From: Gammaproteobacteria bacterium
GTDB lineage: Bacteria > Pseudomonadota > Gammaproteobacteria > Poriferisulfidales > GCA-002705445
Assembly: GCA_018674175.1 (NCBI GenBank)
Contig: JABHAT010000018.1
Coordinates: forward strand, 1 to 44,151
Reading direction: 5' to 3'
DNA length: 44,151 nucleotides
This document shows positions 1 to 44,151 of the stretch, piece by piece. The stretch's first letter is position 1; every line of letters starts with the position of its first letter. Made by a program: the position numbers and the translations under genes. The notes under the pieces were generated by a model. The model had not been told where the DNA came from, did no database searches, and saw only the letters and a program-made list of their open reading frames with translations.

Positions 1-1273
1 CTGGCATATAAGTAAAGATTAATAATATTAAAGTAATAATTAAAATGGTTAAAATATTAATAAATATTTTTTTAAAATTATCTTCTTTTTCTAAATATCG
101 TAAATTTGAACTTTCATTATTATTTGTATTTTTAAAAAAACTATGTTTTTTATTTTTTTTATTTTTTTTATTTTTTTTATTTAACACACGCTCTTTAATT
201 ACGAGGGCAAAGATAAAAGATGATAGCGTAATTAAGAAAGTATAAAAAATTCCTGTATTGTAAATCCTAAAAAAAAAGAAGTTTGTAGATAATTCTATAT
301 TTGTATTATCCACTATATTTGGAAATAACTGAAAAATATTCAAAGAATATTTTAACATATTTAAAATATGATGAATCTTATTCATAACGTCAAAATCAAA
401 ATGAATACTTCTTATATATCCACCATGCACTTTTTCACCTATGTCCAAATACATATTGACTGATTTAGCCATTAACAAATAAGCAAGCATAATAATAATT
501 ATGAAAAATGTTGCTTTGAACATAAATTTATATATTTGCTTTTTAGTAAAATTATCTCTATGTATGTTAGAAATATAAAAAATAAATAAAAATAGAAAAT
601 AAAACATCATAGTTATTGCGTAATTCATAGACCCTGCTAACAATAAAATACCACTCAAAATTATATATCTTGTTGCCATTCTAGGATTATTTGTTTCCAT
701 TTTTGCCTTATAATATAAAATAAAAGCAATTTGTCCCATCAGTGTAGTTATTATCATTCCATTGTATCCAGCTGTTGCTGTATGTAATTGGCTGGCAATC
801 AAGCAAAATGAAATTATGGAGAAAGATAGTGCAAATATCTTATTTTCAGATGAAATTCTAATTTGCCACTGATAAGTTAAGTATGAGCAAATTGATAGTA
901 ATAATATATTGAAAAATCTTACAAATTTAGCATTCTCAATATTTATACTTATATAATCTGTGATTATGAGAATTAAACCTCCAACAGGTCTAAACAGCTC
1001 CCAAATTGCATTATAATACTCAGGATGTCCTTGAAATTGAAAATATAACGAATTCCTGCTCCAAAATGTTGCGTTCCAATCATCTTGCCTCAAGTAATCA
1101 CTTATAAGAACAGGGAAATGGGCCACTAGAAGACATGCTAAAATTATTATATAAACACATAGCGAACTATCAAAAATTTTTTTTACTAACGACGGCTCTT
1201 TAAAAAATTTTTTTATATATAAATTATTTCCACCTAAAATCCTATTTGCAAATAATTCACTAAACTTTGACAT
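1..1273 (-). CDS. Partial polytopic membrane protein, probable GT-C/GtrII-like glycosyltransferase (C-terminus cut by window edge)
   Basis: The minus-strand frame is open from an ATG at 1273 to base 1 with no stop, giving at least 424 residues. The ATG is preceded by AAGG and overlaps the end of the epimerase gene by 14 bases, so the two are probably co-translated. An N-terminal cytoplasmic stretch of about 35 residues is followed by a membrane helix (about 38-55) and then an acidic motif, SDYLRQDDW (58-66). Many further hydrophobic helices alternate with short polar loops. An acidic motif just after the first helix is typical of lipid-linked-sugar-dependent GT-C transferases, including the GtrII type that decorates O-antigen. 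That assignment is inference; no substrate can be read. Near the visible end is a Lys/Asn-rich cytoplasmic loop encoded by a 9-base tandem repeat. Confidence 0.7.
   Translation of the reverse strand, partial: MSKFSELFANRILGGNNLYIKKFFKEPSLVKKIFDSSLCVYIIILACLLVAHFPVLISDYLRQDDWNATFWSRNSLYFQFQGHPEYYNAIWELFRPVGGLILIITDYISINIENAKFVRFFNILLLSICSYLTYQWQIRISSENKIFALSFSIISFCLIASQLHTATAGYNGMIITTLMGQIAFILYYKAKMETNNPRMATRYIILSGILLLAGSMNYAITMMFYFLFLFIFYISNIHRDNFTKKQIYKFMFKATFFIIIIMLAYLLMAKSVNMYLDIGEKVHGGYIRSIHFDFDVMNKIHHILNMLKYSLNIFQLFPNIVDNTNIELSTNFFFFRIYNTGIFYTFLITLSSFIFALVIKERVLNKKNKKNKKNKKHSFFKNTNNNESSNLRYLEKEDNFKKIFINILTILIITLILLIFTYMP
146..181. repeat. 9-base tandem repeat (about four ATTTTTTTT units) inside the membrane-protein gene
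   Basis: Single A residues at 152, 161, 170 and 179 are separated by runs of eight T, giving an exact 9-base period. On the coding (minus) strand it reads Asn-Lys-Lys repeats within a loop of the partial membrane protein. A unit gain or loss would stay in frame, whereas slippage within a T-run would shift the frame. Confidence 0.85.
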
Positions 1274-2204
1274 TTTCCTTCCACCATTTTATGGTTTTAA
1301 TTATACCGTTATCAATTTTAGTTTTTGGGAACCATCCCAGTTCTTTTTTAGCTTTTTTAGTATTTAAAAACATATTAAATGGAATGGATGGCATTGCTTT
1401 GTTGAATTGAATCTTTATATCTTTGCCTGATAGTTTTATTATTTTTTCGCATAATTCTTTTACAGTAATTGGTGTTCCTGAGCCACAATTATATATTTCA
1501 TATTTTGATTTTTGTTTTTTAATTGCTATTTTAATGAAATCAACAAGATCATCTGCATACAAAAAATCTCTTATTTCTTTACCTGTGCCCCAAACTTCAA
1601 GAGTATTTTTAGCTTTCATAACTTTTGTAATGGTTGCTCCAAAAACATGGCTTTTATCTAAGTCATATTTGTCATGAGGGCCATATATATTTGAATGTCT
1701 TATGATAGTAAATTTAGTGTCACTTAGCATGGAGTAAAATTTAGCTATTTTTTCAAGGTATACTTTAGTTTCACCAGCACCTTTATATTTGTCTATAATT
1801 TTTCCAGTATAGTCATTTTCTTTTGTAGCTTTCTTTGATGAAGGGTACATGACTGTGCAACTTGGAAAAATAAAATGTTTAACTTTGTGGGTATAGCTAG
1901 ATCTAAATATATAAGAATTTATTACAGCATTATCCGTAACATGAATATATGGCTTAGAAACAATATCTTTGGATCCCGATGTTGTGGCCGCAGCCTGAAT
2001 AACTATATCCATACCTTTTATTAATTTATCAACAGACTTTGGGTTCTTCAAATCTGCTTTATGCCATTTAACATTGCTAGGAGTCTTATAAGCAGGTCTT
2101 TTGAATCGAACAGCATGAATCTCATAATTTTTATTTGCCGCTAATCCAAGTGTAATATTTTTACCTATAAACCCTGTTGCACCACAAATTAATACTTTTT
2201 TCAT
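1260..2204 (-). CDS. NAD-dependent epimerase/dehydratase family protein (extended SDR, nucleotide-sugar type)
   Basis: The protein is 314 residues. It has the N-terminal Rossmann motif GATGFIG, the mid-domain SC(T)VMYP stretch, and the RHSNIYGP and RDFLYADDLV motifs of nucleotide-sugar epimerases/dehydratases such as the WcaG and GDP-sugar families. I chose ATG 2204 because AGGA lies 5 bases upstream; a GTG at 2207 would sit too close to it. The active-site segment reads AGETK, where the family expects YxxxK, so the catalytic Tyr appears to be Ala while the Lys is kept. A Tyr lies four residues upstream. The gene overlaps the downstream membrane protein and is divergent from queA. The pair probably makes and transfers an envelope sugar. 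The substrate is unknown. Confidence 0.85.
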   Translation of the reverse strand: MKKVLICGATGFIGKNITLGLAANKNYEIHAVRFKRPAYKTPSNVKWHKADLKNPKSVDKLIKGMDIVIQAAATTSGSKDIVSKPYIHVTDNAVINSYIFRSSYTHKVKHFIFPSCTVMYPSSKKATKENDYTGKIIDKYKGAGETKVYLEKIAKFYSMLSDTKFTIIRHSNIYGPHDKYDLDKSHVFGATITKVMKAKNTLEVWGTGKEIRDFLYADDLVDFIKIAIKKQKSKYEIYNCGSGTPITVKELCEKIIKLSGKDIKIQFNKAMPSIPFNMFLNTKKAKKELGWFPKTKIDNGIIKTIKWWKENVKV

Positions 2205-2225
2205 CACTTTCCTATATTTTGTTGT

Positions 2226-2233
2226 ATTATAAT
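2226..2233. promoter_or_regulatory. Possible divergent promoter -10 elements between the epimerase and queA
   Basis: In the 56-base divergent gap the sequence ATTATAAT carries a perfect TATAAT on the plus strand (2228-2233) and another on the minus strand (2231-2226). No good -35 hexamer is visible at 16-18 bases on either side. In this AT-rich DNA it remains tentative. Confidence 0.3.
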
Positions 2234-2260
2234 GATTAAATTTTTTACCAATATACCATA

Positions 2261-4377
<2,117 letters not shown>

Positions 4378-4380
4378 AAA

Positions 4381-6291
4381 ATGAAGATTATAAAAAATAA
4401 TTTAAATATTATTATACTTTTTATAGCGCCATTCTTAGGTTTGCTTTGGCATTTAGAAAATAATCATTTACCGATGTCAGATGCGGTAGCTTTTTTAGAG
4501 GCTTCCGACATAATATCCCAAAATTTATTGCAAGGTCATATAGGCGAATTTTTAATATCTATATTTAATGAGAGAAGTTGGCGACCTACTATTTTTCAAT
4601 TATTTATAGTGCCGTTTTTAATTATTTCAAATGGCGATCTATTATTAGCAGTTTTACTAACACATGTATCATTTATAACTTTAAGTGTGTTTTTAGTTTA
4701 TAAAATATTTTTAAGGTACGGAAATAAATATATTTCTGCAATTTCGGCATCAGTTATAAGTTTATCTGTAGATATTTTTTTTGGTGGAGAATCATTTCCA
4801 TTATTTTCTGAAGTCTCATTCATTGCTTTCTTGATAGCTACTTTATATTATTTATCTGAACCTATTTTATTTCAAAATAAAAAAAAATCTTATCTATTTA
4901 TATTGTTTTTTGCATTAACTATGTTGGTTAGGCCAGTCGAAGGGTTTTTATTTTTAGCGCCGTCAATAATTACAATAATTTTATATGAACACTTAAGGTA
5001 TTTATCTGTATCTGAAATTATAAAAGGTTTTATTTATCCAGTTTTTTTTCTTTGGATTTTAATATTTAGTAGGTTGGTTCCTGAAGTATCTGATTCTATT
5101 TTAAAAATTGACCCACCACACTCTTATAATATATTTCTTATGGTATTTGCATTGGTTTCCATAATTCTTTTTCTATTGTTAATAAGCTTGATACTTCATA
5201 AGAAATATAATTTGTTTGAGGCTAAGAAAAAAAATGAAAAAACTTTTTTTTCAAAAAGTATGTTTATAGGCTCATTTATAATATGGTTTTGGTACACGCC
5301 AAGGTTTGGGAGTTTATATGGTTGGATATACGAAACCTCTATAGGCAATCAGTTTAATCATCAAAAAGGCAACGGATTTCAGATTGATAATTTGTTATTT
5401 AACGCTATAGATGGTCGTGGGCAAATAATAGTGTACTTTATATCTTCACTTTTTTTGCTTACTACTATTTTTTATTTATTAAGTAATAAAATTAACTTTA
5501 AAGATATCGATGCTTTTAAAAATAAATATGACACTCTGAGTATTGCAATTCTAGCGTCTGTACCAATACCTATAATTTTATATTTTACAACTTATCAGGT
5601 TGCCTATAGAAAAATATCGCCTGTTATAACACTGCTTTTGATATTTATGATTATGCATATTATTTCAAATATAAAATTGAAAAATATTACATACTCGTTA
5701 TTAACAATAGTTTTTTCTGTACAAGTGTATTCAATACACAATCATACTTATAATTTTAAAAATAATGATAGATGGATTAACCATAAAACGTTTATAAAAA
5801 AATCTAATGTAGTTGGCTCAATATTCCCTTACCCTGTAAATACTAAAGAAGATGCGCATGCAAACTTAATAAATTTTATAAAAAAACAATCAGAAAAAAT
5901 TAATATAAAAAATATATCTTTAGTGCTTGATGATAGGGCTTATCCTATAGAGCCTTATCTAACAAAATTTTTATGCAGGAAAGTATCTTTGAATTGTAAA
6001 TTTTCAGCACCAAAAACATTTTTATATGGAAATATTGATTATTTAAATGACAGTGATGCTTTATTGATAATTAACAATATTAAAATTTCTTCAGAGCTTC
6101 AAGTAAAAAATAAAATCTTATTTGAAAATAAGATCAAGCAAAATATAGATAAATCATCTCCGTCAGAACTATACTCCTACTATTTAAACTATCTCTATAT
6201 CTCAAATATGCTTAATATTCATAATATTAAAAAAATTGAGTGTGAGAAATTTTATAAGGATTATCAGGCTTGCATATTAATTAAAGATTGA
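4381..6291 (+). CDS. Polytopic membrane protein, probable GT-C fold glycosyltransferase of unknown specificity
   Basis: The protein is 636 residues with about a dozen hydrophobic helices (first near 8-23) through roughly residue 450. A mainly polar C-terminal part of about 170 residues follows and is probably periplasmic. After the first helix comes an acidic stretch, PMSDAVAFLEASD (31-43), in the position where GT-C enzymes carry catalytic Asp/Glu. The topology resembles the ArnT/PMT group, but I recognise no specific subfamily. It starts 3 bases after tgt with no clear ribosome-binding site, which suggests coupling to tgt translation. It interrupts the usual tgt-yajC adjacency. Base composition looks like its neighbours, so there is no sign of very recent transfer. 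Confidence 0.6.
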   Translation: MKIIKNNLNIIILFIAPFLGLLWHLENNHLPMSDAVAFLEASDIISQNLLQGHIGEFLISIFNERSWRPTIFQLFIVPFLIISNGDLLLAVLLTHVSFITLSVFLVYKIFLRYGNKYISAISASVISLSVDIFFGGESFPLFSEVSFIAFLIATLYYLSEPILFQNKKKSYLFILFFALTMLVRPVEGFLFLAPSIITIILYEHLRYLSVSEIIKGFIYPVFFLWILIFSRLVPEVSDSILKIDPPHSYNIFLMVFALVSIILFLLLISLILHKKYNLFEAKKKNEKTFFSKSMFIGSFIIWFWYTPRFGSLYGWIYETSIGNQFNHQKGNGFQIDNLLFNAIDGRGQIIVYFISSLFLLTTIFYLLSNKINFKDIDAFKNKYDTLSIAILASVPIPIILYFTTYQVAYRKISPVITLLLIFMIMHIISNIKLKNITYSLLTIVFSVQVYSIHNHTYNFKNNDRWINHKTFIKKSNVVGSIFPYPVNTKEDAHANLINFIKKQSEKINIKNISLVLDDRAYPIEPYLTKFLCRKVSLNCKFSAPKTFLYGNIDYLNDSDALLIINNIKISSELQVKNKILFENKIKQNIDKSSPSELYSYYLNYLYISNMLNIHNIKKIECEKFYKDYQACILIKD

Positions 6292-6315
6292 GAAATATGT
6301 CACATAACATATACT
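6288..6315 (+). promoter_or_regulatory. Predicted sigma-70 promoter for yajC-secD-secF
   Basis: TTGAGA (6288-6293) and TATACT (6310-6315) are separated by 16 bases, each matching five of six consensus positions. The -35 overlaps the stop codon of the inserted membrane-protein gene. The predicted start near 6322 gives a leader of about 40 bases, with AGGA (6354-6357) in front of the yajC ATG. Confidence 0.6.
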
Positions 6316-6364
6316 AACATCTATAGAATTTACGATAAATAATTTAACTTTTTAGGATAATCAG

Positions 6365-6679
6365 ATGAACATAATTAGCAATGCGTATGCTCAAACAGCA
6401 GGTCCAGCAGATGGCGGTATGAGTATGTTAATAATGGTGGGTTTATTTTTTGTCATCATGTATTTTATGATAATTAGGCCTCAAAATAAGAGGGTTAAAG
6501 AACATAATAAGTTAATAGAATCGCTCTCAGTTGGAACCGAGGTCGTTGTTTCTAACGGAATTATGGGAAAAATTATAAAAATAAAAGATGATATTGTTGA
6601 GCTAGAGATCTCAAACAATGTAATTATTAAGGTGAGAAAAAGTTCTGTCACCACAGTCTTACCAAAAGGTTCTATATAA
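6365..6679 (+). CDS. yajC: Preprotein translocase accessory subunit YajC
   Basis: YajC is the small inner-membrane partner of SecDF, which helps pull exported proteins through SecYEG using the proton motive force. The protein has 104 residues. A short N-terminus ends in the NAYAQ stretch, one membrane helix spans about 20-37, and the family-defining IIRPQNKR motif follows it. The cytoplasmic domain then carries the VGTEVVVSNGIMGKI turn. AGGA lies seven bases upstream of the ATG. It leads a yajC-secD-secF operon that appears to have its own promoter. Confidence 0.96.
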   Translation: MNIISNAYAQTAGPADGGMSMLIMVGLFFVIMYFMIIRPQNKRVKEHNKLIESLSVGTEVVVSNGIMGKIIKIKDDIVELEISNNVIIKVRKSSVTTVLPKGSI

Positions 6680-6687
6680 AAAAATAT

Positions 6688-8313
6688 ATGAAAATATTTT
6701 CTATCAAACAAATACTAGTGATTTTTGTTTTAGTATTCAGCGTTATTTATTCGCTACCAACATTTTATAGTGAAGTGCCTTCATGGCTAACATCTATGAA
6801 TGCAAAAAAAATGAATCTTGGTTTAGATTTAAAAGGTGGTGTTCATTTTCTGATGGAAGTAGATTTAGATGAGGTTGTAAAAAATAAGTCAAAAAAATTA
6901 TCTAACGATATAAGATCTCAACTTAGAAAAGAAAAAATAAGATACAAAAAATATTCTCATCAAAATAATAATATTTATATAGAATTTAACGATAATAGTT
7001 TTTATGAGAGAACGGAAGATTTAATAAAAACTAGTTACCAAAATACTTTTGATATAAATAAAATTAATATCAATGAAATGGAAATTACTATATCTGAGGA
7101 TGCTCTTAATGAGCTCAGAATAGCGGCAATTAAACAAAATACAACAACACTAAGAAATAGAGTGAATGAGCTAGGGGTGGCGGAGCCTATAGTGCAACAG
7201 AGTGGCAAAACAAGAATTGTTGTAGAGCTTCCTGGTATAAAAGATACTACAAGAGCTAAAGATATAATTGGTGCAACTGCAACTCTTGAGTTTAAAATGG
7301 TGGACGAGGATTCAGATGCTTATGCTGCTGAAGACTCAAATCAGATCTCTTTTAATTCAAAACTTTATTATGATGACGCAGGACAGCCAGTCTTGCTTAA
7401 AAGAAATGTTATATTAACAGGTGAAAACATTGTTGATGCTTCTTCTGGATTTGATAGGAATTCAAGACCATCTGTAAATATAACTTTAGATGGGCCTGGA
7501 GCAAAAAGGTTCTCTAATACAACAGATGATAATATTGGAAAATTAATGGCAGTATTATTTATTGAAAGTAAGTCTGAGCAAAGAATTATTAATGGGGAAA
7601 GTAAAAGAGTTACCAGAAAATACGAAAAAATAATTAGTCTTGCCACTATACAAGAAAGACTTTCAAAGTCTTTTCAAATTACTGGATTAGATAGCCCAAA
7701 ACAAGCAAGAGATCTTGCGCTTTATCTTCGAGCTGGATCAATGGCTGCACCAATGTATATTATCGAGGAAAGAACTATTGGCCCAAGCTTGGGAGCTGAC
7801 AATATAGAAAAAGGTAAAATATCAGTAATAATTGGTTTAATTTTAGTATTGGTTTTTATGGTTTATTATTATAGAGTTTTTGGTTTATTTGCTAACTCTG
7901 CGTTAATTATAAATATTTTAATCATCATATCTATTATGTCATTAATACCAGGAGCAACTTTAACATTACCAGGAATTGCAGGTATTGTTTTAACAGTTGG
8001 TATGGCTGTAGATGCTAATGTTTTAATTTTTGAAAGGATAAAGGAAGAGATTAAGAATGGTTCAACTCCACTGGCCTCTATAGAATTAGGATATAAAAAA
8101 GCATTTTCAACTATTGCTGATGCAAATATAACAACGCTAATTGCTTCAATAATATTATTTATTTTTGGAACAGGCCCAATTAAAGGTTTTGCTGTAACTT
8201 TATCCATAGGTGTAGTTTCATCAATGTTTACAGCTATAATTGTCACAAGAGTTTTAGCTAATTTATTATACGAGAACAAAACAAATTTAAAAACAAGAAA
8301 ACTAAATATATGA
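6688..8313 (+). CDS. secD: Protein translocase subunit SecD
   Basis: SecD is an RND-superfamily membrane protein that works with SecF to drive late steps of protein export. It is 541 residues, shorter than the 615 of E. coli, mainly through a smaller periplasmic region. An N-terminal helix (about 5-26) is followed by the MNLGLDLKGGVHFLMEVD motif and the first periplasmic domain with LRNRVNELGVAEP. LDSPKQARDLALYLRAGS comes next, then a C-terminal bundle of five helices containing GMAVDANVLIFERIKEE. It begins 8 bases after yajC and overlaps secF by four bases (ATGA). Confidence 0.98.
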   Translation: MKIFSIKQILVIFVLVFSVIYSLPTFYSEVPSWLTSMNAKKMNLGLDLKGGVHFLMEVDLDEVVKNKSKKLSNDIRSQLRKEKIRYKKYSHQNNNIYIEFNDNSFYERTEDLIKTSYQNTFDINKININEMEITISEDALNELRIAAIKQNTTTLRNRVNELGVAEPIVQQSGKTRIVVELPGIKDTTRAKDIIGATATLEFKMVDEDSDAYAAEDSNQISFNSKLYYDDAGQPVLLKRNVILTGENIVDASSGFDRNSRPSVNITLDGPGAKRFSNTTDDNIGKLMAVLFIESKSEQRIINGESKRVTRKYEKIISLATIQERLSKSFQITGLDSPKQARDLALYLRAGSMAAPMYIIEERTIGPSLGADNIEKGKISVIIGLILVLVFMVYYYRVFGLFANSALIINILIIISIMSLIPGATLTLPGIAGIVLTVGMAVDANVLIFERIKEEIKNGSTPLASIELGYKKAFSTIADANITTLIASIILFIFGTGPIKGFAVTLSIGVVSSMFTAIIVTRVLANLLYENKTNLKTRKLNI

Positions 8314-9227
8314 GAACAATAGACATTAACTTTGACTTTATGAAATGGCACAAAAATGCTGTTTACGTTTCTTCTTTTTTAATTTTAATTTCTCTTTTTA
8401 GTATTTTTACAAAAGGATTAAATTATGGTGTAGATTTTAATGGTGGAACTGTAATAGAAATTGGCTTTGAAAATAATGCGCCAATAGAAGATATTAGAAA
8501 TCATTTGGTAGAAAATAATTATACAAAGTCTTCAGTTCAGTATTTTGGATCAAATAAAGATTTGTTGATAAGAATGCCAAATATTGTTTCGTCTGATGAA
8601 GCTACTCTAAGTAATACTCTAGTGGCAGAATTAAATAATAAATATAGTTTTTCTTTAAAAAGAGTTGAGTATGTTGGAGCTCAAGTAGGAGAAGAGCTAA
8701 GAGATCAAGGTATTACCGCAGCTTTAATAGCATTGTTACTAATAATGATATATATAGCACTTCGATTTGAATATAGATTTTCTATTGGAGCTATACTTGC
8801 TTTACTTCATGATGTTTTTTTAATAATGGGAATTTTTTCAATAACCCAGATAGAATTTAATCTAAGTGTATTCGCAGCAATATTGGCTGTAATTGGTTAT
8901 TCTTTAAATGATACTATTGTTGTATTTGATAGGATTAGAGAAAACTTTAAATCTTCCGTTGCTGAGAATACTGATACTATTTCAATTACAAATGAGTCTA
9001 TTAATCAAACTTTATCAAGGACCCTTATAACATCTCTGACTACTTTATTAGTTTTAGCGTCACTAATATTTTTTGGTGGTGAAATACTTTTTGGGTTTTC
9101 TTTTGCTTTAATTGCGGGTGTTTTAGTTGGAACTTATTCTTCTATATATATAGCAAGTTCAACTCTACTAATGATGAACATATCTGCTAAAGACATAACT
9201 ATAGAGATTGACGAAGAAAAACCTTAG
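8310..9227 (+). CDS. secF: Protein translocase subunit SecF
   Basis: SecF completes the SecDF export motor. At 305 residues it is close to the usual length. It has an N-terminal helix, GLNYGVDFNGGTVIEI (the SecF counterpart of the SecD D1 motif) and VGAQVGEELRDQG. The five-helix RND region carries GYSLNDTIVVFDRIRENF. Its start overlaps the secD stop by four bases, so the two are probably made in equal amounts. It ends three bases from the convergent suhB stop. Confidence 0.98.
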   Translation: MRTIDINFDFMKWHKNAVYVSSFLILISLFSIFTKGLNYGVDFNGGTVIEIGFENNAPIEDIRNHLVENNYTKSSVQYFGSNKDLLIRMPNIVSSDEATLSNTLVAELNNKYSFSLKRVEYVGAQVGEELRDQGITAALIALLLIMIYIALRFEYRFSIGAILALLHDVFLIMGIFSITQIEFNLSVFAAILAVIGYSLNDTIVVFDRIRENFKSSVAENTDTISITNESINQTLSRTLITSLTTLLVLASLIFFGGEILFGFSFALIAGVLVGTYSSIYIASSTLLMMNISAKDITIEIDEEKP

Positions 9228-9230
9228 TGA

Positions 9231-10031
9231 TTATATAAGATTTTTTTGAAGTTTTTCAATTACATCTTCATGTAAATTAATATTTGCTGCCAAAACATTT
9301 CCTGTTTCAAGATAATTTTCATTACCATTTATATCACTAATGTGCCCACCAGCTTCTGATACAATAATTGAGCCTGCAGCAATATCCCAAGGCTTTAGAT
9401 TGAATTCCCAAAACCCATCTAGTCTTCCAGAAGCAACATATGATAAATCTAATGCTGCAGCACCAAGTCTTCTAATGCTTCCACATCTTGCGTCCATTAA
9501 AGTCCTAAGAGTCTCAATATATACACCTGAATGATCTTTTTTTCTATATGGAATACCTGTTCCAAAAACTGCCTTTTTTATCGAACTACACTTTGCTACT
9601 CTAATTTTCTTTTCATTCATTAAAGCTCCTTTCCCTTTTTCAGCACAGAAAAGCTCATTTTTGAATGGATCATAAACAACTCCTAAAATAGGAACTTTAT
9701 CTTTGCATAGTCCTATGGAAACAGCGAATTGTGGAATGCCGTGAATAAAGTTTGTTGTTCCGTCTAGCGGATCTATAAACCATTCGTATTCTGATTTAAC
9801 ATCATTAGAACCACTTTCTTCGGCAGTTATTTTGTACTGGGGATAAGCTTTCATTAATGCCTCGGTAATAATTTTCTCTGCTTCTTGATCAGCCTCAGAA
9901 ACATAATCATTAAAACCTTTTGACATCACTTTTAAAGTTTCTAATCTTGAATAAAAACGCATGATTGATTTGCCAGCAAGTAATGCCGCATTTGCAGCGA
10001 TATTTAATTGCGGACTATATGAATTATACAT
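9231..10031 (-). CDS. suhB: Inositol-1-monophosphatase family protein SuhB
   Basis: The protein is a 266-residue Mg-dependent phosphatase of the inositol monophosphatase family. Metal ligands are visible in EES (71-73) and IDPLDGTTNF (Asp87, Asp90), with the C-terminal WDIAAGSIIVSEAGG motif. In E. coli SuhB also joins the NusA/B/E/G antitermination complex on rRNA leaders, a role known from that species and not readable here. Its place between secF and trmJ matches other gammaproteobacteria. It is convergent with secF and divergent from trmJ. Confidence 0.96.
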   Translation of the reverse strand: MYNSYSPQLNIAANAALLAGKSIMRFYSRLETLKVMSKGFNDYVSEADQEAEKIITEALMKAYPQYKITAEESGSNDVKSEYEWFIDPLDGTTNFIHGIPQFAVSIGLCKDKVPILGVVYDPFKNELFCAEKGKGALMNEKKIRVAKCSSIKKAVFGTGIPYRKKDHSGVYIETLRTLMDARCGSIRRLGAAALDLSYVASGRLDGFWEFNLKPWDIAAGSIIVSEAGGHISDINGNENYLETGNVLAANINLHEDVIEKLQKNLI

Positions 10032-10111
10032 AATTTCTTACTTTAAGATTATTGATTGATGATACTATAATACATAACCAGCATATAATCATAAAAATAT
10101 ACATTTTATAA

Positions 10112-10831
10112 ATGATCAAATTTTCAAAAGTTAAAATCGTTTTAGTTGAAACAAGTCATCCAGGGAATATTGGGTCTGCAGCCAGAGCTATGAAGACTAT
10201 GGGCTTTAGTAATTTATATTTAGTTAATCCAAAATGTGAAATCAACGAAATTTCTTATGCCATGGCGTCCCATGCCGGTGATATTTTAGATAATGCACAT
10301 GTGTCAAATAACTTATCAGAAGTTTTAGGTAATTGTAATTATATTATAGGCGCTACTGCCAGACAGAGAGATATACCTATAGAAATATTAAACCCTAGAG
10401 AAATTGCAAATAAAGTAAATGAAGATTTGTATGATGAAATTGCAATATTACTTGGTAACGAGGCAAGGGGTTTAACAAACGAACAATTATCATTATGTTC
10501 AGTAGGTTTGCATATACCTTCGAATAAAGAGTATACGAGTTTGAATCTAGCATCGTCTTTACAGATTATATTGTATGAAATACTTTTTAAATCGGAAAAT
10601 GATGCGTCATATATAAATAAGATTGATAAGGAAGATATTGCTTCCAATGAAAAGCTTTCAGGATTTCTAAATCATATGAACAAAGTACTTAAAGATATTG
10701 ATTTTATTAAGGACGATAGACCAATGATAGTAAGGAAAATTGATCATATATTTAAAAAAGCCAGTCTTTCTGAAGAAGAGATCAACATTTTAAGGGGCGT
10801 ACTTAGTGCAATTGAGAATCATTCTCAATAA
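10112..10831 (+). CDS. trmJ: tRNA (cytidine/uridine-2'-O-)-methyltransferase TrmJ
   Basis: TrmJ is a SPOUT-class methyltransferase that 2'-O-methylates position 32 of certain tRNAs. The protein has 239 residues. It opens with VKIVLVETSHPGNIGSAARA and then has GFSNLYLVNP, ATARQRD, the knot motif ALLGNEARGL (as ILLGNEARGL) and the SLNLASSLQI segment. A C-terminal helical extension of about 80 residues is typical of TrmJ compared with TrmL. It lies directly upstream of iscR; in Pseudomonas cysE lies between them, and it is absent here. Confidence 0.95.
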   Translation: MIKFSKVKIVLVETSHPGNIGSAARAMKTMGFSNLYLVNPKCEINEISYAMASHAGDILDNAHVSNNLSEVLGNCNYIIGATARQRDIPIEILNPREIANKVNEDLYDEIAILLGNEARGLTNEQLSLCSVGLHIPSNKEYTSLNLASSLQIILYEILFKSENDASYINKIDKEDIASNEKLSGFLNHMNKVLKDIDFIKDDRPMIVRKIDHIFKKASLSEEEINILRGVLSAIENHSQ

Positions 10832-10854
10832 AATCAATAACATATAAGGAAATA

Positions 10855-10879
10855 ATAGTTGACAACTTTAGTGGGTTTA
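10855..10879 (+). promoter_or_regulatory. Predicted type-1 IscR operator
   Basis: Aligned by eye to the type-1 IscR consensus (ATASYYGACTRWWWYAGTCRRSTAT), 19 of 25 positions match, including the ATAGTTGAC left half and the TAGT-GG right core. It covers the -35 hexamer of the predicted iscR promoter, which is where cluster-loaded IscR binds to repress its own operon in E. coli. Confidence 0.75.
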
Positions 10880-10887
10880 ATCATTAT
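10859..10887 (+). promoter_or_regulatory. Predicted promoter of the isc operon
   Basis: A perfect TTGACA (10859-10864) is followed after 17 bases by CATTAT (10882-10887), a four-of-six -10 match. It lies in the 88-base gap upstream of iscR, within and beside the IscR operator. The predicted start near 10894 leaves a leader of about 26 bases. Confidence 0.65.
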
Positions 10888-10919
10888 TACAGTATAAGTA
10901 AATAATGACTTAATGAAAT

Positions 10920-11357
10920 ATGAAACTAACCACAAAAAGTAGATATGCCGTTACTGCAATGTTAGATATTGCCTATCATGATCAAGGTAGTCCAATCTCT
11001 TTGCCCGAAATTGCCGAAAGACAAAATATCTCACTATCATATCTTGAGCAGTTATTTTCTAGGTTAAAAAAGAGTGGGCTTGTTGAAAGTATTAAAGGAC
11101 CTGGTGGAGGTTATAAGTTATCTAAGGATGCAGATGATATAGTAATATCAGATGTAATTCAGGCTGTAGATGAAAATTTAGAAACTACAGCATGTAATGG
11201 TAAATCTAATTGTCATAATAACCAGCAGTGCTTATCACATAATTTATGGGAAGACTTAGGTGCTGAGATTAAAAATTTCTTATCAGATGTTACCTTGCAG
11301 CAAGTGATCTCAAAAAATAATAGTAATATTAAAGAGATTAAATTATCGGAGTATTAA
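10920..11357 (+). CDS. iscR: Iron-sulfur cluster regulator IscR
   Basis: IscR is an Rrf2-family regulator that senses iron-sulfur status by carrying a [2Fe-2S] cluster; loaded IscR represses the isc operon. The 145-residue protein starts MKLTTKSRYAVTAMLD, matching the E. coli N-terminus, with a winged helix to about residue 80. Cluster ligands are at the same numbers as in E. coli: Cys92, Cys98, Cys104 and His107. It heads the isc operon, and iscS begins at the base after its stop codon. A matching operator lies upstream. Confidence 0.98.
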   Translation: MKLTTKSRYAVTAMLDIAYHDQGSPISLPEIAERQNISLSYLEQLFSRLKKSGLVESIKGPGGGYKLSKDADDIVISDVIQAVDENLETTACNGKSNCHNNQQCLSHNLWEDLGAEIKNFLSDVTLQQVISKNNSNIKEIKLSEY

Positions 11358-12581
11358 ATGAAGAACTTGAAAACACCAATTTATTTAGATTACGCATCTA
11401 CAACACCAATAGATAAAAGAGTTGCAGAAAAAATGTTTGAATATATGACAATGGATGGCAAATATGGGAATCCTGCTTCAAGATCGCATAGTTTTGGTTG
11501 GGATGCAGATGATGCTGTAAGCCAAAGTAGAAAACATGTGGCAGACTTGATAAACGCAGATCCAAGAGAAATAGTTTGGACTAGCGGTGCAACAGAATCA
11601 GATAATTTGGCAATCAAAGGTGCAGCTCATTTTTACAAGAAAAAAGGCAAGCATATTATCACTGTTAAAACAGAGCATAAAGCTGTTTTAGATGCATGTA
11701 GACAATTAGAAAGGGAAGGTTTTGAGGTTACATATATGGAACCAATGTCTAACGGTCTCATTGATCTAAAAGTTCTTGAGTCAGAAATAAGAGAAGATAC
11801 AGTTTTAATATCTATAATGCATGTAAATAATGAAATAGGTGTGATTCAAGATATTGAAAAAATTGGAGAAATGGCAAGAAGTAAAAAAATTATTTTCCAT
11901 GTTGATGCAGCACAAAGTGCTGGAAAAATTGAGATAGATTTAGAAAAAATGAAGGTTGATTTGATGAGCTTTTCAGCACACAAAATTTATGGACCAAAAG
12001 GTATTGGAGCTTTGTATGTTAGAAGAAAACCTAGGGTAAGATTAGAAGCTCAAATACATGGAGGAGGACATGAAAGAGGTCTTCGTTCAGGAACACTTCC
12101 TACACATCAAATAGTTGGAATGGGTGAAGCCTTTAGAATAGCTAAAGAAGAGCTGGATAAAGATTTTGAAAATGCTTCCCAACTAAGAAATAGATTGTGG
12201 AATGGGGTTAAGGATATGGAAGAAGTTTACTTGAATGGTGATTTTGAAAATAGGTATCCAGGAATTATGAATATTAGTTTTAATTATGTAGAGGGAGAGT
12301 CTTTAATTATGGCCACAAAAGATATAGCGGTTTCAAGTGGTTCTGCCTGTACATCAGCATCTCTAGAACCAAGCTTCGTACTTAGAGCGATAGGTAGATC
12401 TGATGAATTAGCACATAGTTCTTTAAGGATGTCTATAGGAAGGTTTACAACTGCAGAAGATATTGATGCAACGATTAAAACAGTTACAAAGGCAGTAGAG
12501 AAATTAAGAGCACTATCACCTTTATGGGATATGTATAAAGATGGTATTGATATTAGTAAAATTGAGTGGGCAGCTCATTAG
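11358..12581 (+). CDS. iscS: Cysteine desulfurase IscS
   Basis: IscS is a PLP enzyme that removes sulfur from cysteine and passes it as a persulfide to IscU and to tRNA-thiolation enzymes. The protein is 407 residues. The PLP lysine is in [12 protein letters not shown] (Lys209). The mobile-loop cysteine that carries the persulfide is Cys331 in [14 protein letters not shown]. Both are offset by three from E. coli IscS Lys206 and Cys328. [10 protein letters not shown] and the RSGTLPTH motif are also present. The start abuts iscR without a gap. Confidence 0.99.
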
Positions 12582-12605
12582 AAGTTAATTATAGGAGAGA
12601 GAAAA

Positions 12606-13004
12606 ATGGCATATGGAAAAAAAGTTTTAGATCATTATGAAAACCCAAGAAATGTTGGAACATTAGACAAAGATGATAAGTCAGTTGGTACAGGTATGGT
12701 CGGAGCGCCAGCTTGCGGTGACGTAATGAAGTTACAAATAAAAGTTAATGATGATGGTGTAATTGAAGATGCAAAATTTAAAACCTATGGTTGTGGCTCT
12801 GCAATAGCTTCATCAAGTTTACTTACTGAGTGGGTTAGAGGTAAAACTGTTGCCGAAGCCGGAGAAATAAAAAATAGTGAAATAGCAGAAGAGCTAGCTT
12901 TACCTCCTGTGAAAATTCATTGCTCAGTTTTAGCGGAAGATGCAATAAAAGCGGCTGTGAATGATTATTATGAAAAAAACGACAAAAAACAAAAAACAGC
13001 TTAA
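12606..13004 (+). CDS. iscU: Iron-sulfur cluster assembly scaffold IscU
   Basis: IscU is the scaffold on which [2Fe-2S] clusters are built before transfer. At 132 residues it is slightly longer than the E. coli 128 because of a Lys-rich tail. The three cluster cysteines are Cys37 (in GAPACGD, with Asp39), Cys63 and Cys106. LPPVK at 99-103 is the known HscA recognition motif. A strong ribosome-binding site (AGGAGAG) precedes the ATG. IscA follows 4 bases downstream. Confidence 0.99.
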
Positions 13005-13008
13005 ATAT

Positions 13009-13332
13009 ATGTCAATTACAATAACTGAAAACGCTGCAGATAGAGTAAAAACGTTCCTAGATAATAGGGGAAGTGGCGTTGGTCTTAGAGTGGGTGTGAA
13101 AACAACAGGATGCTCTGGCATGGCCTATATAATCGAGTTTGCAGACAATATAGATAAAGATGATACGGTTTTTGAAGAGAAAGGTGTCAAGATTATAGTT
13201 GACCCAAAATGTTTACTATATTTAGATGGAACAGAATTAGATTTTACTAAAGAAGGGCTTAATGAGGGTTTTAAATTTACTAACCCAAATGAGAAAGCAA
13301 GATGCGGATGCGGTGAAAGTTTTAGTGTCTAA
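13009..13332 (+). CDS. iscA: Iron-sulfur cluster assembly protein IscA
   Basis: IscA is an A-type carrier that delivers clusters, chiefly [4Fe-4S], to target enzymes. I place the start at ATG 13009 ([13 protein letters not shown]), which gives 107 residues, the E. coli length. An in-frame ATG at 12961 would add 16 Lys-rich residues overlapping iscU and has no homologous counterpart. The three conserved cysteines are Cys35 (TTGCSGMAY), Cys99 and Cys101 (CGCGESF). A 42-base gap follows before hscB. Confidence 0.97.
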
Positions 13333-13374
13333 GATAAAGAAATAAATATTAAATTTTTTTACTAGGAATTTCAC

Positions 13375-13890
13375 ATGGCAATAGATTTTAATCAAAATTT
13401 TTTTGAACTTTTTGAATTAGATTACTCTGTAGACATCAATAGCGAAATCCTTGAAAAAAAATATTTAAATTTTCAAAAAAATTTTCATCCAGATAAATTC
13501 GTAAATGCTAGTGATTATGAAAAGAGAATGTCTTTGCAAATTACTTCCCACATAAACGAAGCATATAAAGTGCTAAAAAATGATTACTTAAAAAGTATGT
13601 ATTTATTAAAGATAAAAGGATATGACATTGATAATCAAAATAGCACAATTTCAGACCCTAGTTTTTTGATGCACCAGATGGAATTAAGAGAAGAATCTGA
13701 TGAAATTATGTCAAAAAAAAATAAAAATTTAAAAAAAGATTTTTTTATAAAACTCAATAGCCTCAAGAAAAAATTTCAAGATGATTTTAAAATTAAATAT
13801 GAGTCTGAACTATTTGAAGAGGCTTCAGATAGCATTAAAAAAATGAAATTCTATATTTCAATAGAAAATGATCTAAAAAGGAATGGTTGA
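13375..13890 (+). CDS. hscB: Co-chaperone HscB (Hsc20)
   Basis: HscB is the J-protein partner that brings IscU to HscA and stimulates its ATPase. The protein has 171 residues. The N-terminal J domain has the HPD motif at 38-40 (NFHPDKF). A C-terminal three-helix region for IscU binding begins around residue 90. AGGAA lies upstream of the start. The stop is 5 bases before the hscA ATG. Confidence 0.95.
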   Translation: MAIDFNQNFFELFELDYSVDINSEILEKKYLNFQKNFHPDKFVNASDYEKRMSLQITSHINEAYKVLKNDYLKSMYLLKIKGYDIDNQNSTISDPSFLMHQMELREESDEIMSKKNKNLKKDFFIKLNSLKKKFQDDFKIKYESELFEEASDSIKKMKFYISIENDLKRNG

Positions 13891-13895
13891 TACTT

Positions 13896-15743
13896 ATGGC
13901 ATTATTACAAATATCTGAACCTGGGAAATCACAAGACCCTCATCAGAAGAAATATTATGTTGGGATTGACTTAGGAACTACAAACTCATTAGTTGCTCTT
14001 ATAAGTAATGGCTTTCCAAGAGTTCTAAAAAATAAAGAAGGAAGTGAGTTATTTCCCTCAATAGTTAGCTATAAAAAAGATTCCGTAATTGTAGGAGAAT
14101 ATTTTAATGATAGTGCGTCCATAACATTTAGTTCTATAAAAAGAATGATTGGAAAAAATATAAAAGATTTAAATAGTAGTGATTTTTATTCTCCTTGTGA
14201 ATTTATTGGTGATGATAGTATTGTAAAATTTAAAGTTTTTAAAAATCTTTTAACACCAATAGAGATTTCATCAGAAATATTAAAACATTTAAAAAATATT
14301 ACTGAGCAAACATTAATGGGTGATATTGAAGGGTGCGTTATAACAGTCCCTGCATATTTTGATGATGCACAAAGACAAGCTACTAAAGATGCAGCATCGT
14401 TAAGTGGTCTGAAAGTATTAAGATTATTAAATGAGCCTACGGCAGCAGCTATAGCATATGGGCTAGCAAGTAAGAAAATATCAAAAATTATGGTTTACGA
14501 TCTCGGGGGAGGTACTTTTGATATATCAATTTTAGATTTAAATGATGGTGTTTTTAAGGTTTTATCAACTGGAGGAGATAGCTCTTTAGGTGGAGATGAT
14601 TTTGATTATCTAATAGTGGACTATATTCAAAGTAAATTAGATATTGAATTAGATAGCGAAAAAAAATATATTCTTTACCTTTACGCTAAAAAGATTAAAG
14701 TTGCCCTTTCCGAAACTGAAATAGTTGATATTGAGCTGGAAAAAATTGGATTAGAGAATACTAAATTAACATTTTCAAGAGATGATTTTAATTTATTAAT
14801 AAATGATTTAGTGCAAAAAACTTTAAAAATAAGTAGCGAAGTTTTATTAGATGCAAATTTATCTGTTAATGATATAAATGAAATAATTTTAGTTGGCGGA
14901 TCAACAAGAACTCCTTTTATAAAATATAGTGTTAAAAATTTTTTTAATAAAGAGCCTTTATCTGATATAAATCCAGATAATGTTGTAGCTATAGGAGCCT
15001 CAATACAGGCGGATATATTATCTGGAAGTTCAAAAGAAGAACTTCTCCTACTTGATGTTATACCGTTATCTTTGGGTGTTGAAACCATGGGAGAGCTTGT
15101 GGAAGTTATAATTCCAAGAAATAGTACAATCCCAACCAGTAGCAGTAAAGAATATACAACATTTAAAGATGGTCAAACTGCTATGAGTATTCATGTTATT
15201 CAAGGAGAAAGAGATCTAGTAAGTGATTGTAGGTCGCTTGCAAAATTTATAATTAAAGATATACCTCCAATGCTTGCTGGCGCGGCAAGAATTAAACTTG
15301 AATTTCAAATAGATGCTGATGGTATTTTAAGCGTTAGTGCAACAGAAACTACAACTAATAAAGTTACATCTATAGAGGTGAAGCCTTCGTATGGAATTAA
15401 TGATTCACAAATAGAAAAAATGTTAAAAGATTCGTTTGATAATGCACATACTGATATTAAAAGTAGGCATTTAAATGAAGCTATTGTTGAAGGAAAGAGG
15501 GTTATACTTTCTATCAATTCGGCATTAAAAATTGATGGTTCAGATTTACTTAATGAGAAAGAACTTAAATATATTTATAAGGCAAGAGACGAGCTAGAAG
15601 AAATGTTAAATAGTGGGGAAAAAGAAAGTATTATTGACGCAGTAAAAAATTTAGAAAAAGTATCTGAAACTTATGTTTCAAGAAGAATGAATTCTAATAT
15701 ACAAAAAATTATGAAAGGAACAGATATCAAGGAGTTTAATTAG
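13896..15743 (+). CDS. hscA: Hsp70-type chaperone HscA
   Basis: HscA is the specialised Hsp70 that releases clusters from IscU by binding its LPPVK segment. The ATG at 13896 (MALLQISEPG) matches the E. coli N-terminus and gives 615 residues against 616. A TTG at 13887 inside hscB could be read in frame but is unlikely. The nucleotide-binding domain shows GIDLGTTNSLV, VPAYFDDAQRQATKDAA, LLNEPTAAAIAYG, DLGGGTFDIS and VGGSTRTP. The substrate-binding domain follows from about residue 385. Confidence 0.98.
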   Translation: MALLQISEPGKSQDPHQKKYYVGIDLGTTNSLVALISNGFPRVLKNKEGSELFPSIVSYKKDSVIVGEYFNDSASITFSSIKRMIGKNIKDLNSSDFYSPCEFIGDDSIVKFKVFKNLLTPIEISSEILKHLKNITEQTLMGDIEGCVITVPAYFDDAQRQATKDAASLSGLKVLRLLNEPTAAAIAYGLASKKISKIMVYDLGGGTFDISILDLNDGVFKVLSTGGDSSLGGDDFDYLIVDYIQSKLDIELDSEKKYILYLYAKKIKVALSETEIVDIELEKIGLENTKLTFSRDDFNLLINDLVQKTLKISSEVLLDANLSVNDINEIILVGGSTRTPFIKYSVKNFFNKEPLSDINPDNVVAIGASIQADILSGSSKEELLLLDVIPLSLGVETMGELVEVIIPRNSTIPTSSSKEYTTFKDGQTAMSIHVIQGERDLVSDCRSLAKFIIKDIPPMLAGAARIKLEFQIDADGILSVSATETTTNKVTSIEVKPSYGINDSQIEKMLKDSFDNAHTDIKSRHLNEAIVEGKRVILSINSALKIDGSDLLNEKELKYIYKARDELEEMLNSGEKESIIDAVKNLEKVSETYVSRRMNSNIQKIMKGTDIKEFN

Positions 15744-15744
15744 A

Positions 15745-16083
15745 ATGCCAAAAATAACATTTTTACCACATAAAGATCTTTGTCCGGATGGTCTGGAAAT
15801 AGAGGTTGAAGAAGGAATTAGTATTTGCGATATAGCATTAAAAAATCATATTGATATAGAGCATGCATGCGAAAAATCATGTGCATGCACAACTTGCCAT
15901 GTTTATATCAGAAAAGGTTTGGAATCTTTAGAAGAATCAACAGAAAATGAAGATGATATGCTTGATAAAGCATGGGGTTTAGAGCCTGACTCAAGATTAA
16001 GTTGCCAAGCTCTTACTGGAAAAGACGATTTAGTTATTGAAATACCAAAATATACTATTAATATGGTTTCAGAGAATCATTAG
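15745..16083 (+). CDS. fdx: ISC [2Fe-2S] ferredoxin
   Basis: This adrenodoxin-type ferredoxin supplies electrons for cluster assembly. The 112-residue protein has cluster cysteines Cys42, Cys48, Cys51 and Cys87, the same positions as E. coli Fdx, within HACEKSCACTTCHVY and RLSCQ. Cys46 is also conserved in this family. The acidic stretch EESTENEDDMLD is the usual partner-docking region. It starts one base after the hscA stop codon. Confidence 0.98.
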   Translation: MPKITFLPHKDLCPDGLEIEVEEGISICDIALKNHIDIEHACEKSCACTTCHVYIRKGLESLEESTENEDDMLDKAWGLEPDSRLSCQALTGKDDLVIEIPKYTINMVSENH

Positions 16084-16094
16084 GAGTTATGACT

Positions 16095-16295
16095 ATGAGT
16101 TTAAAATGGGGGGATAGCCTTGATATAGCTATTGATTTACTAGAGAAATTTCCTGATACTGACCCACAATATATAAGGTTTACAGATTTACATGATTGGG
16201 TATGCGCTCTAGAAGGTTTTGAGGATAATCCTGAAAATTCCAATGAGAAAATTCTCGAATCAATACAAATGAATTGGATAGAAGAAGCTAAATAA
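16095..16295 (+). CDS. iscX: Iron-sulfur assembly protein IscX
   Basis: IscX is a small acidic modulator of IscS that may act as an iron-dependent regulator of the ISC machine. I chose ATG 16095 (MSLKWGDS): AGGAG at 16082-16086 is 8 bases upstream, and the resulting 66 residues match E. coli IscX. The ATG at 16089 would lie only 2 bases from that site. RFTDLHDWVCALEGF and SNEKILESIQMNW are the family signatures. It is the last isc gene. Confidence 0.93.
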   Translation: MSLKWGDSLDIAIDLLEKFPDTDPQYIRFTDLHDWVCALEGFEDNPENSNEKILESIQMNWIEEAK

Positions 16296-16317
16296 TTAAA
16301 ATAAAGGAGCAATAAAA

Positions 16318-16749
16318 ATGTCAGTAGAGAGAACATTGTCAATAATAAAACCTGATGCAGTTGGAAAAAACGTCATAGGAAAAATATTACAAAGATTTGA
16401 AGAAAATAATTTAAGGATTGTTGCGTCTAAAATGATTCATTTAACACAAGAAAAAGCCGAAGGCTTTTATGATATCCATAGAGATAAACCATTTTTTCCA
16501 AATTTAGTAGAATTTATGACTTCAGGGCCAGTTATAGTCCAAGTATTAGAGGGAGAAAATGCAGTAAATAAAAACAGAGAGATAATGGGGGCAACAAACC
16601 CAGCAGATGCGGCTATAGGAACAATAAGAAAAGATTTTGCAAAAAGTATAGATGAAAACGCTGCACATGGTTCAGATGCACCTGAGACAGCCAAAGTTGA
16701 AATAGCGTATTTTTTCAATGAGGACGAGATCCTAAAAAGAACCAGGTAA
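16318..16749 (+). CDS. ndk: Nucleoside diphosphate kinase
   Basis: Ndk balances nucleoside triphosphate pools through a phosphohistidine intermediate. The 143-residue protein has the N-terminal [12 protein letters not shown] motif, the conserved [17 protein letters not shown] segment and the active-site His117 in NAAHGSD. An AAAGGAGC ribosome-binding site stands in front. It follows iscX by 22 bases, as in Pseudomonas, but rlmN and pilF, which usually follow ndk, are missing. Confidence 0.99.
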
Positions 16750-16756
16750 ATTAGTT

Positions 16757-17602
16757 ATGGAAAATCTTGATTCTCTTAAAATAGCAAGCAATCTGTTGAG
16801 ATCTCATAGAGAAAAGCTAAATTTATCAATAAAGGAGATATCATTAGAGCTAAGATTAGAAGAAACCATAATAAGAGATATTGAGAGTGCAAATTTTGAT
16901 AATTTTAGTAGTTATTTATTTTTAAAGGGCTATCTTAAAAATTATGCAGATTTTCTAGAAATTAAGATAAATCTCCCTGAGTATAAAGAGAGAAAGAAAC
17001 CTAAAATAAAAAAAGAAAAAAATAAAGTTGTTAGAAAAAGTTATATTAATTACATATTAGCTTTAATAGTTTTGGTATTAATATATTTTTTTCTAATAGA
17101 AAATAATAAAATAGTTCCAGAATCTGAAAATAAAACAATTCTTATTCAAAAAGATAGTGTTTCAAGAGACAAAGATGATGCAGAAAAAATATATAAAGAA
17201 GAGAAAACCGATAATATAATCACACCTTATAAAGAAACTATAGAGTCGCTTTCTAAAGAAATAGATAGTAAATTAGAAGTTATTATTAATGACTCTAAAG
17301 AAAATTTAAATGAAAAAAGCACTGCTGACTCTAATGAAAAGCCTTTAGAGCTAATCCAAGATCAAATTTTAATAATAAAATATAGTGACGACTCTTGGAC
17401 TGAGATAATTAATTCTAATGGTGATATAGTTTTTTTTGACCTTGTTAAAGGTGGGAAATCTATAAAAATTAAAATTTTGACACCATTTGAGATATTATTA
17501 GGCGACGCAACAGCTGTAAATATAAAGTACAATAATAAGGTTGTAAAAATTCCATATTTTAATCCTGATAATAATGTTGGAAAAATTAAAATAAATAATT
17601 AA
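16757..17602 (+). CDS. rodZ: Cytoskeletal membrane protein RodZ
   Basis: RodZ links the MreB cytoskeleton to the wall-elongation machinery. The 281-residue protein has an N-terminal helix-turn-helix domain (about 8-75) containing LRSHREKLNLSIKEIS and LFLKGYLKNYADFL. A basic juxtamembrane patch and one membrane helix (about 97-114) follow. A low-complexity acidic linker then leads to a C-terminal domain of the DUF4115 type from about 205 (DDSWTEIINSNGD). It is shorter than the 337 residues of E. coli, mostly in the linker. ispG, the usual next gene, is absent, and hisS follows 6 bases later. Confidence 0.92.
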   Translation: MENLDSLKIASNLLRSHREKLNLSIKEISLELRLEETIIRDIESANFDNFSSYLFLKGYLKNYADFLEIKINLPEYKERKKPKIKKEKNKVVRKSYINYILALIVLVLIYFFLIENNKIVPESENKTILIQKDSVSRDKDDAEKIYKEEKTDNIITPYKETIESLSKEIDSKLEVIINDSKENLNEKSTADSNEKPLELIQDQILIIKYSDDSWTEIINSNGDIVFFDLVKGGKSIKIKILTPFEILLGDATAVNIKYNNKVVKIPYFNPDNNVGKIKINN

Positions 17603-17608
17603 ATTATT

Positions 17609-18871
17609 ATGAAGAAATTTCAATCAGTAAGAGGAATGAAAGATATATTGCCTAATGAGTCTAGGTTCTTTAGGAATCTTGAGAACGTACTTATATCTGC
17701 TGCCAATCAATTTGGATTTAAAGAAATTAAAACCCCGATACTGGAAGATACAAATTTATTTATTAAATCAATAGGTGATGGTACAGATATTATTGAAAAA
17801 GAAATGTATACCTTTGTTGATGCAAAAAACAATTCATTTTCAATGAGGCCAGAAGGAACAGCTTCTTGTGCTAGAGCTTTAGTTGAGCATGGTCTAAATG
17901 ATTCTATTAATAAAGTATGGTACTCAGGTCCTTTTTTTAGACACGAAAGACCTCAAAAAGGAAGATATCGTCAGTTTCACCAATTTGGTGCTGAATTCAT
18001 AGGTGTAGAAAGTTATGAGGCTGATGTAGAAATGATTAGTTTAATTAATTTTATATGGAAGAGTCTTGATGTGGATCCTGTATTAAAGATTAATACTATA
18101 GGAGACATACAGGATAGAAAAAAATATATATTAGTTCTTTTAGATTATTTTAGTAAATATAAACATGACTTTAATGAGGCAGAAAAAAATAAACTCAAGG
18201 TAAACCCGTTAAGACTTCTGGATTCAAAAAATAAGAATATTAATGAAATCATTGCACAAGCACCAAAAATCACCGACCACATTTCCATGGAGTCAAAATT
18301 ACATTTTGACAGTATATTAAGTATATTGGATAAAAAAAATATAAAATATGAGCAAGATGATAAATTAGTGAGAGGCTTAGATTATTACAATAGAACTGTT
18401 TTTGAATATATAGACAAAAATCATGAGTCTCAGAATACTATATGCGCAGGAGGCAGATATGATTTTTTATTTGAAAATTTATGTGATAAAAATATACCAG
18501 CTTTAGGTTTTGCAATAGGAATAGAGAGGCTCTTAGAATACATGAATTATAATTTAGAAAGTGAAAAATCAAATATATTTTATATTGCAGTAATGAATGA
18601 AGACAACTATTTATACTCGCAAAATATTGCTAATATAATTAGAAAAATATCCAAAAATTATATAGTTTCAAATAGTTATAGTTATGTAAATTTAAAGGCC
18701 CAACTAAAAAAAGCTAACAAATTATCAGCTGACTATTGTGTTATAATTGGCGACGAAGAATGTAGCAATAATACATGCCAAATAAAAAATATGGATTCAG
18801 GTTATCAAGATGCAGTTGATTTAGATAACATTGAGACATATCTTAAGAGTAATATAGATGATGGGAATTAA
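17609..18871 (+). CDS. hisS: Histidine--tRNA ligase
   Basis: HisS is a class II aminoacyl-tRNA synthetase. The 420-residue protein has the start QSVRGMKDILP, motif 2 (GPFFRHERPQKGRYRQFHQFG), the histidine motifs LVRGLDYYNRTVFEY and GRYDFL, and motif 3 (ALGFAIGIERLL). A C-terminal anticodon-binding domain begins at about 325. It lies between rodZ and yfgM with gaps of 6 and 3 bases. Confidence 0.98.
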   Translation: MKKFQSVRGMKDILPNESRFFRNLENVLISAANQFGFKEIKTPILEDTNLFIKSIGDGTDIIEKEMYTFVDAKNNSFSMRPEGTASCARALVEHGLNDSINKVWYSGPFFRHERPQKGRYRQFHQFGAEFIGVESYEADVEMISLINFIWKSLDVDPVLKINTIGDIQDRKKYILVLLDYFSKYKHDFNEAEKNKLKVNPLRLLDSKNKNINEIIAQAPKITDHISMESKLHFDSILSILDKKNIKYEQDDKLVRGLDYYNRTVFEYIDKNHESQNTICAGGRYDFLFENLCDKNIPALGFAIGIERLLEYMNYNLESEKSNIFYIAVMNEDNYLYSQNIANIIRKISKNYIVSNSYSYVNLKAQLKKANKLSADYCVIIGDEECSNNTCQIKNMDSGYQDAVDLDNIETYLKSNIDDGN

Positions 18872-18874
18872 AAA

Positions 18875-19486
18875 ATGAGTGATGAAAAGTTAGATCTTAC
18901 AAGCAAGATTGTTAAATGGGCCACAGATAATATAAAATTTATATCTATAGGGGTGGTTATAGGAATATCTATGCCTTTACTATGGAGTTATTCTCAATAC
19001 TTAGAAGAGAAGGAGAATTTAGTTGCCTCTGAATTATATTATGATCTTATTGATTTAGGTAATTCATCTCAAGATACCCAAGAAGCGCATAATAAAATTA
19101 TAGATGAACATGGGGGCTCAATTTATGAAGTTCTTGCAAAGTTTGTATTATCAAAAAGAGAGTTTGAAAACAAAAACTATGATCTTTCAAAAAAGTATTT
19201 AGATGAAATAATAGATATAGATGTTAATGATACATACAGTAGTTTAGCAAGAATTAAAGTCTCCTTGATTCATATTGAAAATAAAGATTATGATATGGCT
19301 TTAAAAAATCTTAATAAAGTAACTATGAAAAATTCATTTAAGCAAATAATATCAGAAATCAAGGGAGATATTTTTAAGTATAAAGGTGATAAAGAAAAAT
19401 CTCTTGAATTTTATAATGAGGCTATAGATGCATCAGCTATTAATAATGAAAATTTATTAATGAAAAAAAATTCTGTTAAAAATTAA
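18875..19486 (+). CDS. yfgM: YfgM family tetratricopeptide protein (SecYEG-associated)
   Basis: YfgM is an inner-membrane protein with a periplasmic TPR domain that, in E. coli, contacts SecYEG and the chaperone PpiD. The 203-residue protein has a short cytoplasmic N-terminus, one membrane helix (FISIGVVIGISMPLLW, about 22-38) and helical TPR-like repeats after it. Sequence identity is modest, so the name rests partly on the hisS-yfgM-bamB-der order, which is highly conserved. Confidence 0.88.
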   Translation: MSDEKLDLTSKIVKWATDNIKFISIGVVIGISMPLLWSYSQYLEEKENLVASELYYDLIDLGNSSQDTQEAHNKIIDEHGGSIYEVLAKFVLSKREFENKNYDLSKKYLDEIIDIDVNDTYSSLARIKVSLIHIENKDYDMALKNLNKVTMKNSFKQIISEIKGDIFKYKGDKEKSLEFYNEAIDASAINNENLLMKKNSVKN

Positions 19487-19494
19487 AACTCATT

Positions 19495-20688
19495 ATGAAA
19501 AAGATATTATTACTAGTATTTCTTTTTACAAGCTCATGTTCCACAACTAAAGAATTTTTGCCGGGTTTCGTGCCTGATTTTTTTGTAAATTATTTCACAG
19601 AAGAAATTAAACCTTATAGTAATCTTCCTGACTTTATTAAGAGTGTTGAAACATATTTAGTTTGGGAAAAAAAAATTTCTGGGGAAATAATTAGTGAGGA
19701 TTCTTCTTTAAATTTATACAAGTTTAACGAAGAAATGTATGTCCCTACTAGCGATAGAAAGTTGCATATAATTTCATTGGAAAACGGCGAATTAAGAAAG
19801 TCTATTGATACAGTATTGGATATTTTTTCTAATATAATAGTAGATTCAAAATTATTTTATTTCGGCTCAAAACAAGACACTGTTAATGCAATCAATCATG
19901 TAGATGGTACCTTACTATGGCAGCGTCTAATGAGTAGTGAGATTATGTCTATATCAAAATCTAGCGATAGTGATGAAGTTTTATATGTTAGAACAAACGA
20001 CAGTAAAATTTCTGCGATAGATGTTAATACTGGAAAATTTTTATGGGTAAACTCACAATTACCACCAACACTTTCTATTAGAGGAAGTAGCTCTGTATTA
20101 CTAGAAGATGATAAGGTTTTTGTAGGATTTGATGACGGAAAGATTGTTGCATTTGATTCTGAGAATGGCGATGCAATATGGCAATCTCAATTGTCTGCAG
20201 TTAAAGCAGAAACAATAATTGATAGACTAAACGATATTGATGGTTCTATGATAATCGATAACGGCACACTTTTTGCTATTTCTTATCAGGGAAGTATTGC
20301 TGCGATAGATAGTTTTTCTGGTCAGGTGATGTGGTCTAGAGAAGCTTCATCATTGTATGGACTTGCAGAAAATGATGACAATATATTTTATATAAACGAT
20401 GATGGAGTTTTATGGTGTGTGGACAAATTTTCTGGAAAACCAGTTTGGAAGCAAGAGAAATTTTTTAAAAGATTAACTGGAGATCCAGTTTTTCATAATA
20501 ATTTTATACTTGTTAAGGATGTTGAAAATTATTTACATATAATAAATGCAGAAGATGGAGATATAATGGGTCGAATTAAAAATAAAGACCCAATACAATC
20601 TATATATTCAGATTATGATTCAATATACTTATTAGAAAAAAATCTTTCATTAAAGAAATACCAAATTAATACAATTCTAAAACAGTAG
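19495..20688 (+). CDS. bamB: Outer membrane protein assembly factor BamB (lipoprotein)
   Basis: BamB is the beta-propeller lipoprotein of the BAM complex that inserts outer-membrane proteins. The 397-residue protein has a short signal peptide ending in the lipobox TSSC, with lipidated Cys15. Repeats of the PQQ-like propeller type are visible (for example AINHVDGTLLWQR, AIDVNTGKFLWV, AFDSENGDAIWQS and AIDSFSGQVMWSR). It lies between yfgM and der, its normal neighbours. Confidence 0.96.
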   Translation: MKKILLLVFLFTSSCSTTKEFLPGFVPDFFVNYFTEEIKPYSNLPDFIKSVETYLVWEKKISGEIISEDSSLNLYKFNEEMYVPTSDRKLHIISLENGELRKSIDTVLDIFSNIIVDSKLFYFGSKQDTVNAINHVDGTLLWQRLMSSEIMSISKSSDSDEVLYVRTNDSKISAIDVNTGKFLWVNSQLPPTLSIRGSSSVLLEDDKVFVGFDDGKIVAFDSENGDAIWQSQLSAVKAETIIDRLNDIDGSMIIDNGTLFAISYQGSIAAIDSFSGQVMWSREASSLYGLAENDDNIFYINDDGVLWCVDKFSGKPVWKQEKFFKRLTGDPVFHNNFILVKDVENYLHIINAEDGDIMGRIKNKDPIQSIYSDYDSIYLLEKNLSLKKYQINTILKQ

Positions 20689-20698
20689 AACTAACATA

Positions 20699-22003
20699 AT
20701 GAATAATATAATTACTTTAGTGGGAAGACCAAATGTAGGTAAGTCCACAATATTTAATAAGCTTACCAAAACAAATAATGCTATTGTTGCTGATGTACCA
20801 GGTTACACAAGAGATTGTCAGCAGGGCACATGTAAATTTGAAAATAAAACTTTTTTTATTGTAGATACAGCTGGATTATTTTTTAATGATGATGAGGTAA
20901 GTAATATATCTGAGGCTAACACTCTCGAGGCTATAACTGAGTCAGATTTATTGATGTTTGTAGTTGATGGAGAAGAGGGCTTAGTAAGCTCCGATATAGA
21001 GATTGCTAATAACCTAAGAAAGTTACATAAAAAAATTTATTTAGTTGTAAATAAAATTGATAAAGTTCAAAAGGATATTGTATTAAGTGAGTTTTCAGAA
21101 CTTGGGTTTGATGACGTAACTTTAATTTCTGGTAAAAATGGATCTGGTATTAAAGAAATATCTGGAAAGATAGTTGCTAATATAGAAGAAGATATTGGAT
21201 CTGATATTGATGAAGATTTAAATCTTGCGATATTGGGGAAGCCAAACGTTGGAAAATCAACTTTAGTTAATTCATTTCTTGGTAAAGATAAGCAAATTAC
21301 TCAAAATAAGCCTGGTACGACGAGAGACTGTATTAAGATTCCTGTTACCAAATATGGGTATAAATTTAATATTGTTGATACACCTGGTGTAAGAAGAAAA
21401 AGCAAAACAAAAAATCATATAGAAATAATTGGCGTGATTAAAACTTTAAAAACTATAGAGGCATCTGATGTAGTTATTATATTAATAGATTCCTTAGATG
21501 GTATTACTGATCAAGATCTATCTTTAATAGGTACTGTAATGGAGCTTGGAAAGCCAGCCTTGATAGCGCTTAATAAGACAGATGCTGCTGATGAATACCA
21601 AGAGCATTTATTGACATATGGAGTAGATACTAAATTAAAGTTTATAAACTATATTCCTATACATAAAATTTCAGCTTTAAAAGGTATTGGATTAAAGAAA
21701 CTTCTTAGCGCTGCTATGAAGATTTATGATAACAGCAGATTATCAATAAATACGTCGATACTTAATGACATTATGCAGAAAGCTATATTTGATCATCAAC
21801 CGCCAGCTTATGGAGGTAAAAGAATAAAAATAAGATATGTTCATCAAGGTGGTAATAACCCAATTAGGCTTATAATACACGGTACTTATGTTGATAAGCT
21901 TTCGAAAGACTATTTAAGATATTTATCAAGCTATATAAGGAAAAAAATAGAACTAACTGGGATTACTATATTTTTTGAATTAAGAAACAAGTTTGAAAAA
22001 TAA
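20699..22003 (+). CDS. der: Ribosome-assembly GTPase Der (EngA)
   Basis: Der is an essential double-GTPase for maturation of the 50S subunit. The 434-residue protein has two G domains, each with a P-loop (GRPNVGKST near 8 and GKPNVGKST near 181), a DTAGLF or DTPGVRR G3 motif, and NKID or NKTD G4 motifs. A C-terminal KH-like domain starts at about 355. It ends 8 bases before the convergent queF stop, with a perfect AT inverted repeat spanning the gap. Confidence 0.98.
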   Translation: MNNIITLVGRPNVGKSTIFNKLTKTNNAIVADVPGYTRDCQQGTCKFENKTFFIVDTAGLFFNDDEVSNISEANTLEAITESDLLMFVVDGEEGLVSSDIEIANNLRKLHKKIYLVVNKIDKVQKDIVLSEFSELGFDDVTLISGKNGSGIKEISGKIVANIEEDIGSDIDEDLNLAILGKPNVGKSTLVNSFLGKDKQITQNKPGTTRDCIKIPVTKYGYKFNIVDTPGVRRKSKTKNHIEIIGVIKTLKTIEASDVVIILIDSLDGITDQDLSLIGTVMELGKPALIALNKTDAADEYQEHLLTYGVDTKLKFINYIPIHKISALKGIGLKKLLSAAMKIYDNSRLSINTSILNDIMQKAIFDHQPPAYGGKRIKIRYVHQGGNNPIRLIIHGTYVDKLSKDYLRYLSSYIRKKIELTGITIFFELRNKFEK

Positions 22004-22019
22004 AAAATATTTTATTTTT
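21996..22019. terminator. Perfect AT-only inverted repeat between der and queF, possible bidirectional terminator
   Basis: A 10-base arm (21996-22005) and its exact complement (22010-22019) enclose a 4-base loop, AATA. The arms contain only A and T. The element lies across both stop codons, and its T-rich arms would give U-rich transcript ends on either strand. A GC-less stem is weak, so function is inferred from position and symmetry. Confidence 0.5.
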
Positions 22020-22356
22020 CATGCGTAGCACTAATAGAAGTATAAACACCACCTCTAACGTTCCACTCAGCATTGATATTCATGTATTTAGGGTCTAGTA
22101 GGCCAACTAGATCATCTAGGATCTTATTTGTAAGATCTTCGTGAAAACCCGGTTGGTCCCTAAAAGAAACAAAGTATAATTTCAATGATTTTAATTCCAC
22201 ACAAAGTTTGTCTGGTATATACTCAATCAATATATTGGCGAAATCTGGTTGTCCAGTTTTAGGACAAAGACTTGTAAATTCAGGTATCTCAAAATTGATA
22301 GTATATTCCCTATCAATCTTTGGATTTTCAAATGTTTCTAATATATTATTACTCAT
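22012..22356 (-). CDS. queF: NADPH-dependent 7-cyano-7-deazaguanine reductase QueF, single-domain type
   Basis: QueF reduces preQ0 to preQ1, the base that Tgt inserts into tRNA. The protein is 114 residues from ATG 22356 ([12 protein letters not shown]). The longer reading from 22434 adds a hydrophobic stretch overlapping the smc start and has no family counterpart. Motifs are [12 protein letters not shown] with catalytic Cys31 and Asp38, the QueF signature ELKSLKLY (54-61) and FHED (71-74). It is the short Bacillus-like type, not the roughly 280-residue double-domain form usual in gammaproteobacteria. It complements queA and tgt in this window. Confidence 0.94.
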
Positions 22357-22421
22357 AGTTAAAGCATTATATGTAAGTATTAAAACAAAACAACATATTA
22401 TTATCGACATAAGGAAAGATT

Positions 22422-25220
22422 TTGAGATTAACAAATATTAAGATTTCTGGATTCAAATCTTTTGTAGACAAAACTGAAATTTCATTATCCGCAAAAAGGA
22501 CCGCTATAATTGGGCCAAATGGATGTGGGAAATCTAATATTATAGATGCTGTTAAATGGGTCCTAGGAGAAACATCTAAACATATTAGGGGCGATAGTAT
22601 AGATGATGTTATTTTTAATGGGACAGATACGAGAAAGCCACATGATTATGCAAATGTAGAATTATTATTTTCAAATACAGAAAATAGAATTGGTGGTCAA
22701 TACGCACAATATGACCAAATTTCAGTAAAAAGAGAAGTTACAAGAGATGGTGCGTCAAAATATTTTTTAAATAATAGTCACTGCAGAAGAAGAGATATCC
22801 TAGATATATTTATGGGAACAGGTCTAGGTCCAAAAAGTTATGCCATTATAAACCAAGGAACCGCGTCAAAATTAATAGAATCAAAACCAGAGGAATTTAG
22901 AGTTTATTTGGAAGAAGTAGCAGGAATATCAAAATACAGAGAAAGAAAAAGAGAGACAGAGAATAAAATTAATCATACTAAAGAAAATTTAGATAGGTTG
23001 AATGATGTAATTAGCGAAGTATCAAAGCAACTAAAAACATTAGAAAGGCAGGCAATTCAGGCAGATAAGTATAAAAAATTATCGGAAGAAAAGAAATCTA
23101 TCAAATCTGAAATTTTAGCAATTAGTATAAGAGATTTTCAAGAAAAAATAGGAAATAAAAACATAAAGATTGAAACTAAAAAAACAAAATTAGAAAAAAA
23201 ACAATCCGAGGCGAACAGTTTAAATACACAAACAGAAAAGCTTAAAATTTCATACCAAGAATTAAATGAGGAAATGAATGAGACCCAAAAGCAATATTAT
23301 GATGCGCTAAGTGAGGTCGGACGAACTGAGCAAGCAATAGAGTATGAAAAAGATGGTGCAAAACGAAACAAGCAGCAGTATGAAAACGCACTAGAGTCAA
23401 TTGAAAATATAAGAGCTAGATTAAGCAGAGATAATAACGAATTATCAGAATTTACAAAAGATATGGACGAGTTAAGTAATAAAAAAAATGAAAGTAAAAA
23501 GAAAACTATAGGTTTAGAGAATGATAAAATTAACTTAAATAATGAATTATTAGGAAAAAAATCTATTCTAGATGATGATTTGAAAAAACTTTATGAGTCA
23601 GGACAGAATATAAAAAATAAACAAGAAAAAATAATTAATTATAGTAATGATATTAAAAGAATAAAAAATGATATCGAAGCTTATTCTGAAACATCACAAA
23701 AAATATTGACTGAGTTGAAAAAAATAGAATCATATGAACTTGATATAAAAATAAAAGAATACAAAAATGAGACAAATATATTTAATGATCTTTTGAAAAA
23801 AACAGACAATAACGAACTAATAGAAAGTTCTAAAAAAATAAAGGGTATATTGGAAAGCATAAAAGAAGTTGTTAAAACTATTCAGTCAAATGAGTATGAA
23901 CTAGCTAAAAAAAATGAGCAAATAAAGAATGATATAGATAGCAAAATATCTTCTGAGACCGACAGATTGGCTGAAATTATTTTAAATTTAGAAAGTTCTA
24001 AAGAAAATATAGTTTTATTGAGAGATGAAGTTGGAAATCTTGAGGAAATCACAAAAAAATCGCAAATAGAAATTATGCAGATTAGTAATAAGTTTAGCGA
24101 GATTAGTAAATTATATGAACAAGAAAAAAATAATCTACATAACTTAGAAGTAAATAATGAAACAAAAAAAGTTAAAATTAGTAATTTAATAACTAATATT
24201 GAATCTAGTAATAATGAACTCAAATCAATGTCTGGTAATATTGAGCTTCTTAGAACTAATAATGAGTCACCGGACAATAAACTTTCGCAGCTTGAAGAAA
24301 ACTTAGAAGGTAATCTAAAAGTTCAAAATATTAAAGATTTAGAATTAAAAGAAGTTAGGGTAAAAATAACTGAGCTTACGAATAAAATATCTTCTTTAGA
24401 TAAAAATAAGTTAGATATTACGAGTCATATAGAAGTTATAAGGCATGAGATTTCTGAAGACGAAAAAAATATACAAGAAGTTATTGGTCAAGTTAAGAGT
24501 ATAAAAGGACAGTTATCTGAATTGGGCGTAGATAATAAATCAATACTAGATGCAGACATAGATTACGACCTATCTAACTGGAAAAAAAGAGAAAATGAAT
24601 TATCTTCAGCTATAGATAGAATGGGCCCTATTAATTTAGCTGCGATTGAGCAGTTTAAAGAATACGAAGAGCGAAAATCATATTTAGTCATGCAAAAAGA
24701 AGATCTGATGTCAGCTTTAAATTCTCTTGAAGATGCGATTAAAAAAATTGATCAAGATACAAAGGAAAGATTTAAAGACACATTTGAAAAAGTTGACAAA
24801 AAGTTGCAAGAGATTTTTCCAAAATTATTTAATGGAGGAAAAGCATATTTAAAAATGACAGAAAATGATCTTTTGAAAACAGGGGTTGTAGTATATGCAA
24901 GCCCTCCTGGGAAGAAACTTACCTCGATAAACTTATTATCTGGCGGAGAAAAAGCATTAACAGCATTATCACTAGTTTTTGCATTATTTTCTCTTAATCC
25001 ATCACCATTTTGCATGTTAGATGAGGTTGATGCTCCATTAGATGATGTAAATATAGAGAGATTTTGTAAATTATTTACTGAGATGAGCGAAAAAATACAA
25101 TTTATAATAATTACTCATAAAAAAATTACAATGGAATATGTTGAAAAGCTTATTGGTGTTACAATGGGTGAAAAAGGTGTTTCAAAACTAGTAAATGTAA
25201 GTATGCAAGAAGAATCATAG
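22422..25220 (+). CDS. smc: Chromosome condensation ATPase SMC, short form without a recognisable hinge
   Basis: SMC organises and segregates chromosomes with ScpA and ScpB, which are not in this window. The start is TTG 22422, with AAGGA (22411-22415) six bases upstream; the product opens [16 protein letters not shown] as expected. The N-terminal head has Walker A GPNGCGKS (31-38) and the [14 protein letters not shown] segment. The C-terminal head has LLSGGEK (839-844 region), Walker [14 protein letters not shown] (863-875) and an ITHKK switch. Residues of about 170-780 look like continuous charged coiled coil. I see no glycine-rich globular hinge near the midpoint, and the length is 932 instead of about 1150-1190. 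The frame is intact throughout. Followed by zipA and ligA as in Pseudomonas. Confidence 0.95.
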
Positions 25221-25243
25221 AAATTTTATAGGTCATAATTAGT

Positions 25244-28741
<3,498 letters not shown>

Positions 28742-28762
28742 ATTTTTACGGAAAATAGATAA

Positions 28763-29521
28763 ATGTTAGTTGTAATATCACCAGCTAAAAAATTAGATGA
28801 AAATTGTGATTTAGATGTAATTTCAAAATTTACAGTCCCACCTTATTTGGAAAGCTCGAAAAAAATCATAAAAGCTTTAAGAGGATATTCTGCGGATAAC
28901 TTATCTAAGTTAATGAATACAAGTGAAAAAATATCTGAATTAAATTATAATAGAAATATTAAATGGTCGCTTCCATTTAACAAGAGTAATTCTCTACAGG
29001 CTTTACTGATGTTCAAAGGTGATGTTTACAAAGGAATATCAGTCAAAGACTTTAATAAAGATGATTTTTTATTTGCACAAAAATCTTTACGAATACTTTC
29101 TGGATTGTATGGAATATTAAAGCCACTAGATTTAATTCAACCTTATAGACTAGAAATGGGAACGCAACTACAAATTGGAAAACATAGAAATTTATATGAT
29201 TTTTGGGGAGATGAAATTACAAATATATTAAATAGTGATAAAAATAATGATTATTTGATAAACCTTGCTTCAGTTGAGTATTTTAAATCTATAAACGTAG
29301 ATAATCTTAAGTCAAAACTTATTAATGTTTCCTTCAAAGAAAAAAGAGATGGAAAATATAAAATTATCGCTATTTATTCGAAAAGAGCTAGAGGGTTAAT
29401 GAGTAGATATATCATTAAGAATAAAATAATAGACCCAAAAAGTTTAAAAAAATTCAATTTAGAAGATTACAAGTTTAATAAAACTCTTTCTTCAGATTCT
29501 GACTTAGTCTTTACAAGGTAA
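28763..29521 (+). CDS. yaaA: Peroxide stress protein YaaA (DUF328)
   Basis: The YaaA family limits free iron and protects DNA during peroxide stress in E. coli; the biochemical role is tied to a DNA-binding fold. The 252-residue protein has the N-terminal VVISPAKKLD, MFKGDVYKG, LRILSGLYGILKPLDLIQPYRLEMG, NLYDFWGDEIT and the C-terminal KRARGLMSRYII motifs, all family-typical. Its neighbours, lpxA and mpl, do not explain a stress role. Confidence 0.95.
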   Translation: MLVVISPAKKLDENCDLDVISKFTVPPYLESSKKIIKALRGYSADNLSKLMNTSEKISELNYNRNIKWSLPFNKSNSLQALLMFKGDVYKGISVKDFNKDDFLFAQKSLRILSGLYGILKPLDLIQPYRLEMGTQLQIGKHRNLYDFWGDEITNILNSDKNNDYLINLASVEYFKSINVDNLKSKLINVSFKEKRDGKYKIIAIYSKRARGLMSRYIIKNKIIDPKSLKKFNLEDYKFNKTLSSDSDLVFTR

Positions 29522-29525
29522 TAAA

Positions 29526-30767
29526 TTGCATATTCATATATTAGGAATTTGTGGGACGTTTATGGCTGGTCTTGCAGGCTTGGCTTTAGAGAAGGGCCAT
29601 AAAGTTACAGGTCAAGATAAAGCATATTACCCTCCAATGAGTGATCAGCTAGATCAATTGGGAATTAAGCAGAATAAAACTGAAGAAATAACTGAGGATT
29701 TAAAGAAATGTGATGCAGTTATAATAAGTAATTCACAGTCAAGAGGTATAAAGTCTGTCGAATATGTCTTAAATAATAATTTGAAATATTTCTCTGGTCC
29801 AGAATGGATTAAAAAATATATATTGAATGATAAATTTGTATTTGTAATTTCTGGCACGCATGGGAAAACTACAACAACATCAATGCTAATAAAGATTCTC
29901 CAAGAAAGTAAGTTAAATCCATCATATCTTCTTGGTGGGGTATACTTAGAAGAAAAAATTAGCTATAAGTTCACTAACTCTAAGTATTTTATTATTGAAG
30001 GAGATGAATATGATACCTCTTTTTTTGATAAGAGATCAAAATTTGTACACTACAAACCAAATACTTTAGTTATAAATAATTTAGAATATGATCATTCTGA
30101 TATTTTTGAAAATATTATTCAAATACAAAAACAATTCCATTTTTTAATTAGGTCTATGCCAGGAAATTCAAATATCATATATGATGATAGTGATGAAAAC
30201 GTTAAAAAAATAATATTAATGGGTTGCTGGTCTAAAAAAAATATTTATAAAAAAGTTGATAAAATTGAAAATATAATTGGTGATCATAATTTAAAAAACT
30301 GTGGTGCAGCAATAGCAGCTGCAGAGACAATCGGCATAAGTAGAGAAAATTCCACTAAAGCACTAGAAAAATTTTTGGGTGTAAAAAGGAGGTTAGAAAG
30401 AATCAAGAGTAAGAATTTTATTCTTTACGATGACTTTGCACATCACCCAACTGCTATTGCAGCCAGTATCAAAGCACTAAAAGAAAAGCACAAAAAGGGA
30501 AAAATAAATGCTTTTTTTGAGATTAGCTCAAATAGTATGATTGAGGGAACACATAAAGATAATTTCCTTCATTCCTTTTCAGACGCAGATAATATATTTA
30601 TATACTGCAAGAAAGATGTTGCTTGGCTAAAAGCTATACCAAGCATAGATTTATATAAAGATATTGATTTAGTTATTAATAAAATAAAAAGTAGTACAGA
30701 AAATGTTGATATTGTTATTTTAATGTCAAATGGTGATACTACACACATAATTAATAAACTAAAATAA
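29526..30767 (+). CDS. mpl: UDP-N-acetylmuramate:L-alanyl-gamma-D-glutamyl-meso-diaminopimelate ligase Mpl
   Basis: Mpl recycles peptidoglycan by ligating the salvaged murein tripeptide onto UDP-MurNAc. The start is TTG 29526, seven bases after AAGG (29515-29518), giving MHIHILGICGTFMAGLA, the Mpl-type glycine motif. The P-loop GTHGKTTTT is near residue 115, with EGDEYDTSFFDKRSKF and YDDFAHHPTAI further on. At 413 residues it is about 40 shorter than E. coli Mpl, with a trimmed C-terminal domain. AnmK in this window acts in the same recycling route. Confidence 0.93.
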   Translation: MHIHILGICGTFMAGLAGLALEKGHKVTGQDKAYYPPMSDQLDQLGIKQNKTEEITEDLKKCDAVIISNSQSRGIKSVEYVLNNNLKYFSGPEWIKKYILNDKFVFVISGTHGKTTTTSMLIKILQESKLNPSYLLGGVYLEEKISYKFTNSKYFIIEGDEYDTSFFDKRSKFVHYKPNTLVINNLEYDHSDIFENIIQIQKQFHFLIRSMPGNSNIIYDDSDENVKKIILMGCWSKKNIYKKVDKIENIIGDHNLKNCGAAIAAAETIGISRENSTKALEKFLGVKRRLERIKSKNFILYDDFAHHPTAIAASIKALKEKHKKGKINAFFEISSNSMIEGTHKDNFLHSFSDADNIFIYCKKDVAWLKAIPSIDLYKDIDLVINKIKSSTENVDIVILMSNGDTTHIINKLK

Positions 30768-30768
30768 T

Positions 30769-31341
30769 ATGAAAGAAAATATTCCAATATTTCCATTAAG
30801 TACAATAACCTTCCCAGGCGGTTATGTCCCACTTAGAATTTTTGAAACAAGATATATTGATATGGTGAAAAACTGTGTTAAAAATAACACTGGGTTTGGT
30901 ATTTCTCTTTCCAAGCCTAATAATGACGGTTTTTATGACGTGGGAACGTATTGCAAAATAGCAGATTGGGAACAAATGGATGACGGTCTGCTTGGAATTA
31001 CAGCGAGAGGAAAATATAGATACAGAATTTTAAATTCTAGAATAGAGGCTGATGATTTAATTACTGCAGATATTGAAACTATGGAGGAACCAAAGTTTAG
31101 TGATATTCCTAAAGAACTAATGCCGTATTCAGACTTTTTAAGGAATTTATTAGATCAATATCCTAAATTCTATCACGATGATGCACCTAAGTATTATAGT
31201 GAATCAGGGTGGGTTGGGTCTAGACTTGCAGAAATACTTCCAATGCCGACTCAAGACAAACAAGTCATTTTGGAAACTGAGGATTATTTAGTAAGACTAT
31301 ACAGAATAAAAGATTATATTGACTCAAAAAAAACAGTTTAA
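30769..31341 (+). CDS. Lon N-terminal (substrate-binding) domain protein
   Basis: The 190-residue protein consists of a Lon-type substrate-binding domain without ATPase or protease parts. The pattern IPIFPLSTITFPGGYVPLRIFETRY is the classic opening, followed by GTYCKIADWEQMDDGLLGITARGKYRYRI. The C-terminal half is helical. Such stand-alone proteins are common in Proteobacteria, and their role is not well established. It starts 2 bases after mpl and ends overlapping the convergent hemL stop by 4 bases. Confidence 0.9.
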   Translation: MKENIPIFPLSTITFPGGYVPLRIFETRYIDMVKNCVKNNTGFGISLSKPNNDGFYDVGTYCKIADWEQMDDGLLGITARGKYRYRILNSRIEADDLITADIETMEEPKFSDIPKELMPYSDFLRNLLDQYPKFYHDDAPKYYSESGWVGSRLAEILPMPTQDKQVILETEDYLVRLYRIKDYIDSKKTV

Positions 31342-31362
31342 ATTGAAAATTTAATTTTTTTT
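31326..31362. terminator. Likely bidirectional terminator at the Lon-domain gene/hemL junction
   Basis: TTAAATT (31338-31344) and AATTTAA (31348-31354) form a 7-base stem with a GAA loop. On the plus strand it is followed by eight T (31355-31362). On the minus strand it is followed, after a short spacer, by eight T (complement of 31326-31333). The stem overlaps both stop codons. It contains no G or C in the stem, so strength is uncertain. Confidence 0.55.
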
Positions 31363-32651
31363 GAAATTTCTTTAAATGATTCTTCAGCTGCTTTTATTGT
31401 ATATTGAATATCTTTCATAGTGTGCCTACTTGAAATAAAACCAGCTTCAAATAAAGATGGAGCAAAATATATTCCTTTTGACAGCATTAATTTGAAAAAT
31501 TTTTCAAAAATTAATTCGTTACAGTCACATACCTCTTTAAAATTATTAATTTTTTTCTTATTTGTGAAAAAGAAACCAAACATGCCGCCGGCATAGGATA
31601 TTTGAAATCCAATATTATGCTTCTCTGCAGATTTTTTTAGTCCCATCATTAGTCTTGCAGTTTTCTTTTCTAAATTTTTGTGGAAATTATTTTCAGATAA
31701 TATTTCTAGGGTTTTAATACCTGCAGTCATCGCAACTGGATTCCCTGAAAGTGTGCCTGCGTGATAAATAGGCCCATCTGGAGATAGTAAGTCCATGTAT
31801 TTTTTGCTGCCACCAAAAACTCCTACAGGCATACCTCCACCTACAATTTTTCCTAAAGTGGTAATATCTGGTTTAACTTTATAAATCTCTTGTGCTCCAC
31901 CTTTCGCAACTCTAAAGCCAGTCATTACCTCATCAAATATAAGAATAGATTTATATTTATTGCATAAACTTCTTATTTTTTTTAGAAATAATTGATTTGG
32001 TAAAATACAATTCATATTTCCGGCAATTGGCTCAATAATTACACAAGCAATATTTTTTCCATTAACCTTAAAGCATTTTTCTATTTGCTTTATATTATTA
32101 TATTCAAGAGCATAAGTATGTTTGCTTAAATCTTTCGGGACTCCCGGAGATGATGGTGTTCCAAAAGTTGCGGCGCCAGACCCTGCATTTACGAGAAGTG
32201 AATCAACGTGACCATGATAGCAGCCTTCAAATTTTATTATTTTATCTCTTTGGGTGTAACCTCGAGCTAACCTTATGGCACTCATTGTTGCCTCAGTTCC
32301 TGAGCTAGTCATCCTCATCTTTTCCATGGATGGAAAATTTTTTTTAATAAGTTTTGCTAATTTTGTCTCAAGTAAAGTTGGGGCACCAAAACTAGTACTT
32401 TTTTTTATTACTTTCTGTATTGAATTGATAACTGCTTTATTGGCATGCCCTAGAATCATTGGGCCCCATGAACCAATATAATCTATATATTTATTTCCAT
32501 CTAAGTCATATATATATGCGCCATCACCTTTTTCAATAAATATAGGGAGAGAATTAACGCTTTTAAAAGCTCTAACTGGCGAATTCACACCACCCGGAAT
32601 AATCTTTTTAGATTCTAAAAATGCTTTTTTAGATAGTTTTGTTTTATTCAT
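31338..32651 (-). CDS. hemL: Glutamate-1-semialdehyde 2,1-aminomutase HemL
   Basis: HemL makes 5-aminolevulinate, the first committed precursor of haem in the C5 pathway. The 437-residue protein has GGVNSPVRAF near the start, SSGTEATMSAIRLARG, YHGHVD, IFDEVMTGFRV, and the PLP lysine in TTLGKIVGGGMPVG (Lys268). The TLSGNPVAM segment follows. It is the last gene of a thiD-thiE-hemL minus-strand run, an arrangement also found in Pseudomonas. The start overlaps thiE by 8 bases. Confidence 0.98.
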   Translation of the reverse strand: MNKTKLSKKAFLESKKIIPGGVNSPVRAFKSVNSLPIFIEKGDGAYIYDLDGNKYIDYIGSWGPMILGHANKAVINSIQKVIKKSTSFGAPTLLETKLAKLIKKNFPSMEKMRMTSSGTEATMSAIRLARGYTQRDKIIKFEGCYHGHVDSLLVNAGSGAATFGTPSSPGVPKDLSKHTYALEYNNIKQIEKCFKVNGKNIACVIIEPIAGNMNCILPNQLFLKKIRSLCNKYKSILIFDEVMTGFRVAKGGAQEIYKVKPDITTLGKIVGGGMPVGVFGGSKKYMDLLSPDGPIYHAGTLSGNPVAMTAGIKTLEILSENNFHKNLEKKTARLMMGLKKSAEKHNIGFQISYAGGMFGFFFTNKKKINNFKEVCDCNELIFEKFFKLMLSKGIYFAPSLFEAGFISSRHTMKDIQYTIKAAEESFKEISKKIKFSI

Positions 32652-33246
32652 AATAAACGTTTGAAATATATTCTAATTTATCATTAGATGATAACCCTTT
32701 TGATATAGCAATTAAATCAGAATTTAGCTTAATTACATAATGTATATTACCTGAGTTAATTCCTCCTATAAGACATATAGGAATACTTAATACTTTTTTC
32801 GCACTTACAAACGTAATTTCATTAAGGCTAGTAGCATTTCTTTTAGTTGAAGTATTATATAAGCTTCCAAAAGATACATAGGATGCACTTTTTTTTTCAG
32901 CAGATAAAGATAATTTAATATTATTGTAGCAAGAGACCCCAATAATTTTATTCTTGCCCAAAAAACTTCTCGCCGACGCAATATCAATATCTTTTGATCC
33001 AATATGTAAGCCATCTAAATTCAATTCTCTTGTTATATTAATATTATCATTTAAAACTAGAGTAGACTTATGAGTATCGCAAATTTTTTTAACTTTTTTA
33101 ATAATCTTAATATGAGAATTTGAAAAATTAGATTTAATTCTAATCTGAAATATTTTAATATTTTTATTAATCATTTTAAAAACAATATTATCTAGATCGT
33201 CAAAATTATAATTATTTTCGTCTAGAATAGCGTAAATTCCTTTCAT
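32644..33246 (-). CDS. thiE: Thiamine-phosphate synthase ThiE
   Basis: ThiE joins the pyrimidine and thiazole moieties to make thiamine phosphate. The 200-residue protein has a TIM-barrel pattern: IYAILDE, FQIRIK, LVLNDNINI, LDGLHIGSKDID, IIGVSCYN, YVSFGSLYNT(S)TK and a C-terminal IGGINSGN. It lies 4 bases after thiD and overlaps hemL by 8. It is somewhat diverged but complete. Confidence 0.93.
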   Translation of the reverse strand: MKGIYAILDENNYNFDDLDNIVFKMINKNIKIFQIRIKSNFSNSHIKIIKKVKKICDTHKSTLVLNDNINITRELNLDGLHIGSKDIDIASARSFLGKNKIIGVSCYNNIKLSLSAEKKSASYVSFGSLYNTSTKRNATSLNEITFVSAKKVLSIPICLIGGINSGNIHYVIKLNSDLIAISKGLSSNDKLEYISNVYYE

Positions 33247-33250
33247 AATT

Positions 33251-34012
33251 TTAAAAACTCCTATTTAAAAATGATTGTTTCTTCCCGGATATACTTGATT
33301 TTTTAATTGCATCTTTCATATATGAGACTGCTATTTTAATAGATGTAGGAAGCGTTTTTTTTAAACCAATGTTACATGCTAAAGCTGTTGAAAATGTACA
33401 TCCTGTACCATGATAATTTTTACTATATTTATTTATATAATAATATGAATTATTTTTTTTTATATTATTTTCAAGTTTTAATTTAATATTTTTATTTGTG
33501 ATTTCATAATCTGTAATTAATATTTTTTTAATATTTTTTTCTTTAAAATTATTGCTAATAATTTTTATCTTACTATATTCATACATATTTGGCGTAATTA
33601 TTGCAACCTTTGGATATATATTTTTAACTAAAAAATTTAAATTAGTATTAGTTGTAACTGTGTTATTGCTGCCAGTTTTAATAATAGGGTCTATAATTAT
33701 CGGTACGTTCTTAATTTTATTATTATTTATTATTTTGTAAATTTCTTTAGAGGACTGCACTGACGGCAATAAACCAATTTTTATCACATCAATTTTAAAT
33801 TCTTTAATAATTTCCTGAAAACTTTGATATATATAGTTTTTTGGCATGTGATTAATTTTAATCATTTTATTTGTATTTTGTATAGTAGTACATGTGAGTA
33901 TTGATAAGGCATGTAGCTTAAAATTTGCTGCAGTCTCTATATCTGCAACTATTCCTGCACCACCAGTTGGATCATGTCCACCAATTACTAGTATTATTTT
34001 CTTTTTTTTCAT
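33251..34012 (-). CDS. thiD: Hydroxymethylpyrimidine/phosphomethylpyrimidine kinase ThiD
   Basis: ThiD phosphorylates hydroxymethylpyrimidine twice for thiamine synthesis or salvage. The 253-residue protein has GGHDPTGGAGIVADIETAA, the TCTTIQNT segment, IDPIIKTGS, ITPN, and the anion-hole motif KNYHGTGCTFSTALA. It begins the thiD-thiE-hemL run and is divergent from the PfkB kinase gene across an 81-base gap. The C-terminal half is unusually rich in Lys and Asn. Confidence 0.95.
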   Translation of the reverse strand: MKKKKIILVIGGHDPTGGAGIVADIETAANFKLHALSILTCTTIQNTNKMIKINHMPKNYIYQSFQEIIKEFKIDVIKIGLLPSVQSSKEIYKIINNNKIKNVPIIIDPIIKTGSNNTVTTNTNLNFLVKNIYPKVAIITPNMYEYSKIKIISNNFKEKNIKKILITDYEITNKNIKLKLENNIKKNNSYYYINKYSKNYHGTGCTFSTALACNIGLKKTLPTSIKIAVSYMKDAIKKSSISGKKQSFLNRSF

Positions 34013-34093
34013 TTTTTTGTAAAAAAACTTTATATATTTAACTCATAGTATATTATAGCTGAAATTAAATTAATAAATAATTCTGGAGATTTT

Positions 34094-34999
34094 ATGACAG
34101 CAGTAGTATGCGGCTCTTTTGCTTATGATAATATTTTAAACTTTGAAGGTAAATTTGAAGATCATTTAATTAGCTCAGAATTAAATAATATTAATATCTC
34201 TTTTTTATGCACAAATATGAGAAGAGAATATGGTGGTTGTGCTGGAAATATTATTTATAACCTAGTAAGTATAGGAGCAGATGCTTTTTCAATAGGAACT
34301 ATGGGAAGTGATGCGGGGCCTTATATAGAGTGGATGAGAAAAAATAATATAAATACAGATTATATTGAAATTATAAAAGATAGTTACACTGCTCAAGCAT
34401 ATATAACAACAGATCGAAATGCTAATCAAATTACAACATTTCACCCAGGTGCAATGCAATACTCAAATCAAATTAAAATTCCTGATAATGATTCTGTAAC
34501 ACTAGGTTTAATATCTCCTGATGGTAGAGACGGCATGATTGATCATGCGAAGCAATTGATAGAAATGAAAGTACCATACGTTTTTGATCCAGGACAAGGC
34601 ATGCCAATGTTTAATAAAGATGAATTAAATTTTTTCTCAGATAATGCATCATGGATCATAATGAATGATTATGAATTCAAAATGTATAATGAAATAACAG
34701 GGCATACTCCATCAGATATAATTTCAAATAATAAAGTTTTAGTTGTAACAGATGGTGACAATGGCTCAAATATTTTTACTATAGATAAAAAACTAAATAT
34801 ATCTACACCTAAAGTCGAAGACCCAAAAGATCCAACAGGTTGTGGAGATGCTTATAGAGCAGGAATTATTTATGGGATAATGAAAGACATGCCTCTTGAA
34901 AAAATTGGCGAGCTTTCCTCTGAATTAGGAGCTTTAAAAGTCAAAAGCTTTGGGACTCAAAATCATACTATCGACAATAATATTAAAAAACTTCTATAG
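34094..34999 (+). CDS. PfkB-family (ribokinase/adenosine kinase-like) sugar or nucleoside kinase
   Basis: The 301-residue protein has the PfkB N-terminal glycine signature GGCAGNIIYNL and the C-terminal ATP-site signature DPTGCGDAYRAG with the catalytic Asp. It opens with AVVCGSFAYDNIL. This subgroup is often annotated as adenosine kinase in Proteobacteria, but the substrate cannot be read from the sequence. GGAG lies seven bases before the ATG. The gene is flanked by thiD (divergent) and a HAD phosphatase (convergent, 2-base gap), and neither suggests a pathway. Confidence 0.88.
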   Translation: MTAVVCGSFAYDNILNFEGKFEDHLISSELNNINISFLCTNMRREYGGCAGNIIYNLVSIGADAFSIGTMGSDAGPYIEWMRKNNINTDYIEIIKDSYTAQAYITTDRNANQITTFHPGAMQYSNQIKIPDNDSVTLGLISPDGRDGMIDHAKQLIEMKVPYVFDPGQGMPMFNKDELNFFSDNASWIIMNDYEFKMYNEITGHTPSDIISNNKVLVVTDGDNGSNIFTIDKKLNISTPKVEDPKDPTGCGDAYRAGIIYGIMKDMPLEKIGELSSELGALKVKSFGTQNHTIDNNIKKLL

Positions 35000-35001
35000 A
35001 A

Positions 35002-35658
35002 CTATCTTAGGCTTATGATTTCCCAGCTATTCTTTACACAAATTCTATTTAAAGTTTCATCTGGGTCTACAGCAACCGGTTTTGTGCAATATTCCAAAAG
35101 CTTCAAATCATTATGCGAATCTGTGTAAAAATAAATTTCATCGTGATCTGAAAGATTATTTTTTTTAATCCATTCTTTGACTTTGTAAACTTTTCCTTCT
35201 TGGAAGCACGGCTCGCCTTGTAAATTTCCTGTAAATTTATTATCAATAAATTCTGGTTCACTTGCTAATAAATGTGTTATTTTAAAAAAATTAGCTGACA
35301 CTTTAGATATAAATGAATTTGTTGCTGTAACAATAGCTACAATATCTCCATTTTTTTTATGGTGATTTACAAGATCTATAGCTTTAGGAAGAACTAATGG
35401 AAGTATTTTCTCATTAAAAAATTTTTCCCTAATTTCTAATAAAGTTTTGTAGCTATATTTTGTTAACGGTTCATATGAAAATAAAGCAAATTCCTTAGGG
35501 CATAAGGTGCCTTTCTTGTATTTCTCAAAAAACATATTATTTTTTTCTTTGTAAGATTTTGAATCGACATAATTATTTTCAACTAAATAATTACCCCATT
35601 CGTGATCACTGTCGCCTTTAATCAGAGTGTTGTCTAAATCAAAAAGTGCTATATTCAT
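35002..35658 (-). CDS. HAD-IB family phosphatase (SerB-like)
   Basis: The 218-residue protein has the HAD motif I FDLDNTL with nucleophile Asp7 and acid/base Asp9. VAIVTATN is motif II, and motif IV is FYTDSHNDLKLLEY. An all-helical cap lies between motifs I and II. It belongs to the HAD-IB group that includes SerB and related proteins of uncertain substrate. A HAD-IB gene next to rppH is also known from Pseudomonas. It is divergent from rppH with a 69-base gap. Confidence 0.9.
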   Translation of the reverse strand: MNIALFDLDNTLIKGDSDHEWGNYLVENNYVDSKSYKEKNNMFFEKYKKGTLCPKEFALFSYEPLTKYSYKTLLEIREKFFNEKILPLVLPKAIDLVNHHKKNGDIVAIVTATNSFISKVSANFFKITHLLASEPEFIDNKFTGNLQGEPCFQEGKVYKVKEWIKKNNLSDHDEIYFYTDSHNDLKLLEYCTKPVAVDPDETLNRICVKNSWEIISLR

Positions 35659-35727
35659 AATCTTTATTTTATAACATATCTAATATAATATATATTTATA
35701 AATTAATAATTTTAAGTAGTGATTAGT

Positions 35728-36201
35728 ATGATTGATAAAGATGGTTATAGAAAAAATATTGGAATTATCTTATGTAATTCAGAAAATGAATTATTAATTT
35801 GCAAGAGATTAAAAGAAGACTCTTGGCAGTTCCCTCAGGGCGGTTTTGAAAAAAATGAGTCGTCTGAGAACGCAATGTTTAGAGAATTATTTGAAGAAAT
35901 TGGGTTGCAAAAAAATGATATTGTTATTCTCGGAAAAACAAAGAAATGGTTAAAATATGATCTTCCAAAAAAGTATCAAAGAAAAACTAACAATCAGCTT
36001 TGTATCGGTCAAAAACAAATATGGTTTTTATTAAGATTAGTATCTAACGACCAAAGTATAAATTTGTGTACATCTAAAAAGCCAGAATTTGATGGCTGGG
36101 AATGGGTCTCTGCAAAAAAGCCTTTAGAAATCGTTATTAGCTTTAAAAAAAATGTTTATATTAAAGCTTTAAATGAGCTTCTACCAATTATCAAAAATTA
36201 A
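35728..36201 (+). CDS. rppH: RNA pyrophosphohydrolase RppH
   Basis: RppH removes pyrophosphate from 5' triphosphate mRNA ends and so triggers RNase E decay. I use ATG 35728 (MIDKDGYRKNIGI), which matches the family start and gives 157 residues; a GTG at 35719 is in frame but adds an unsupported MIS. The WQFPQGG motif precedes the Nudix box, with GGFEKNESSENAMFRELFEEIGL. CIGQKQIWFLLRL is a further RppH hallmark. Its stop overlaps the convergent hemJ stop by 4 bases. Confidence 0.95.
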   Translation: MIDKDGYRKNIGIILCNSENELLICKRLKEDSWQFPQGGFEKNESSENAMFRELFEEIGLQKNDIVILGKTKKWLKYDLPKKYQRKTNNQLCIGQKQIWFLLRLVSNDQSINLCTSKKPEFDGWEWVSAKKPLEIVISFKKNVYIKALNELLPIIKN

Positions 36202-36623
36202 GTAAAAGGTTTATAAACGACCAGTATAACAACTAATATTAATATAACTACAGGGAACTCATTAAACCACCTGAACCAAATGTGAGAATGTTTGTTTTTA
36301 TTTTCTGCAAAATCTTTATATATATTAACGCACCATATATGGTAAAAAATTAAAATAACTACTAATATAAATTTTAGTGCAAGCCATGTTTGGTCTAAAT
36401 AAGCAGGCAAATAGAGGTAAGTCAGAAAAAAACCAAAAGCAACAGTTAAAATCGCGCTAGGAGTCATGATTCCATAAAGTAATTTTCTTTCCATAATGAC
36501 AAACCTGTCGAGACTTAATTTGTCCTCAGTCATTGCATGATAAACAAATAATCTGGGTAAATAAAAAAGACCAGCAAACCAAGCTGTCATAAAAATTATA
36601 TGTAATGTTTTTAGTAGCATCAT
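36198..36623 (-). CDS. hemJ: Protoporphyrinogen IX oxidase HemJ
   Basis: HemJ oxidises protoporphyrinogen IX to protoporphyrin IX in the inner membrane, the penultimate step of haem synthesis. The 141-residue protein has about four membrane helices, with LKTLHIIFMTAWFAGLFYLPRLFVYHA near the start holding the conserved His and the family core. The TWLALKFILV helix carries the conserved Lys, and the FRWFNEFP loop follows. I chose ATG 36623; ATGs at 36632 and 36620 are alternatives. Divergent from nth. Confidence 0.92.
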   Translation of the reverse strand: MMLLKTLHIIFMTAWFAGLFYLPRLFVYHAMTEDKLSLDRFVIMERKLLYGIMTPSAILTVAFGFFLTYLYLPAYLDQTWLALKFILVVILIFYHIWCVNIYKDFAENKNKHSHIWFRWFNEFPVVILILVVILVVYKPFT

Positions 36624-36646
36624 ATTTATCATTATATGTATAATTA
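36608..36646. repeat. Direct repeat, copy 1: hemJ start region
   Basis: This 39-base stretch covers the first hemJ codons and its upstream leader. It matches 37424-37462 at 34 of 39 positions, including an identical 17-base block, cattatatgtataatta. The partner copy lies beyond nth in the same orientation. Confidence 0.7.
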
Positions 36647-36729
36647 CTAGTAAATTAATAGGCAAAATTTAAAAAAAAACTAAATCTTAGTAAATTGTTA
36701 TTTTGACAAAAAAATGGACGTATTGAAAA

Positions 36730-37383
36730 ATGAGAAGAAATGAGCGCGCTAGGCTAATTTTGAAAATTTTAAATAAGATTTACCCGAGAACTCCAATTCC
36801 TTTAAATCATAATAATAATTATGAGCTACTAGTATCTGTATTGCTAAGTGCTCAATGCACAGATAAAAGAGTGAACGAAGTTACTCCAATTTTATTTAAA
36901 GAGGCAAACAATGCTTTGAAAATGAAGGATATATCAGTTGATACAATATATAACATTGTTCGACCATGCGGACTTGGCCCTAAAAAATCCAAAGCTATTA
37001 AAAATTTATCGTTAATTCTCGCAGATAAATTTCATGGAGAGGTTCCAGAAAGTTTTTTGGAGTTAGAGAAATTACCGGGAGTAGGTCATAAAACCGCAAG
37101 CGTAGTAATGTCACAAGGTTTTAATCACCCAGCTTTTCCTGTAGATACACATATACATAGATTATCTCAAAGATGGGGTCTAACAAGCGGGAAAAACGTT
37201 GTTCAAACAGAAAAGGATTTAAAGATGTTGTTTCCAAAAAAATCATGGAATAAATTACACCTCCAGATAATTTTCTACGGAAGAGAATTTTGCAAAGCTA
37301 GAAGTTGCTATGGGATACAATGTCAAATATGCACTAAGTGCTATCCGAATAGAAAAAAAGCCTTTATAGCAAAGAAAGCTTAA
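36730..37383 (+). CDS. nth: Endonuclease III (base-excision DNA glycosylase/AP lyase)
   Basis: Nth removes oxidised pyrimidines and cuts abasic sites. The 217-residue protein has the helix-hairpin-helix LEKLPGVGHKTASVV with catalytic Lys121 and FPVDTHIHRL with Asp139, matching E. coli Lys120 and Asp138. The C-terminal iron-sulfur loop is odd. Cysteines are at 188, 193, 198, 201 and 204, whereas the family pattern C-x6-C-x2-C-x5-C predicts 188, 195, 198 and 204. Position 195 is Gly, so Cys193 or Cys201 must supply the missing ligand. It sits between hemJ and argC, flanked by a short direct repeat. Confidence 0.95.
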   Translation: MRRNERARLILKILNKIYPRTPIPLNHNNNYELLVSVLLSAQCTDKRVNEVTPILFKEANNALKMKDISVDTIYNIVRPCGLGPKKSKAIKNLSLILADKFHGEVPESFLELEKLPGVGHKTASVVMSQGFNHPAFPVDTHIHRLSQRWGLTSGKNVVQTEKDLKMLFPKKSWNKLHLQIIFYGREFCKARSCYGIQCQICTKCYPNRKKAFIAKKA

Positions 37384-37423
37384 TTATATATAAAATAAAT
37401 ACATAAAGTAAAATTAGATGATT

Positions 37424-37462
37424 TTTTTAATAGCATCATGCTTGGCATTATATGTATAATTA
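37424..37462. repeat. Direct repeat, copy 2: truncated duplicate of the hemJ 5' end
   Basis: On the minus strand this copy reads M-P-S-M-M-L-L-K-K-I-I-stop, against M-I-N-M-M-L-L-K-T-L-H-I in hemJ. The ATG pattern and leader are kept but the frame closes after a few codons, so it is a non-coding scrap. It lies in the 118-base gap between nth and argC. Confidence 0.7.
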
Positions 37463-37501
37463 TAATTAATTTTTAAAAAATATTAATGCGAGATGTGTAA
37501 A

Positions 37502-38518
37502 ATGTTAAAAATAGCGGTCATTGGTGCTTCAGGATTTACTGGAGTCGAACTAGTAAAATTACTAAAAAAACATCCAATGCAGAGAAAAATTGATTTATAT
37601 TCATTCGGTAATGCGGGAAAGAAAATAAAAGATTTCTCTGATCAATTAAGTGATTACGAAGATATTCTTAAAGATTTTTCAAAGATTATTTATGATGATT
37701 ATGATCTTGTTTTTTTTGCGTGCCCCAATGGAACTGCAATGAATGCGTACAGTGATATAAATAAATCAAATGTAAGGATGGTAGATTTAGCTGCAGATTA
37801 CAGATTAGATGATGGTAAAATTTGGGAGAAATATTACAAGATAAAACACAAGAGCCCTGAAATACTCTCTAAAACAATATATGGATTAACTGAAATAAAT
37901 AGAAATGAAATTAAAGATGCTAAGATTGTTGCAAATCCAGGCTGTTACCCAACTGCAGCTATATTGTCTTTGTATCCGCTTCTTAAAAATAATTTAATAA
38001 AAGAAGATAGAATAATCATAGATGCAAAATCTGGATATAGTGGTGCAGGAAGAGAAAAAATAGAATCTGGTTTGAGTGAAAAGATTAAAGATAATTTTAT
38101 CCCTTATAATTTTTATAATCACAGGCATTTTCCAGAGATTACGCAAGAACTTAATAAGGCTAGAGATAGCAATATTGAGGTAATATTTTCACCACATATT
38201 TTGCCAATATATAGAGGGATTTTGGAAACAATATACGTAGACCTAAAAGATAATTTTAGTCATAAAGATATTATTAAAATTTATAAAGATTTTTATATAG
38301 GAGAAAATTTTGTAAAAATAGATGAATCTGGCTTTACAGATATTTCTGATGTTATTAATACAAATAATATTAAGCTTTCTTTCCATCTTGGAGAAAATAA
38401 TAAACTTACTATTATTTCAGCAATAGATAATTTACTAAAAGGCGCGGCTGGACAAGCTGTACAGAATATGAATGTAATGTTTGGGTATGATGAATTAACT
38501 GCGCTTACAAATGAGTAA
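37502..38518 (+). CDS. argC: N-acetyl-gamma-glutamyl-phosphate reductase ArgC
   Basis: ArgC is the third step of arginine synthesis. From ATG 37502 (MLKIAVIGASGFTGVEL) it is 338 residues; an in-frame ATG at 37493 adds MCK and cannot be excluded. Motifs are the Rossmann GASGFTG, VDLAADYRL, the catalytic cysteine in VANPGCYPTAA, and GYSGAGRE followed by the HRHFPEI segment with the conserved His. It overlaps the next gene by 8 bases, as if co-translated. Confidence 0.95.
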   Translation: MLKIAVIGASGFTGVELVKLLKKHPMQRKIDLYSFGNAGKKIKDFSDQLSDYEDILKDFSKIIYDDYDLVFFACPNGTAMNAYSDINKSNVRMVDLAADYRLDDGKIWEKYYKIKHKSPEILSKTIYGLTEINRNEIKDAKIVANPGCYPTAAILSLYPLLKNNLIKEDRIIIDAKSGYSGAGREKIESGLSEKIKDNFIPYNFYNHRHFPEITQELNKARDSNIEVIFSPHILPIYRGILETIYVDLKDNFSHKDIIKIYKDFYIGENFVKIDESGFTDISDVINTNNIKLSFHLGENNKLTIISAIDNLLKGAAGQAVQNMNVMFGYDELTALTNE

Positions 38519-39254
38519 AAATTTTTTAAAAAAAGATGTTTTATATGTTTTAAGTAAAAAAACTATTTATATAAGATATATTATTGTATTCATTCTAGTA
38601 ATTTTTTTATCTTATCTTTATACTATTTATGAAAATAAAAGTATTATCGATAACTCAAAGATTGTTCACTATAGAAATATAGAATTAAATAAAAAAATTA
38701 CATTATTAGAGAAATATTTAAAAGAAAATGAATCTAAGATAATAAAGTATAAAAAAGATAATCATGAGCTAAATAGTTCATTTAATAAATACACAGAAGC
38801 AATAAAATTTAATTTAGCAACTGCAGAAGAGATAAAGTATTCCTTGTTTTTAAAAGATGAAAAAATATTACAACTTGAAAGAGAAGTTAATTATTATAAA
38901 TTTATTGCTAGCTCTAAGAATAAAAAAGATACTATTTCAATTGAGAATTTTAAAGTAAGTTTATCCAAGAAAGATAATTCTATTGATTATAATTTTTTAT
39001 TATTATCAAATAGTAATAAGTCAAACATTTCAGGAACCTTCAGCTTTTATTATGACGCCATAATGTTAGATTCTAATGAAAAAATTGTAAGAAAAAAACT
39101 TATTATAAAAAAAACAAAGTTGAATTTCAAAAATTATTTACAGTTAAATGGTAAAATAATAATTCCTGATAATCATAAAATTAACGTTTTGTATTTAGAT
39201 GTTAAATGTAATGGTAAGATATATAATCATAAACATGAATTTATAAAGTTTTGA
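38511..39254 (+). CDS. DUF6776-like membrane-anchored coiled-coil protein
   Basis: The 247-residue protein has a basic N-terminus, one membrane helix (about 22-39), a predicted coiled coil of about 85 residues (EKYLKENESK through QLEREVNYYK) and a C-terminal beta-rich domain from about 140. The order argC-this gene-bactofilin-erpA matches the position of DUF6776 proteins in Pseudomonas-like genomes. The name rests on position and architecture; no function is known. It is probably periplasmic and may work with the bactofilin. Confidence 0.65.
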   Translation: MSKNFLKKDVLYVLSKKTIYIRYIIVFILVIFLSYLYTIYENKSIIDNSKIVHYRNIELNKKITLLEKYLKENESKIIKYKKDNHELNSSFNKYTEAIKFNLATAEEIKYSLFLKDEKILQLEREVNYYKFIASSKNKKDTISIENFKVSLSKKDNSIDYNFLLLSNSNKSNISGTFSFYYDAIMLDSNEKIVRKKLIIKKTKLNFKNYLQLNGKIIIPDNHKINVLYLDVKCNGKIYNHKHEFIKF

Positions 39255-39268
39255 GGTAAAAACTATAT

Positions 39269-39676
39269 ATGTCGAATAAAATTAATACTCTAATTGGCTC
39301 AGATATCGTTATTAAGGGCGACATAATATACAATGGAACTGTACATGTTGAGGCTTCTGTTGAAGGATCTTTAATATCTAGTAAAAATAAAGAATCTAAA
39401 CTGTATATCAACAAATCTTCTGTTATAAGAGGTTTTGTAGATGCTTCAAATGTTGCTATAAATGGCACAGTTTATGGAAATGTCTATGTTTATGATCTTC
39501 TACAATTAGGCTCAGATGCCTTTATTAAGGGAAATATCTACTATAAATCCATAGAAATGGAAGTGGGCGCAAAAATTGACGGTAGATTAGTAGTTTGTGA
39601 TTCAAAAGAAGAATTGGACCTACACAAAATAGATATTGAATCTAAGGGAAATAGTACTACAATTAAGGGTAATTAA
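39269..39676 (+). CDS. Bactofilin
   Basis: Bactofilins polymerise into membrane-bound filaments that position wall enzymes. The 135-residue protein has a short N-terminal tail and a compact beta-helix of repeated hydrophobic-Gly-Asn/Asp steps (DIVIKGDIIYNGTVHVEASVEGSL through GAKIDGRLVV). The charged tail after residue 110 is typical. In several bacteria a bactofilin is paired with an M23 peptidase, and one lies nearby at 41205-42461. Confidence 0.93.
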   Translation: MSNKINTLIGSDIVIKGDIIYNGTVHVEASVEGSLISSKNKESKLYINKSSVIRGFVDASNVAINGTVYGNVYVYDLLQLGSDAFIKGNIYYKSIEMEVGAKIDGRLVVCDSKEELDLHKIDIESKGNSTTIKGN

Positions 39677-39697
39677 AGAATTATTGGAGAAAGAGAA

Positions 39698-40069
39698 GTG
39701 TCAGAATCATCACAAGTAGACTTAACTAGTTACGAGAATAGCGATTTATTAGTATTTACAGATGCAGCAGCTAGTAAAGTCAAGGATCTAATAGAAGAAG
39801 AAAGAAATGATGCCTTAAAACTAAGAGTATTTGTTTCTGGTGGTGGATGCTCGGGATTTCAATATGGTTTCACTTTTGATGAAAAAATTCAAGACGGTGA
39901 TACTAAAGTTGAAAAAAATGGCGTGACACTTTTAGTTGATCCCATGAGTTTTCAATATCTTACTGGAGCAGAGATAGACTACAAAGAAGATCTTGAGGGT
40001 TCTCAGTTCGTAATAAAAAATCCAAATGCAACTACAACTTGCGGTTGTGGCTCGTCATTTTCTACTTAG
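39698..40069 (+). CDS. erpA: Iron-sulfur cluster insertion protein ErpA
   Basis: ErpA is an A-type carrier that inserts clusters into enzymes such as IspG and IspH. The start is GTG 39698, eight bases after GGAG (39686-39689), giving 123 residues. Conserved cysteines are Cys51 ([11 protein letters not shown]), Cys115 and Cys117 (TTCGCGSSF). FQYGF and the [15 protein letters not shown] segment distinguish it from IscA. It lies far from the isc operon, and its stop overlaps the convergent anmK stop by 8 bases. Confidence 0.97.
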
Positions 40070-41195
40070 AAGAATAAATCTTACCTAGGATACTAGTTTT
40101 ATTTGCACCAGTTACTTTTCGGTAATCTAGTATTCTATTTTCTACTCTAGACATTGCAAGCCATGCAAATAAAGAGGACTCAACAACTTTCGGCGGCAAA
40201 CCAATTTTTTCAGTAGTATCAATAGTAATATTATTTGAAAAGATTTTATTTATTTCAGAGTGAATCTGAGAAACCATAGTTTTATTAAAAGCTCCGCCCC
40301 CACATACATATATTTCTTTACAGCCTGGGCAAAAAACTTTAATACTTTGGGCAATAGAAAAAGCAGTTAATTTTGTTAGTGTGGCAAGGATATCGCCATC
40401 ACTAAAATCTGAATTTGCCAATTTTAGCTTAGAATTAATCCAATCATCATTGAAATATTCTGTAGAAGTGCTTTTTGGAAAATTTTTTTCAAAATATTTA
40501 TCATTCATAAAAATTTCTAATAATTTTTCCGAGCAACTATATTCGCTAGACAATTTACCATCAATATCATAATCCTGATTATACTTCTTGTTAATCCAGG
40601 AATCTATTAAGGTATTCCCAGGACCAGAATCAAAACCAAATAAATTATTTATACCATCAGTCAAAAAAGATATATTTGAAATACCGCCTATATTAATGAT
40701 TATTCTCTTATCTTTATCGTTATGATTAAAAATATAATCATGAAATATTGGCGCCAGAGGAGCTCCTTCACCGCCATTAGCAATATCGTCTTGACGAAAA
40801 TCAGATACAACTTTTATATTTGTTATTTTATTTAATGTTATTGGGCAGCCTAACTGCAAAGACATATTTTTATTATTATGCTTCCCATGAGAAATTGTCT
40901 GTCCATGCATACCGATTGCAACAATACTATCCTTCTCAATATTATTTTTTAAAATTGTTTTATTTATAATATCACCATAAACTTCAGAAAGTTCTTTGTG
41001 AAGTATGTTATTTACACAATCTCTCTTTAGATTTTCATAGTTTTTTCTTATTTTACTTTTAAGATCATCTGGATAATTACCCTCATAAAAAGAAATTATT
41101 TTACAATTATTATTGTTAAAACTAAAAATTCCACAATCAATCGAATCCATACTTGTGCCAGTTAGTATGCCAATATATAAATCATCTTTTCTCAT
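40062..41195 (-). CDS. anmK: Anhydro-N-acetylmuramic acid kinase AnmK
   Basis: AnmK opens and phosphorylates anhydro-MurNAc released during wall turnover. The 377-residue protein has [14 protein letters not shown] at the N-terminus, GMHGQTISH, the [13 protein letters not shown] segment, [22 protein letters not shown] and CGGGAFN. All are typical of the family. Situated between erpA and an M23 peptidase gene, as in Pseudomonas. Together with Mpl it points to active peptidoglycan recycling. Confidence 0.97.
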
Positions 41196-41204
41196 AGTTT
41201 TTAT

Positions 41205-42461
41205 TTACATAGTTTTATTTAACCACAAATAAATGGGTATATTTTTTTGGTGAATGCTCTTCATTTTATTAATAGTTTTCTTATTAAGTCTTTTACCCTT
41301 TTTAAATTTAATTTTTAATACATTTTTATGAATACCTCTAACTCTAAATTCATAATGAACATGTGGCCCAGTTGCGTAACCTGTTGACCCAACATATCCA
41401 ATTATTTCTTTTTGTTTTACTTTTTTTCCAACATAAGTTCCTTTTTTATACTTAGAAAAATGTGCGTAAAGTGTTGAATATATATTTCCATGTTTAACAA
41501 TTATAGTATTACCATATCCACCTTTTCTTCCTTTGTAAATAATTGTGCCATCACCAGTAGAATATACTGGAGTTCCTTTAGGTGCAGCATAATCAGTTCC
41601 TAAGTGGGGTCTTGCTGTTTTAAAAATAGGGTGTAATCTTTTTTTATTAAAATGTGATGATATTCTATAAAAATCTACAGGTGCTTTTAAAAATTGTTTT
41701 TGTAACGAAACACCTTTGAAGTTATAGTATTTTTTTTTGTATCTATAAGCCTCAATAACTTTTTTTTTGTTTTTAAAGACTGCATATTTAATATCACTAC
41801 CAATATATTTTTCCCCTAAAAATCTTCTATCAATCACAACACCAAAACTATCACCTTTTCTTATTTCTAAAGAAAAATCTATATCCCAACCAAAAATATC
41901 GGCTAAGGACATTATTTCATTAGGTGATAATCCAGACTTTAAAGCGGATTTATAAAAAGAATTGTCTATGTTATTAAAAAATATGTATTGTTCTATATCT
42001 TGATCTGCCTCTAAATTTTTATTAACTTTTTTTATTGAATTATCTTCAGTTTTATAAATACAACTTATTGAATTATTTTTTCTTTCTATGGAATATAGCT
42101 TTTTGCCTTTACTTTCTATAGTAATTTTATCGTTCACGTATATATTGTATAAACAATTATTTTTTTTCTTTTCAAGGATTTTATTAGGTGTTTGTATCCC
42201 TACCTTTTCTAGAATATATCCTAAGTTTTGATTTTTTTTAACATAGAATATTTTTTTCTCTATAGAATCATTGTTATTAATAGTTTTTTTCATTTTATCT
42301 AGATAAAAATCTTTACTATTTTCTGCGCTTTTTTTGTTTATTTTCTGCAAATAGTTAATGTCATACAGACTGTATGGTTTGTTGCTGTAAAGAAAAATTG
42401 ATAAAAAAATAATAATAATAGATATTATTATTTTTCTGTATTTAATAATTAGTTCTTTCAT
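41205..42461 (-). CDS. M23 family murein DD-endopeptidase
   Basis: The 418-residue protein has an N-terminal membrane anchor or signal (about 10-26), an OapA/LysM-like middle region, and a C-terminal LytM (M23) domain from about 260. Zinc ligands are all present: His286 and Asp290 (HLGTD), and His367-x-His369 (HVH). GNTIIVKHG and YAHFSKY are also conserved. It should cut peptide cross-links in the periplasm to allow wall growth. It is 9 bases upstream of anmK and divergent from tyrS. MepM is the closest named type. Confidence 0.92.
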   Translation of the reverse strand: MKELIIKYRKIIISIIIIFLSIFLYSNKPYSLYDINYLQKINKKSAENSKDFYLDKMKKTINNNDSIEKKIFYVKKNQNLGYILEKVGIQTPNKILEKKKNNCLYNIYVNDKITIESKGKKLYSIERKNNSISCIYKTEDNSIKKVNKNLEADQDIEQYIFFNNIDNSFYKSALKSGLSPNEIMSLADIFGWDIDFSLEIRKGDSFGVVIDRRFLGEKYIGSDIKYAVFKNKKKVIEAYRYKKKYYNFKGVSLQKQFLKAPVDFYRISSHFNKKRLHPIFKTARPHLGTDYAAPKGTPVYSTGDGTIIYKGRKGGYGNTIIVKHGNIYSTLYAHFSKYKKGTYVGKKVKQKEIIGYVGSTGYATGPHVHYEFRVRGIHKNVLKIKFKKGKRLNKKTINKMKSIHQKNIPIYLWLNKTM

Positions 42462-42514
42462 AAGGTGTTTATTCTAGACTTTAAATCCTGTTTTAATTTA
42501 ATTTGTTAAAATGT

Positions 42515-42543
42515 TTGCTCAACTTAACATATATTACTATTAT
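42515..42543 (+). promoter_or_regulatory. Predicted tyrS promoter
   Basis: TTGCTC (42515-42520) and TATTAT (42538-42543) are 17 bases apart. The predicted start near 42550 leaves a leader of about 20 bases. No T-box or terminator-like hairpin is visible before tyrS. Confidence 0.5.
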
Positions 42544-42570
42544 GGTTAATCACAAACTATAATTAAGAAC

Positions 42571-43770
42571 ATGACTAGCAAACCAATAGATATCATTAAG
42601 AAGGGAGTGGATGAGATTATCAACGAGGATTTGTTGATAAAAAAACTTAATTCTTCTAGACCCTTAGTTATTAAAGCAGGTTTTGATCCTACGGCGCCAG
42701 ATCTTCATCTTGGACATACTGTTTTACTTAGTAAACTAAGGCAGTTTCAGGATCTGGGCCACAGCATTATTTTTTTAATTGGTGATTTCACTGCAACTAT
42801 CGGGGACCCAACTGGAAAAACAGAATTAAGGCCAGTATTATCAAACGCAGAGGTTAAAAAGAATGCAGAAACATACAGGAAGCAAGTTTTTAAAATTCTA
42901 GATGAAAATAAAACCATTATTAAATTTAATTCGGAATGGCTAGGAAAATTGTCAGCAGAGGAGTTAATACAAATTATTGGTTCATATAGTGTAGCCAGAA
43001 TGCTTGAGAGAGATGATTTTAAAAAAAGATTTAAGTCTAATAAGAATATTTCCATAAAAGAATTTATATACCCAATTTTGCAAGGTTATGATTCTGTAGC
43101 TCTTAAAGCTGATATAGAGCTTGGTGGAACTGATCAAAAATTTAATTTGCTGATGGGGCGATATTTGCAGTCAGTAAATAGCCCAAATAATGAAGAGGCA
43201 AAACAAGTCGTTATAACCCTTCCTTTGCTTGAAGGCTTAGATGGTGTCAAAAAAATGTCAAAATCTTTAAATAACTATATAGCGATAGATGATAATCCAA
43301 AAGAAATGTTTGGTAAAATTATGAGTATCTCAGACGATTTAATGTGGAGATATTTTGAAATTTTAAGTTCTATTGGCGCAAAAGATTTAGCTAAATTAAA
43401 AAAAGATACGGAAGCTAATAAAATTAACCCAAGAGATGTAAAATTTGACCTAGGAATAGAAATTGTAACTAGATTTCATAATAGAGACGAAGCGGAACAA
43501 TCTAAAAATGATTTTTTAAATATTTTTCAGAAAAATAAAAGCCCTGAAGATATAGATTTGATTGAAGTTAATCCTATGCCACTACCCAATCTTTTGAAAC
43601 ATATTGGTTTTGTTTCTAGTACATCTGAGGCAAGAAGACTAATCACCCAAAAAGCTCTTAAAATTAATGATAATGTTGTTAGTTCTATCGATGAAAAGCT
43701 CACAGATGGAACATATTTGTTAAAATTAGGGAAAAAGAAATTTATTAAAGTAAAGATTACAAGTATTTAA
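42571..43770 (+). CDS. tyrS: Tyrosine--tRNA ligase
   Basis: TyrS charges tRNA-Tyr. The 399-residue protein has the class I signature HLGH in [27 protein letters not shown], the [13 protein letters not shown] motif, and the KMSKS loop ([11 protein letters not shown]). A C-terminal S4-like RNA-binding domain starts near 335. It belongs to the TyrZ-like class of about 400 residues, as in Pseudomonas. It lies immediately upstream of the rRNA operon. Confidence 0.98.
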
Positions 43771-43800
43771 AAAAAAACCATTTAAATAGCTAGATATACC

Positions 43801-43828
43801 TTGACGTAAAGCTTTGCAAGTATATACT
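43801..43828 (+). promoter_or_regulatory. rRNA operon promoter
   Basis: TTGACG (43801-43806) and TATACT (43823-43828) are 16 bases apart, each with five of six consensus matches. The upstream 30 bases are A/T-rich, as in UP elements. The 16-base spacing and C-rich start region resemble P1-type rRNA promoters. The leader would be about 255 bases. Confidence 0.75.
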
Positions 43829-43937
43829 CTCTCTTCTCGCAGCGATCTTTTATTAGATCCTATAAAAAGTCTTTTACATCTTTATTTTCAATAGATGTTA
43901 CTATTTATTTGTGAGGGTTACGAATTAATGTCGTAAC

Positions 43938-43980
43938 TGATATATAAAAATTTATTAGACAGATTTGTGCGGGTGCTTGC
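43938..43980 (+). promoter_or_regulatory. rRNA leader antitermination segment (boxA slot and boxC)
   Basis: The ATTTATTAGACAGATTTGTG stretch followed by CGGGTGCTTG aligns almost base for base with the E. coli leader downstream of boxA, including boxC (TTGTGCGGG, 43965-43973). The 12-base slot where boxA should be (43938-43949) reads TGATATATAAAA and matches TGCTCTTTAACA at only 8 positions. Confidence 0.65.
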
Positions 43981-44011
43981 GTTAATTAAATACGTAATCA
44001 CCAATTTTTAC

Positions 44012-44048
44012 GGAAGCAAGGTGGTATAGCAATATATTGAAGGCTTCC
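44012..44048 (+). other. Leader hairpin upstream of 16S
   Basis: GGAAGC (44012-44017) can pair with GCTTCC (44043-44048). It may be an internal leader stem or contribute to pre-16S processing. The 3' half of the processing stem would lie beyond the window. Confidence 0.4.
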
Positions 44049-44060
44049 AAAAAAAAGTTT

Positions 44061-44079
44061 TGTCAATTTTATATTGGCA
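44061..44079 (+). other. Short hairpin just before 16S
   Basis: TGTCAAT (44061-44067) pairs with ATTGGCA (44073-44079) with one G-U pair and a five-base loop. It ends 9 bases before the mature 16S start and may guide leader processing. Confidence 0.4.
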
Positions 44080-44088
44080 TAATGGATT

Positions 44089-44151
44089 AAACTGAAGAGT
44101 TTGATCCTGGCTCAGATTGAACGCTGGCTGCATGCTTAACACATGCAAGTC
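44089..44151 (+). rRNA. rrs: 16S ribosomal RNA (5' end only, cut by window edge)
   Basis: The sequence from 44089 matches the universal 16S 5' end: AAACTGAAGAGTTTGATC, then CCTGGCTCAGATTGAACGC and AACACATGCAAGTC. The start is set by aligning to the E. coli AAATTGAAGAG. Only 63 bases are present, too few for confident placement, but ATTGAACGCTGGC is the usual proteobacterial form. Confidence 0.97.

Follow-up and report, generated by a model that had tools for sequence, protein, structure and literature searches.

The window analysed here, a 44,151-nucleotide stretch of a gammaproteobacterial draft assembly, carries an smc gene in the order der-(queF)-smc-zipA-ligA, with hisS and bamB lying upstream (Table 1). 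The start codon of smc (22422-22424) is shared, in the same register, by all seven named congeners (L063-L069). The product of the zipA-like gene is only 231 aa long and scored 54.9 bits on the NCBIfam ZipA model, below its cut-off of 119.65. With the smc protein as query, a single smc match was found in the genome. The earlier note on this DNA, which was made from the sequence alone, had suggested looking for scpA and scpB, and both were found: the genes for ScpA (270 aa) and ScpB (211 aa) adjoin each other on another contig of the same assembly, in which ParB is also present.

Table 1 Features of the smc gene, its product and the genes downstream
Feature	Position	Strand	Remarks
Hinge-less smc gene	22422-25220	+	932 aa, TTG start, no internal stop
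ATPase head, N-terminal half (residues 1-172; Walker A 31-38)	22422-22937	+	pN 0.022 between congeners
N-terminal coiled-coil strand (residues 173-458)	22938-23795	+	Predicted helix break 435-436; alignable with hinged SMC N-arms to ~452
Tip-proximal conserved patch, N strand (residues 412-447)	23655-23762	+	pN 0.123 vs 0.337 in adjacent coil 331-411
Predicted apex loop (residues 459-463), hinge site of hinged SMCs	23796-23810	+	AlphaFold tip-fragment and full-length models; surrounding pLDDT 65-75
C-terminal coiled-coil strand (residues 464-733)	23811-24620	+	AlphaFold and alignment of middle
Tip-proximal conserved patch, C strand (residues 473-512)	23838-23957	+	pN 0.106 vs 0.327 in adjacent coil 513-600
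ATPase head, C-terminal half (residues 734-932; signature, Walker B, D-loop)	24621-25217	+	pN 0.040
zipA-like gene, directly downstream of smc	25244-25939	+	ZipA_C in Pfam, 66 bits
ligA	25929-27980	+	smc-zipA-ligA order

The smc product scored 818.7 bits against the NCBIfam model SMC_prok_B (TIGR02168), for which the curated equivalog cut-off is 567.35, and Pfam SMC_N covered the whole protein. Its ATPase motifs are complete, with Walker A at residues 31-38, the Q-loop at 143, the LSGGE signature at 839, Walker B at 863-868, the D-loop at 870 and the H-loop at 897; the complete heads in a protein of 932 residues that the earlier note had described were thus borne out. RecN, an SMC-like ATPase, also lacks an SMC hinge and has a short coiled coil; the smc protein is unlike it, reaching 43.1 bits on the RecN model TIGR00634 against a cut-off of 407.85. 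The scores on the SbcC model (29 bits, cut-off 478.5) and the Rad50 models (at most 62 bits against 1087) were similarly far below what these families require.

Absence of the hinge domain

The smc protein has complete ATPase heads and no hinge. The Pfam hinge domain SMC_hinge (PF06470) gave no match in it even at E<=10, nor in the whole 1.08-Mb assembly, whereas control genomes gave matches, and none was found in 11 further genomes of the same family. PF06470 also fails on some full-length gammaproteobacterial SMCs (G016, G026, G028, G034 and G047), so that a missing Pfam match counts for little by itself, and we built a custom hinge HMM for this reason. The model was trained on 20 hinged gammaproteobacterial SMCs, G016 and G026 among them, with G022 and G025 held out. 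It scored 124-178 bits on the training set, 102 (G022) and 85 (G025) bits on the held-out proteins and 10.5 bits on an SMC from Chitinophagaceae, while this smc reached 0.2 bits and all 15 short SMCs compared, this one included, scored about 0. A diverged hinge overlooked by Pfam was rejected on these grounds, since the custom HMM recovers the Pfam-missed G016 and G026 as well as both held-out proteins. A hinge encoded elsewhere in the genome was rejected from the empty search of the assembly, and a zinc hook in place of the hinge because the protein sequence contains no CXXC; its only cysteines, at residues 35, 121, 864 and 882, all lie within the heads. These results agree with the earlier note, which had seen no recognisable hinge and had described residues 440-500 as rich in Lys, Glu and Ile with no glycine-rich segment; a single glycine is located there.

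Among the genomes sampled, nine carry an SMC of 927-937 residues, eight of the genus (this one included) and one of a sister genus. Named carriers include several bins from marine metagenomes as well as AG-390-O20 and AH-287-I11, two records of uncultured 'Thiothrix', and a single-cell entry is among them. The protein shares 67-79% identity with its seven named relatives, none of which contains stops. Between congeners, synonymous sites are near saturation and the pN of the heads is 0.02-0.04, indicating that the heads are under strong purifying selection. Three draft genomes of the genus (G005, G009 and G010) gave no smc match, and ScpA and ScpB are present in all three. A hinge deleted by misassembly, or an smc gene in decay, might be suspected from a draft assembly of 30 contigs and 88% completeness, and from another reduced genome (G191) in which the smc frame is full of stops. 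However, similar lengths recur in the nine independent genomes and in about 19 genomes of a second hinge-less group (f144, see below), the frames are open and the heads strongly selected, and we consider an artefact of this kind extremely improbable. Frameshift, pseudogene and misassembly were rejected accordingly: the earlier note had thought a frameshift unlikely from the open frame, which holds for the equally long relatives too, and the assembly deletion that it had named as a possible objection does not fit the recurrence of this length in the family.

Coil arms and predicted tip

The middle of the protein, from head to head, spans 561 residues, compared with 792 in most hinged gammaproteobacterial relatives, where it consists of an N-arm of 351, a hinge core of 96 and a C-arm of 345 residues. 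The difference of about 231 residues corresponds to the hinge core of about 96 residues plus some 65-70 coil residues per arm. Taking loop 459-463 of the predicted hairpin as the apex gives arms of about 280 and 270 residues, roughly 20% shorter than those of hinged relatives. In profile-profile alignment, the N-arm stays in line with that of hinged SMCs until residue 452 or so, and colinearity resumes in the C-arm at about residue 499; these limits, together with the shorter middle, indicate that the hinge and adjoining coil are gone from both sides. The earlier note was thus right that a hinge and some coil are missing, but not that the arms are near normal in length. The length of the middle is constant, at 561-562 residues, in all nine family members. 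Among hinged proteins, the 1000-residue gammaproteobacterial SMC of G022 (L080) keeps its hinge (102 bits) with much shorter arms and a middle of 624 residues.

AlphaFold modelling of residues 371-580 (mean pLDDT 87) gave a tip made entirely of helix without any strand, and the full-length model was concordant, with helices at 169-308, 316-434, 437-458, 464-611 and 620-700 and a loop at 459-463. The pLDDT fell to about 65-75 around the apex and was only 60-75 at the tip. The full-length model was built from an alignment of eight rows and its heads were mostly below pLDDT 55, so it was used for the coil and tip only. A plain helical hairpin is thereby predicted to stand where the hinge would be. 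Foldseek comparison of the tip with PDB structures returned nothing at E<0.001, and searching PDB sequences with a profile of the tip returned generic or designed coiled coils only.

Two patches next to the predicted apex, one on each strand, change about three times more slowly than the flanking coil and the apex (pN 0.123 and 0.106, against 0.337, 0.345 and 0.327 elsewhere). The patch on the C strand contains an unbroken a/d stripe (I473, L477, I480, V484, Q488, E491, A495, N498, K502, I505 and I509), which is invariant in eight congeners. Conservation equal to that of the tip patch is found in other arm blocks, at about 290-325, 680-690 and 710-725, and conservation alone is therefore no proof of a dimer interface. 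The patches show no significant mirror symmetry around the apex, since 126 of 500 shuffles did as well. In our reading, the patches may form a tip-proximal contact that replaces the hinge.

Distribution and number of losses

In a survey of the class with follow-up searches, two further groups of small genomes proved to carry short SMCs. In f144, which forms its own order in our sample (25 genomes, about 0.7-1.2 Mb), intact SMCs have 929-956 residues and none is full-length. A second order, comprising f34, f165, f175 and f184, was sampled with 81 genomes of about 0.7-1.8 Mb. Its SMCs measure about 729-759, 809-817, 825-843 or 998-1007 residues, and the matches listed for it were not headed by a full-length SMC, which would have ranked first. 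From its size and structure we suspect that this order is SAR86, and call it SAR86-like. Representative SMCs of both groups were hinge-negative by the custom HMM. ScpA is kept in all six genomes checked from these groups, and ParB in 10 of 10. In the f30 genome G191 (L084; 1.0 Mb), the smc frame contains about 30 stop codons, an apparent decay or loss of smc, and its 0.9-Mb relative G298 gave no smc match.

In a tree of the SMC head domains, joining the hinge-less groups gave AU p values of 0.44-0.47. As this tree was undecided between one loss and several, rpoB was used. The rpoB tree joined this family with f144 (support 96/97), adjoining the hinged families f2 and f3, and the SAR86-like order fell separately. 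A tree constrained to unite all hinge-less lineages was rejected (AU p 0.0007). These results come from a single marker gene with long branches, and placing this family with f2 and f3, as the taxonomy does, was not rejected (AU p 0.067). The middle of this family aligned with that of f144 on one diagonal over 350 residues (E 2.7e-10; best off-diagonal 0.002), and the arms of these two groups align better with each other than either does with SAR86-like arms. A common origin of the tips across the three hinge-less groups was unsupported when the tips were compared alone (best E 0.005). The rpoB tree suggests at least two hinge losses in Gammaproteobacteria, and the simplest reading would place one loss before this family and f144 diverged and another in the SAR86-like order. 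Horizontal transfer of smc may offer another account of the distribution.

Within f175, the hinge-less SMCs of about 1000 residues (G418/L168, G482/L169 and G474/L170) are versions of the 730-residue SMC in which both arms have grown through internal duplications, a second copy of the neck motif included. The C-arm copies lie 143 residues apart and are 33-40% identical (E 1e-28 to 1e-36), and the N-arm copies match at E 1e-14 to 1e-22. These duplications were seen by comparing arm halves; BLAST self-comparison of whole G418-type proteins gave no off-diagonal match. Judged from these alignments, arms of the f175 type seem to have been resized in pairs.

Possible modes of dimerisation

Published hinge swaps and short-armed Smc proteins make a hinge-free SMC credible. 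Bacillus subtilis grows normally when the hinge of its Smc is swapped for the zinc hook of Rad50, an unrelated domain, which makes the dimerisation fold 'irrelevant' in that setting (PMC5344682), and the same protein is functional with arms of 253-267 residues and not at intermediate lengths (PMC5344682). For Smc lacking its hinge, contacts between the arms (rods) are said to aid dimerisation in this species (PMC5526789). In yeast, the Rad50 hook is replaceable by the MukB hinge (PMC6969161), and channel-less hinges occur in MukB, Wadjet II/III and Acetobacter Smc, which have longer arms (PMC12647877). Hinge-less SMCs from marine Actinobacteria were described by Sussfeld et al. in 2025 from sequence networks and AlphaFold models (PMC12153180), to our knowledge the first report of such proteins. 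The words SAR86 and Gammaproteobacteria are absent from that paper, and a text search of the open-access literature found no report of a hinge-less SMC from either group. Neither the actinobacterial precedent nor the lineage-wide occurrence figures in the earlier note.

The present system resembles the SMC-ScpAB condensin (SMC_prok_B) in both head halves, antiparallel arms, a single smc copy, ScpA, ScpB, ParB and the smc-zipA-ligA order, and departs from it in having no hinge, a middle of 561 instead of about 792 residues and correspondingly shorter arms. With the actinobacterial proteins (PMC12153180) it shares heads and coil, the lack of hinge and CXXC, a marine origin and no reported tandem canonical SMC; theirs are assigned to Actinomycetes and ours are gammaproteobacterial, and the two are set apart by description. 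Rad50 and SbcC likewise combine SMC-like heads and coil without an SMC hinge, but here there is no CXXC hook, the model scores are far below the cut-offs and the context is ScpAB instead of Mre11/SbcD. The engineered B. subtilis Smc(Zh), in which the Rad50 zinc hook takes the place of the hinge (PMC5344682), shows that Smc can work when the hinge fold is absent and the arms are shorter, but retains a strong dimerisation domain, while here no known dimerisation domain stands in the place of the hinge.

The sole detected smc product is most likely still the SMC subunit of an SMC-ScpA-ScpB condensin. The earlier note's idea that dimerisation would have moved to a coiled-coil tip or to a partner is plausible, with indirect support from the conserved tip-proximal patch and the published hinge swaps, and with slightly more confidence than doubt we infer a working SMC-ScpAB complex whose arms would be paired at the tip. 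Streamlining of the ancestor would have removed the hinge together with some 65-70 residues of the neighbouring coil on each strand, and what remained would be an antiparallel coiled-coil rod ending in a helical hairpin. Two such rods would pair side by side, their main contact being the conserved patch just below the apex, and the resulting four-helix tip bundle would substitute for the hinge. At the heads, ScpA/ScpB and ATP would close the ring in the usual way; ParB would load the ring, which would move DNA without the DNA channel or gate function of a hinge; with the hinge, its channel and some arm length gone, obstacle bypass by a hinge gate cannot operate.

The main rival is that no stable tip dimer forms and that two rods are joined at the heads only, by ATP, the ScpA kleisin and ScpB. 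The complex would then be open-ended, a clamp or tether for DNA with a RecN-like outline, instead of a closed loop-extruding ring. The lack of a hinge, a zinc hook or any known dimerisation fold at the tip and the unconserved apex would suit such a clamp, as would two hinge losses in reduced genomes, which fit the dropping of a refinement, obstacle bypass or loop extrusion for instance. Yet the conserved patch near the apex and the lineage-constant arm length suggest that the distal arm is still in use, and distal dimerisation is normally stable and functional (PMC6969161); we regard the clamp as rather unlikely. Alternatively, as the earlier note had raised, a partner protein could bind the tip and either bridge two SMCs or anchor the rod, for which the conserved patch would make a suitable binding site, but no candidate partner came to light and the assembly has no hinge-domain gene elsewhere, and a partner-supplied hinge appears quite improbable. 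Returning to tip pairing, we propose only tentatively its wider form, in which SMC complexes independent of a hinge may have arisen on two or more occasions among streamlined marine Gammaproteobacteria, once in the common ancestor of f144 and this family and once in the SAR86-like order, with a new coiled-coil tip as dimer contact and the chromosome still organised with ScpAB and ParB.

The hinge is treated as a near-universal part of SMC proteins, serving as dimer joint, DNA-contact site and, as lately described, obstacle-bypass gate (PMC12647877). What is new here is a gammaproteobacterial, genome-resolved hinge-less SMC that retains ScpA, ScpB and ParB, together with a distribution that suggests repeated loss, and the hinge looks dispensable in nature. 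These short and simple SMCs (about 729-956 residues) may serve structural and single-molecule work, and the arm-length rules of B. subtilis can be tested on variants with about 350, 430-450, 550-560 and 618 residues from head to head. Small-genome ocean lineages that live without a hinge and keep ScpAB and ParB offer a natural way to learn which SMC functions require one.
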